NCBI GenBank assembly: GCA_030247885.1
Contig: JAPDRO010000005.1
Span: 682,001-746,000, forward strand
Source of the DNA: Taxawa tesnikishii (nom. ined.)
Taxonomy: Eukaryota > Ascomycota > Dothideomycetes > Dothideales
Direction: 5' to 3'
Length of the DNA: 64,000 bases
Positions 1-64,000 of the stretch are shown in pieces. A model generated the notes under the pieces. That model did no database searches. It saw only the letters and a program-made list of their open reading frames with translations, and was not told the DNA's origin. Position numbers and translations under genes: made by a program. Every line of letters begins with the position of its first letter. Positions within the stretch are counted from its first letter, which is position 1.

Positions 1-1
1 T

Positions 2-286
2 GCTCCGCTCTTCACCTACGGTCTCGGATACCGCATGTGCGCAGGCAGCCTGTTGGCTAACAGGGAGCTATACCTCGTCTTCATGCGCATCCTGAGCTGC
101 TTCGAGCTCCACAAGGCCAGCGACATTACCGAGGATTTCGTGGACCCGGTCAAGGGGAGCGCAGACCCGACGAGTCTGGTCACGATGCCCAAGCGGTACG
201 AGGTCAAGTTTGTGCCGAGGAATGAGCGCATCTTGAGGCAGAAGTTGGAGGAGAGGAGGAAAGAGCTGGAGGAATCGGATGTGTGA
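2..286 (+). CDS. Cytochrome P450, 3' end only (CYP504-like, phenylacetate hydroxylase type)
   Basis: The window opens inside this gene; only the last 94 codons are present, ending at a TGA at 284-286. The first residues carry the heme-binding loop F-T-Y-G-L-G-Y-R-M-C-A-G, matching FxxGxxxCxG, with the axial cysteine visible. After it comes LLANRELY followed by a conserved C-terminal beta region ending in Lys/Glu-rich residues. The segment C-A-G-S-x-L-A-N-R-E-L-Y and the later D-P-T-S-L-x-T-x-P-K resemble the CYP504 family, which hydroxylates phenylacetate at the 2 position before the homogentisate pathway. The P450 assignment is firm; the CYP504 assignment is from memory of the family and less certain. 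These enzymes are normally ER-anchored by an N-terminal helix, which lies outside the window. Confidence 0.85.
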   Translation, partial: APLFTYGLGYRMCAGSLLANRELYLVFMRILSCFELHKASDITEDFVDPVKGSADPTSLVTMPKRYEVKFVPRNERILRQKLEERRKELEESDV

Positions 287-652
287 GAGAGGCTTGATGT
301 CTATAACTATCCAAAATCAAGGCGATTATTTGGCATCGCGAAGTGTGGCTGAAAAGAGCGATGCATTTGATTGAGTGTATGAAGAATGGCTTATCTCAAA
401 GCTTTGACATTCCTTGGCGGTGGACCATCCAACCCCTCCGACACGTCGACACTGCGAGCATTCAGTCTTACTCAAGTCCTTGTGTACAAGGCAGGTTTTG
501 CTCTATCCCTGTCGCAGTCTCGCCTCAAGTCGCCCTTCGTGCCGCACCCTTGTACTCAAAAGAAGCAATGAAATGAAGCAGCCAGTTGTATGCTAGCGGA
601 CCGAAGCTGGACCAACCTTCGGGGACGAGCACGTAGGGAGCAGGACCACAGT
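287..652. other. Intergenic region
   Basis: Between the end of the P450 and the likely start of the glycosyltransferase gene. I see no further gene. An in-frame upstream ATG at 590 could extend the next gene by 21 codons. Confidence 0.5.
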
Positions 653-2988
653 ATGCCACATCCCTCGCGCATATATCCCAGAGACGAGGAGCTCGGCAAG
701 CGCGATGACAACTATAGACCCTCAAAGAATGCCTCCGCAAACTGGCACTGGCGCGCACCTCTGCGCTGGCGCAAACGACGTCTCGCAGCCGGCGCGCTGG
801 GCCTTTTCCTCGTTTGGCTGTTCATACACAATATCCCAACCGATCTGGGGACGATAGACGAGCGCATGGGACATGCGCTACGGCCCGGACATACCGTGTC
901 TGGGAGAGGATTTGGGTACGCGCCGGCGCAAGACAAGGGTCCAAACGGTATGCCCATGGGTGCTCCGCCGCGGACGAAAGATGACGGATATGGGGGAACA
1001 ACGGAGGAGGAACATTACTTTTCTGGCCCGATCAAGTTCTACAAGCTCGCGAGATCCCTGCATGGCATTGCTAGGACTATGGGGTATAGGCAGCAGAACA
1101 GAAATGTCCTGTTTGCGGCCTCGAGTCTGAAGAGCGCGGCGAACCTGATACCCATGGCGTGCGAGATGGCGCGCTGGGACAGGAACTACGTCCATCTGGC
1201 CCTGTTGGGCAGGGAAGCCATGTCGCTGGAAGACGTGCTGGATGTGAATGGAATAGACACGAAGACCTGCACTGTTTTCTTCCACGACGGCAGGCCAGAC
1301 TATTCCGAGTACAGCACGGATATCAGAGCAGAAATCTCAGTGGCTGGCGCGATGAACCATATCGACAAGTTCATGCATCCGCAGGTCATCATCACCGACG
1401 ACTCGGCCGTGGAAGATGTGTTCTTCGTCCGAGGCATGAGATCGAAAGCGAAAGCTCTCGAAAGACCGATCATTGAGGTACCGAAGGGCAAGTATGAAGA
1501 CCTGTTGTGGATGAGTAGGTTGGATAGCGGAAGCTTGGCATCATGGCACAAGCCCAATATCAATATTCTGATCCACGCGCCGCCCGAATCGGCGGGCTCT
1601 CTGATAAGGAGCGTAAAATCCCTCGAGAAAGCCGACTATGCAGGCCTTACCGCGCCTCGCCTTACCATCGAGCTCCCTTTCCACATCGACCCATTCGAGC
1701 GTCGGTATTTGCAAGAACTTGAGTGGCCGCCGAACGGCGACTCGTTGGTACCGCACACTTCTACACTCACGCTGCAGCATCGCGTGGCACCCGGGAAGGC
1801 GACTACAGAATCCAATGCCGTCCGTTTACTCGAGTCTTTCTATCCTAGCAGCTCTTCGGATTCTCACGTCTTGTTGTTGTCTACACAAACCGAGCTCTCG
1901 CCTCTCTACTACCACTTCCTGCAGTACCTCATCCTCGAATACCGGTATGCGTCATACGGTCCTGGCGACCACGAAGCTCTCTTCGGCATTGCCTTGGCTA
2001 CTCCAGCCACCTACCTCAACGGCAGTGCACCATTTACTCCACCCTCGATCAAAGACATGGGAAGCGACAGGTATGCGAAATCTGCCAAAGACGCCATCCC
2101 GGACCAGCCGGTACCATTTCTGTGGCAAGCGCCCAACGCAGACGCAGCACTCATCTTCGGCGACAAGTGGGCAGAATTGCACGACTACCTATCCAACCGT
2201 CTGCGCGTGAGCCACGAGAGGTCAGCGCACGCGCCCGAGAAGCGGAAGAAGGAAGTCGCAGAAGACCAACCGGGCTGGATGGAATACGTGCTCGAACTCA
2301 TGCGGGCGCGCGCCTGGAGTCTTCTCTACCCAGCCCCCGGCGACGCCGGAAGCTGGGCCACCGTGCACCAGGACCTATACCAACCACCCGAGGAATTCTC
2401 CATGCCGGCCAGAAACCCGAGCGCGGAGGACGATGACGACGCCGGTGCGGACACGCCGGCGGCGGCGGCGGCGGTAGCGGACCTCAACGAGCCCTTCCTG
2501 CGCGCCGAGACGACGACGTCGGCGAAACCAACCTCGAGAGAGGAAAAGCCGGCGGCGATGCAACACACGCAGCCGCTGCAGCTGCTCCTCCCCTTCGACG
2601 GCGACCTGCCCGCGCTCGCTCACCTCCCCTCCTATCCCACTCCGGCACCCTCCTCGGCCCCGGCGGCGCCGACAAGTCCGACGCCCTGGCCTCGGCCTTC
2701 CGCCACGAGTTCCGCGCCGACGTCGGCGGCTGCGACCACAGAGCCGCCGCCAGGCCGCGCGTGTCCCACAAGGGCAGAACGGACGATCTGTTCTGCTTCG
2801 CGGACGTCGAACCGCAGTATGCGCACGACGGAGGCGATGTCGAGGGGGACGCGGATCGGGACGAGAAGACCGCCGAGGCGATCGCGGAGCAGGAGCCCCC
2901 GTGGACTTTGAATCGGCACGCGCTGCTGTCGCGGGAAGGGACGCGAAGGGGGAAGCGGGCGCTGCTGGGCCGGGGAAGGGTCAGGTGA
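653..2988 (+). CDS. Conserved fungal glycosyltransferase-like type II membrane protein (one apparent frame break)
   Basis: The protein starts with a short basic cytosolic tail containing IYPRDEELGK, then a signal anchor of about 20 residues (AAGALGLFLVWLFIHNI), then a luminal domain. This is the layout of the widespread fungal protein usually annotated as a family 2-like glycosyltransferase of the secretory pathway. An upstream ATG at 590 is in frame, but 653 gives the usual N-terminus. The frame is open from 590 to about 2626, then the conserved C-terminus (S-H-S-G-T-L-L-G, then T-D-D-L-F-C-F and E-P-Q-Y) continues in another frame to a TGA at 2986-2988. The switch falls at a run of four C at 2626-2629; one more C reads H-L-P-L-L-S-H-S-G and gives 778 residues. 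No intron signals lie at the switch. The acceptor substrate is unknown. Confidence 0.7.
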
Positions 2989-3560
2989 AGACGTCTAGGC
3001 CGACGGTCGGGCCGGTTGTTGAGGACGTGGTGCGCCCGGGTCGCTGGGCCGGATAGCTGATGGGGGGGAACACGTGCACTGATACGGAGATGTAATGCCC
3101 CGTGTTCTTCTCCTTGCTCGAGAACTGCTCCGTCTGAATAGGAGCGGGAGGTTGATGTGCTGCTTGCTGGTGTTGCGAAGAAGACCGGGGAGAAGGGGGT
3201 CATCTGGCCTTTCGAGTGCTTGGACGACCAGCAAGAAGCCTATGGCTTGCAAGTATGATTCCATTGTCGGCGCACGCGCAGCGCGGCGATTGCTGTTTGC
3301 GATTTCCATCAAGCGGCCCATGTTGTGGAAAGGTCAAAAAATAATGATGGAAACTGGCAAAGAGGAAAGTTGACTGAGATAGATGTATGCATTAGATTCA
3401 ACGCGAACCCAGCGGGTGTCTGCGGTCTATATATTTTACTGACTAGATGCAAAAAAGAGAAAGAAAAAGAAAAAAACCATTAACAGTATGGGGTAGATGA
3501 TGATCCCGCATAAGACGAACGCCTTGACAAAACAAAAAGCAAAAAACAAACAGAAAGAGA
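2989..3560. other. Convergent 3' intergenic region
   Basis: Shared downstream region of the glycosyltransferase gene (plus) and the adhesin gene (minus). It holds a run of seven G at 3062-3068 and an A-rich stretch with AAAAAG repeats at about 3449-3478. I see no gene in it. Confidence 0.5.
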
Positions 3561-6158
3561 TCAAGTCTCTGAGCCCCAACTTGGGAAAGGAGTTCCCAAG
3601 TAACTCATACAAGGGAAGCGTACAACGTCCACCGTGGAACTACCCGTGTTCATCCCAGCGTTGGTTTGCATCAAAGCGCTGCCGTCAGGGGCGTATATGT
3701 TGAACGACATGTTGCCCTGGCCACCTCCGTTGCCCCACATCAACCTGACGGGGGTGTAGGTGCCAATGGTCAAGTTCAGTGTCAAAGTCGTCGGCGTTTG
3801 AGTGGTCTGTCCCGAAGTCCAGTACTGCACAATGTCGGCGTTGGTTCTGGTCCAGCCGGAGACGGCTTTGTTGCCGAGCCACAGGAATTGGATGTCGTCT
3901 ACGTAAGGGAAGTTGAAGCCGTAGTAACCGGTCTGACGCGCGAAGAGGTAGAAGACGTGGTCCAAAACACCCGTCGACATGTCCGCCGAGTTTCCGTAGA
4001 CGTTGATAGCCGTAGTACCGGAGTTGGACTCTGCTATGTAGTCGGTCGTTCCATTGAACTGCGGCGATACGCTCTTGTACGCTTCGGGCAAGAAACTTGG
4101 GTAACCTGCCGTATTCTGTCCGCCAGGAGCCAGGTTGGTGTACTGTGCATAAGCAATGTACTGGTTGTTGCAAGTCGTGGCTGGTGTAGGGTAGACAATG
4201 ACAACAGTGCCCGTGGTAATTACACCATTCTTACTCGTAGCCGTCTTGGACGTGCTTGTGCCCACAGTGCTCGCCTGGCCGGAATCTGTGGTGATGGTGA
4301 CGTAGGATGATGCTGCGACTGTGCCCGGGGTTTCCACCAAAACAGTACCCTGAGTACCTTGAACGATGGTCGTCGTCGTCGTCGATGCACCAGTCCATGC
4401 GGTGGTCTTAGTCGTGTATGTGACTTTGACTGCTGTTTGCGAGGTTGTCTGATACACTGTGACAGTTGCCATGCTTGTGCTGGTTGTTGGGTAGACAGTT
4501 GTCGACGAAATCGTGCTGCTGGTCCAGGTTGTGTATGTTGTGGTGTAGGAGTAGGGCTGGAAGACTTCTACGGTGGCGGACGACGCACCGGCTGTGTGCG
4601 AGAAGGTCGTGGTGCTGGCAGTCGATGCTGTCACGTAGGACGTTGTGGTGGTGGTTTGGACAGGGTAGTATTTAACAACTGTAGCTGACGATCCAGTTCC
4701 TGTAATAGTCGATGTTGTTGTGCCGGTCTGGCCATCCACATACGTAGTAGTTGTCGTGTACGAGTATGGCGATTCTACAAGGACGGTGGCGGACGGGCCG
4801 GTGCCTGTGATTGTTGTGGTTGTCGCCGCTCCTGCGTAGTACGTAGTCGTTGTGGTGTATTGGTATGGTGATTCTACTACAACCGTAGCCACGGAGCCAG
4901 TCCCAGTATTCGTCATCGTCGTTCCGGATCCTGCGTAGTACGAGGTCACCGTGGAATAAGTGTAGGGAGCATCGACCTCTACCGTAGCTACAGAGCCAGT
5001 TCCGGTGCGCGTGGTGGTTGCTGTCGTCGAGCTTGTCCAGTAGGAAGTGGTTGTCGTGTAAGTATACGGAGCATCAACCTCGTAGGTCACTACAGATCCC
5101 GACACAGGGTAAGTCTTCGTCGAAGTGGACGCGCTTGTCCAGTAAGAAGTGACAGTGGTCGATGAGTATGGTCGATCAACCTCAATAGTTTCCACAGAAC
5201 CAGTGCCAGAAAGAGTCTTAGTTGTTCCGGCGGTAGCTGTGACGTAGGAAGTAACTGTTGTGTAGCTGTACGGAACGTCAATCACGTAAGTAATAGCTGT
5301 CGATCCAGTCGTGGTCTGTGTGGCGGTCTTGGATCCGGTGTAGTACGAAGTGACTGTTGTCGAAGGGTATGGCACAACAACCTGGTAGGTGATGGCCGAC
5401 GATCCGGTGACAGTCTTTGTGGTTGTCGAGGCTCCGGTGTAGTATGAGGTGACGGTTGTAGAGCTGTAGGGAGCATCCACCTCAACTGTCGCCACAGATC
5501 CCGTAGCGGAGTCTGTCTTCGTGGTCGCGACCGATCCCGTGTAGCCATAAGAGGTGATTGTGGTGTAGCTGTATGGCGCATCGACCTCGTATGTAATGAC
5601 GGATGATCCAGTGATGGTCTTTGTAGTCGCAGTAGAGCCTGCGTAGTACGAAGTGATAGTCGTGGAGGAATAAGACTTCGATGAAGCGACAGACGAAGCA
5701 GCAGAAGAGTGGACCGACGAAGACGATGAAGAGCTTTTGACAGCGTATTGTTGATTGACAGCAACAATTGTACTAGTGGAGCTTGAAGCCTCAGCGCTAC
5801 TGGATGAGGCGGCGGCGGCGGCGGATGAGCTGGCGACTGGCGTAACAGAAGATGCAGAGGATGGTGCGACAAAGGAGCTGGAGCTCGAAGCGGCGGCCGA
5901 GCTGGAAGACAGCGCGACGGAGGGGCTCGGGGATGGAGAAACCGAAGAAGAAGAGGCGGCTGAGCTGGAAGACAGTGCGACGGAGGGGCTCGGGGATGGA
6001 GAAACCGAAGAGGAAGAGGCGGCCGAGCTTGAGGATACAGTCGCAGAAGAAATCGAGGCACTGTCGCTCGAGATTGATGCCGCTGCAGAGGAGCCACTGT
6101 TGATAACGCTCGAGGAAAGATCGGCTGAAGCAGAGCTTGACGTCGGTGCTGCGGAAGA

Positions 6159-6191
<33 letters not shown>

Positions 6192-9100
6192 AGTGATCGC
6201 TGCCATGGAGCTGCTGTCACTTGTGGTTGTGGAGCTGTCCGCAAGATCGCTCGAAGATGCAACGCTTGAGCTTGCGCTGGTGGAGCTGACGAAGCCGTCA
6301 CTGGACGATGATGCCATAAATGAGCTGGACAGGCTGCTGAGAATGTCACTGGAGGTTGCTGCGGCAGATGAGACAGCGGAGTAGGGCATGATGCTGCTCG
6401 ACGTTGCGTTGCTCGCCATGGAAGCCATGATCGAGTCAGACGGCAGACTTGCGGTCGAGACCGGGACCGAGGTAGACGAAGAGTCCACGTCAGAAGAGGT
6501 GATCGCAACCGAAGTCGTCGCTGGATCAACCGAGGAGCTGAAGCTTGAGATCGAAGTGCTGCTGGTGGTAGCGTTCGATCCCACATATCGGGCGCCCCAG
6601 ACCTGGGTGTTGTATTGTCCGTCCTGAACCGAGGATTTCATATAACAGGCAACGCCCGAGTAAGAAACGTCCACACATCCCGGCGTATTGGCACAGTCCT
6701 CCATACACTTGTCGAACGTCTGTTCTTGAGTAGAACCCATGTCGCCTCCGAAGCGGTCGTTGTAACATTCGATGAGGAATTGATCGCCATTGCCTGCGGT
6801 GTAAACAGTGTTGTTGCCAGACGGACATATGATTCCAGACTTCGTTGGGCTGGTACTTGAGGTGGTTGTTCTGGACGCGCTCAGGGACGAAACATCGGTT
6901 GTTGTTGCCGTGCTGGATGGTATGCTGGAGCTGCTCTCCTCAAAATCCTCATCATCAGCGAAGCCTGCCGAGCTGCTCATGCTGGACGTGGCGCTAGCGG
7001 TGCCGCTGAATGAACCGCTGGAACTGAAGAGAATGGATTCGGAACCAGCCGCGGAGCTAGTGGTCTCAGAAGCGATGCCGTCAGAAGAAATGGCTGAAGT
7101 CAAGTTCATTGGAACATCAACCCTGTAAGTAATCGTGGAGCCGTTAGATGGAAGCATTGTTGTTCTGGTCTCCGAGCCAGTCCAGTAAGAGGTCACGGTG
7201 GTAGTCTCGTAGCGGACAATCACTTGCGTAACTGAGCTGGAAGAGGTTGATGAGACTGAAGAGGTCGAAACGCCAGCGGAAGATGTGGCACTGGAGGTTA
7301 TATCGTCGTCAGAGGCCGAATCGCCGTCCGAGCCGGTATTGGCAGAGCCCTTTTCAACGAAACCGGCGTCATCGTCGCTTGAATCTCCTGCTGAGGAGCT
7401 AGTGGCGGCGGCGGATGAGGTAGTGCTGGAACCGGTGGAGAGAGAGGACGATGATGAAGTCGGGTTGGCAATAGCAGATGCATTGCCAGAAAAGCTTGGG
7501 AAAGCAGAGATGGAGGAAGCAGAGGGGCACTCATAGAGTTGCTGCCTGTTGCGGACAAAGAAGACGGGAATGAAATGGTGGTAGAAGTGGACACTGAATC
7601 GCTGTCTGCCAGAGAGAGCGAAGATGAAATGGCAGTCTCGGACGCCGAGGAGGCAGAAGTCGTTGATTGATCATCTGCTATTGTGAGGGAAGAAGAAAAG
7701 GAAGTCGATGAGACAGTGAGTGAGCTGTCACTGGACGTCGCGGATATAGACGATGAGGGAGCGGCGGAGGAACTGCTATTCGCTGCCATGAACGGCAATG
7801 AGGAGCCCACAGACGCCATTGTCGAAGGAGATGCAGATGAAGTTGGGGCCGCGAGAGACGAAGTTGACAGCAGCTTACTGGACGAGCTCTCGTCCGCCGT
7901 CTGGAAGAGCGCGGACGAAGTCGTGTAAGCAGGCAAGTTCTGCATCGTCGAGGACATCTCATACGAGGATGACTGAGCTGTTCCAGTAGTGTTCGCAGTT
8001 TGGAATGACGCAAACGAAGTTGCTTGAGCGGCCGAAGTTGAGTTATCTTCTGCTGTTGCAGTGGACGAACTAAGGTTCGAGGTACCATTCAAGTAGCCAA
8101 TGAAACGTCCTCCACTGACACCGCTATTCTTTGATGGGGTATTGATCTCAGATTTGAGATAACAAGCGGAGCCTGAGAGTGTAACGTCCTTACAGCCGGA
8201 AGTAGAGGCACATTTATCGAAGCATTGCCAGAGCTGGCCAGGATCAACAAATGTAGGGCTTCCCGACATGTCTCCACCGCCGCGGTCAACGCCACACTCA
8301 ATGAGGAACTCCATGCCGTTGGAAGAGGTATAGATGGTGCCGTTGTTGTCAGGGCAGGTAACTGTACTGATGGTAGCGGTGGGAGTGGCGGAAGTAGTCA
8401 GAGACGCAGACGACGAGATAGAGCCAGCTACCGAAGTGGCACTCATGTCGGTAGAGGAGCTCGCGATGCTCGATCCTGAGGCAGTTATCGAGGCACTGGT
8501 GGCACTGGTGGCACTGGTTGCGGCTGTGGGGAAAGCTGATGGGCCGGCGGCGGTCGAGCCATTTCTTGCTGTGAATGGCGCCGAGGAAGTGGAGAACGAC
8601 ATAGTCGAGGAACCAACGGTCACACTAGTCGCGCTCATCTCAGCAGAAGTGCTTGCAATGCTGGAACCAGAAGATGAAAGCGAGAAGCTGGCAGCCGTGG
8701 GGAAAGCCCATGGACCAACAGTAGAGGTACCATTGTTCGACACCTGGAATGGCACCGGTGAAGTCGAAACGGCCAAGGAAGACGAGCTCTCGATGGAGAA
8801 GCCGGCAATGCTCAGAGAGGATGAGGTCGCGGAGCTGGCAGCTGTGGGAAAAGCCGATGGACCAACAATAGAGGAACCGTTGCTTGCTACCTGGAAAGGT
8901 GCTGAGGATGCCGATGTTGCTGCAGAAGACGAGCTGGCGGCTGCGGCGGTGGTATCTGACTTAGCGGAGGAGCTTGCAATGCTCGAACTAGAAGTTGAAA
9001 CCAAGGAGCCGGCTCCTGTGGGGAATGCCGATGGGCCAGCCGTCGAGGAGCTGTTGCCGGCCACCTGGAACGGCGCCAAGGAAGTCGAAAGGCTCGCGGT

Positions 9101-10411
9101 TGGCGAGTTGCCGGTAGAGGCTACAGACGATGTAGATTGGACAGAAGTCGCAGAAGTACTGTTCGCAAGCGTAGAAAGTGCCGAGAAGCCCATGCTGACT
9201 GAAGTGGTTCCGTGATCTACCGTGGTCGACGTCGATGAGTTCCAAGCAACTGTCAAAGAGCTGCTGTCCGCAGAAGTTGAATCAGCAGCACTGATCGTGG
9301 CAAAAGAGGAATTGTTGGAAGCGACAGCTGTAGCAGTGGTGTTCAATGCAACTGATGACGAAGTTTGGGGTGCAGTGGAGGTGACATCGTCGGCTCTGAT
9401 AGAGGAGCTGCTGACCGATCCAGATGGACTAAGCGACGCAGTGGAGGTGTTTCCGTTCATGGAAGAACCATGATCAAAAGCACCTAGGGAGTTGGTGTAG
9501 GACGTTGGGAAAGCGTGAGCCATGGCGAAGGAAGCGTTGTTGCTTGACGTGTAGGGTGCCAATGGGGTGGAGGACGTGCGGCCTGCCGTACCCGACGCCG
9601 TGCCCGTCGCAAGGGTAGAGGGAACTGCGCCAATGTAGACTGTTCCAGTCTGGTCATCACCGGTAACGGTTGTGGTCGAGGCATTGGCACCGGCGTAGTA
9701 TCCGTAGATTGTCGTGTACGTATACGGGACGTACTGATCGATCGTCATCACGGACTGAGACGATGCGGTCACTGGCTCAGAGTGCAGGGAAATTGTCGAA
9801 CCACCGTACCCCATAGTGCGAACCACTCTGATGTATGGCACATACCGGTTGATAGTCATCACAGTCGCCGAAGTGGAGATTGGCATTGTGCTTTCGGAAG
9901 TGGTTGTGCCGGTGTAGTACGTAGTACGGACAATTCTGACGTACGGTTTGTAAACCATCTCAGTAATCATGTTTCCAGTGCCAGCGGGCATGTCCGATGT
10001 GGATGTCTCGGTTCCCGTGTAGTACCCGACCACAACAGTAGTGGAGTACAAGCTGTTGCTTTGACTGATACCACTTCCACTAAGCCCAATGGAGGTAGCG
10101 GTAGCTGATCCGTTGAAGTTACTTGCCTGATTGTAAAGTCCAGTAGAAGAGGTGCTTGCCTCGGCTGACGAGGGCGCAGAATCATCCGAGGTGGTGGTGC
10201 TCGAGACGGAGGTTTTGGATGAGGAGCTGGAGACGCTTGATGACGAGAGCTCGAAAGAAGACAGCGAACTTGCGGATGGAGCAGAAGAAGAGGCCGAAGA
10301 AGAGTTATCGTCGTCTCCCTGAGGCTGCGGAGTAGAGCTTGAAGCATCGCTGCTGCTGCTGCTGCTTGTTGCAACGTAGTTGTTTGCCAAGTCGAGGCCA
10401 GTCGACAAGGA

Positions 10412-10442
<31 letters not shown>

Positions 10443-13400
10443 TTACTGCTGCTACTGCTGCTGCTGCTGCTACTGCTGCTTGCATTGCTAGTGGATGAAG
10501 CCTGGCTTGCTGTAGTCGATTCTCCAGATGATGTCGATGTGCTTGACGAGGTGGCGGCATCTACGGTAATCGAAGCTGACACGGACGAACTCGCATAACT
10601 GCTGCTGGTCCCGTCTGATCCCAGAGGCGAGGTACTACTTGTTACAGCGGTTGTCGAGCTGGCGACATCTGCAATTGCAGAAATCAGGGATGAAGAATAT
10701 GCGAAAGAAGAGCTGCTGAGAACCACGGAAGAAGCAGCAGAAGAAGCGGTGCTGCTCATATGCGAAGACAAGCTAGAAGAACTGCCAGAGTTGGATGAAA
10801 CCCGCTTGGCCGACCAAATTTGCATAGTAGAGCTGTCAGCCCCAGGAATGAACTTTGGTTGAGCATATGCAGGCTTGAAGTAGCACCACTGCTGATCCTG
10901 TCCCACTGGAACGTAGGTTACACCTTGGCATTGTCCAGAAAGTCTGGTTTCGCATTGTTGGATACAGCTCTGGAAGCTCGTGGCAACAACCGCGGTCTCG
11001 CGGTTTGTGTCGTAAAGGTCGTAACTGCAGTAGATAAGGAACTGGCTTCCATCCGCCTCGGTATAGACCGTGCCGTTACTGCCAGGGCAAGTCAGAGATG
11101 TTGGGCTAGGTGAGGTGACGGCATTCACAGTCGTCGAAGCCAACGATGAGGAAGCCGCGGCAGAAGAGCCACTAGATGACACTAGAGACACAGCAGAAGA
11201 GGTGGTGCTTGCAAATACAAGCGAGTCAGAAGTGCTGCTAGAGCTGAGCGAGCTTGACGAGCTAGCAACAACGTTTACGGTTGAAGAGTCGGGGTTGGAT
11301 CCAGTCGAAGAGGCGATATTCGGGTTTGCGGATGAGCTGACCAAGCCGGACGAGGCGACGCTGCTGTCAGCGGTAGCGCTAGACACGATCGAAGAAGTTA
11401 CAACTTCCTCCTCGAGGGCCACAGATCCGGACAAACTGGACGAAGCAACACTAGCAGATGTAGGTGTGTCAACCTTAGCAACCGTAGTAGATGCGGCCGA
11501 AGAGAACGACGAAGCCACACTGGACTCAGAAGCGGATTGCGAAACTGAGGAAGAGGCGCTGCTGCTGCTGCTGCTGCTGACCGAGGACGACGATCTGGAT
11601 GAGACGGCTGCATTTGTCGCTGATGAAGCAGACTGAGACGTGGAGGAAATTTTTCCAGATTCGGCAGATGGAATGCTGCTCGATGCGCTCTGGGAAGTAC
11701 TGGCTGGCTCAACGTTTTGTACGGCTTTGGCACCGTTAACGCTGATCGCGGACATGCTTGAGGACAAGCCGGCGGATACGCTGTTGCTCGTGCTAGATGG
11801 CATAGCACTCAGATGTGACGAGCTGCTGTACACGTTCGAGAAGACTGCAGAAGAACTGCCCTCAGTTCCAGAGGAAGCGGTCGAAGAGCCGGCTGCGCTT
11901 GAGCTGGTTGTGAAGGGAGCAAGACTGGATGATTCGGCTGTGCTGGATTGGACCGCGGCGACATTTGCATTGACGGCACTAGACGGGTTGTCGGTAGAGA
12001 AGATCGTAGAAGAGGACGTGAGCCAAATTGTGCGGCCATAAGCATTTACCACGAAATACCTTGTGTGGCCTGAAGCGTCCACAGTGTAGCTAGTGTAAGC
12101 ACTGGCTGAGACGCTGCTGGTCACAGGTAAGACGCTGCTCACTTGAGAGGACACCGGGCCTGACTCAGTCGTAGACGAGCTCGGGCTGGAGCTCAGGCTG
12201 GACGAAGCGCTGCTTGCCTGAGATGAAGCTGCAGTGGATTCAGTTGACGACACAGCAGTGGTAAGTCCCGAGTCTAAGGAAGCAGAGGCACTAGAAGAAG
12301 CAACGACACCGTCACTGGAAGTCGTTGGCGAATAGACCGATGACGAGGCAACAGAGGCCCCGCTGGAGGAAAGCGGAGTAGTAGTCGCGACAAGACTGCT
12401 GCTGCTGCGGTCAAGGGTGGACGAAGAACTACTGAGAGACGAGGAGCTTGTCGTAGAGGACACAAAGCTAGAGTACAAAGAGCTCATGTAGGCAAACAGA
12501 CCGCTACTGCTGGATGTTTGAGAGGTGCCGGGGCTCAGAGATGGAGAGGCGGTAGTGCTCAAAACTCCAGAGGTTGCGCTCATGCTGCTTGTGGTGTCGG
12601 ACGAAACGCTGGTGCCGCTCTGTGCTCGGGAGCTGCCAATTAGACCGACGTCGGTATCACCAGAGCCTGATGAAGCAGAGCTACTAAGGGGCGTTGCCCG
12701 TGTGCTCTCCGTTCCGGTTGCAGATTCCGCAGAGATCGATTGGGGAGCGGCGGTGTCATCAGAGACGACCGAGGCAGAGGTGGCGGAAGCGCTGTCAACC
12801 GAAGAGGAGGAAGATGACTCTCGACCGGTAGAGGATTGCGTTGAGGAGATCCACTGACACACCGTGGAGCCATCACGCTTCACGATGGCCTGCTGGCCAG
12901 AAGCACAAGGCCATGGAGACGAGGCGGCAGATGCACTGGCTGCCTGCGAGGATGGCTGAGCAACAGAAGACACCGCAGAGGCGCTCGAAAGAGAAGAGCT
13001 GGTTGGTGACTCTACGGGTACGGCCTTTGCGTCACCTACGCCAGGGGACGCAATCGAGTACATTGGTGACGTGCTACCGGCCGGAGATGGCGTTACTTGG
13101 GTCGAAGTTGTTGATTCGCTGTCGGCGCTCGCTGCGGGATCGGCAGAGAAAGTAGTGGAGGCGGTAATCCATCTCGTACGACCGTAAGCGTCCACGACGA
13201 AATACCTCGTATGACCGGCAGAATCAACAGTGTAGCTCGTATAAACAGCCGAGGCGTTCGGGTCGTCTGATACTGTCACGCTGGCAGCGGATGTCGGAAG
13301 TGGGCTACTGGGGGACGCAAGAACCTGCGAGGACAGAGCAATTTGTGATGACGAGGAAGCCTGCGAAGATGCACCCCGCAATGAGGAAGCTTGCGATGGA

Positions 13401-15951
13401 GCAGAAACTTGCGATGACGCGGAAACTCGAGATGACGAGGGAACCTGCGATGACGAGGCTCTTGAGCTGCCGTCAATAGACCCCAAGGAAGAAAATGCGG
13501 AAACTTGCGCGGACACTGGAGTGGTGCTGGCGGCAGATGTCGCAGAAGGGGTAGATGATATCCACCTCGTCCGGCCGTAAGCGTCTACAACGAAATATCT
13601 CGTCTGGTCGGCAGAATCAACTGTATAGCTGGTGTAAACAGCCGAGGTGTTTGGATCGTCTGCTGGGGAGGGATCGTTCGAAGAAGCTGTAGTGATGGGA
13701 CTGCTCAAGGATTCGCTGTCCTGCAACGAGGTCGTCGGGTTACTGTCGATAGAGCTCGCGGAAGCCGAGTTGGATGGCGTTGTAGAGGAGCCAGTTGGAG
13801 AAGAAGATAGCCACCTTGTGCGGCCATAGGCGTCGACAGCGTACCCACCGTAAGTGTTGGTTGACCAGTAATCACTGGAAGAGCTTGGTAACGGGATAGA
13901 CGAGGCACTCGGGTCGACCGATGTGGAGACAGTGTTCGCATCGTTTGAGACGGTGGATTGTGCAACCGAGGCCACGCTCGTCTCCGATGGGAGTGCGGAA
14001 GACGATGTGGAAGACATCGATGAAAGCCACCTTGTGCGGCCATACGCGTCAACCGCGTACCCACCGTAAAGATTGGTTGACCAGTAGTCACTAAAAGAGC
14101 TGGTTGACTGAGCAGAAGAGGAACTCTCGATATCCGATGACGGGGCAGCAGAGCTTGTCGAAGACATCGAGGAGAGCCACCTTGTACGGCCGTAAGCATC
14201 GACGGCGTAGCCACCATAGAGATTTGTGGACCAAGTGTCGCTAAATGACGATTGAGTAGGAGGAGCACCGTTCACGTCCGAAGATGAAGCGGGCGAGACC
14301 GAAGAGGTCGTTGACGACATTGACGAAAGCCACCTCGTGCGACCGTAAGCATCGACGGCATAGCCGCCGTACAGATTGGTTGACCAATAATCGCTGGATG
14401 AAGATCGAGAAGAAGCAGCGCCGTTCATGTCTGATGGTACAGCAGACACAGGACTGTCCGACTCAGATGGCAGCGCAGGGGAGCCAGCAGGAGTGGTAGA
14501 TGAAGACAACGAGCTTGTGTGACCATGGGTATCGGTTGAGTAACCACCGTACGGGTTGGTCGACCAATAATCGCTGAACGAGTATTGAGACGATGAGGTA
14601 TCATCTGTCGCCGATAGCATTGCGCTGGTGGCAGACGCCGACGAAGCAGAGGGAGAAGTGGAAGACAACCACCTAGTACGTCCATAAGCGTCTACCGCAT
14701 AACCACCATACAGATTGGTGGACCATGTATCGCTGAAAGTGCCAGATGATGCAGGCGATCTAGCGGAAGAGGCTGTGTCAGTCTCCAGTGACGTCGCAGC
14801 GGAGTCACTGTGATAGCTTGGAGAAGACGACGAAGCACTGGGATCGACCGAGCCGCTTGGGTATGCCGATGGTGCAATGTTACCTACTTGGGATGATGCC
14901 GTGGGGTAACCGGTGAGAGAGGCTGTAGAGAGCCATCTCGTGCGACCGTAAGCGTCGACAGCGTAACCTCCGTACAGGTTGGTAGACCACCAGTCACTGA
15001 AAGAACTAGTCGAGCCCGACAAAGCGGAATTTTGGGAAGGGTCGCTGTCAGAAACCGAAGAAGTTACTGTCCCGGAAGATCCAATCGCACCAGCGCCGTG
15101 AACAGCTGTAGACGATCCTGCATCGCTAGATGCCATATTACTGCTACCTGGCCCAGCCAGTGTAGCCGACGCGGTTGATGGAGTACCTTCTTGTTCGGTT
15201 GGATTCGCAGAGTTTGCCGGAAGTGCCGCCTGCTGAAGATGATGAACCAGCATAGTTGAATTGCGCATCGACTGAAGCATCCGTCGAAGCGAACCCTGTA
15301 CTCGATCCAGCAGCAGATGCACCGCTTTGTTGCGAAGAGACAGATTTCGATCCTTTGCCAGCGGAAGTGGAGGAAGGGGGATCATTGTCGTTGTTCGCAT
15401 CTGCTGATGACGATGAATCTTTCGACGAGTCCGCGGACGAGGAGGACGACCAGGCTGTGTTGGTGACTGATGCACCATTCGTACCCGACGAAAGCCTGTT
15501 CGCCGAAGTGGAACCGCTCGCATCCGATGCAGGTGCGGAGCCAACAGAAGAGGTTGAAGCCGGGGCTGCTGTGGTTTGAGCAGATGGAGGATAGCTGCCG
15601 TCCGCTGTTGTGGAGGTTGCTGTTGGAGAAGGAGGGAAGACCCAAGCAGTGTTGCCAGTAGGTCCCCTTTCAAGTAAGTAAGTCACTGTGGTTGTGTTGT
15701 ATACCTTTACCAGAACTTCACAGGTGCAAGTAGCCTCATCGTTAGAGCCGTCTGGGGCCGTTGATTGCGACCCGGTGCTGCAGACATGTCAGTTGGTGTT
15801 ATGTATGCGTGGTCAGAGAGCACACTTACACGGCTGCCCATGACTTCCACGCCGGTTGCGATTGTGCTTCTGACGAGTCTCCAGATGCGTGGACCAGGCC
15901 TTTACAAACCAATAAGAGAATAGATGACGCGCGAAGAAAGAAATGACCCAT
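3561..15951 (-). CDS. Giant secreted Ser/Thr-rich adhesin-like protein with PAN/Apple-like modules and a C-terminal GLEYA domain
   Basis: The protein begins at ATG 15951-15949 with a signal peptide (MGHFFLRASSILLLVCKGLVHA). Exon 1 ends at 15830. Intron 15829-15778 has GTAAGT, a CTGAC branch and CAG. The reading then runs to a stop at 3561, about 4,100 residues. In order: Ser/Thr-rich stalk; seven STNLYGGYAVDAYGRTRW repeats; three related YTSYTVD repeats; PAN/Apple-like module 1; poly-Ser; four YYTG repeats; four APFQV repeats; module 2; module 3; poly-Ser; about 13 YTTVTSYYTG flocculin-like repeats; GLEYA domain. There is no C-terminal GPI signal. The frame changes twice. Near 15.19 kb there is a net +1, which a poor-donor 46-nt intron 15186-15141 could explain. 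At a G4 run, 7524-7527, one base seems missing. The frame is the same before the first switch and after the second, so I read one gene. Likely role: cell-surface or matrix adhesion. Confidence 0.8.
3570..4175 (-). other. GLEYA domain of the adhesin
   Basis: It starts with C-N-N-Q-Y-I-A-Y and holds the core YYGFNFPYVDDIQFLWLG, then S-G-W-T-R-T-N-A-D, the usual lectin-like GLEYA signature (PA14-related, calcium-dependent sugar binding in yeast adhesins). It is the last domain, ending 6-10 residues before the stop. That is the reverse of yeast adhesins, which carry it at the N-terminus with a C-terminal GPI anchor. Confidence 0.8.
4340..5680 (-). repeat. About 13 flocculin-like repeats in the adhesin
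   Basis: Units of about 33-36 residues follow the pattern Y-(S/T)-(S/Y)-T-T-(V/I/T)-T-S-Y-(Y/W)-(T/A)-G-S-x-T-T-T-K-T-x-T-G-(S/T)-x-x-(V/I)-x-V-(D/E)-x-P-Y. They sit directly before the GLEYA domain. One further unit lies alone at about 7110-7215. The pattern resembles fungal flocculin-type beta-rich stalk repeats. Confidence 0.8.
5896..6021 (-). repeat. Two tandem 63-bp units in the adhesin
   Basis: Two nearly identical 63-bp units encode a 21-residue Ser/Pro block containing VSPSPSPSVAL. They differ by only a few bases, so the duplication is recent. Confidence 0.8.
6159..6191 (-). repeat. CTG trinucleotide repeat (poly-Ser) in the adhesin
   Basis: About eleven CTG units on the plus strand read as AGC serine codons on the coding strand. 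Confidence 0.85.
6580..6832 (-). other. PAN/Apple-like module 3 of the adhesin
   Basis: A cysteine-bearing segment with C-P-S-G-N-N-T-V-Y-T, then Q-F-L-I-E-C, a C-x3-C pair (KCMEDC), G-C-V-D-V, A-C-Y-M-K and a final I/V-W-G-A-R-Y-V. The spacing matches the fungal PAN/Apple-like fold used for protein or sugar binding. Confidence 0.65.
8085..8360 (-). other. PAN/Apple-like module 2 of the adhesin
   Basis: Same order as module 3: C-P-D-N-N-G-T-I-Y-T, E-F-L-I-E-C, C-F-D-K-C, G-C-K-D-V, A-C-Y-L-K, G-G-R-F-I-G. Confidence 0.65.
8519..9080 (-). repeat. Four APFQV...GPSAFPT repeats in the adhesin
   Basis: Four copies of A-P-F-Q-V-x-x-N-(G/S)-(S/T)-S-x-x-G-P-(S/W)-A-F-P-T lie at roughly 9012-9080, 8838-8902, 8694-8757 and 8519-8583, separated by Ser-rich spacers of similar length. 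Confidence 0.8.
9625..10045 (-). repeat. Four YYTG-type repeats in the adhesin
   Basis: Four diverged units with (Y/G)-Y-(T/A/G)-G-(T/S/A) followed by Thr/Ser and ending in x-x-Y-(V/K)-P-Y. They are related to the 4.3-5.7 kb block, but more diverged. Confidence 0.7.
10414..10482 (-). repeat. Imperfect CTG/CTA trinucleotide repeat (poly-Ser) in the adhesin
   Basis: CTG units interrupted by CTA and TTA on the plus strand encode a serine run with one asparagine. A shorter CTG tract lies at about 10347-10364 and another at about 11560-11580. Confidence 0.8.
10815..11095 (-). other. PAN/Apple-like module 1 of the adhesin
   Basis: C-P-G-S-N-G-T-V-Y-T, Q-F-L-I-Y-C, C-I-Q-Q-C, C-Q-G-V-T-Y, W-C-Y-F-K and I-W-S-A-K-R-V appear in the same order as modules 2 and 3. 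It is the longest and most diverged of the three. Confidence 0.65.
12027..13650 (-). repeat. Three type B repeats (YTSYTVD...VDAYGRTRW) in the adhesin
   Basis: Copies at about 13559-13650, 13168-13262 and 12027-12115 read Y-T-S-Y-T-V-D-(S/A)-x-x-x-T-R-Y-F-V-V-(D/N)-A-Y-G-R-T-(R/I)-W. The second half, VDAYGRTRW, is shared with the type A repeats; the first half is different. Confidence 0.85.
13811..14996 (-). repeat. Seven type A repeats (STNLYGGYAVDAYGRTRW) in the adhesin
   Basis: Copies lie at about 14934-14996, 14670-14735, 14510-14580, 14327-14395, 14178-14245, 14029-14093 and 13811-13878. Six are nearly identical and usually follow S-D-Y-W or S-D-T-W. The third is degenerate (Y-G-G-Y-S-T-D-T-H-G-H-T). 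Ser/Pro-rich spacers vary in length. I do not recognise the unit from any named family. Confidence 0.9.
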
Positions 15952-18571
15952 TAAGCGGTTGTAGTTTTGTAAGAAGGAAGGAAGGAAGCAAATTAAAGCT
16001 GGACGCAAAGATGGATAATTAATGAATGATTAGACAATTAGCAACAGGAAGCAGGGCCTGGTTCGTGTCGTAAGAGACGGGAATCCAAGTAGATATACGA
16101 AGAATCGATACAGCCTCTACCGAGCCTTTGGCTTGCGGTTACAACATACTAATAATCTTACATTCCCAAGGCAACCCAGAATCGGTCCATGATGGCCTGC
16201 TCCGGCATACGAGAACGCTTCCAGCGTGCTGTGGCAAGAGCTATGCCTTGGGATGGGAAAACTCGTGGTAGCTTGAAAACGCTCACTATCGAGAGACCGT
16301 GGTGCTAGGGAGGCTTGAGAATAGCCTGTAGAATGCATAACGGGTCGTTGATTTGAGTGGAGAAGAGGTTCCTGGGGATTTTGCTTGAGGCCTGGAAGGA
16401 CGACAGACGTTGGAGGTAGAAGGTAGATGGGTTTGGCTAGTGCGATGCTCCAATTAGGCAAGTCGAAGGAAAAGAAGACCGTTGCGGTGGCTGGATCCCT
16501 CCGAGGTTCGGTTCGGCTCTTGGATTTCCGGTCCCTTGGCACGATCGATCTTGCATCGCGCACGGACCGGACCGGCGCCCATCGAGCCACTCACTTCACT
16601 TCCCTTACCCTCAATCTGTGCTGCGTTGCCTCTGGTAGGCCCTCTGCCGCGTCTCTTAACCTCTCAAGGCTCTTCGCGCCGCCGCAGATTCACGATCGTG
16701 CGGAACGCGCCGAATCGCGAACCTAATTGAGACGTAACAGCGCGCGGCACATAGTTCGACATCCTTCCAATACTAATTGAGCCATCCACCAGACCTCGTC
16801 CGACCAGGCTTCGTGTCGCACGCATAGCGCAACGTTCATACAGGATAGTCGCAACGTCCAATACGACACATGGACTCCATAACGGAAACTTCGTCATCCA
16901 AGCCAACGTTATAGGCCTGTGCGGGTCCACCTGGCAAATAGTGCAGGAATTCCTATCAAGCTATGAGGTGCTGGCCAACTACCTGAGTCAGTCGCAAACC
17001 TTAGTAAATCTGTAATTTGCCCGTTCACCCGCTTTGACACGGCCGCATCTGCCTGCATTCAGCAGTGTCGAGCATGGTAGGACTGCTACGGCAGGCTCTT
17101 CCGAATCCCCTGATTCGTGAAGATTTTTCAAAACGTCCTCAGGATGTTACGGGACATCTGTGGAACCGGAGCATTGTGTTGTTATAGCTGTTGAATGTTC
17201 TGTTCTTCTGGACGATTCTGCCGAACTGTCCACCGGCCGGATTAGAGGTGAATATGTTCTTACTCGCGGCTTTTTTTGTCCAGAACACCGTTAGAGGTGC
17301 AAAGTGAGTTTTTGGATGCGAGGTGGTGAGACATTTGGGTCGGCCAGGCTCGGACTTGCAGGATGATGATTGCCAGAAAGAGGTTCCTGTACTAAGCACG
17401 TGGTCGACGAGGGAGAAAATTGGCGGTCTACGCCTCTTCTACACATCGAACTCCCGTGTAGACAATTTGACATAGCATCCGTTCATACAGGAAGCTGCGT
17501 GCACGGCATGGAAAGCTCGAGTCATGACCCTTTCGCTCTCGCTCCGTCTGCCATGCACAAGTGGGACATGCGTCTTGGCGGAGAAGGCTAGTACCGTTCT
17601 CTTATTACGTCTTAGGCCCACTCCGTGGAATGAGGGCCTACAGACCTACCTTTTGTCGGGCCGTCTCCTGAAGACTGCCTGACCCATCAGAGAGATGCCT
17701 TTTGCATGGAAAAGAATCTGTGACCAAGCGCCTACAAGTGATTTCCTTTGTCGGCCGAAATGGTGGCGCAGCGCAACAGGTTACCTTAAAACTTCGCACA
17801 GTCGCCGGTAAGTATCACCAAAGCGTTTATATCATTACTGGAGGTCACAGCGGCTGCATCCTATGATATCCTCATCGGGCAACTGCCTTTACGACCGGGT
17901 CGACCTATTGCGATGAACGCACGTCTTCGAAAATTGTGAACATGCAAACGTCTGCACACTAATCTCCTGTCAGACCTCGGATTGCTTGCCAACTACCGAG
18001 TAATGCAACCTTGTATTGTTGCCTGTCCTACGGGCTCCTCAACTTCCCCGAAATTCCACCGTCAACCATCTCCACTATTTGATTGATGCAGTCCCTCAGA
18101 TCATCTGCGTGCTTCTAGGTACACCATCATCTTGACTTCCACCTCTTGCTCTATCCCGGTGCTCTCAGGGAGCAGGCGTAACGACCCACTCACTGCCTTC
18201 CGAAAGGAGGCAAAGCGACCAACAAATGGTCACACGAAGGAGCGGTGATCATGACCATATTCTCTACTGAGCTGGCAAGCAAGCGTTGCCAGAGGCAGAA
18301 CCGCCTTGGCATGTATGCTGATCACTCTCCAAACAAGTCCGCTGCGTAGTCGACAGCCCAGTATCCTTGTGCTTTCGTGTCTAACAGTTATGCACGGAAC
18401 ACGGATCATGTGCAAGACGAGACGCAAGAATGAGGCCGAATGTAAGCTTTGAACACAAGAGACCCTTCCCTTCCCATCAGTTGATAGCGGCACGGTAATG
18501 ATCCGTTCTGAAGAGAACTAGCTGCTCTGCCGCCTGCTTCAGCGCCGCTTTCCCGCGTTCCCCTTCGCAAT
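15952..18571. promoter_or_regulatory. Long gene-free region upstream of the adhesin
   Basis: About 2.6 kb separates the adhesin start from the stop of the next minus-strand gene, so it is the adhesin's upstream region. A short GGAA repeat lies at about 15975-15990. No conserved protein is readable on either strand; a 157-codon minus-strand frame at 16117-16590 looks like chance. Its length is like the very long promoters of some yeast flocculin genes, which is only an analogy. Confidence 0.4.
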
Positions 18572-19683
18572 CTAAGCTCCGCTCTGCCATTCTTCAACAA
18601 TTTCCCGCGCCCTTTCGCCCGGACAGTCTGCGGGCACTCCTGCTGCCTCCATGTCTGAGACGCTCAGATACGCTGGATACACATCCTCTGATAAGCCGCT
18701 GGGTATGTCCGAGGCGTCCAATTCAGGAGATTCCTCTGGCATATTGCTTTCATTTTCTGGGCATGGCACGGTCAAGTGTCTCGCAAGACAATCCTCGCAA
18801 TCCGTGTTCGTGATCTCTTGGCATCTTGCTGTATGCTGGGGACGCCACGTGACGGTCAGGACGTAGTAGTCCAGCTGATTTGGTCTGCTTTCGTCTCTGA
18901 TCCACCTTTGCTCCTCCCATGTACTCATTCCTGTCCACCGCGTCACCTCCGCCGCTCCGTCCTTTCTTGCACGCATTACCGTCCCGTCGTTGCGTCTGAA
19001 AGTCCACGTCTCGCTCGCCTGTGCCGCGATGTAATCGACTTGATGGCGCTTGCGCTCCAAACTCTCAAATGCGACGGAAACTTCACCGACGCTGTCAGGG
19101 AACCTGCACTCATTGACCCAATCCGCTCCGATCTGCAACGGCGCGTCGTTCTCCCAGCTCCACCAGTCTGTGTGCCTGATTGTGACGGTAAGCTTCTTCG
19201 GCCGAAAATGGTGCATTTCCAAGATTTCGGAGAGGTGAGATCCGTCTTCGAGCCTGCAGAGTTGGGCAAATAAGAGCACGTGCTTGACCTCTATGTCTAC
19301 ACCACGAGCATGCAGCAAATCGAGTGTCTCTTGCATGGACTCAACGCTAGTGACTCGTGGAGGGCTGCGGGTATTCCAGGCAAGATAGAAGGCATGTTCC
19401 GCGCTAGCCCAAGGTATGAACCAAGCTTCCTGGTAGATTTGTCGACAGGTGCGAAGGAGAGCAGTATCAGAGCGACGTGGGGCAAGGTAAGAAGGTCGTT
19501 TGTAGCAGGTTGCGTCGGAATAGGTGCGGGAAGCGTCTTCGTAGTCGCTCAATGCGTAGGCAAAGATTGAATTGCGAATCTCCCCGGCAGAAGAGACAGT
19601 AGAGGACATTCGTGTTGGGGATTGGTGGCGGAAGCGGAGAATGAGAGAGAAGCGAGCTCGTCTTGAGACGATTTCTGCTCCAT
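18572..19683 (-). CDS. Fungal 2EXR-like conserved hypothetical protein (one apparent frame break)
   Basis: The open frame 19609-18572 encodes 345 residues with E-I-R-N-S-I-F-A-Y-A-L near its start and A-L-L-R-T-C-R-Q-I-Y-Q-E-A soon after. These are hallmarks of the 2EXR-like proteins expanded in Dothideomycetes and other filamentous ascomycetes, whose function is unknown. The usual opening C-P-L-L-S-L-L-P-G is readable just upstream in another frame, from ATG 19683 (MEQKSSQDELASLSF). The two join as S-L-L-P-G-E-I-R-N if the run of four bases at 19582-19585 (GGGG on the coding strand) had five, giving 370 residues. As the sequence stands, only the shorter product from 19609 is possible. The C-terminal third is acidic and likely disordered. 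Confidence 0.65.
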
Positions 19684-20170
19684 TGCGTTGAAACGACGTG
19701 TAATTCTGGATGGAAGAAGCAACGAACTAAGTCTGTATATATATTCCATGTTCATGTGCTTGAGGTGTGTTTACTGCTGCGGTTTATGCTTGATCGAGTC
19801 GTAGCCGGCAGGCAGACGGCCGGTCCGTGCCACTTCTGCCTGATTCACGCTGTCTTCACCGACACCATTGGTTGGAACTGCTCTTGGACTCCTCAGTGTA
19901 TGTGCATCTCTTCTTGATGCGGATTGTATGATGAAGTTCGATGATTTGATCATGGTCGAATTGTCGCAGCAGCGATCGCCTTCATGGTGACGAGAAAGCC
20001 CGAATTCCGCTTCCCGTCGAAGCATCCATGTCCGACGCTCTTCTCAACTCTCGCCATCTTCGATGCGCCGCAACACCACGCACGATAGCATATAAAGCAA
20101 GGCAAACTCTTCCCTTTTCACGCAACTGTTCGTTTTCCAATCGGCGATTCCATCTGTCTCCTTCTTAGGA
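19684..20170. other. Intergenic region
   Basis: Between the 2EXR-like gene and the transporter relic. A TATAAAG element lies at 20091-20097 and may be a leftover of the relic's promoter. No gene seen. Confidence 0.4.
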
Positions 20171-20174
20171 TATC

Positions 20175-20880
20175 GTCAAATGATGGATTGCCCAAAGATC
20201 CGCACAACAATATAGCCATCACGCATGCACAAGAGCCCTGTCTATCATCTCATATTCTGAACTCAACATCAGTCCGGCAAGTGATACAGGACCTGTTCAC
20301 TGGAGATCGTTCCTCTCACTCCCTCAATATCTTTGGAGCGGAATCGTTCCTCTGCGGCGTTGCTTCTTCATCAACCGCTCTGACGGTCGTGAGAGCAGTG
20401 TCTGGTTTTGGTGCCGTTGGTATTGTGGCCGGTTGCTTCTCCCTTCTGACACACACCTTGCCTTTACGACACAGACCGCTCGCAGCTGGCCTGGTGGGCG
20501 TTATCATGGAACGCTTGTCTTGATCTACGTCAACCTTGTTATCAAGGCTTTCACCATCTTCGTCCTCGCTGTCTGCTCCAAAAAGGAAGCCCACAGGCCG
20601 GCATACCTCGAACCGAACGCACGTGAAAGGAGAAGCTCGCACAATTCGACTTGCTGGCCACTGCAGTGTTCGGGGTTGCCCGATCTGAAGACTCATGTCC
20701 GGGCCGGAGAGCTTGGCGAGGTGCTGGTCGGGGTGACAGTGCTACTGCGCAGATATACTATCTGGGTGCCGTATTGAAATGTGCAACGATGATGGGATCT
20801 TTGAGGATGGAATGGACGTCTGTCAAAGAGACGAAAAATGAACCAATCTCTGGAGATATGAGTGGGCCATAGTGTAAGAG
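20175..20880 (+). pseudogene. Relic of an MFS drug:H+ antiporter (DHA2/TRI12-like)
   Basis: The frame at 20188-20523 holds G-A-E-S-F-L-C-G-V-A-S-S-S-T-A-L, then R-A-V-S-G-F-G-A-V-G-I, then T-H-T-L-P-L-R-H-R-P-L-A-A-G-L. This matches the helix 3-5 region, including motif C vicinity, of 14-helix fungal drug transporters. In other frames downstream come I-Y-V-N-L and, at about 20630-20670, K-E-K-L-A-Q-F-D-L-L-A-T-A-V-F, the next conserved block. Start, end and most helices are missing, and at least two frame changes and one stop interrupt the remainder. It is therefore a decayed gene, not a functional exporter. Some breaks could share the base-loss problem seen elsewhere, but the missing domains could not. 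Confidence 0.65.
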
Positions 20881-21359
20881 GCGAACGCTCCATGAATACT
20901 AGAATTCAATTCAGCCCCAAATCACACACATGTATATGCCGTTCATGTTGTGCATGATTGGTGACTGCAAAAACAGAGTGTTCAGTTGCTGTAGCACGAA
21001 TTTTTGGCCTGTACTTTGGAAACTTTCGCCTCGTGTCGTGCGTATTGCGCCAAGAAACTCCACGAACTCCAGTCCGAGGCATCCCAAACAGGTAATCTTG
21101 AATCTCGAGCTCAATTCGCCAAAGACCCGCCGCCATACTCTCGATCCGATACGCCTGGACGCACCTCTCGGACACGCACACTCGCTCTACCGTCTGTAGC
21201 AAAGGACGCTGTCAACCCTACCATGGTCCCGCAATAACGGCCACTTTAGCCCAATTCATTCCTTAAAACAGCACGCCAGCACGCCAGAACATCCCGAGCT
21301 GCGCGCACAATCTACGACACGCCCCCGCTCCCCAAGACGAGGCTCTCTCACCGCAGAAA
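20881..21359. other. Intergenic region
   Basis: No gene seen between the transporter relic and the small membrane protein gene. Confidence 0.4.
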
Positions 21360-21731
21360 ATGCCGTCCTACCTGCACCCACGCTCGCGTCACACCCTCTC
21401 CCTCTTCACAACCTGCCTGACCGTTTCCTTCCTAGTCGTCGGTGCGCCGCACATCCTACCCTGTCCCGTGGACCGACGACAATTCAGCGACAGCCCTTCG
21501 GATCCTTCGTCACCCCCGCGGAGGAGGAGGCGGAAAGTAGTGTCTGAAGATGCCGAGGGGATTGAAGAGGAGGGCAGGAGGAGAGAGTGTCCGGTGCCGA
21601 AGCCGACGGGGCTGATTGGGCAGGTTATGGGGTTTGGAAGCGAGGAGAGGGCGCATAAGGTGGTGATCAAGTCGCTGGGGGAGAGTGAGAGGAGGAGGAA
21701 GAAGAAGGAGGAGGAGGAGGAAGTCGAGTGA
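21360..21731 (+). CDS. Small conserved fungal membrane protein
   Basis: The product has 123 residues: a short N-terminal segment M-P-S-Y-L-H-P-R-S-R-H, a hydrophobic helix (LSLFTTCLTVSFLVVGAPHI), a conserved L-P-C-P motif, a variable basic stretch, then E-C-P-V-P-K-P-T-G-L-I-G-Q-V-M-G-F and a highly charged tail. I recall similar short fungal proteins with the HPRS start, the L-P-C-P motif and the C-P-V-P-K-P block, but no assigned function. The helix could be a membrane anchor or a mitochondrial import signal-anchor. It is a single exon with the start at the first ATG. Conservation of the motifs makes a real gene likely. Confidence 0.6.
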   Translation: MPSYLHPRSRHTLSLFTTCLTVSFLVVGAPHILPCPVDRRQFSDSPSDPSSPPRRRRRKVVSEDAEGIEEEGRRRECPVPKPTGLIGQVMGFGSEERAHKVVIKSLGESERRRKKKEEEEEVE

Positions 21732-22045
21732 AGGGAGTGAAGGGGTGGTTTGCTAGATGGATGGGAGCTGGGATGGGTCACGGAACATCAAGAGAGCTGT
21801 AGAGCAGCGAAATGAGCCGGATGGGCTCGAACGCAGATGCGGTATTCTGGTCGATCGAGGCAAAGAGGAACCCGCGGCGACAACATGCAATTGGGGAGGA
21901 GGTAAGGAGATCTGTGCACATACGCAAAGCGCGTAGAACGGGCCATTCACGCATGGAGATACCCGGACTCGATTGGAGGGATTGCATTCTACTGGACGGG
22001 TGTACAATATGTATTCTTTGTACATATACTCCACTACGAAAGAAA
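21732..22045. other. Convergent 3' intergenic region
   Basis: Between the small membrane protein gene (plus) and the exopolygalacturonase gene (minus). No gene seen. Confidence 0.4.
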
Positions 22046-23458
22046 CTACGAACACCCGCTTCCACTCAGCCCGTGCACGCCACCTGGTGCGATATACGAG
22101 CAACTCGACGTGCCCATGACATCCTTTGCGTTGGGATTGACACCCAAGTCGATATTCTCAAACTCGATGTTGAAGCACGGATGTACCTTTGAGCAACTCA
22201 CGCTGCTGGTCCTGTTGTTCTTTTCCTTGCCGCTTAGGTAACCGGTGAAGTTGACAAACGCGATATTGCTAATGTCCATCAGGCTTGTTCCAGAGGTCTG
22301 CGTGCCATTGCTGCCATTGTCCTGCGTGATAGATGGACCGCCGTCGGCGCCCTCGACCTGAAAGTTGGAGAATTGGACGTTGCGAATGCTGCCCCAGCCG
22401 GCGCCGCGTGGCTGGTAATCGGATTCGTAGGAGGTGTTCTGGTTCACGAGCACGCCAACCCAGGTCTTCATATATGCGCTGTTGTGCATGTCTTCATTGT
22501 ACCGGATTATGCGCACATCGTCCACTATGACATTCTCGACGCTCGAGTCCTCGAGGTACTGTCCGAGACTGCCAATGGCCATACCGTTGCCGCCACGGCA
22601 GGTCGCGTTCTGAACGAAGATGTTGTAGGAGCGTGGCTTGATGGCAATGCAGTCGTCGCCGCCCTGGTAGACAAAGTTCTTGAGGTGGATATTGTTCGCG
22701 TCCATAGTGTCTGAGGGATGTTAGATGGATTCTTGATCGGCGCTGCAAATGTCTTACCAAAGCCGTCCGTGTTCTGCACCCAATTGCTACCATACGGCGC
22801 CTTTGTGGCTGTAGCGTTGCAGTACAGCTCATCGAACCACATGTTGGTGCCATTCATGATGTTGCAGCTCCAGAGAGGTGGTTGCTTGACGAAGAACTTG
22901 TTCACCGTCACGTCGGATACATTCCAGAAAACGAAGGGCATTGGACGGCCAGGTTGGGTGCTGCCTGCCTCTGCTGTGTACCAGGCATCGCCGTTGCCGT
23001 GAATACCACCCGTGCCATAACCGTTGATCTGGATATGGTCACCGGTCAAGACAAAAGACGCTGCGTGGTTCTGAAAGAAGATGGGGTAATGGTTTGCAGG
23101 TTCGCGCCAATACGTGATGTTGTCGGAGAACTAGAAATCGTTAGACGGGCTTCACACGACAAGTCGATGCAGGCATGCTTACGGTCCAAATACCCTTCCA
23201 GTCGATACGGACATCGTTGACCACAGGATTCAGCTTCTGAGCAATCCAGTAGTTCTGGTTTTCAGGGAAGACAATGTTTCCGCCGTTGCCACATTGCCGG
23301 AACGCCTTCAGGATGTTGGGCACATCGTCCTTGGTGCCCCCATTAGCTGTGACAGTGCACTGTCTGCGACCGTTGACGGTGGACTGGCTGACACCGCCAG
23401 CGCTGGCCAGCGATGCCAGGGCAGAAGCTAACAAGAGGGAATAGGAGAGAGAATGCAT
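22046..23458 (-). CDS. Exopolygalacturonase, glycoside hydrolase family 28, secreted
   Basis: Three exons, 23458-23183, 23130-22758 and 22710-22046, are joined by introns of 52 and 47 nt with GTAAG donors, giving 437 residues. A signal peptide (LSYSLLLASALASLASA) opens the protein. The GH28 catalytic motifs are present: N-T-D-G-F-D at about 212-217 (first catalytic Asp), G-G-D-D at about 233-236 (two more Asp) and a Lys in Y-M-K-T-W-V-G. The usual G-H-G motif reads R-G-G-N-G-M-A-I-G-S-L-G-Q-Y. The His-to-Asn form is typical of exo-acting enzymes, so I call exo- rather than endo-polygalacturonase. It would cleave galacturonic acid from the ends of pectin outside the cell. It is divergent from the thioredoxin gene with 362 bp between starts. 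Confidence 0.9.
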
Positions 23459-23820
23459 TGCAACTCTCGGATCACGGACAAGCTTCACAAGCTTTTCTTG
23501 GGACGATGCGCAATGGCTTTATGGAAGTTAGAACACCACCTACCTATTCCTCAAGCTACAATTTGATTGGAGGCATAATGTCCCGTCGCAATGTGGAGAT
23601 TTATGGATGGAGACGAGGACTCCGTGTGTCTTTAACCGCATTGAGGGGATTGAGGCTCTTGCACCCTATTCCTTCGGTGAGATGTGGGCCGAAATGCGGA
23701 GACAGCGCCAAACCTGGGGATTCCAAACTCAAAAAATGACGCGTCGCATGCAGGTCCGGAAGTGATGCGCCGTGCGTTGCGCGAGAAACACCAACACCGA
23801 CAACAAACCATTGACCGAAC
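23459..23820. promoter_or_regulatory. Divergent promoter region, exopolygalacturonase and thioredoxin genes
   Basis: 362 bp between two start codons facing away from each other. No specific operator is recognised. Confidence 0.5.
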
Positions 23821-24471
23821 ATGCTCTTACCGGTGATCAGGCCGAGAGCTACTCTTCTGTCCGTGCGACTTTCTCAAGGATGTGTCCGGCAGTACAGCTC
23901 CACGGCGCCGAAACAAGCCCCCAAGAATCGGATCTACCCTAATTCGTGAGCTTACCCGTTCTTACAGAATTGTACGACTGACGTTTGCTCCTAGAGTCCG
24001 GACCGAGAACGACTTTGAAGATCTCATCTTGCTATCCGCAAGCAGTCGTGTTCCCCTCATCACCTTCTGGGGAGCCAGATGGTGCACATCGTGTCAGGCA
24101 GTCAAGCCTCTCGTTAAAGGGTTGATTGAAGAAGGATTCGGTGAAGAGCAAGGGGCGTATCATTTGTCGAGATCGAGATGGATGCGCCAACTATAGGAGG
24201 ATTGGCGATGCGATATCAGGTCCGCGATACAACTACATACGGACGATACGCGCTTCTGACGTGCCATATACAGATTTCGTCTATGCCCACATTGCTGGCA
24301 TTCGATCGCTCGGAAGCGCAGCTGGAGACAAAGGTCACCAGGGTAGATGATATGAGGAACAAGCGATTCCTGATCGAGTGGATAGAGCGGGAAGCGAGCA
24401 GGCACGGAGAGGGCGGTGCAGGTGGTGGGAGCCCTTTCTCGTTCCTTTCCAGCATATTTGGGCGGTCATAA
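23821..24471 (+). CDS. Thioredoxin-domain protein, probably mitochondrial (one apparent frame break)
   Basis: Exon 1, 23821-23945, encodes a basic, Arg-rich leader (MLLPVIRPRATLLSVRLSQ) that looks like a mitochondrial targeting sequence. Intron 23946-23994 has GTGAGC, CTGACG and TAG. Exon 2 has the thioredoxin core: T-F-W-G-A-R-W-C-T-S-C-Q-A-V-K-P with a C-x-x-C redox centre, then, in a shifted frame, V-E-I-E-M-D-A-P-T-I-G-G-L-A-M-R-Y and S-M-P-T-L-L-A-F-D-R, holding the cis-proline. The switch is at the run of four G at 24152-24155; a fifth G gives about 200 residues read without interruption to the TGA at 24469-24471. As written, the first frame stops at 24196. The CTSC centre differs from the classical CGPC, as in the fungal paralogues I recall. 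Confidence 0.75.
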
Positions 24472-25271
24472 GAAGCGCAAAACTCGTGAACTGCAAGATT
24501 GGGATTGGTTGTTGGCAACGATACCATATGCAAGTCTCTGGCCAATTCAAGTTTGTGTTGAGGCTCGGGGATGGTCATAAACCAATTCAAGGCAGTTATG
24601 ATGCCGGTTGTTCCAAACTAATGGGCTGCGAACGCAGAAAACTGTGAGTTCCTCGCCTGGTCGCCATTCTGCTGGGTGTCTTCTGTTCGAAAAAGACGAC
24701 ACAGTCAACCAAAGGGGTCATGATGTGATCAACAACACCCCCGTGGTCGGCCTGTTGGCAAGGGCTTTGATCGGGAAGATGGAGCGTTCGAATCCCGGAT
24801 CCAAACGATTTCTCTCTTTTGATCTTTCCTGTTGTCATGACGGGCGGCTGCGGGTCAAATTCTGTCACTTTAGTAACTGGAGCAGCGGTTCGGTGCTAGC
24901 ATAACGGGTGTGACCTGCAGTAAGCATGTGCTATGGAGGAGGCAAAGACGGAGGACGGCGGCATTGTGGTAGGTCGGGCTTGGCGTCGGTCGGGAGACAT
25001 GGAATTTCCGATCTCTGCCGAAAAACGACGACCTCTTTCCATGGCTGACCTTCAGAAGACCGCACCAGTTCCCAATGAGTAGCACACGTGGAAACATCAG
25101 GTAGGAGTGTTCAGAGTCTAGAATGTACTGTGAGCGGCCAAGTCGGCAGTCACGCCATGAGCGTCTCCAAGGGATTGTGGCCTCAGTGAGGATGGCCATG
25201 TATAGCAAGTGTATAAATTGATCTCGTGTGGCATGCTACTGCGCACATAGACAGCCAGATCAACTCCAAAG
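24472..25271. other. Intergenic region with a TATA-like element
   Basis: No gene seen. A TATAAAT at 25212-25218 lies about 55 bp before the ATG of the next gene and may be its TATA box. A GTTCGAATCC string at about 24785 recalls a tRNA T-loop but forms no arm. Confidence 0.4.
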
Positions 25272-26003
25272 ATGGCAGCAGTGTTTGACGACAACACTTC
25301 GTCCGATATCCATTTCTACACCAACCATGGCCCGGATCATCTCAAAGTCGCCATTACCTTGGAGGAGCTTGGGTGAGTCTCTTGCTTCCCGACATCCTCA
25401 GCTATCATCACCACTGACCTCTACAGCCTCTTCTACCGGGCTCACAACCTCGAATCAGACCCAACGCACGAGGACCCCTACTTCCCGCATATAGCGCCAC
25501 ACGGCCGCCTGCCAGGTATTACAGACGTAACAGCCTCGGGTCACAACGTCCGACTCTTTGAATCCGGGTCCATAATGCAATACCTGACCCTGCGCTACGA
25601 TACCATGCACCACCTTTCGTACCCGCAAAACTCGCCCGAAGCATTCGAAGTCAGCAACTGGCTCTTCTACGCCAAAACGCACCTCGGTCCCGCGCAGAAG
25701 GAGGCCGAGCACTTCACCAACGAGGTCGAAGACAGCAAGGACAAGGTGTCCTACGCCACCGAGCGCTTTCGGAACGAGACTATGCGACTGTATCTGGTCC
25801 TCGAAGCTCATCTAAGGAAGGCGAAGAGTGCCTATCTGGTCGGTGAGAAGTGCACGATTGCTGATGTGGCCGTGTTTCCGTGGGTCGCGAGGGCGGACGA
25901 GGCTGGAGTTGATGTGGAGCAGTTCCCGGAGCTGACGGCTTGGTTGGAGAGGATGGAGAGGAGACCGGCGGTTAAGAGGGTGCTTGAGAGGGAGGGGCAA
26001 TAG
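25272..26003 (+). CDS. Glutathione S-transferase, Ure2/GstA-like
   Basis: Exons 25272-25372 and 25427-26003 (intron 54 nt, GTGAGT, CTGAC, CAG) encode 225 residues. The N-terminal thioredoxin-like half has I-H-F-Y-T-N-H-G-P-D-H-L-K-V, then the conserved cis-Pro region G-R-L-P-G-I-T-D and the glutathione-binding E-S-G in R-L-F-E-S-G-S-I-M-Q-Y-L. The C-terminal helical half has N-W-L-F-Y-A-K-T-H-L-G-P, then R-L-Y-x-V-L-E-A-H-L and Y-L-V-G-E-K-C-T-I-A-D-V-A-V-F-P-W-V, which carries the N-capping S/T-x-x-D of the fold. This pattern fits fungal cytosolic GSTs related to Ure2 and GstA, which conjugate or reduce small electrophiles. The substrate cannot be told from sequence. Confidence 0.9.
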
Positions 26004-26241
26004 ACCCGCAGGATGAGATTTCTCTACACGCTATGCATGATGATATCAAAATTGCCTGTCCCAATGCCAAAACTCCGTTTCCTGTGCCATACGCTCTCGA
26101 ATTCATGCCGCGGAACGGTGACCCTTACAGGCCCTCTTATACCCAGCCAGCGGGTCCTTACCTCCGCCTCTTGCTCTCATGGCCACCCTCCTCTCCACTG
26201 GCACCCTCATCGCCAGGCGGACAACGAGACATGGCAGTCCT

Positions 26242-26700
26242 CTATCGAGGAGGCTGAGAGAAAGCGGTCCCGTTCTCAGGGACCCTAGGAACGAGGGGCC
26301 ACAGATCGTCCCTGCACTGCTTCAGTGCCCAGATGAAGGTCACGTGCTTCTCCGTTTTCTGCCTTGGGACAGTGGGATCAGCGGCGAAGCGGGCAGACGC
26401 CCTTCGGCGCCCTTCGATGGCGTCGTCCAGCGCGTCCAGGACCTCCATCGGCACGCGAAGTTGCGGTCGCTGCTCGACGATGTGGCGCGTCATCGCCGGA
26501 AGCTACGCGAACTGTGCGTTGGTATAGTTATGTATAATCTATTGCGTACAGGAATGGGACAGACCTTTCTGGTGGTTGTAGAACGGCGCGCTGGGTACGG
26601 GACACCAATCCGATCAACCTTCTTCTCCAGCCAGCGGATGAAGTAATTCGTGTCTTGCCTATACGCATCGTTGTGGAGGATGGAGAGTTTCTGGACTGAT
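26242..26700 (-). pseudogene. Fragment of a DUF6604-like fungal protein
   Basis: On the minus strand, Y-R-Q-D-T-N-Y-F-I-R-W-L appears at about 26660-26615. It resembles the opening of DUF6604 proteins (Y-x-x-Y-K-x-D-T-N-x-x-x-x-W-L). A candidate intron with a GTCTGT donor and TAG acceptor leads into H-I-V-E-Q-R-P-Q-L-R-V-P, then R-R-R-A-S-A-R-F, then H-V-T-F-I-W-A-L, the next conserved stretch. The frame stops at 26242, far short of the several hundred residues usual in the family. A stop lies just upstream of the opening motif and I find no in-frame ATG before it. I therefore read it as a truncated relic, though an unseen upstream exon is possible. Family recall is moderate. Confidence 0.45.
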
Positions 26701-27847
26701 GTCGACCGTTATGGTGACCTAGCCAGGCTCTCGTCTTCCTTTTCTGTTTGTCAACATATCTCCTTCTCAGATCCGGCCTGCTTCTTCCCTTTCGCCACTC
26801 GCCGTCCGTGCGCTGAGAAGGATCCTGGAGTGTCGAGTTTGCGGACCAGAAGAAGAGACGAGCAATAGAAGGTGATACAAGTAGATAACGTGGAAGGTCT
26901 TAGGTGAGCTCTGAGTAAAGATCTGAATTGATGTGAAGTGCCGAAAGCGTTGACTCGCTCTGATGAGATGACCTGGTACGCATCCTCACCTCTTGGCCAG
27001 GGTGGATGACGGTCCTCAGCAATTGCTGTAGTGGCACATCAGCTGCCTTTAACTGGTCATTGAGAACAGTATACGCCGCCTGATTTGTTCGTCCGTCATG
27101 ATGGTGCAGATTCCCAGCCCTTCAACCTCTCCAATATAGGGGTCCTCTGAAAACCCGATCAGGGCAGGTAGTTATTATGCTGTCACAATGTAGCGTAAGC
27201 ACTGAGGCATCATGTATTGCGCCTGGGGTCTCCCATCACCTGAGAGTGGTTCTATGTTTAAATCTTAATGGTAGTCAGTTAGCTACGTCGATTGACTCTT
27301 GAAAGTATGCTGTTGCCCTCATTTGCTTACCCGCGGCGGGAAACCTTTCTGGAGGGTCATCGATCTCGCCAGGGCACGAGTTTTTCAATTTAGAGTTCGG
27401 CTGGCAAGACATTACTGCCTGCATGCGCTCGACGTATTCAGATATTGATTGTATTGCACTTGTCCGTAGCGCCTGGCGGTCGCTAGTCACGAATTGGAGA
27501 CCGGGTCTGAGAGCCCTTCAAGCCCGTACCCAATTATGCCGCTAAGATAGGACAAGGGACGATCGAGCACTTCTGATGATATTTCCCGATGCTGTCGCAC
27601 AGGACGAGGTTGTTGCCCGTCACAAGGGAACATCAGCGGCTTATGTAAGCAGCCCAGCATTATCCCCGCTACGCTTGGCGCAACTGAAACGATATCTCAA
27701 TGTAAAGGACGGTGGATTATTCGTCTATGTCAAGTTCCCGGGTGTCCATCATGATATCTAAGCCAACAGATCATCCATAGGACCGCCATCAATGCGAAAC
27801 AGGTAACACCGGAAGATTAGACTGTTTACAGGCCACTGACCACACGC
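26701..27847. other. Intergenic region
   Basis: About 1.1 kb without a recognisable gene. Frames are short and carry no known motif. The sequence is slightly more AT-rich than the neighbouring genes. Confidence 0.4.
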
Positions 27848-29830
27848 TTATTTGGCGCCGGTGATGCTCGCAGAGCGCTGAGCCTCGCTAGCAACGCGGT
27901 CGAACTTGTACAGAGGCTCAAGAGTAACGTTCTTGTTGCGAAGCACGTGGCGTTTGAACCAGTACGGCAGAGCCTTGGAGATCTGGTACTTCATGTGCTT
28001 GCCGGTTGGCACGGCAAAGACATAGTCGAGCTCCTCCAAGGTGCGCTGTTTGGTCTCGGGAACCCAGAGGAAGATCATGACCAGGGCGGTGATGTTCAGG
28101 GCGCTATTGGAAGAGTGTCAGTATGCTGTTTGGGGAATGGAAGTGGGTAGAGAAGAACTTACGCATAGAAGCCAAAGGCACCGGTTGGTGTCATGGCTGC
28201 AAGCATACGCGGCCAGGTAAGGGAAAGCACGGCAGCCCAGAATAGACAGGTTGCGACGGCCCAGGACATACCAACCTCACGATGACTGAGTGGAAAGACC
28301 TCTGCTGAGTAGGTGAATGGCACTGGACCCTCACCCGGCGAATAGAAGGCGGCGAACAAGAAGATGAAGAGGGAGATCAGACCAAGGTGAGCCGGGTTGC
28401 TCTCTGGGATCAGGAAGCACAGACCGCATGCAAGCAAGGTCCAGGCCATCTGCGGGAAGGTAAAGAGCAGCAGCGCACGGCGACCGAATGTATCAATGGT
28501 CCAGACTGCTGGGAAGGCGAACACGAAGTTGACTAGACCGAACCCGAACGAGGCAAGCAGAGCAGAAAGTGTCGAAGCGTTAGCGGCAACGAAGACGGAT
28601 GACGAATAGAAGGCGATGATGTTGATACCGCACATCTGTTGGGCAATCATGACCGTGAATGAGGCAAGTGTTGCACGGCGAACACGGGGAATGGTGAAGA
28701 GCTCGATGAAGCGGGTCAGGTAGTTGCTCTGGCCAATAATGGCGGCTTCCTCGACAAGCTGGGCGTGGACGTAGTACAGGTCACGAGCAGCCTGCAGCTT
28801 GGTGTTGCGAAGACGGAGCAGCGACTTGAAGGCCTCGGCGTAGCGACCCTTCTTCATGTACCAGCGAGGAGACTCTGGACAGAAGTAGATACCCACAACG
28901 AGGGGGACAGCAGGAATAAAAGCGGAACCGAGCTGCAGGCGCCAAGCAATGGCACCGACTCTAAACATGGCCAAGTTGGCGCAGAAACCGAGGAAGATAC
29001 CGAATGCGGTCCACATCTGCCAGCTCATGACTAGACCACCACGAATAGCGGCAGGTACGTTCTCAGCGGCGTAGATGGGCACAGTCGAGGCCTTGGAACC
29101 CATGCCGACGCCAAGAAGGAGACGGCAGATGAACAGTTCCCACCAGTTCTGGGTGCAGGCGGAGCCGATAACGGAGAGCAGACAGAAGACAGCGGAGAAA
29201 AAGATGGTTCCACGACGACCGAAGTAGTTGTTGAGAGGGTCGGAAAGCCAGCATCCGATGAAGGCAGATGCAATGTATGGAGCAGCATTGACAAGACCAA
29301 CCAACCAGAGGTTGTGTTCATAGTTTGGGTTGCTTGGGTCGCTGTCGTCGATGCCAAACTCCACAGGAAAGGATAAGTTGGCGCCGTTGGAACCAGTCTG
29401 GTCCCAACCTTGAACCGCAGCACCGACGGAGCAGAGAATGACCGTCATGTACATGGCTCTTGGCTGGCGCCACTTGTGGATAACTTCGTCGCGAAGAGCC
29501 TCCTTGTCAGAGTCGGAGAGTCCTTCTACGGTCTCAAAGTTGGCTGGATCTTGAGCAACGAGCGCACCTTGCCTGAGCTCGGTGGCAATATCGGTAAGAC
29601 CGTGGGTCTGCGCAAACTCATCGACGTTGGACATGAGCCTCTCGTATGGGATACCGGCGAGAGGGTTCTTGATCCTGTGTGCGGCATCAGTGACTGTAAC
29701 TATTACCTTTCTTTGTTTCCTATGCCTACTTAGCATCTTTGTTGCTGTTGAGGTTGACATGCTCCTTGTCGAAACCCTTCTCGTTCTCAGAGCCCGAGTC
29801 TCTGTGGACCGGATTGATCTTCTCATCCAT
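27848..29830 (-). CDS. MFS sugar transporter (sugar porter family)
   Basis: Exons 29830-29730, 29674-28163 and 28103-27848 (introns of 55 and 59 nt) encode 622 residues. The start ATG at 29830 gives M-D-E-K-I-N-P-V, a short hydrophilic exon 1 ending at a GTAGGC donor, then the conserved [13 protein letters not shown]. Sugar porter signatures follow: G-W-D-Q-T-G-S-N in helix 1, the first loop [24 protein letters not shown] after helix 6, Q-Q-M-C-G-I-N, D-T-F-G-R-R and P-E-T-K after helix 12. About twelve membrane helices are evident. The long N-terminal tail of about 100 residues with N-P-L-A-G-I-P is typical of one fungal subgroup. The substrate (hexose, polyol or disaccharide) cannot be assigned. 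Confidence 0.9.
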
Positions 29831-31692
29831 CGTTGGCATGACAGGCCAGGTTATATGGTGAATTCGTATGCGAGAGCTGAAGTAGAACGAAAGACAGCAA
29901 CCTTGCTACGGCTCAAACTTCAGGAACAAGAGGATAAAGCGTATAACACCACGGTGGTTGACACGCGGTATAGCCCATACATATACCCGCCTCTCAGAGC
30001 ACGCTGGGATGCAACCTCAGCCCGCTAATTTGCTTCGTGCATGATCATCATCATACTCGCACTGCACTCAAAATGTCGGTCTCTCTGGACCGAACACAAG
30101 GCCCACATATCCTTGCTCGCGCAGGGACCTGATGCCGGCGCTATGCAAGACCACCTCCATCACCTCTAGCCACATGCAGGCAAGACGGTCTCCCCGGGCC
30201 CGCCCCGCCCAGGGACCGCCCACAATGAACATGTGTAGACGAGGGGTTTCTCCAGCGCCTTCGCGTGACATTCTCCACCGCGGGCAGAGTTTTTGCTGGT
30301 CTGGTCGAGTCTGGTCGGGAAAGTGCACGGATGTCGGACAGGCCCGATAGCGACGGGCGTGAAACGCAATATACATTTCTTGTGCACTAAGAACGCGTCC
30401 TGCAAAGTCCTGTAAAGCGGAAGCGCGCCTCGACGCCTGGTTTTCTTGGTGTTGCTTGTGCACATTGCTTGTGAAAGAAGAAACAAGGACGCGCCACGCC
30501 CTTGGCTCTGAGATCTTCTGATGCTTCGCCCGACGATCGCAACGCATATCGCGGAGGGAAAGCAGAAGTCCCCCGCCCCCTCCATGCGAAACCTCCCTTA
30601 GTCGCACGTCTGAGATGCAGGAATACGCAACGCGATCGACGTCCACGCTGCGACAACGCACACAACTATGGTCTCGTGAACACCGATCGACGGGGTACAC
30701 CACCGGGGTCCGAGTCATGCATGTGAGGAACGGGACCGACCGCTGCTTGTCCAATCATGTTCGCGACGCAAAATTTTTTAAGTTCAGGTCGCTAGATGAG
30801 ATGAGATCCATAGGCGGCGTGGCCGCGCTGCATGTGACAGTGTTCGTGACGGACATGGACAAACTGCTGTCTGTGGCTGAAAAGTCGTAAGGCGACGCTG
30901 CTAGGCTGGAATAGGCGTTCCGAAGAAAAATGGGACCAGCACTACACTCGGTAGACTGTACCGAGACAACACTCCGATGTAACATCGTTGCGCCCGAGCT
31001 GCATCGCACCGAGAAAAAGGTCCACCCTTGCGCATGTGCTTCGTACAGAAGTTCAACAACGATGGTCCAGCTGCATGAAATGGGGAGGTGGAAGTCTAGA
31101 TTGCGCTTCTCGCTAAGAGAATCTCGATACCTTACTTATAGCACAAACATCCACAGACACATGTCTTCCCCGTGGGCGCGAAAATGTTGCCCCTAAACCA
31201 TGACGCCGTCGACGAGTCAAGGCAGTAGTTGTGTGGGTCGTTCAACCATTCGGTCTCTCGTCTCTCGCACAGTGAGTCTGTGCCGGAGGGAGAGAAAGTT
31301 CAAATCTGTCTGTCGATCATCTCTATGATACCCGGGTACTCTATATTGTCTGATACTTGGGTACAGCATTCAAAAGAGATCACCGTACAGAAGTCATCAC
31401 GCATGACATCAGGCGCAAACAGCAAAACCATCTTCTTTGTGCATCTACGTATGCAGGCAAGTTGAAGATCCGCAAGATTGGCTTCGGGAGCAGTTAACTC
31501 CTGCTCTAGGATCTGGACTTGCGTGACTCGCAATCATGCTGCTCGCTGTGTGGTTGGAAAGAGATATCTCCTCGGTTGACCCAGCCGACTATTCGACTGT
31601 CCTACCAGAACAGTCGAAGTATAGAACAGGCCGTCTGCAAGGACTCTCCATGCTAGTCGTTTTCAACTAGAGGCCGGCTCGCCTACCGCTCC
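29831..31692. other. Intergenic region
   Basis: About 1.9 kb upstream of the sugar transporter and downstream of GMF. The longest frame (minus 30754-30068, 228 codons) has no known motif and a composition unlike a conserved protein. I see no gene or repeat family here. Confidence 0.45.
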
Positions 31693-32290
31693 TTACGCCT
31701 CGCCCTTGAGTTGCTCCTCGATGCCTTCCAGATCCTCGACGCTATCGATCTCGATGATTTTTCCAACTTCCGCAGTGTTGCGCATCAGCTCCTTGGCACC
31801 GGCGTACAGCATCTTCATCTCGCTGTTGGAGGTTACCGGCAGGTAGTAGAGCATGACATACGGCACGGATAGCCGTCCAGAGTCCTACCAAAACCCTCAT
31901 CAGCTTCCACCGTATCCTTCATGCGCGCACCACAAGGACGCACCAGCGTTAGGGGTAGCTCAGCAGAACGAACCGTGGAGAGTTGTCTGGCAGCTCGTCC
32001 CCCAGTATTTGTAGATTCTTATAGACTTCATCGTCGGCTTGCGAGATCTCGAGTGTCTTCTTGTCGATCTGGTCTTTCTTCCTGCCGCATGAGTCTATGC
32101 TTCACCATCGCGGTGTGCTCGACTGCTCACAGATGACTGCCTGAGGGTCCTTTGCGCGCGAGGTGCCCAGCCGGAATTTCCGTAGCGCCGCCTTCGTCTC
32201 CGACGAGAAGGTGTAAAGTCGTGATTCAGAAGCCTGAAACGCAGTTAGTGAGGCCTTCACTAGAGACAATTTAATCGTGCAACTCACCAT
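31693..32290 (-). CDS. GMF1: Glia maturation factor, ADF/cofilin family (one apparent frame break)
   Basis: Four coding exons: 32290-32288 (the ATG alone), 32233-32131, 32073-31944 and 31884-31693, with introns of 54, 57 and 59 nt. The product opens M-A-S-E-S-R-L-Y-T-F-S, then K-F-R-L-G-T-S-R-A-K-D-P-Q-A-V-I-Y, D-K-K-T-L-E-I, S-P-R-F-V-L-L-S-Y, R-L-S-V-P-Y-V-M-L-Y-Y-L-P and A-K-E-L-M-R-N-T-A-E-V. This is the whole ADF-H fold of GMF, which debranches Arp2/3 actin networks. The coding strand shows S-Y-P then a TAA where S-Y-P-L-T-L is expected. A fifth base in the run of four at 31952-31955 restores it and gives 142 residues, the usual length. The gene is divergent from the molybdopterin-fold gene, with 191 bp between starts. 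Confidence 0.88.
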
Positions 32291-32481
32291 GATGGATGTT
32301 ACGGCGTGGAGGAGGGGTGTTGATCCAAGCATGGAGGGACAGCTTCAGTCGGCCACCTGCTACCGACGGAACCACCCCGCAAATCGCATCATCCATGACA
32401 TCGTCGTCTCCAACACTCACGACTCTACCTACTGCCCCAAACTCACCTCCTTCTAGGACGTCTCTATCCACTGACGCCTAC
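32291..32481. promoter_or_regulatory. Bidirectional promoter region, GMF and molybdopterin-fold genes
   Basis: 191 bp between the two divergent start codons; the promoters must overlap. No clear TATA box. Confidence 0.55.
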
Positions 32482-33625
32482 ATGTTCGCACGACTGAACC
32501 AATTGACACGACATCTCTCTCGTCCTCTACCCAACTACGCACATCGATCCGCCGCATCTTCCGGCCAGTCTAGTGTTCTCTCGCCGGTATCGACGACCAT
32601 GGCGGCAGCCAACAACAAGAAGATGATACATACGGCGGGCGCCATCATCATCGGCGACGAGGTGCTAGGTGGAAAGGTCAATCATCCTGATATCTCACAT
32701 GTCGAGTCGTGGAAAACTTGATGCAAGTTGCCATAGTAGCAGAGCATACACTGAATCGAATCTAGCAACTTAGACCGTAGACACCAACTCCGCATACTTC
32801 GCCAAGTTCTGCTTTTCACTCGGCATCAACCTGAAGCGCATTGAGGTCATTGGCGACGATGAGTCCGAAATCATTGAGGCCACACAGCGCATGTCATCGA
32901 ACTACGACTTTGTAGTAACAAGTGGAGGAATAGGACCGACCCACGACGACATTACGTATCAGTCGATCGCGCGGGGTTCAAACTTCCGTTGGAGTTGCAC
33001 GATGAGGCATTTGCAAAGATGAAGAAGCTGAGCAGACCGCACCCTTCGCAACCAAACTTTGACTGGGAAACACCTAGTGCGGCGCTCACGGCGAAGAAGA
33101 GGATGATCGAGCTGCCGTACGACAAGAGCCTGCCAGATGAGGATCAGGTTATCTTCACGTCGCCTGACCTCTGGGTGCCCGTTAGTGTGGTCAACGGAAA
33201 CATTCACATCTTGCCAGGCGTGCCGCGGCTATTTGAGAGGATGCTGGATGGTTTAAAGCCCAGATTGCTGCCACGGTTGACGGATCCGGAAGGCAAGGGT
33301 GTTTACAGAGTACTGTTCTCTACACCGCTGGCGGAGAGTGCGGTGGCAGGCTATTTGACCGAGTTGGCCGCGAAGACGGAGCCGAAGGGTGTTAAAGTTG
33401 GGAGGTAAGCAAACACGGATCCGCTGGGCACATGGTGTAGTCTGGCTGACAATTGCGCTTAGCTATCCACGCTGGGGAAAGGCCAGAAACACCGTCACGC
33501 TTGTTGGTCGTGACAAGGAGTTCATGGATAGCTTGATTCCGGAGGTAGAGAAGGGTGTCCAGGGCAAGAGGGTAAGCACGGAAGGCGAGGATGATGTTGA
33601 AGGCGAGTCGGATAAGGATACTTGA
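32482..33625 (+). CDS. Molybdopterin-binding (MoCF_biosynth/CinA-like) domain protein (one apparent frame break)
   Basis: Exons 32482-32676, 32774-33404 and 33463-33625 encode 329 residues with one base restored. The domain reads T-A-G-A-I-I-I-G-D-E-V-L-G-G-K, D-T-N-S-A-Y-F-A-K, then V-V-T-S-G-G-I-G-P-T-H-D-D-I-T-Y, the classic MoCF_biosynth/CinA signature. Later come H-I-L-P-G-V-P-R-L-F and S-Y-P-R-W-G-K. Fungal members resemble the N-terminal domain of FLAD1 and are annotated as FAD synthetase-like or molybdopterin-binding; the true reaction is not settled. The leader before the internal M-A-A-A-N-N-K-K at 32599 may be a mitochondrial signal, or that ATG may be the start. Intron 1 (97 nt) has a weak GTCAAT donor. 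The frame breaks at the G4 run 32973-32976; a fifth G reads A-R-G-F-K-L-P-L-E-L. Confidence 0.8.
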
Positions 33626-34007
33626 ATGCTGAAGTACCAGAGGCCGTAGTCTACTAGAAGCATAAAGCTTGCGTGGCTCATAACAACAGCATGCCAGATT
33701 AACGGGCTGCAGCACACATCCGTCGCTCATCGAATGTATATAAACATATCGGCTGCCAAACATGCCCTTCTCATGCAAAGTTGTGATAGTGAATGTATGT
33801 GCACGTGACGTGGCAGGCAACAGCGGAAATCATCACAGCCCTTAAAGACTTCTCCTTTCTGCTATCAACCACGAAACAACAGTTATCATCCAGTTTGTGG
33901 TTGACTGAACCGCGCTGCTCGAATCGCTTACAGAATACCAACCCAAGCTCTCCGACCTGCTGGCTCAAGCATATCATCTGGAATTACGGGTCTGATCCAA
34001 CTGCAAC
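33626..34007. other. Intergenic region
   Basis: Upstream of the UCH gene. A TATATAAA string lies at about 33736-33743, some 265 bp before the next ATG. No gene seen. Confidence 0.4.
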
Positions 34008-34787
34008 ATGCCTCAGCAGGACAATCCTGGCACGGTTGGTGGGAACAAGAAGTACTTCGTCCCGCTCGAAAACAATCCAGATGTTTTCACGCATCTCGTC
34101 CACGACCTTGGCGTCTCTCCATCACTTGGCTTCTACGACGTCTACAGCATCGACGAGCCAGCTCTCCTCGCTCTAATCCCACGTCCAGCTTATGCGTTGA
34201 TTTTCATCAGCCCAGCAGAAGTGTGGCACAAACGCCACGCAAGCGACTTGTCAGTTGGTATCAGCAACGAGAGGGACCTGCCCGCGTATACGGGATCTGG
34301 TTCGGACGAGCCGGTCATCTGGTTCAAGCAGACCATCGGAAATGCATGCGGGCTCATTGCGCTTCTCCACAGCATCAGCAACGGCGCTGCGAGCTCGTAC
34401 ATACTCCCTGACACGACCATCGATGGATTAGTGAGAGACGCAATTCCGCTCAAACAGAAAGAGCGTGCAGACCTACTCTACAACTCACAGGAGCTAGAGA
34501 GGGCGCATCAGGCCGCAGCGCAGAAGGGCGACACTCTGGCGCCAGATTCGAGAGAGCGTGTCGGGTTCCATTTCATCAGTTTTGTGAAAGGCAGGGATGG
34601 CCATCTATGGGAATTAGAAGGCGGGTTGAATGGTCCGGTGGATCGAGGTAGGTTGGCAGAGGAGGATGATATGCTAAGTACGAAGGCGCTGGATCTTGGT
34701 ATCAGGCCCTTCCTGAAGGCGGCGGAAGGCGGGACAGGGATCAACGGGGCGCTGGGATTCAGTATTGTGGCTCTTGCGCCTCGTTAG
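34008..34787 (+). CDS. Ubiquitin carboxyl-terminal hydrolase, UCH family (peptidase C12)
   Basis: A single exon encodes 259 residues, the usual size of UCH-L1/L3/Yuh1 enzymes. The catalytic set is complete: Gln108 and Cys114 in Q-T-I-G-N-A-C-G-L, His188 in G-F-H-F-I-S-F and Asp197 in R-D-G-H-L-W-E-L-E-G. The N-terminus K-K-Y-F-V-P-L-E-N-N-P-D-V-F-T-H-L is the family's conserved start. These thiol proteases remove small adducts and peptides from the ubiquitin (or Nedd8) C-terminus in the cytosol. The frame is intact and the start is the first ATG that matches the family. Confidence 0.93.
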   Translation: MPQQDNPGTVGGNKKYFVPLENNPDVFTHLVHDLGVSPSLGFYDVYSIDEPALLALIPRPAYALIFISPAEVWHKRHASDLSVGISNERDLPAYTGSGSDEPVIWFKQTIGNACGLIALLHSISNGAASSYILPDTTIDGLVRDAIPLKQKERADLLYNSQELERAHQAAAQKGDTLAPDSRERVGFHFISFVKGRDGHLWELEGGLNGPVDRGRLAEEDDMLSTKALDLGIRPFLKAAEGGTGINGALGFSIVALAPR

Positions 34788-37321
34788 CAGTCACGGAGCG
34801 AGCCTCTTCAGCCATGGCACAGGTTTGGTTACTTCTCTTCGTGCGCAACCATCGGGACGGCAAGCGAGCACACCTACCGAAGGACCAGTTGTGGCCGTCG
34901 CGGCCATGAGACGGAAAACTCCAGAGAGCGGCATTGTCTCGTTAAGCACATCATCTTAACCTGAAAAACGTGCCAACATGATGGTACATTCATGTGTCCG
35001 ATGATTACAATGATTGTAGGTCTTAACCAATACCGTCACTTCTCGATATTAGCAAAGCATCGATTCGAGCTTGAGCACATAGCAAGAGAGTTAGGAATGA
35101 TTGGCTTGTTGATTGTAGAGCACTACTGTGGCCTCGCGAGGATCAATGCTACCAGATTGTATTCACCAAGACGATCCAACGTTGACAAACCCAAGGGTGC
35201 TCTTGCAGTTATTCCTCGTTTTCTGGAACGCTCCACCACAGTGGCGGGGTTCCCACCTACTGCTGCCCGCAGTTGACCGAGGGGTTGATGCGCTTCAACA
35301 AAACCAAGTCTCCTCATGTGTGAGCGTTCGTCTAAATATTGCTATTCGTAACGGTTGATTGTGCTCGTAGGGTATGACGCAGGTTCCTAGAAGCCTCGAG
35401 AACAACCGGACCCCTCGCTACGTTCCTGTCCATTCCCACGCCGCAAGCTAAGAAAAGGCATTAGCAAGACGGTAAGCAGAACGGATGATTTTCAAGCGCG
35501 CTCATTCTGATGTGATGATGTACTATTCGATATGCCGGATCCTCCACAGTGCTACTATTGCCAGCTGCTATTTAGAGGATCAGATCTGCGTGCGGTGCGG
35601 ACCGTGACCGTTGTGACCCATTCTCATCTTGAGTTCCGTTGGTCCCATCTCTAGCGTTGCAAACACTATTTAGAAAAACGGTTATGTTCAACTGCGCTCC
35701 CCTCTTGGATAACCCAGTGAAGATCCGAGACGTTTTCAGGTGCTGGGTTTCCCTGTTTGTTGTTGGTAGTCAAACAGCTGAGACGTTTCAGAGCTTGGGT
35801 CGGTTCAGTCAAGCTATCAGTTGGGAAGCTCACCACTGCAGTGGCTATTGGTTGCAGCACCTCCACATGACTGGTGATGCCTCCGTGCGGACGGCAGGCT
35901 TGCACCTGTGCATCGGCAGCTGGAAACAAGCAGTTCCCGGGCATCGATGTCTCGGAGCCTTCGGAAGATAGAGATTGTCGTCGTTCGCGATTGGCTGACT
36001 CGTCACCTAAGCGTGCATGTCCAAAGTGAAGCATGTCGCTCGACGAGGAAGAGAAAGATCATCGCGACAGGCAGGCCACGTGTGTTTGCATGTACGCAAG
36101 ACCGTTTGAAGATGCGTGTCACCGAAGGGCACAAAAAAGAAAAGGATGGGGCCGAAGGAACGGGGGCGACACCTCTCAGCAGGGCCTCCCGTCCCTATTC
36201 GGACGGGTACACGGGAGTCAATTTCGTTCGCTTTGGCACCAGTAACGTCTTTGGCCGTTTGACTGCAATCGCTTGTCCGTTTCTGGACGTTTCGCGCGGT
36301 GCTATGTAAGATATAGGCGTGGTGTATGCGCTATATGAAAACAGGTGTATCTCGCTTGGGAGTTCCATGACCCCCTACAGCAGCAATAGCCTGTGGTAGA
36401 AGCTTCGCTTTGGCGCACACTCTTCACCGTCCCCGCAGTTGCAGTTCGAATGGGAGAATAGAATTTGCACCGTGTACTAAGCCGCATACACTATCACTGT
36501 CTTGGACCACTCGTAAGATGCGCTCATAGATAAGTGGCTCGGTCTAAGTAGCCTTTGGCGTGGTTGCTGCACCGCAAACAGCCAGCGCGGTGCCGGCGTC
36601 AAGGCATGTTCCGTTCAGCGGGTAGATGTGGCCCAAGAGCCCAGGTCGCGGGCACAGGTCACGACTCGCTTGCGTGCCTCACAGACACGGGATGGAATGG
36701 CGCTCGCACTCGCACCAAACAACAGATTGCGCCACCGCATGCCCCCAATCGCCCAATCTCTACTAACTTTCCCATCAGCATTGCTTATATGTGTTGTGCG
36801 TCCTCCCACAAAAGCCTCCTCCGTCGACTGTTGATCCCCTCTGGATTCCCACAACCTCACTCGGACGGGTAACACTCGTCTCACTTGGCACGGCTCCTCC
36901 AGACATACTTCCAGACCGTTAAACATTGTGCGGACCCCTGCAACCAGCTGCACTGATCGCCACGCCAATAGAAATACCAGCTTTTGCGCCGCCCTTCCGT
37001 CTGGATTGGAGGAGAAAGACAATTCTAGTAAAAACTTGCTTCGAATCTTTCAAACGGCATTTGTTTTAGAGGGACAACACTGAGCAGGCTCGCGCACTAC
37101 CGACTGTTTGATCTTGCGTGACGCAGAGAAAGGTACTGTGCATCCCCAGCGGGGCTCATCCGGGCGCTTGGGTAGGGCATACTTGCATGCCTACAAAGGA
37201 CACAACGTCAACGTCTGCTCGCGTTCCACGGGCCGTCATTTGGAAATACATCCTGAACATCTTGGTTCGCTCCGACAAAATCACTATTGTTTGATGGTTG
37301 GGTCCGCTGCTCAGCAAGACA
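34788..37321. other. Intergenic region
   Basis: About 2.5 kb without a recognisable gene. Frames up to 135 codons (for example minus 37022-36615) show no known motif. No transposon, tRNA or long repeat seen. Confidence 0.45.
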
Positions 37322-38380
37322 ATGTCTGCCGGAAGTGAATCTTCCTCGCCTGAGGGCCTAAGTGAAGGCCGCCGTGTTCGACGACGGATTCACAGGTCGC
37401 TGCCGTTGGCATGCTCGACTCCCAGTGGCGATAGCAATGAGGTCCCCAGTGAGCCTTCTGGTGTGAAAACTGCACCTGAAACGTCAACCGCCACATCTGC
37501 AAGCTCAACTACCCACCTAGCTGCACCGTAAGTACCATTGCCCTAGTATTTCCCGAGGACAACAATGCTGACGCCTTTACTTAGAACACCAATTGTCGTT
37601 CCAGAGTTACGATCAAGCAGTCCGCCCCTGCAGCCGTGGGGAGAGATCTTGAGTGCACCGCTCACGCCAACAACCGTCGATCGCAATATAGCTCGTCAGG
37701 AATGCTCTCGCAACCTGCTTTCTCGCTTTGGGCTAGATGTTCGTGCTCACGATCGCGCAAGCCGCTCGGTGTCGTCTTCGCATCCAGAGAACGTCCAGCG
37801 TGTGCAGAGAGCACCTCGGGTCAAAATGCATAGGAGCTGCCACCGGTGCGGATCGAACTTCGGAGCCAACGTCTACTGCACGAGATGCAATCATCGCCGG
37901 TGCAACGACTGCCCACGTGCACCAGCAGCAGGTGTTCAAAAGATCATGCAGCAAGCGCAGGAAGCCTTTACCGCCGAAGAAGAAAGAAAAGAGGCAGCAA
38001 AGAGAGTCGAACCAGAACAGAAACTCGGAGTTGCTGCAGCCACCGAAGTGAGCGAAGAAAGCGCACCGCCCGTTTCCATAATCCCCGACCTCGACCTCGA
38101 CCTCGACTTCGACTTGGGAGCAGCCATGCTCGCTCGCATCGCACGATCGCGGCAAAGCGTCCACCTTCTGGCTCGCGGATTAGAACAGCAGGGCCATAGC
38201 CCAGCCACTTTCGACCCTCATCGCCAAACACACTACGCTGGTGTTCAGCGTGTTTACCGCAAACCTCGCCAGCGCGTTCGCTACGTTTGCGACAAATGCC
38301 ACAAGACATGCGACAAGCACAGTCGCAAATGCGCAAACTGCCCACAGGATATCAGTACACATTGTCAGAGGATTCCGTAA
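37322..38380 (+). CDS. Fungal Cys-rich (zinc-ribbon-like) conserved hypothetical protein
   Basis: Exons 37322-37527 and 37585-38380, joined over a 57-nt intron (GTAAGT ... TTAG), encode 333 residues. The first third is Ser/Thr/Pro-rich and likely disordered. At about residue 165 comes S-C-H-R-C-G-S-N-F, then Y-C-T-R-C-N-H-R-R-C-N-D-C-P-R, three closely spaced Cys pairs. A second set near the C-terminus reads Y-V-C-D-K-C-H-K-T-C-D and K-C-A-N-C-P. Fungal hypothetical proteins with C-x2-C ... C-x2-C-x-H-x2-C-x2-C-P-R blocks are common and probably bind zinc. An acidic D-L-D-L-D-L-D-F-D-L-G stretch lies between the two sets. Function unknown. Confidence 0.75.
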
Positions 38381-38608
38381 GACTCACCGCTTCCTCTTTA
38401 GATATATATATGGAGAGACTGACTGCAAGTAGGGCAAGGGAAGACAAGAGCGCTAGCCGCGAAGTAATGGCCAGTGTCGGCGCAAAGCTTGCTGCTTGTG
38501 CCGGAGCGACTCTGGATGTGCAGATGAGTTGACTAATGCTCGATTGTTATGCATTTTTGCTTTCGTTCGTGTGATTTCAATCGAAGATACCCTTGCTGCG
38601 TGTGGAAT
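38381..38608. other. Short intergenic region
   Basis: 3' region of the Cys-rich gene. No gene seen. Confidence 0.4.
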
Positions 38609-39052
38609 TCACTGGGTCGGACTCGCTTGGGCGTTGCGCATGGATTCCGTCAGCTTCTCCTTGCGGTCGAGCATCGGCAGCTTGCGCTTTTGGGTATATG
38701 TGCTGCTTCCAAAAGACGAGGGATGCACGGTATGTCCGGAGGATCTCGTGTGGGAGTGCAGTCGATTGGGAGGTATGTGCGAGGAATTCACCGGCAATAA
38801 CAAAGAACGTGCCATGGTCGGGTGGGAAGCATTGTGCGTTGAGCACTTCGGTGGAAGCGTCCTAAGGCAGTCCTTGCTTGTTCGTTGAGAAGTGAGGGTA
38901 TTTGCGAAGTGAGGGTATTCAACGAGGTGATAGTCTTGATGCTTAATGGTAGCATGTCCGCCTGATCGGATATCGTCCAGAGCCGCCATGCGTGCATCGG
39001 TTTCTGCCAAGTATCTCTCACGGCCACTGGCCTGCTCTATGGCCATCTCCAT
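38609..39052 (-). CDS. Hypothetical protein, uncertain
   Basis: A 147-codon frame. Its two ends look protein-like: the start (E-M-A-I-E-Q-A-S-G-R-E-R-Y-L-A-E-T-D-A-R-M-A-A-L) is a charged helix, and the end (K-L-P-M-L-D-R-K-E-K-L-T-E-S-M-R-N-A-Q) is another. The middle is Ser/His/Pro-rich and may be intronic. The frame continues upstream without an ATG to about 39130 (S-S-K-G-R-P-T-F-E-E-R), so a first exon may be missing. I recognise no family. Confidence 0.3.
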   Translation of the reverse strand: MEMAIEQASGRERYLAETDARMAALDDIRSGGHATIKHQDYHLVEYPHFANTLTSQRTSKDCLRTLPPKCSTHNASHPTMARSLLLPVNSSHIPPNRLHSHTRSSGHTVHPSSFGSSTYTQKRKLPMLDRKEKLTESMRNAQASPTQ

Positions 39053-39898
39053 CCTTTCTTCGAAGGTGGGCCTGCCTTTCGAGCTGGGGGAGCCGCCGGA
39101 GTTGCCATGCCGTCGTCAGCTTTTCTGTGTATAACGGAGTTGAGATTGCGGGGGACGAAGTACGAGTACCAGCAACGTATCGGTTCGTCGTGTGGTGAAG
39201 AGAAAGTGAAATCGGTGTGGTTGTAAAGATTGAAGGTCGTGCCAGCTCGGAATGATCGTTCTTGGAAGGCGATCGACGCACTCTACGCAGGGAACCGCAT
39301 GGGCACACCTTACAACAATGCACACTCATCAACGCATCCCCATAAAGCGTACACAAAACTACCAAGTTCTCTAACGAAGAGGGTACTAAAGCAGGGAAGG
39401 TACAGGCACAAGCAGTGAGAGGAGCCTACGTTGTGGCTGCCGTATTCTGCGTCTATATTTTATGCTTACAAAGCCAATCAATGCCTCCACAATGCTCCCA
39501 AGCTCGCACGCATCATCATTACAGACAGCACACTACAACTTAGAGCTATCCGGATTATCATCTTGTCCGAAATCAAACTACAAGATTTCTGTGTCGGTGC
39601 ACAAAACGAGGCGAGCCCGGTCCGTTACTGCAAGTGCCTCGGTGACCAGAGAGCCTCTGATGACGGCGAAGTCAAACCGTGTGTTACGGAATCGGCGAAG
39701 CCATAGAGACTATGTCGAACAAGAATAAAAGAGGACGAATTCAAGTGAAGGATTTCGTTCCCTTGTAACACTAGTACTGATTACGTTAAGGCGATACCTC
39801 AGGCAGGCTACGCAGTCGTGGCACTCTCGCTCCATGGCTCGTCACACACACACCGCCATCTCCCTTCATCGAAGACCAGAATCTCAAAAAATGTCAAC
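39053..39898. other. Intergenic region
   Basis: Contains only short frames and, near the right end, the 3' region of DCP2. No gene recognised. Confidence 0.4.
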
Positions 39899-42800
39899 CT
39901 ACGACCTTTTTCCTCCTCTCATACTCTCACCCTTGACCACTCCGTTAAGGTAGTCCAGTAAGAAACCCTTGGCCTCGATAGGCGTGCTGGGCTTTCTGCT
40001 ATCTCCGTTACTTCCAATCGAAGCATTGCTCGCCAGTCTCGAGCGCGGCGTCTCCTGCGCCTGCAACATAGGTGGGGAAAACGGAACCTGCATTGGCACT
40101 AGCGGAGACTTGGCGATGTCCTGCGCTTCCTGAAGTATCAGCGGACTGGCTGGAGATCCAGATGCTTTAGCGAAGAGCGCGAGAAGTGCGTCTTTCTGGT
40201 TGTCGCCACTCTGTGACGGTTGTGCAGCGGTCAATGATGCAGGTTGGTTTGCCCCAGGTTTCGGACGGCGCAGGAGCTGCGGCTGGAAGGGCTTGGGTGT
40301 ATCGTTCCCGGAGGGCGGAGGTGGGTTCTCTATTTGCTTGGTCTTGTGTGAGCTAGGGCTCTTGGAGGACGATGGCCGTTGTAGGATAGTGAATGACGCT
40401 GTGTTTGTTCCATTGGTAGGCGTCTTGTTCTGCTGTGGCGGTGACACGGGAGACTGCGCAGCTGCTGCGCTGACAACGGGTGGTCCCTTCGAGGCAGAGG
40501 ATGCAGGCCGTGTAAGAATTTTAAATGGCATCGGGGCCGGAGTGTTCTCGCTGGATTTGCCCGAAGCAGCACCATGGGAGTTCTCGTTCCCAGCCGCCTG
40601 TGTTCGCCTCACAGCTTCTTTGGCAGGAAAGATAGTGTTAGCCGCCGGGACATTCGCAGAAGACCCGGACTCTGTGAGCCTAGTCTTGGGAAGAGTCCTA
40701 GTTATTTCGTTGACCGATACCTTCCGCCTCTCGGGTGACCTCAACGTGTCCGATACCGGTCCTGCTTTGCCTGAAAGGTTGGTCGGCTGTTGTACACTGG
40801 GTTGCTGATTGACTGGAGACTGTGAGGTATTGACAGCCGGCACAGCAGGTAATGCTACAGGAGATCTGAAAAGGTCCAGTAAAGACTTTTGGTGAACTGT
40901 GCTAGGGCGCCGATCGCCTATGGGGGTGGTTGAGCATGAAATTGGTTTGGCCAAGCTGGCTGGGATTGCGATACGTCCCCCAAGTGAGCGGGTGTTGCAA
41001 AAGGCGTGGCGAGCTGGTTGTCCATGGTATAGGGTTGGTTTAAAGCTGTGGGCTGTCCATGCACCGTATGCTGCGTATTGATAACCTGACGCGGGCTGCC
41101 GTGCCAATTATCCTTGGTACCAGTTTGCTTGAACGTTTCCTTCCACGTCTGCTGTGTTGGGCCAGCATTCTGTGTCGCATGCTGTAGCTGAGCAGCAGCC
41201 CTACTCGCCGCCGCCACCGCTTCGGAGTCTACTTGATACTGTCTAGACTCTGACTGTGCTGCATAATTGTTCCAGGCAGAACTATTACGCTGGGGTGATG
41301 CGTGCTGCTGAGGGTTAAAAGCAGGTTGTTGATGTTGATTCTGCTGCGTCACGTAGGTATTCGATGCCGGGGGCGCAACGTTTGACGGATGGCTTGCGGG
41401 GCCCTTGAAGGCGTTAAGAAGGCTGATAGCATGGTTGCTAAGTTTCGGTGGTGGCAGTTGCGATGCTTTTGGTGCGACTGGACCATGTGACGGCATGGAT
41501 CCAGGTCCTTGAAGAGCAAAAGCATCGGGATGAAGTGGATGATGGATCTGCGCAGGTGGCCCCTGAGATGGACTCCACGGGAAGTTTGAATTAGAAAGGG
41601 ACTGCGCACTTTGAGGGGTGGGAAGCCGTATGCTTGGTGTGATGGTTCCGGCCTTCCATTCATACCCGGAGGACCATACATGCTAGCTCGAGCCGCCTCC
41701 TGGAAGCCATTACGTCGGGGCGAGAGCGAGAATGGAGGTGGCGGTTCTCGCGTAACATGAGGAGATTCCTTCGCGTGACGGTAATGCGGGCTTGCGGGTT
41801 CGGGTGGAAAGCCGGTGATCTGCTCCATTGGAGTCTTTGGCAGAGCGTTTGCTGCGTTGGGTACGGCTAAACCAGAGGAAGGACCTCCACGTAACATCGC
41901 CAAAAGCGTGTTAGCCTGCGTTGGGTCTGCGTACGTAGGAGTTGGCGCAGTGAGAGTCGCAGATTGTGTACCAACGCTTAGTAGCCGCTTGAGCTCGAAC
42001 GCTGGGTCAATCGACGCCTCAACAGGTGGCTGAGTGATGTCCACACCAACAGGCGCAGACTTCTCCAACTCCTCCACTGCAGCATTGGTGAGTATGTCCT
42101 GCTGCTCAGGTATAGTGTTATCGAGAGCGGAGCGTTCGAGATCCCGCTTTCGTTGTTGGTTGATCCATTTCTTCAGGGGTACAAGGAAGGGTGCCACCAT
42201 GTAAAACTTGTTCGCATTGATCAGATCGGTTCCTTGGCCTTGGCCTTGGTTGTTCTTGTTCTTTTTGAAAGTGGGCAAGTCCGCAAGCTTGTACCATTGG
42301 ATTTTCTACCGGTGTCAGCGATGATCACAGGACGATCACTGGGCCTGCTTACACTGATCTCCTTCCGAGTTTTGGGTTCAAAGTGAGTGTCCAGCGGTAC
42401 GCCTTGGAAAACGAACATGCGCAGATGCTGCTCACGCATGGTCACATCGATAGCCTTTACCGGGTGATTCTTCGTTGCTAGCCCGGCTGCCCTAACGTCA
42501 TAACCCGTTTCCTCATATACTTCCCGTATGGCACAGTCCAGATCGTCTTCGTCTTTGTTGATCTTGCCTCTTGGAAAACTCCAGCCAGATCCTTTCTTCC
42601 ACCCTTTGACTAGGACAACCTCATCCATGTCCTCATTGAGAAGTATAGCACCGCGAACGGGAACTCTGGTCTTATAGGCAAGGAACTCCTGGTATGCAGC
42701 CGTGTGCTGGGAGTCCGAGAACGCTGAAAGAAGGGGACAGTGCTGGAATATCCGCAGGCAGAAGTCGCGAAGGTTCAGAGAAGGGAGAGATGGATCTATA

Positions 42801-43048
42801 GGGCGAATGAAATCCTCGTAGAACCATTGGGCTTCTTCGACCTGGAAGCATATCCGGGCAACTGATTCAAGTTCTTCTTGGGGTAAGTTGATAATAAAAC
42901 GAACGCATAAGTCATCCAGCCCTGGGTGCAACACATGTCAACACGAACTCTTCTCATACCAGTCTCCTTCCCAAATCGGAATCCACGGTTCAGATCGAGG
43001 ACTTTTGCGGTACGTACAGTCGACTAGCTGCATCTTTTTCTCTGCCAT
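39899..43048 (-). CDS. DCP2: mRNA decapping enzyme DCP2 (two apparent frame breaks)
   Basis: Exons 43048-43018, 42921-42353 and 42305-39899, with introns of 96 and 47 nt. Exon 1 gives M-A-E-K-K-M-Q-L-V-D-W, then the regulatory domain L-D-D-L-C-V-R-F-I-I-N-L-P. The Nudix domain follows: R-G-A-I-L-L-N, G-W-S-F-P-R-G-K-I-N and the Nudix box with R-E-V-Y-E-E-T-G-Y-D, whose glutamates bind the metal. Box B follows with K-I-Q-W-Y-K-L-A-D-L-P. The long Pro/Gln/Ser-rich tail carries short motifs such as N-H-A-I-S-L-L-N-A-F-K and K-S-L-L-D-L-F, likely partner-binding. The tail changes frame at the run 41615-41618 (four bases, five expected) and at 40922-40926 (five, six expected). With both restored, the protein has 1,002 residues. 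It removes the m7G cap in P-bodies. Confidence 0.93.
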
Positions 43049-43475
43049 ATTGTCCGGTGTCGCGTGACATATTACGCGCAAGAGACTACTTGTTTGCTGC
43101 GCTGCTCAACAGCAGCCGCCGGGCTCCAGGATTGGTGATGGCTCCACGGCTGCTGGCAAGAAGACGCGTCGGGCAGCGCAGTGCGCGTAGAGCTAGATTG
43201 TTGGTATAAGACGATGAAGGCGACAACTGCAAGCTTCTTGGGCTCTGCAGAAACAAGCAATGGGCAAGCAATAGTAAGGCAAGAGGTGTAAGGGTTGCTG
43301 CAGAGGACTGTAGTAGGTGACTGTGAACGTGTCGCCGCACGTCACCGTTGATGCCGCCAAGTCTGGCCCCTCACCGCCGAATTCTGCCGCTTGACTCAAT
43401 GATATCGCTCGACCATTTCCATTCCGGCCTTCGCATCTTCCTTCTCTGGCCACACTACTATATACAGCTGCCAAA
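43049..43475. promoter_or_regulatory. Divergent promoter region, DCP2 and J-domain gene
   Basis: 427 bp between the divergent start codons of two RNA-processing genes. No specific site recognised. Confidence 0.5.
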
Positions 43476-44654
43476 ATGCCAGGGGACGATCTCAAGGCGC
43501 ATGCGACCTCGTCGCACGACTTCTACGATCTCCTCGGTGTCACGTTCGAGACAAGCGAAGCAGATATACGACGCGCCTACCGCAAGGCAGCACTCAAATA
43601 CCATCCCGACAAGAACGCTGGCAAGCCTGAAGTTGTTGAGAAGTTCCATCTTCTTCAGATCGCGTACGATGTACTCTCCGATCCTACAGTTAAGGCGCTC
43701 TACGACAATGCGCGCCGTGCGAGGAAAGAGAAGCAGGAACGGGAGGCGCAGTTCGAGGGTAAGAGGCGGAAGATGAAGGAAGATTTGGAGAGAAGGGAGA
43801 GCGGTTTCTTCAAGCGAAAGCGGGAAGAGGAAGATGAAGAGGAGAAGCTCGAGCGGGAGATCAGGCGACTGGCTGAAGATGGGAAGCGAAGACGGAAGGA
43901 GAGGGAGGAGGTATTGAACCGAGAGAAGCTTGAAGAAGAAGAGAGGCTGGACAAGGAGATGAATGGTGAGGTGCGTGTTGCAAATGAGAGCAACGTGCCG
44001 CGAGGAGGCACAGAAGTTCCGGAAATAGATCGCACAGTGAAGGTTCGCTGGGCCAAAGAGGGCCTCGGGGAGGGCATAGACAAGGAAAGGCTGACGCAGC
44101 TGTTCACCAAGTTTGGTAAGGTGGACAACGCAGCTTTGCTCAAGGAGAAGAGGCAGCGGATTGGTGATCGGAGGGAGAAAGTCACGGTCGCAACAGGCAT
44201 TGTGGTTTTCGCATCCGTCGTGGGAGCATACACAGCTGTGGAGGACACAAAGAAGCAACAGGAGCCAGAGTACAGGACGTTCGATTCCGTGTTTTGGGCA
44301 TCGAACAAGGAGCCAGACTTTTTCCAAAAGAGGACTTCTGCTTCACCACCTGCCAACGGAGTTGCCAGTCCAGCTACGCCGGCCGCAAAATCAAGAGCAA
44401 AGCATGATATACCTGGACTGAATCAGTCGCCATCAACGCCTTCTAACTCTTCGCCCAATAGCAATGGGATTCGCAAAGTCCCTTCTTTTGCCTCCTTCAG
44501 CACGCCAAAGAACTCGCCGTTCGGAAAGCCATCAGCACAAAGTCCAAGCTTGGAAGAAATCACCATAATCCGATTGAAGAACGCCGAGAAACGGCGTTTG
44601 GAAGAGCAGATCCGCAAACAGGAAGAAGAGGCTACGGCTGCAGAAGACAGCTGA
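43476..44654 (+). CDS. J-domain plus RRM splicing cochaperone (DNAJC17/Cwf23 type)
   Basis: A single exon encodes 392 residues. The J domain spans about residues 12-78, with D-F-Y-D-L-L-G-V at its start and the Hsp70-activating H-P-D tripeptide in L-K-Y-H-P-D-K-N. A long charged coiled coil follows (R-E-E-E-D-E-E-E-K-L-E-R-E-I-R-R-L). After it comes a degenerate RNA-recognition motif at about 185-250 (V-K-V-R-W, then L-F-T-K-F-G-K-V). The Ser/Pro-rich tail ends with another charged helix. This order of J domain, coiled coil and RRM is that of DNAJC17 and S. pombe Cwf23, which act with the spliceosome. It lies back to back with DCP2. The frame is intact. Confidence 0.88.
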   Translation: MPGDDLKAHATSSHDFYDLLGVTFETSEADIRRAYRKAALKYHPDKNAGKPEVVEKFHLLQIAYDVLSDPTVKALYDNARRARKEKQEREAQFEGKRRKMKEDLERRESGFFKRKREEEDEEEKLEREIRRLAEDGKRRRKEREEVLNREKLEEEERLDKEMNGEVRVANESNVPRGGTEVPEIDRTVKVRWAKEGLGEGIDKERLTQLFTKFGKVDNAALLKEKRQRIGDRREKVTVATGIVVFASVVGAYTAVEDTKKQQEPEYRTFDSVFWASNKEPDFFQKRTSASPPANGVASPATPAAKSRAKHDIPGLNQSPSTPSNSSPNSNGIRKVPSFASFSTPKNSPFGKPSAQSPSLEEITIIRLKNAEKRRLEEQIRKQEEEATAAEDS

Positions 44655-44756
44655 GAGGAAGCGCTTAGCCGCTCCAGTCAGTGGTTACGATGGGCGTTTT
44701 GCTTGTTCTGATTTTAGAGATACCCCTAGCGATTCAAAAGCGATTCTCAAATACAT

Positions 44757-45415
44757 TCATAAGTTAGCCTTAGTCGTCTCCTGCTTGACCAGTAACCTCT
44801 CTAAACCCTTCCTCCTCTCCTCTCCCATCCCCTCTTTCCGCGGCCGCCGCTCATCTCTTTCTACAAATACATGCACGAGCTCGCCCACTGCCTTTACTTC
44901 CTCAATACCTTTCTCGAAGAGTCCGATTTCGTACGTGACGCTGTTCTTGCCGAGCTTCTTGACCCTCAAGCCCATGTCAACGATAGCGGGGAAGCCGACA
45001 GGGGCGAAGTAGTCGCAGTGAGAGTGCACCATGAGCCCGATCAGTGAGGACGTGGGTGGGTGTAGCCCACAATGTGTCATCAGATAGGCGTTCACTACGC
45101 TGTCAAATCTATAGAATAATAAGTAAAGAATCGGGTAGCACGGACAGGTAATTATTGTGGTACAGGAAATAGTATATGCTGTTGTTCATGTGATCGTACA
45201 TGTCGTTATCGCTCCTATATACAAGTCACTCTGGGAACTTTTTGACTCTTCTCATCGAAGAGAAGAGATTATCGCATGGACACGGCTAGTGGGAGAACAA
45301 CAATCTCAACATATATGAGAAGATCGAGGAGTGATGTTACTTACCATCTCGTCCTGTATTCAAGGTGGAAGCCATAATCGCTCCGGCGGCGAGCTTTGAG
45401 CTCGCTGTAGGCCAT
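44757..45415 (-). CDS. Hotdog-fold (4HBT) acyl-CoA thioesterase-like protein
   Basis: Exons 45415-45345, 45214-45164 and 45108-44757 (introns 130 and 55 nt) encode 157 residues. The start M-A-Y-S-E-L-K-A-R leads to H-L-E-Y-R-T-R-W, then S-D-N-D-M-Y-D-H-M-N-N-S-I-Y-Y, the 4HBT active-site loop with its catalytic Asp and H-M-N-N. Later come H-S-H-C-D-Y-F-A-P-V and V-T-Y-E-I-G-L-F-E. The fold and motif place it with the YbgC/4HBT thioesterases, which hydrolyse acyl-CoA esters. The chain length preference is unknown. The short middle exon of 51 nt is well supported because it supplies the active-site loop. Confidence 0.85.
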
Positions 45416-45858
45416 CACAGAGGTACCAGTAGAGCAGAACCAAAATGTGATACACGTCCGCTATTCGAGAACTCAACAAATGTCCAATGAAACAAAAGTA
45501 TACACCGAGCAAAAGGTGAAGGCAAGACGGTCATGCTCGGTCATCAGCTCATCGAGCCGAGGTTGAAGAGAAGACCTGTCAACCGTCGTCCTTGGGAGAT
45601 CGACTGTAGCGTACGCAACGCATATGCGGCCATTCACCTTAAGGGTCCTTCTAGAAAGCATCTTTGCATTTTCGCATCTCTCAGCATACTTCAAAGCACG
45701 TTAGGAAAACGGTGCTAGATGCACTCGCATTTTGTGTCATTATCTCCTAATTGCAGCCTTCCTGACCGTCACATATCCGGCATGAGCCATAAGTTCCACC
45801 AAACGCCGAGTACCCAGTGCCGGACGAAACCCAAAATTCAACTCCTGGAAGCCCGCCT
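45416..45858. other. Intergenic region
   Basis: Between the thioesterase start and the glycine-zipper gene's stop. A 73-codon minus-strand frame has no known motif. No gene recognised. Confidence 0.4.
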
Positions 45859-46572
45859 CTACCAGCCTCCTCCTCCGTGGTGTCCGCCATGGTGGCCGCC
45901 CTGGGGTGGTCCGTATTGATTGTTGTGCGAATGCTTCCTGTCATCCTTGAACTTGTCTTCCAACTTGCTGCCCATGAACGCACCGGCAAGTGTGCCAATG
46001 AGACCGTGACCGGCCTTTCCTCCTAGAAAATGGCCGCCAACACCACCGGCTACTGCGCCCAGTAGACCGCGGTCTCCCTCGGCGCCGGCCGCTGGGTCTG
46101 TGGGACCGTACTGTTGATGCTGTGGGTATGGATTGTTCGGGTCTGACGGAGGCGGGTTTTGATTGTAGGCGCCTTGTTGCGGAAACTGGTGCGAAGGGTC
46201 TTGCTGAGGGTATTGACCGCTGTTATGCTGTTAGCCGGGTGGATTCGCAGTAAGTTCTAGGGTAAATGATACATACTACTGAGGTTGCTGTTGGTGCTGA
46301 TCGTAGCCTTGGCCGTATGGCGCTGCCTGACCATGCTGGAAACCTCCGTTTTGCGGCGGACCATACTGGCCTTGCTGTGGTGGGTAGGGTGATTGACCGT
46401 ACTGAGGCGCTGGTGGAGGCGCATAGCCCTGGTTGTGTTGCGAGTACGGAGAGTGCCCTTGAGGTGGGTATTGGCCTTGCTGCTGGTAACCTTGGTTGTA
46501 CTGGTCCTGTGGAGGATAGCCCTGGCCGGGCGCTTGCGATCCGTAAGGGTATTGATTGTAAGGATCGGACAT
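45859..46572 (-). CDS. Gln/Pro/Tyr-rich protein with a glycine-zipper 2TM domain
   Basis: Exons 46572-46277 and 46219-45859 are joined over a 57-nt intron. I chose the GTATGT donor and the second of two close CAG acceptors, which keep the frame. The protein has 218 residues. The first 130 are low-complexity: Y-N-Q-Y-P-Y-G-S-Q-A-P-G, then repeated Q-Q-G-Q-Y-P-P-Q-G. Then comes D-R-G-L-L-G-A-V-A-G-G-V-G-G and L-I-G-T-L-A-G-A-F-M-G-S-K-L-E-D, a glycine-zipper hairpin, and a His/Gly-rich end. Such fungal proteins are often found at membranes or with stress responses, but their role is not established. Confidence 0.8.
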
Positions 46573-49254
46573 GATGGATTCGGAAGCTTCGGAGAGGATG
46601 CGATCAAATGGCGAAGGAAGGCTTCGAAAAGTTGCTCTGACGGGAGAGGGTGCACCTGTTCTTAGTAGGAAGAGAGAAAGACAACGCTGTTCTGAGAAGA
46701 CGCCTATGTGATGAGAAAGTAGACACGACAGCAGGTTAAATAAGAGTAGCTAGCCGACATCACCTCAGCGCTTGGTAACACCTACCCCACCACGAAGCTG
46801 CTCAGCCTCGCGGTCCAAGACACTGCCCGCTTGCCTTACGTATGCATAGCCACCACGGAGAGCTTCTCCGGACCTCCGACAACGTCTGTTCATATCCGTT
46901 CAATTCCCTATTCGTACCTTTTCACGAGCGATACACCACATTTCGCGTGCACGCGAGTGCGTCGCGTCGAGGCGTTTGAGTCACATGTGTGGTCGAGGAG
47001 AGCTGGACGTTCTTGAGATCAGCCCTCGTAGTCCCGTGCCCCTCCAGTGGCTTCGGCGGTAAAACACAAGGCGTGGGGCAGTTTCAGCTCTGCAAGGGCT
47101 TGACCGAAGAACCCGCGGCGCAAGCATGCCCTTGGCTCTCGGTCTCATCGCCAACCGCGAATGTTCTTCCATCGACAACGGATACTGTCGGCCTGCTCAC
47201 CAAACAGACGAGAACCCCGGTGATGCTGGCCATGACCATGAAGCGACATGGGTGCCAGTTCTGTTTGTTTCCAATAACGATCGTGTGCTACGGTACCACA
47301 TCGAGAGCTCACACATTCGAGGCGGGCTGGATAGTTGTTCATTTCGACAATGGTATACGGTTCGAGGCCCAAGGAATTGGTCGACTTCCTACGTTTTGAG
47401 CCGTGTAGTTCATCCAGGTTAGGACGAATTGCTAACATCAGGCGAAATATTGTTCATTTTGGATTCACATGTTCCATCGAGAGCTCATACACGTCGGACG
47501 CTGAATTCCAAGTCACATTGACGGACAGCGTCTATGGACTTTCCACAGAGGGCTGAAGTTCACCCTAGCAGTTCAGAGAATGTACACGATGGCATCATGC
47601 CCTGCAGCTCAACAATGCCTTGTTCTACATGGTCTACCCATCTTACCCATGCACAAACCCATGCAGGCAAAGACCGAACAAGCTTGACACCCCTGAGAAG
47701 CATGGATGGCTGGCCGTAGCACTGTGTTGTGGTTCCTCCAATCGAGAGCACGACGGTAGTCGGGGTGTGTTGGGACATGTTACAATTTTGCGTTCGAAAG
47801 AAGGAGCCCCTCGTCCAAGACCGTCATGGCAGCGCTGTCGATTCAAGACATGATTGAATCAACAGAACTGCGTCTACTTGCTGTGCTATAGGGTCCTAGT
47901 GGCGAAGAAACACTTTGCGGCTTCTCTGTGCAACAGACGCGTTGCTGTTGATGGCCGCCAAGAAAGCCGATTTCCTTATTGGGTAATTGCGCCTCGTGAC
48001 AGGTTTCTCGGGTCTCGAACCTTGGAATTCCGAAGCATGTTCCATTCTAAGTTGAACTTAAAGTTGCTCGGAATGAATGTAGTGGAAACAAAGGAGGAAG
48101 GTAAGCCCGAGCAGACTGCCGACTGACCGACACAGGCCGGCTCATCCCAAACGCACGTACCAGGACCGCGAATCAAATATAGCAAGCTAACGTTCTCCTG
48201 AGACGACTGCTGCGTTCCTTGGGAGTCAGTGACAGTGTCATTCATGACCAGCGTTTCCACCGCGCTTGGCCACAAGCTGTACACAAGTCGTTCACGGAGT
48301 GAGGATGTACCCTCGTCTTCCGGATCGAGCTTGGACGTCAGTGTCTTATCAAATTACGGGTCGACGAACAAACATTTCCTCTCCGAGCCAAACCTGGCAG
48401 CCCTATAACTCTGGGCCATATGCCTGGCGCCACTGTTATAGCCCCGCGGACCAGCATCAACTCACCAGGAAAACTCTAAAAGATTAATTCGGCGATCACC
48501 CACGGTTGCTAAAGACGCTTCTAAAGCGTAACATGGCTGGTTACCAGTACACTGGGACCAAACCCGCGCCGCATTCTTATGCTTTCATCTTGTTTTACCG
48601 TTCAGCTCACGGGACGTTGCCGGAACGTTTTCTCAAAGCTTCTTGCATTGGCACCGCCGTCTCACTCCACGGGATCGACCCGTACGCCGTGTCTTGGCCT
48701 GCATGTTTCATACACTGTGGCCGTTGGACTTTGGACAATATCTCTCCGTTGATTTGCTGGAAGGATAGAAAATACCAGCTTTTAATCTATCTCCGAAAAC
48801 TATGGCGAAGGTTCCTTCCTGATACCCGGGCTCCCGCTACGATCACCAGGGCTATTTGCCTGGACCACCCTGCCGTCCTGAATGCTGCTGCCCGCCTGTT
48901 CTGCGTGGAATGTCTTATGCCTAAGCGGGCCTTTGCCTTGCTCCATCATCATCATTACTCGGACATGATAAGTACGCTATCTTGGAGTACATCTCCTCAG
49001 GCATTCCCTTTTCCTTCTTCACTGCAGCTGGCTGCATACTTGTATGTTCCAGCTTTGATGTCCTGTTAAACCCTAGCAAGATTCTTTCTTCTAGCTCCAG
49101 ATCTGTTCACAGATCTCTCCAACATCCCGTGGCATTGCATACTCGTTCTATGCTGTAGCGAGGTTGCTGGACACGACCCAGATTGATCATCCTCGAATAT
49201 ACCGTTTTCGGTCGCCTTGCCGGTTTTCGAGGTCGTCGCCCTTTCCTTCTCAAC
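46573..49254. other. Intergenic region
   Basis: About 2.7 kb without a gene I can support. The longest frame (plus 48506-49069, 187 codons) has no known motif. No transposon or tRNA seen. Confidence 0.45.
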
Positions 49255-50203
49255 ATGATGATCCTCGCCTCTACCTGCAGAGACTACATCGCCAGCAAAG
49301 GAACATTCACTAGATCTCTCAACGACTCCACGAGCCAGTCTTCAACGTCAAGCAATACGCTTTCCGGGAGCGAGCTACGGCTCATTGTTGCTACGTCACT
49401 TCTTGGTATGCCCGTTAGTCCTCTCTTCATGACCGTCAACTGACGTTCCAGGCGGTCTCGTGTTTCTCATATTCATCATCTATGTCATCTACCGTATTTT
49501 CCAAGGAGAAGAGCTGGTTGATGTGCTCAAGTTGAGCAGGTCGTCCGAACCTGCAAGACTTACAGATTTCCCCATTTATCGGGAAGTACGCTATTCGGTA
49601 CACTCGTCACACTACAGGTCGTCCCGCGCCCTCTCTAACCTCAGCCTCTCTAAATGGCGGAAAGAGAGGGAGAAGGTTCCTCCACTGCCTCTTCCTGTCA
49701 CTCAGCGCCTGAATTCGCGGGATGCCTACTACCAGAGTCACTGGAAGTCCGGGACCAAGTCGACCGTTCAGCCCAACATCGTACCATCCTTCTTGCTGGA
49801 CTCACCTCTAGAGTCTCCAACAAAACCTCAGTTGGTGCAAGTCAAGGAAGCTTCCAGGAGCGAACTAAGTCTTCCCATCCAAAGACTCCCCGAGATCCTC
49901 GACAACAAAGCGTCACAGAGAGACCTAACAGATCGATGGAGTTGGACAAACTCGCAGGCTCCTTCAACGCCCCGCTGGTGCTGCGAAAGCATGGCTTCCC
50001 AGCAGAGCCGTCCTAAGTTCCACAACGTGCACTCATGGATCGACAACCAAAGGGAGTGCATTGACGAGGACCAAGTAAGCCTGACAAGTATGCCTCCTAT
50101 CCTTCCGTTGAGAGAGCAACGATCAGCAAAAGCGAAACATACCAGGAAAACGACTTCTGCGTCCCTATTCACTCCAGGGCCGATAGCAAGGCCAGCAAAA
50201 TAG
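49255..50203 (+). CDS. Unknown single-pass membrane protein
   Basis: Exons 49255-49405 and 49452-50203 (46-nt intron, GTATGC, CTGAC, CAG) encode 300 residues. An N-terminal Ser/Thr-rich segment of about 40 residues is followed by one strong transmembrane helix that the intron splits cleanly: L-R-L-I-V-A-T-S-L-L-G, then G-L-V-F-L-I-F-I-I-Y-V-I-Y. After it lies a basic R-I-F-Q-G-E-E and a long hydrophilic tail with repeated Arg/Lys and Ser, ending G-P-I-A-R-P-A-K. Splicing restores both the helix and the frame, which supports a real gene. There is no recognised domain. The start could also be the ATG at 49258. Confidence 0.55.
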
Positions 50204-51363
50204 GCATGCAAGAGCGGCCAAAGAGCGTCACAAGAAATCAGCGTTAAGCTACGGCGCAACACTACGACCAGGAGACCACCGACAGCTTAGCCGCACCAGC
50301 TGGCATGGCAGATTATCGGTTACAGCCCAGCGCCGCATGAGAGCGCATCTCTTTGGGTTCGATTTGTTACTCCGACTGCCGACCGTCAGATCATAGTAGA
50401 GATTTCCTCATCACCACTCAGAACGCAGACGTTTCTGTTTCCGAATGTCTTTTCCTGTCATTACCGCCTCTCCATTGGACATGTTTTTGGTCTCTACTGT
50501 TAACATTATGGGGGACTGGGTGGCAGTGGGCCTGGTGCACCACGAAGGCAAGATCACGATCATGACAAGAAATGTGAGTGAGAGGTAGGAAGATGGTTGT
50601 GGATGGTATCACGAGGGGGCTTTTCGATCTTGGTAGACGGCGTGGGACGTGTTGGCAGCTGCACAGCCTCCGGTAACACGGGGTTGTCTCCATCGACTTA
50701 CATAGAAGCATGTCTCAGATCATGTAGAAGCGGCAGCGAAGTAGTTCCTACCACGTTCGCTCCTTCATGAATCGTCTTTAACCACATGCGCCGTTTGGGG
50801 TCTACATAGATGAAATGTCACCAAACAATCACAGTACTGCTGTCTCCCCGTTCCATGTTTTCTTCCATTCGGATACCGTCACTCCGTAAAACCTAAACAC
50901 GTTGCGATGTGATGTCCCGAAGAGGTGATCGGCTGCAGGCCGCAAACTCAAAAGGAATTGGTGGCTGACTGACCATGCCTTACACGCCCTCGTGAACGCG
51001 CGAACTCATCATCTGGATGCACGGACGACGTGACCACCAGGCAGAAACAGTCATGCGGTGTCATGCCGCTTGACTGTACAGTGTAAGGCGGTCGTCTTGT
51101 GATAGCGGCGGATGATCCCGGCATAGGAACTCGCGTGCGATCTGCGCGAGAAGGCTGCCGGTGATCCATCGACGCCAATCCATCCCCAAGCATGCTTTAG
51201 TTGAATGACTAGCTTGCCTCCCCTTGAAACCCTGAAGTCATGTTCATATTCATTCCAGGCATATATATACACACACTCTCTCTAAGCGCAGTCGCGATTG
51301 TTGGTAGGGCTGAAAGAGGAGAAAAAAAGAAGAGGAAGAAACAAAGAAACACGGGAAGCAGCC
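50204..51363. other. Intergenic region with dinucleotide repeats
   Basis: Upstream of the heme oxygenase-like gene. A TATATATA-CACACAC-TCTCTCT compound microsatellite lies at about 51259-51282. No gene seen. Confidence 0.4.
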
Positions 51364-52435
51364 ATGGAGACGCCACGGCTCTTGTCGCCGCTACCAAGTA
51401 CGCTTTCCGCCGATATCAATACTGCCACGAGGTGAGAACACGCCCCTTGCCTCGACACTTTTCGTTTGCGGCGGCACCGATTAATTTTCATCATGCAGGC
51501 TGGTTCATACGTCGCTTAATCGCCTCATCACCGCGAGACTGCCGCTTGCCTTACCTCCCCACACAAGCCAGCCGGTTCTATACGCCCATGGTATAAACAG
51601 TTTTGCTCCCGTTTACTATGCTTTTGAGGCAGCATGGAAAGAATTGAAGACCAACGCTCGCGTTCCCGCCAACGCCACAAAGCATGACATGGACGTCCGT
51701 GGTTGGCTCTGCGAACTGGTACCGGATGGCTTGTGGCGGACAGAGCGTTTGGAGAAGGACCTGTCCCATCTGGACAAGGCACACGCTCTTCATCTGAACG
51801 ACATCAAAGCAAGAGGAGAAGCTACCGAAAAGTTCGTGCGGCACATTCGAACTGCGATACAAGACAAACCCCACAGACTGGTGGCATACTCTTGGGTCAT
51901 GTACATGGCAATCTTCTCCGGCGGAAGATGGATACGGCAGCAGCTGTTGGATGCGCAGGCGGATTTCTGGCACGGACAGGCAGAGTCATCAAGAGCATGG
52001 AGAGTGGACAGCCCGTTACGTTCCAGAGCAGAATCAGGCAGAATCACCAAGACAGGCATGCCCGGCTTCTCGTTTTTGTATTTCGACAGTGAGGCGGACG
52101 GCGAGGACATCAAAGCAGATTTCAAAGAGCGGCTAGCAGCTGCAGAGGCCCTGCTTACGCCGGCTGAGCGAAAGGACGTGGTCGAAGAGGCGCAGACGAT
52201 CTTTGAATATTGCGTTTCTGTCGTGGAAGAGCTTGATAGACGATTGGACACCGCGTCTGGACTGGGAAACCAAGAGCCGGCGGATGGGCATGCAGTTCGT
52301 GGGAAAAGGCCAACGAGTCATCCGGTGCAGCTGACGAAGCGGCGGATTGTCGACTGGCAAACGCGGGCACTGCAGCCGCTGGCTGCTCTGCTGGCGGTTT
52401 TTGTGGGATGTCTCACTTGGTATGTCCTGCTCTGA
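51364..52435 (+). CDS. Heme oxygenase-like protein with a C-terminal membrane anchor
   Basis: Exons 51364-51431 and 51499-52435 (67-nt intron, GTGAGA ... CAG) encode 334 residues. The N-terminal helix L-V-H-T-S-L-N-R-L-I-T-A-R-L holds the probable proximal heme-ligating His. P-V-L-Y-A-H-G, F-A-P-V-Y-Y-A-F-E and the heme-contacting helix Y-S-W-V-M-Y-M-A-I-F-S-G-G-R follow, then G-F-S-F-L-Y-F-D. The last 20 residues, L-A-A-L-L-A-V-F-V-G-C-L-T-W-Y-V-L-L, form a tail anchor, as in ER heme oxygenases such as yeast Hmx1. It would open heme to biliverdin, CO and iron. Fungal members diverge strongly, so activity is inferred. Confidence 0.75.
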
Positions 52436-52933
52436 TCGCCTTCAGTCACTGGACTGCAAGCATGTCGACAGTTTGAGGGCGACACGGGAAAGCGTTTGCG
52501 TTGCGTGTTGTGGTTGTGATGAAGAACTTTGATACCCCTATAGACATGATACAACGAGAAGACTTAATTACTACCCAAACACTCCGTTCGCAGATAGAAC
52601 CAGATGAGCATATTTCTTCTCACGACCACCGAAACATTGTGACTACCATGACATCGAGACCATGGGTGCGCCACGATATGGCTGTGCTCGGTCTTGGCGC
52701 TAGTTAGTGTGGGGACCGTTTCCCCTGGCACCTTTCCCGTCCGCATCTACGGTTTGAAGCAGCAACGTGAGTTCGATCAATCAACACAAAGTCTCACTCT
52801 TGTGCAAACAACTTTCTGCGCAGTCTTTAGCGAAGCGCAGTCTTTAGCAATTACAGCACTCACCTTAATGCTGTGCTGACCCATACAACACTCACTATCT
52901 GACTGCATCTTCAGACACCATCCACCACCGAAC
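52436..52933. other. Intergenic region
   Basis: No gene seen. A near-duplicate GCAGTCTTTAGC string occurs twice at about 52820-52850. Confidence 0.4.
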
Positions 52934-55431
52934 ATGATCTCCGGTTTCGAGGAATGGGCAAGCTCAGCCCAGCTCGTCGAACGAGGATCACTCGAACTGC
53001 TCCGGGGAAGTGTGATGGGTTTCGAAGCGGATGAGTTCATCGGTCGCATACTCACCAGTATCCCAACTCGGGAGCCTCTGCTACCCGCGCTCGGCGGGCT
53101 GCCTTTCGGCCTCGATGGACACATCGAAGAACGCCTCACGGCCTTGAGCGAGTTTGACATCAAGCCTGTTTTCGTCTTCAACGGGCTTAACCCCTACGGA
53201 CAAGAGCGAAAGCTAGATGCCCAGCTAAGAGCGATAAGCTCCATCAAGACTGCATGGGACTACTACAGTGCCTCGCATCCGGACTTGGCTGTCGCTGAGT
53301 TTGGAAACAACTGTACGTTCGGGTCCTTTGTTCTTTACGGACTAACTTGCTGCTTACGACAATTCTATTTTAGGCTCTTTCGACACCGAGCCAATCTATC
53401 GTTACGTTCAGCGTTTCCTCCTAAGAAAGCAAATAGATTTCATGATCGCGCCGTACAGCGCATGTGCTCAGGTATGCACGTGTCCCTCGGGATCGGTCGG
53501 AAAAGCTCTGTTTTGTGCTCGACCCAAGCTAACAACCTTGCAGCTTGTCGCGATGCTTGGTTCTGAAGTCATCGACTCCGTCGCTGCATCCGACGAGACA
53601 CTCATGCTCGAGATCGAACAGGTAATCACCCAGATTGACTGGGATCAAAAGAATTCTGTTGGGTCAAGCGCCGTGAATGCATGGAAAAGCTCGGTGTCAC
53701 CTCCTCCAACATGTTTGTAGACGCCTGCCTTCTCTCGGGGTCTTCGTTTCTCCCAACCCTACCCTTCTTGAATCGCGGTGCAGATACGCCAGCCAGACCC
53801 CCAAGATCCAAGCCGTCGCAGATCTAATGAAGCAAACCAACCAGAATGGCAACGGAATCTGCTTACAGCATCAGGACGACCCCGGCATGGTGAACTATCT
53901 CGATCAGTACCAAAAGGCTTTCATGTCGATCAGACATCACATTGTCATGTACGTGGACGGGACTGTGGCTCCCTTGAACAAGGAGAACAAGCCCAATGAC
54001 GAGCATGACTTTATGGGTCAGAGGCTTGCGGACGAGCTGTACTTTTACCTCTCTTGCGGCGTTGTGGGTTCCAGAGTGCTTACGTGGAGGGCTGCCGGCG
54101 AAGCTGTCGAAGGGCCATCGCTTGACGGTGGCTACGCTCCATCATACCAGGAGCTTATCAACGACAAGCTCGTACCCCTACGTTCCTCCGCGCTCGCTCT
54201 GTTGTCACAGTCGATGCACAACTACTACCAACACAGAAACGTATCCCTTCGTTGCTGGTTCAACACGCCTGAGATCAAGTCACTCAACATATTGGGCACA
54301 GACGACCTCAAGAGATCAATCGCAGGATGGAACGTCAGTTCGGATGCTATCAAGAGCAGAGCCAGCGCGCTGAAGGTGAGTTGTATGTCCACGTACACCT
54401 TTGAACACACGTGTATTGACCTCCTTGTCCAGTTGGACGATTCCAGTCTCACGTTTGCACTGCAAAGTCTGAAAGACAATGAATTTGCCCAAGGGACAGT
54501 TACGCCTTCCGATAAACCCAAGGGACATCTCCAAGCCGAAGAAGAGATCCGCAGCAACGCCATCTGGAGATATCTGCAGTTGCGCGGATACGTCCAGCCG
54601 AACCACGAGCTGGGTCCAATTGGAGACTGTTTGCTAGCGGCTTATACGAAGGTCAATGAGCTGAACTGGGAAGCTGGTCCAGAATTCGAACAGCCAGTCA
54701 TGTTAGCCCTCGAGATGATTCGACTCGGCCTTCTCAACGCCGACAACATGTTTCCCAGTTACTCTGGGGCTCCCCTGAAGGGAAGCGACATCGACAAGCG
54801 CAACTGCCTCTTAGTCAGCAGAGTCGCATGCCTTGGTCGTCTTGAACACAAGTCGATAGGATACACTGGACCACTCAGCAGGAATCTTCTTGCCTTCCAG
54901 TGCATGGCTTCTGCCGTTCGCAGGAGCTTGAGAGACCTCGTGGAGATGAGTTTGTGTACCATGCTTCTCAATGGTCAGGTTTCCCGCACGTTGCCCAAAG
55001 CGGACCTTTCGGAGATTGGCCTCAGGTATGGCCTCCATTTGCACTGCAGTACCGTCCGTACTAACGAGCTTTTGCAGCCTTCCGTTCCTGAAAGATAATG
55101 ACTGTGCTCTCGGCGTTGCAGTCAAGAGCTACCTCGAGGAAATCGCCAGCCATGCAGACCCGACTTCGCAAAACGCTCATAACGTTGTCCTTAACAAGGG
55201 CCAATCAGAGTGGTTCCCTCACTCCATCAACTTTCCGGCGAATCTCAATAGAGCCTTCCAGCTGTGGGATGCAGTAAGTTGCCTGAGGGTTTCAGACGCT
55301 GGCTCAGAGTCCGTTGCTTACGCACTGTCTAGGTTTACGCTGCTGTCACCGTAGCGCCCACAAGTCTCGTCGCCACCAAAGACAAGAAGCTATGGGAGGA
55401 AGTGGACCGCTGGCTCGTGGACAGGAGGTAG
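52934..55431 (+). CDS. MKT1: MKT1-like post-transcriptional regulator, XPG/FEN1-fold (two apparent frame breaks)
   Basis: Exons 52934-53312, 53374-53471, 53544-54375, 54433-55025, 55078-55273 and 55333-55431 encode 732 residues with two bases restored. The N-terminus I-S-G-F-E-E-W-A-S-S-A-Q-L-V-E-R is the XPG-N-like start. It is followed by L-L-P-A-L-G-G-L-P-F, K-P-V-F-V-F-N-G-L, D-F-M-I-A-P-Y-S-A-C-A-Q-L, and F-V-D-A-C-L-L-S-G. The C-terminal half has D-E-L-Y-F-Y-L-S-C-G-V-V-G and W-R-Y-L-Q-L-R-G-Y-V. Yeast Mkt1 acts with Pbp1 on translation and stability of specific mRNAs. The family keeps the nuclease fold but usually lacks the active site. Frame breaks lie at the A4 run 53647-53650 and the C5 run 53798-53802, each one base short. 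Intron 54376-54432 is 57 nt and would also read through in frame. Confidence 0.88.
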
Positions 55432-56150
55432 TCACGCGGTCGCACGCATAGCACGCAATCCGGCACATTAACTCAGCACCACGTTCCCGTCTAGCACAAC
55501 TATGATACCCCACTTGAAAACAGCCTTCATACGTCCAGCCACCGCAGCCATGAGATTGGCGTCTCCCATGTTCTTGGCTTACAGTTCTCCGTTGACGGTC
55601 CGTTGATGTAGGAAACCCATAGAAGATGTCATACGTCAGCGGACCATTGCAGGCAAGTTAGTCAGCTTTCGAAGGCGCCGCTTGCTCCAATGGATCGACA
55701 ATACGACGTCAGCCGAGTCCTGGACTTGGAGGGAAGAGGACAAGGTAGGATACGCGCTTGAGGACCTGGGTGGAACAGGGTACTGATGATCAGACTGCGT
55801 CAGAGAGCACAAACTAAGCGCTTGCTGCAGATACACCTACGGCTGTCGGATGTGGAGCTCACATGGTGCTGGTATGGTTTCCGCGCAGACCGGACGATGT
55901 GGATCACCTCAAATAGATGGAGACTGGAGAACTCTAAACATCCTCTTTGCACATGCAGGTTCCCTTTCAAATCAGGATGAGTTATTCGTGATTCTGCCAC
56001 GCTCGCTGCGCCTTGCCTTACCAACGAATAACACCAACTCCTCCCCGTGTCCCACTCGGCCGACAGTTTCACCCTCACCTCATGGCGTTCCTCCCGAACC
56101 CGAAAACACACTCGACTCACCTCCGTTTCCCGTCCGCCCTCTTCCCCCTC
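55432..56150. other. Convergent intergenic region
   Basis: Downstream of both MKT1 and the UPRT gene. No gene recognised; plus-strand frames past 56000 lie opposite the UPRT 3' end. Confidence 0.4.
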
Positions 56151-57104
56151 CTATTTCCCCAGAGTCAAGAACAGCCTGTCCCCAACATCACCCAACCCGG
56201 GCTTGATCATGCCCCTCCCATCCGTCTCGGCATCAACACCTCCAACCCAGATGTGCACGCCCTCGCTCCACACCTCGCTGACCTTTCTCAGTCCGTCGGC
56301 GCTGGCCAGGACGCAACACACGACGATGCGCTTGACGCCCCAGTCCCTGAGCGTGTCGATGGCGGCGCTGCAGGTGGCGCCGGTCGCGATTATGGGATCG
56401 AGGAGGAGCGCGAGGTCGGAGGGTCCGTCCGCGGGGACGAGGAGGAGTTGTGGTAGGGCAGGTTGTTGTAGTATTCTACGGGCTGAAGGGTCGACTTCTC
56501 GCGGTACATGCCTAGGTGGAAGATGGGGACGGGATTCGGGAGGAGGGACTGCATTGCTGCGAGTGAGTGAGTGAGTGAGTGAGTGTTGGATGTGAGCGAG
56601 AGTAGGAGGGTTTGGTGCGAAACGCGGGGGCTGTGGAGGCGGAAAGGTGGGGGGGGGGGGGGGATGATTTGGGAGGTTGCGAGGACATACCATCCACCAT
56701 GCTTAACCCGGACCGTAGGATGGGCACGAGAGAGATGTGTGCGGGCGAGATGGTCTCGGTGGTGTATTCATACCCGAGGGGTGATTTGTCCTGCAAACGA
56801 ACAAAACGAATCATGGTTAGCCCTCAGCGACATTGTCCGAAGGGCGGAATGCGGGCCTAGTGCAGACAGATCCATAAGTTGATCCTCCTCCTCCTCCGCC
56901 TCCTTCTGCTGTTTCGGTTGCTTACGTTGCCGCCTTGGACTGTCTTTAAGCCGTGCGCGAGGCTTCGCAGCCGACGATGGTTGCGATGTCGTGGATCAGT
57001 TGTTTGGTTTCCCGCGCGCTCGTTGCATGTGATCGCAGCTGCGAGAGCTTGGCGCGGAGGCAGGGGTGTTTGGAGACGTGCGTGTTTGACGGGAGGGAGG
57101 CCAT
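56151..57104 (-). CDS. Uracil phosphoribosyltransferase family protein (two apparent frame breaks)
   Basis: Exons 57104-56926, 56790-56691 and 56556-56151 (introns 135 and 134 nt) give 228 residues with two bases restored. The start M-A-S-L-P-S-N-T-H-V-S-K-H-P is typical. It is followed by S-A-R-E-T-K, S-P-L-G-Y-E-Y-T-T, L-V-P-I-L-R-S-G-L-S-M-V-D, H-L-G-M-Y-R-E-K-S-T-L-Q-P-V-E-Y-Y-N, and the PRPP loop L-L-L-D-P-I-I-A-T-G-A-T-C. The protein ends K-P-G-L-G-D-V-G-D-R-L-F. UPRT makes UMP from uracil and PRPP; this fungal subgroup may have other substrates. Exon 1 shows E-A-S-R-T-A then a stop where one more T would read A-L-K-T-V-Q. In exon 3 the G4 run 56433-56436 is one short. Confidence 0.85.
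56561..56584. repeat. (GAGT)6 microsatellite in UPRT intron 2
   Basis: Six tandem GAGT units, lying three bases from the splice acceptor of UPRT intron 2. On the coding strand they form an ACTC-repeat pyrimidine-rich tract. Confidence 0.9.
56649..56663. repeat. G15 homopolymer in UPRT intron 2
   Basis: Fifteen consecutive G on the plus strand (C on the UPRT coding strand), well inside intron 2. Confidence 0.9.
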
Positions 57105-57318
57105 TCCGAGAAACGGGATGTCTGTGTGCTGCCAGGGTTCGTGTCGCTTCGAAAGGCAGGCAGGCTTGAGAGGTGGTGGAGGGGTATAAGAAGTATGTGT
57201 GGGGGGCGCGTGTGTGCGTGTGTGTTTAGAGACTACAGAGTGCGTAACGACAGATAAGCCAGCAGCCTGATAGGAACAGGGAAGTCCGGCCTCGGCCTGC
57301 AGTAGTGACGCTGATTAG
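57105..57318. promoter_or_regulatory. Divergent promoter region, UPRT and FEX genes
   Basis: A short region, with a GT-rich stretch at about 57195-57230, between UPRT (minus) and FEX (plus). Confidence 0.45.
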
Positions 57319-57752
57319 ATGCTTGCGGGAGCGGGCCGCTGCACCGAGCACGGTGATACAACAACCTTCCGAAAGCAAACCTTCAAAAGTCATGACGATG
57401 CGGCGCCGCAGCTTGTCAGAGTCGGGAGCAACGCGTTATCCGAGACGCCCTTGTTGACTCTTGGACAAGCCATTGTCCATACCTGGGGGCATACGGAGGG
57501 CAGAGGAAGGATGCGCACACCTCGTGCGCAGCAGACCACCGGGTTGACCGAGTTGGCTGCGCCCGCGCCCGTTCGAAGCTCACGAGACGACGCAGGACAC
57601 GATCGGCAACAGTATCTTGAACAGACCGAAGGACGGTCGCCCAGCACGCATCCTACCGGTGGTGCACAGAGGAGATCTCACCAGCCGAGAGGCCCAGGAG
57701 AGGGAGCTCGCGAGCTGCAAGAGTCGAAACTAGGACAAGCCATCGAGGCACT
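57319..57752 (+). CDS. Possible N-terminal extension of the fluoride exporter
   Basis: An open frame from 57319 runs into the exporter gene in a different frame. It contains L-T-E-L-A-A-P-A-P-V at about 57545-57575, which occurs again in the exporter frame at about 57789. It may be the true 5' end of the exporter, broken by one base between about 57620 and 57750, or a chance frame. Confidence 0.4.
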
Positions 57753-59084
57753 GTGCGCTCGTCGCTGTCGCAGCAAGAAGAAGACCTGACAGAGCTCGCG
57801 GCGCCTGCGCCCGTGCAGAATGTAGAGGAGGACACGAGATACCGACGCGAGGAGAATCTGGAAGAGGCCGAGTCTGAGGCTGCTGAACCTCCGACATTAG
57901 GCAGAACGGAGCCGTACAAGCAGGTCAAACAGAAACCCTCGGAGCTAGCAACGCTGATATACACCGTCTCCTACCTGATCTTCTTCTCCTTGTTCGGTAC
58001 CTTGGCACGTTTGGGCGTGCAATGGCTGACCTTTTATCCTGGCGCACCCGTCGTCACTCCTGTGCTCTGGGCCAATTTCAGCGGCTCCCTCGTCATGGGT
58101 TTCCTGTCCGAAGACCTACGCCTTTTCCGGGAAGAATGGGGAGACAGTGAACAAAGCTCGTCCGAGAAGGATCAATCTGCTTTCAAGAAAGCCCACGGCA
58201 AAGTCAAGAAAAGCATTCCCCTCTACATCGGCCTTGCGACCGGCTTCTGCGGCTCCTTCACCTCCTTCTCCTCCTTCGTCCGCGACGTCTTCCTCGCCCT
58301 CTCCAACAGCCTTCCCACACCGGTCGACCACCCCTACGGCGCAAGCACAGCCCTCAGCTTCTCCAGCACAGTGCACAGAAACGGCGGGTACTCGTTCATG
58401 GCCCTCGTCGCCGTCATCATCCTCACAATCTCCCTCTCGCTCTCCGCCCTTCAAATCGGCGCGCATGTTGCGCTGGCACTGGACCGCTGGACGCCCACCC
58501 TCCCTTTCCGCTTCACGCGCCGCATCCTCGACCCCGTCATCGCATTCCTGGCGATCGGGTGCTGGCTCGGCGCCATCTTCCTCTCCATCTTCCCGCCCGA
58601 TCGCCCCGGCGGCCCGGCCAGCAGAGGCGCGTGGAGCAACGAGGTGTGGCGCGGCGAGGTGCTCTTCGCGCTCGTCTTCGCGCCGCTGGGCTGTCTGCTG
58701 AGGTGGTACGCCAGCCTCAAGCTCAACGCGCTGCTGCCGAGTTTCCCGCTCGGCACGTTTGTGGTCAACGTCTTCGGCACCGCTGTCCTGGGCGCATGCT
58801 ACGATCTGCAGCACGTGCCTCTGCTGCCCGCTGCTGGCCTCGTCGGCGGCGGGCGCGTGGGCTGTCAGGTGCTGCAGGGTGTCGAGGATGGCTTCTGTGG
58901 GTGCCTCACCACCGTCAGTACGTGGGTGACCGAGCTGCAGGGCCTGAGGAGGAGGCATGCTTGGGTTTATGGTGCGGCGAGCGTGGTGACGAGTTTGGCG
59001 TTGTTGGTGGTCATCATGGGCAGTGTGAGATGGACGACTGGTTGGGACGCATCGGTCTGTGTTACCATGAGGACGAGCATGTAA
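57753..59084 (+). CDS. FEX1: Fluoride exporter FEX (double CrcB domain)
   Basis: The open frame encodes 443 residues. After a charged Glu-rich N-terminus come two CrcB/FEX domains, each with four helices, joined by a linker helix. This is the eukaryotic fused, antiparallel form. Domain 1 has A-R-L-G-V-Q-W, W-A-N-F-S-G-S-L-V-M-G-F and G-F-C-G-S-F-T-S-F-S-S-F. Domain 2 has G-C-L-L-R-W-Y, F-V-V-N-V-F-G-T-A-V-L-G and G-F-C-G-C-L-T-T-V-S-T-W. The Phe- and polar-rich G-F-C-G-x-[FL]-T-[ST]-x-S motif lines the fluoride pore. The protein exports fluoride across the plasma membrane. The start is uncertain: the ATG at 57753 is used here, but the upstream frame may belong to it. It is divergent from UPRT. 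Confidence 0.9.
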   Translation: MRSSLSQQEEDLTELAAPAPVQNVEEDTRYRREENLEEAESEAAEPPTLGRTEPYKQVKQKPSELATLIYTVSYLIFFSLFGTLARLGVQWLTFYPGAPVVTPVLWANFSGSLVMGFLSEDLRLFREEWGDSEQSSSEKDQSAFKKAHGKVKKSIPLYIGLATGFCGSFTSFSSFVRDVFLALSNSLPTPVDHPYGASTALSFSSTVHRNGGYSFMALVAVIILTISLSLSALQIGAHVALALDRWTPTLPFRFTRRILDPVIAFLAIGCWLGAIFLSIFPPDRPGGPASRGAWSNEVWRGEVLFALVFAPLGCLLRWYASLKLNALLPSFPLGTFVVNVFGTAVLGACYDLQHVPLLPAAGLVGGGRVGCQVLQGVEDGFCGCLTTVSTWVTELQGLRRRHAWVYGAASVVTSLALLVVIMGSVRWTTGWDASVCVTMRTSM

Positions 59085-60899
59085 GACTTTTCCGCTGAGA
59101 GCGCTGCATGGGTCGGTGTTTGGATGGTTGGGTATTGGGGTTCGCTCGCATACATGGGACGGGATACCATTTTTGGTGCATGGTTGGCAATGTTTCACGT
59201 CTGGGCTATGTATTCTTGAAACGGAGAAGAGACCGGTCTGTGATAGTTCACGAATCAAGGATAATCCTAGGGACACGCTCTGTGCTTGAGCAACCGTTCG
59301 TTCAGGTAGGCTTTCCTCACCCGTATACGTACTGTCCAGCCACCAGGTTTTGATGTTCGATCTGGTCTGCACGCGTGGCGGAGAAGTATGTAATTGCTCA
59401 CGTGGGATCGCCCGTCGAGATTTACCAGGCAGTGAAAGCTTAACCCTTGCACGTGCCACGAGCCCAATTGCCATTCAGTCGAGTGGAGTGGGATGGGATA
59501 CCCCATGGCTCTGAAGGTTCGGAGACAGGATGTTACGCATGCATTCGAACCTTTGCGCAGGCTCTGTGCTCTTGTCCCTTTTGGCAGCCGCGGAAGGGTG
59601 GCTGGAGCGCTGGCTAAAAGGCTTCTTCAAATCCCTCTTGCAAGTACAAGTACAAGTACACGTGTATGTACCAGCCATCCTAGAGAAAAGAGGGGGAGGC
59701 GGTTTAACCACACATCATCGGGGCCACGTTGGGAATGATGTAGGTTGGCTGGAACAACAAAGGAGAGGGGAGTGGAGGGGTAACAGGACACAGACCGGGT
59801 CCGGCGTATTGAACTAGTTGAGGCGGATTTCCCCCCTTTGTAAATTGTCAAGCCAGTTCTGGGAGAGACAGGAGGAAAAGGTGTTCCCCTTTGGAAGACG
59901 CGCAAGTCGGATACTGCCAAGGAGCTGCTAATCAAGACGATGTCCTTTGTAGGGCTAGCTCGTCGGAGCGCTCGATAGCGCTGAATGGGCATGTGAACAG
60001 CAGATGCCGTGTCGTCACGATGAGGTTCGGAGAGAGCCACAATGTGGCGTGTGAACTGGAGATTAAAGAGAAGCAGGAGGGAGCAGGGGAAGGCAGGAGG
60101 CGGGAGGGCTATTCCGCTAATGGACTAGGCTGAAGCCACCCGCTCGTCATTCCAAGAATCACGCTGGCAACGTACGCAAACAGGAAAGGCGGGAAAGGTG
60201 GGAAAGGAGGGAAAGGCGGGCGAAAAAGCAAGGCCAGTTGGCGGCTGCTTTTGTGGCAGGAAGAGCTGCGTTTGCTGGAGCTTTGTTCCCTTCCACAGCA
60301 AAGGCAGAGAAAGGATCGATGGACAAGTCGGAGTGACTGGCGACGAATCGTGAGAGAGGGAGAGAGGGAGAGAGGGCGAGAGAGGGCGAGAGGGGCAGAG
60401 GGACAGAGGGACAGAGGGACAGAGGGAGAGATGAGCAAGAGGCGTCGTCCTCGTCGTGCTTCACAATAATGTTCCATCCACATCATTCAGAACCCGCCGC
60501 CGCGTAAGACCCCAGCGCCAATCATTCCCCAGACACGGCGATCTCGATTCGCTTGGGCGACAGGAGCCACAAATCGTGGCTGCATTGAGCATTGCAATGA
60601 CGCGGGCCGCGCTTTCCCTCTCTGTTGTGTTATGTGCATGACGTAGCCGCCGGTAATTTTGCTTGCCCTGCTACCTGCTACCTGCCTCCTCCCCTCAGAC
60701 GCCCAGTGACACAAAACCAAAGAGAACCGCCAGCCCCTTCATCCTTTCTCCTCCCCTTTCACAACAAACCCAGCACGACCTTGATACCCAGTACCCCAAA
60801 TACCCAACCTCTTCTCTTTGCATTTTAAGATACCCCTGAATTGTTTTAATACGAACACACTATCACGACCGACTTTAACGACACAACTAATACGACACC
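59085..60899. other. Intergenic region upstream of the HAM1-like gene
   Basis: About 1.8 kb without a gene. It contains a C7 run near 59831, AG-rich repeats at 60181-60434, and a CT/CAAAC-rich stretch before the HAM1-like ATG (about 60730-60830), typical of strong fungal promoters. Confidence 0.5.
60181..60434 (+). repeat. Purine-rich simple repeats (GGGAAAGG and GAGAGG/GGGACAGA)
   Basis: A GGGAAAGG-like block at about 60183-60215, and GAGAGG units passing into GGGACAGA units at about 60351-60434. Almost only purines are on the plus strand in both blocks. Confidence 0.85.
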
Positions 60900-63800
60900 A
60901 TGTCTGTTAACGTGCCAACCAATACCAGGATCAAGGAGCAGGATGTCAACCAGAAGCTCCAGCTTTATGGCATCTTCTCAGCCTTTTCCAACGGCAAGGT
61001 TCCATCCGTAAGTCACTCGCTCACCTCGCGCCTCATCTTCATCAGTTGATGGCTCACGCTCTTCACAGAACAAGCAAATCGACGTCGCATTGAATAGCGC
61101 ACTCGCATCGAGAGGCCTTTCGAGCCCGTCCAAGAGGCTCTCTGCTGAAGGCCAGAAGCTGGTCGCTGACCTCCGTAACGTCATCGAACAAGCCAAGATC
61201 CTCACCCTCACCAAGAACGATGGCAACCTTCTCCAGGATTTCATCTGGCAGACCCAGCAAATGAGCGGCGCCAAAAACACCTCGACGCCAAATGCCCCCA
61301 TCGGCAGGGACACCGCCAGACAGCACGGTAACCAGGCGTTGGAAGGTCTCCGAACTCTTGGAACTCTCATCATCAGCAACGGCCAGTTCAGAAAGCTTTG
61401 TAAGCGAATCCCTCCCGCAAACCCCTCCCCAGTCTAACAACGCTGCAGTGAGCGATGCTACCATCCTCCTCCGTGACATGGCCGGTGATGCTGCTCAGAA
61501 GGCAGCCAACAAGGTCAACCCTAGCGAGGATGAGCTCAACCAGATCGACCGTCCAGCCGAGGACAACACATGGCATGACACTCCAGACCTTTCCCGCGAC
61601 AACCTGAAGAACAGGGCCAGAGAGAAGTGGAACGAGCAGAAGCCCATGGACAGGCAGGAGGCCAAGAGTGCTCTTGGCGACGCCACACAGGCAGCCCACC
61701 CATCCGGCTCCCGTGATCCTCGCGACGCCGCCGAGCTTGGTGCCCGTGACCAGCAGCGAGGCACCGCCTCTGGCATGGATGCCCAGCATGGCGCTCGTCA
61801 AGGCATGGAAAGTCTGAAGCAAAGGGCTCGCGAGAATGTGCCCGACGACACCCAGGACCAGGCTCGCAACTACCGCGACCGCACCAAGGGCTACCTCAAG
61901 GACAAGATCCCAGACGAGCGTCGTGACCAGACCATCCACCGCCTCAAGAAGATGATCGCCGAGATTCAAGGTCACCAGGACTACCAGCAGGCCATTGACA
62001 CTCTGCTGGACCTTGCTGAGGAGTACACTGGCCATACCAAGAACCTGGCGCACCAGACTCAAGGAACCGTCAAAGGTGCCCACGCTGACGACAGTCTGCA
62101 GATGGCAGAAGCTGACCTCAAGGTATGTCACAGGTTTCGTTGAAAATAACCGACAAATGCTAACACACCTGAAGACCCTCATTGAGCGTTTCGCCAACTC
62201 CACCTCTCTCGATGACATGTTCGACTCCATCAACACCATCTACTCCGACGCCGACCGCGACCCGGAGCTGAAGGGATGGTTCAGGGACATGAACAAGTAC
62301 ATCCGCAGATGTCTGAAGGAGCAAGGCTATGTTCTGCAGGATCACTCCACCGACGAGTGGAATAGACTGTACGACCATGGAAACTTCCTCCTCCGTGACC
62401 GCTACAGGAACCACACCGATCGCATCGTCGACGAGTTCAAGTTCTACGCCGACCAGTTCGACAAGGACCCTCAGAACAGAGCCTTTGGCGACGCCGTGCA
62501 GAAGCTCTTCCTTGACTTGGGCAACGATGAGAACGGCAAGGCCACCTTCAAGCCTCACCTGGTCAAGGATCTGACAGATGTCATCATCCCCGGCTTCTTC
62601 GAGAGCGTCCGCTATGTTCCAATTCCCCGCATTGAGTACTCTGACCACATGATGGACGCCATCGTCGAAAACCTCGTCCTTGAGGGTGACAACTTGGCAC
62701 CAAACGTCATGGAGTTTGGCAGTGACAACTACTGGCGCTGGGGTCGCAAGTCCATCGCTAGCAGAAATAAGAACAAGGTCATGCTCGCCGTTTCTGGTAT
62801 TCAATGTGACCTTCGCGACGTCAGCTACTATATCAAGAAGAAGGAGGGCTTCCCGGGTGTCACCGACAAGGGTGTCATGGATATCTTCCTTGGCGGCACC
62901 GGCTTGAGCTTCAAGGTGGCGATGGAGACTGCGGACAAGACTGACCGTGCTCACTTCTTCAAGATCAACACCGTTGATGTTGACATTGCCCACTTGAACA
63001 TTAAGCTGAAGCAATCTAACCACAAGCTTCTTTTCAAGCTGTTCAAGCCTCTGCTGCTCAAGGTCATGAAGCCAGTCATCGTCAAGGTTGTGGAGCAAGT
63101 TGTCAAGCAGAGGGTCCAGCAGCTTGACGGCATGTTGTACAAGGTCAAGCAGGAGGTTGACCGCGCTGAGGCTGACGCCCGCAACAACCCAGATCCAGAG
63201 AACGTTCAGAACATCTACCAGCGCTATGCCAGCGCTGCTCAGAAGCAGTTCATGCAGGGCAAGAAGAAGAAGGATGAGGTTGCTAGCGACAAGCAAGTCA
63301 ACATGGCCGTTACCCAGCACGACTCCATCTTCAAGAACATTTCCTTGCCAGGTGGCATCTCCACCAAGGCCACCGAGTACCAGGACCTCGCCCGCAAGGG
63401 TGACAAGTGGGAGTCGCCAATCTTCAGCATCGGTTCTGCCAGGGAGACCAGCAACCTCCCCAGGATCGAGAAGATCACCCGCAAGCCTCACCACGTCAAC
63501 ACTGAAGGCGTTCGTGGACCCCAGAACGTCGGTTCTGGCGACTACGACCGTTCAACCAGCGGCGGCTATGGTACCACGGGTAGCACTGGCTACAGCTCCG
63601 CTGAGCAAGGTCTTCGTCAGCCAGGTACCGGCAACGAGTACGGCTCCACTGGCAATACTGGAGCCGGTTACGGCTCGACCGGAGCCGGCTATGGCAACAC
63701 TGGAGCCAACTACGGTTCTACCGGTGCCGGTTACGACGGTACTGAAGCTGGTTATGGTTCTACTGGCGCCGGCTATGGGAACATCAGTACTGGCTCGACT

Positions 63801-63962
63801 GTCCCATATGACTCGGGCAACGCCACCTCTGGCTTTACCAACCAGGTGGAGCAGGCTTTCGACGGTGCTCCTGGCGCCAACGACCTCAGCCTGAGACAGG
63901 GTGGTGAGGCCGGACAAACCATTCTCGGAAAGAACAACCCAGTCTTCCAGGGCCGTGTCTGA
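60900..63962 (+). CDS. HAM1-like domain protein (DUF5923/HAM1-like family)
   Basis: Exons 60900-61007, 61069-61399, 61449-62122 and 62175-63962 (introns 61, 49 and 52 nt) encode 966 residues. The first 400 residues form the helical N-terminal HAM1-like region, including N-G-Q-F-R-K-L-L-S-D-A-T-I-L-L-R-D. Between its parts lies a charged stretch of R-E-K-W-N-E-Q and N-L-K-N-R-A-R. The second half has L-I-E-R-F-A-N, V-R-Y-V-P-I-P-R-I-E-Y, V-S-Y-Y-I-K-K-K-E-G-F-P-G, and L-L-L-K-V-M-K-P. These match the fungal HAM1-like N- and C-terminal domains, which resemble lipid-binding bundles. The tail has Tyr/Gly-rich repeats. Basidiomycete Ham1 is linked to cell fusion; the ascomycete role is not known. 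Confidence 0.85.
63640..63785 (+). repeat. GYGSTGA-type repeats in the HAM1-like protein
   Basis: About seven units of (G/N)-(A/T)-(G/N)-Y-(G/D)-(S/N/G)-T encode a Tyr/Gly-rich, probably disordered tail. Confidence 0.8.
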
Positions 63963-64000
63963 TGTATCTCCGGATTACTGAGCGTGCTCTGTGATGCATG

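Follow-up and report, generated by a model that had tools for sequence, protein, structure and literature searches.

A probable giant lectin-type adhesin gene with PAN-like modules and a C-terminal GLEYA domain in Taxawa tesnikishii

The locus and its modules

We analysed a window of 64,000 nucleotides from contig JAPDRO010000005.1 of Taxawa tesnikishii (nom. ined.); all positions below are counted from its first letter. In this window, a giant adhesin-type gene lies on the minus strand, with its start codon at 15951 and its stop at 3561-3563. Exon 1 and three further pieces, B, C and D, give a total of about 4,110 codons. A sequence-only reading had placed a set of modules at 3561-15951; both the set and the coordinates hold, and the present analysis supplies the strand. 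The limits of pieces B, C and D were chosen by us near each of two changes of frame, and the frames were left unmended. From the N- to the C-terminus, the modules follow in the order R1-R2-PAN-R4-R3-PAN-R4-PAN-R4-GLEYA, where R1 to R4 are repeats. The features are as follows.

15830-15951, minus: exon 1, 122 nt, with the start codon and a probable signal peptide; encodes MGHFFLRASSILLLVCKGLVHASG...
15778-15829, minus: intron 1, 52 nt, GTAAGT...CTGAC branch site...CAG; frame restored
15213-15777, minus: piece B, N-terminal Ser/Ala/Thr-rich segment with a Cys-x-Cys pair; 188 codons at 15776-15213
15205-15213, minus: approximate place of the first frame change, a chosen piece boundary; no credible intron
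15205-7526, minus: piece C, open, 2,560 codons with no stop codon
13799-15001, minus: R1 block, seven spaced copies of a 27-residue repeat of the SDYWSTNLYGGYAVDAYGRTRWLSS type; copy at 14578 divergent
12014-13639, minus: R2, three copies of the YTSYTVD..GHTRYFVVDAYGRTRW type, starting at 13639, 13246 and 12100
10799-11098, minus: PAN-like module 1, six Cys; PAN_1 E 1.4e-5 within piece C
9617-10051, minus: four divergent R4-like units; Candida_ALS only at E 0.056
8510-9082, minus: R3, four copies around GP[SW]AFPT
8096-8365, minus: PAN-like module 2, six Cys; PAN_4 E 0.0019, under the cut-off
7523-7526, minus: approximate place of the second frame change, a chosen piece boundary; no credible intron
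7523-3564, minus: piece D, open, 1,320 codons up to the stop of the gene
7116-7223, minus: single R4-like unit
6579-6836, minus: PAN-like module 3, six Cys; PAN_4 E 2.7e-5, 24.6 of 27 bits
5887-6029, minus: 63-bp Ser/Pro-rich DNA repeat, 2.3 copies, 93%; a recent duplication, used as a control
4323-5672, minus: R4 array, 13 tandem ALS-like Thr-rich units of 33-38 residues each, ahead of GLEYA
3564-4196, minus: C-terminal region with the GLEYA domain (PF10528, Epa1 alignment)

The neighbouring gene at 590-2911 (plus strand) is convergent, has 773 codons and matched nothing in Pfam at E values of 1 or less. Its frame seems to shift near 2640 with no intron, as we read it without a homologue. About 30 of the 215 flanking frames listed were scanned, and 13 of them have a Pfam match at E 0.001: HAM1-like (two frames), a sugar transporter, CrcB, MKT1 with an XPG_N piece just before it, DnaJ, haem oxygenase, ubiquitin hydrolase, DCP2, GH28 (two frames) and GST. 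These matches are ordinary fungal gene content. The GH28 (polygalacturonase-type) gene occupies 22049-23130 on the minus strand, with an inferred 47-nt intron. The tRNA and Rfam scans were empty.

Serine and threonine make up 43% of the 4,068 residues. By hydropathy, residues 8-16 form a hydrophobic core (mean Kyte-Doolittle 2.5), so that the claimed signal peptide is retained as a possible or probable one. By the same measure, no hydrophobic, GPI-like tail is seen among the last 40 residues (maximum KD9 1.13). Pieces B, C and D together contain 24 cysteines: 18 in the PAN-like modules, two in the GLEYA region, two in piece B and two standing alone. These last two form an isolated two-cysteine loop at residues 767 and 783 of piece C (12907-12857, minus strand), between R2 copies and outside all the modules found.

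The GLEYA domain at the C-terminus is confirmed. Residues 1186-1277 of piece D align with positions 2-90 of the 91 in PF10528 (E 1.5e-28; 99.3 bits, with a curated cut-off of 26.2), and the match ends 43 residues ahead of the stop. A phmmer search with this region returned five Epa1 chains (E 0.025-0.17), Cea1 (0.18) and BA75_04148T0 (0.22). All of these matches are weak, since an unrelated FYVE-domain chain scored 0.17 in the same search. In the weak Epa1 alignments, VDD of the query stands against ADD and MWGN against FYNN; the coordinating residue of Epa1 is the second N. The loop after N, which helps set the choice of sugar, differs from that of Epa1, so the bound sugar cannot be named. 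According to an excerpt of PMC6308950, DD-N is the calcium and sugar signature of PA14/GLEYA lectin adhesins. The AlphaFold model of the region (pLDDT 32) is too poor to use. No relatives of the GLEYA region were found in two viral, bacterial and archaeal contig collections, where absence means little for a fungal gene.

The three PAN/Apple-like modules are graded differently by Pfam. Module 1 clears the PAN_1 cut-off within piece C (25.3 against 21.4 bits), and modules 2 and 3 fall under the cut-offs of the PAN families (PF00024/PF14295). All three have six cysteines, which align in every module. Of the three modules of the sequence-only reading, one lies above the Pfam cut-off and two lie below it. 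A profile search with the PAN-like modules gave 14 sequences up to E 5, including a microneme antigen (E 0.01), factor XI apple domains (0.09-0.7) and fungal Kelch oxidase chains (0.12-1.3). In a raffinose oxidase of Colletotrichum, as described in part of PMC6519835, a PAN_1 domain occupies the place of a carbohydrate-binding module. By analogy, fungal PAN modules may bind sugars; this is a hint and not proof.

The repeats and their age

The four kinds of repeat could all be counted: seven copies of R1, three of R2, four of R3 and 13 tandem units of R4 with five more apart. The R1 copies contain no cysteine and are separated by Ser-rich linkers of 23-61 residues. R2 has the VDAYGRTRW half in common with R1. 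PDB profile searches gave no credible match for R4 (best E 0.49) or R1 (best E 1), and no relatives of R1 appeared in the viral, bacterial and archaeal contig collections, whose silence about a fungal gene again means little. Two candidate matches for R1 were rejected. MACPF_D3 (PF20785) reached E 3.2e-7 with piece C and 7.1e-10 with the R1 block and exceeded its 25-bit cut-off only when the copies were added up, since none of the stretches passes by itself; a Cas2-like match was likewise a copy sum in which no single stretch passes. The summed MACPF_D3 score on the R1 block (13799-15001, minus strand) possibly reflects a shared short motif, possibly chance.

For R4, an alignment of two units was used, and a three-unit alignment was set aside. 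All ten two-unit stretches from units 1-11 of the 13 match Candida_ALS (PF05792) at E up to 1, the best at 3e-8. One of these stretches scores 18.3 bits and piece D as a whole 16.9 bits, below the cut-off of 25. Structure prediction, which had been proposed for each of the repeat blocks, was run on R4 and gave a low-confidence model (pLDDT 55), too poor to use. The 63-bp Ser/Pro-rich repeat is the longest-period array returned by Tandem Repeats Finder in positions 1-20000.

To estimate the age of the repeats, we counted how often identical residues in different copies are written with different codons, and took the random expectation from the codon usage of the gene itself. For R1, six copies were compared, and the divergent copy at 14578 was left out. 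Their protein identity is 0.90, and the agreement at the first, second and third codon position is 0.92, 0.92 and 0.40. Over 93 nt, the copies are 68-77% identical in DNA to the reference copy. Where residues are identical, 209 of 331 comparisons show different codons, against 0.653 expected at random; 784 of 1,000 simulations give at least as many. When the seventh copy is included, the count is 250 of 412 against 0.639 expected. R2 gives 37 of 64 against 0.634. R4, in 11 of its 13 units, is slightly below random (625 of 985 against 0.678; 15 of 1,000 simulations give no more than this). R3 is clearly below random (42 of 86 against 0.667, reached in none of 1,000 simulations), which suggests that it is younger or partly homogenised. 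In the control 63-bp repeat, codons differ in 3 of 21 comparisons against 0.782 expected.

A protein identity of 90% together with silent differences at the random level suggests that the R1 units are old, were not homogenised by recombination and have been strongly conserved by selection on the protein. Selection for codon variety against slippage may be an alternative for R1; it also requires a conserved protein.

A lectin-type adhesin and its alternatives

The kind of protein encoded here is already known, and its layout is that of the fission-yeast flocculins. Excerpts of the sources describe these flocculins as having beta repeats and, in the common case, a GLEYA or DIPSY domain at the C-terminus (PMC13147542), without GPI signals (PMC6023273, PMC6308950). 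Mam3 is listed in PMC6023273 with 1082, which we take as its length. The likeness to the GLEYA/DIPSY flocculins (the Linder & Gustafsson family; Mam3, Map4), so far as these excerpts describe them, comprises the signal peptide, Ser/Thr-rich repeats, the C-terminal GLEYA/DIPSY domain and the lack of a GPI signal, with both ends judged here by hydropathy only and the layout read across two unexplained frame changes. Unlike the fission-yeast flocculins as described, the present gene has about 4,110 codons, three PAN-like modules, the ALS-like R4 and the repeats R1-R3. The statement of the sequence-only reading that no named protein has this combination is therefore too broad with respect to the signal peptide, repeats and C-terminal GLEYA domain without GPI, but it stands for PAN together with GLEYA: our literature search found one paper that mentions both domains, which lists them in separate table rows in the passages retrieved, and no protein with both. 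What sets the gene apart within the known kind is its PAN modules, its size and R1.

Epa1 and the Flo adhesins with PA14/GLEYA belong to the same lectin domain family, and the DD and N residues of the calcium/sugar pocket of Epa1 align weakly here. Unlike in Epa1/Flo, the lectin domain is C-terminal here instead of N-terminal, and there is no GPI-like tail. The gene does not have the N-terminal lectin domain and flocculin repeat by which an excerpt of PMC8621652 defines PA14/GLEYA Flo adhesins; the Pfam scan of the pieces returned no row for flocculin repeat PF00624 or PF13928 up to E 1, and the C-terminal GPI signal of Flo adhesins is absent by hydropathy. The likeness to Candida ALS proteins is confined to the repeat region, where the two-unit stretches of R4 match; unlike ALS proteins, the pieces matched no ALS N-terminal domain in the Pfam scan and have no GPI-like tail. 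BAD-1 of Blastomyces, by its description in parts of PMC6023273 and PMC3708853, is also secreted, has no GPI signal and carries many Trp-containing repeats. Unlike BAD-1, compared by the same description, R1 is without cysteine, and no EGF-like C-terminus was matched here. In filamentous ascomycetes, nematode-parasitic ones among them, GLEYA proteins are proposed adhesins, and this proposal is the feature in common; in Drechmeria, one of nine GLEYA proteins is upregulated during infection.

Taken together, the gene probably encodes a secreted, wall-associated, calcium-dependent lectin-type giant fungal adhesin. Such a protein would be heavily O-glycosylated. The C-terminal GLEYA domain would act as a calcium-dependent sugar-binding head, and the ALS-like R4 array with the Ser/Thr-rich stretches would form a long stalk behind it. 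Because there is no GPI-like tail, we propose that many weak contacts made by the N-terminal half, with the R1/R2 peptides and the PAN modules, keep the protein in the wall or matrix. On this reading, the protein would bind sugar, form a stalk, be retained in the wall by R1/PAN and mediate adhesion between cells or to a cell surface.

The lack of a GPI-like tail, together with the many modules carried by one chain, also suits a released aggregating factor or matrix protein, whose R1/PAN and GLEYA parts would bridge cells or polysaccharide. We regard this as possible, although Map4 of fission yeast, which likewise has no GPI signal, is wall-associated; according to an excerpt of PMC6023273, it is wall-bound and not released by glucanases.

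As to the claim of one continuous protein, intron 1 restores the frame and the size is about 4,110 codons as claimed, but two unexplained frame changes remain. The modules and the composition support a large secreted adhesin-like protein, but the two remaining frame changes count against a single full-length one. Frame-fitting GT-AG candidates number 15 near 15.21 kb and 25 near 7.52 kb. Their best donors agree at 4 of 6 positions, and no branch-site match occurs among the best 8 of 15 and the best 8 of 25. Introns at about 15.2 and 7.5 kb were therefore rejected. A control filter that demands a branch site and a match at 5 or more of the 6 donor positions passes intron 1 and the inferred introns of the GH28 and HAM1-like genes; on the DCP2 stretch, it returned no intron. 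The two frame changes are thus either sequence errors or real breaks in the gene.

If the breaks were real, the gene would be a decaying adhesin pseudogene whose whole protein is no longer made, as the want of good intron candidates at both places might suggest. We consider this unlikely. The stop-free pieces of 2,560 and 1,320 codons exclude chance as the origin of the reading frame, and the modules are well kept. The net shifts are opposite in sense, and both lie in low-complexity DNA. The convergent neighbour at 590-2911 seemingly changes frame too, which hints at sequence errors in the contig. That two or more adjacent genes were misread as one, as the two changes of frame beyond intron 1 might imply, is highly improbable, since at both junctions (B to C and C to D) the Ser/Thr/Ala/Gly-rich frame hands over without a gap in the space of one or two 90-nt scan windows, and the sequence on both sides is Ser-rich.

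For the wall-associated adhesin, the most interesting part of the gene is the strongly conserved R1 unit rather than the size. An excerpt of PMC8621652 describes the repeats of yeast adhesins as length-polymorphic; unlike these, the R1 copies have diverged at silent sites, and this codon result sets the giant adhesin apart from adhesins with such repeats. We suggest, as a tentative and still doubtful idea, that R1 (with its double form R2) is an undescribed peptide module whose copies are under strong protein-level selection, with DNA diverged to saturation, so that the array is kept from expanding or contracting. It might anchor an adhesin that has no GPI, as a ladder that binds the wall or glycans. 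If this is true, the R1 array would be an alternative of stable length to the repeats that recombine in yeast adhesins. The conserved repeats and the PAN modules in the N-terminal half of the giant adhesin offer concrete, separable candidates for attachment.
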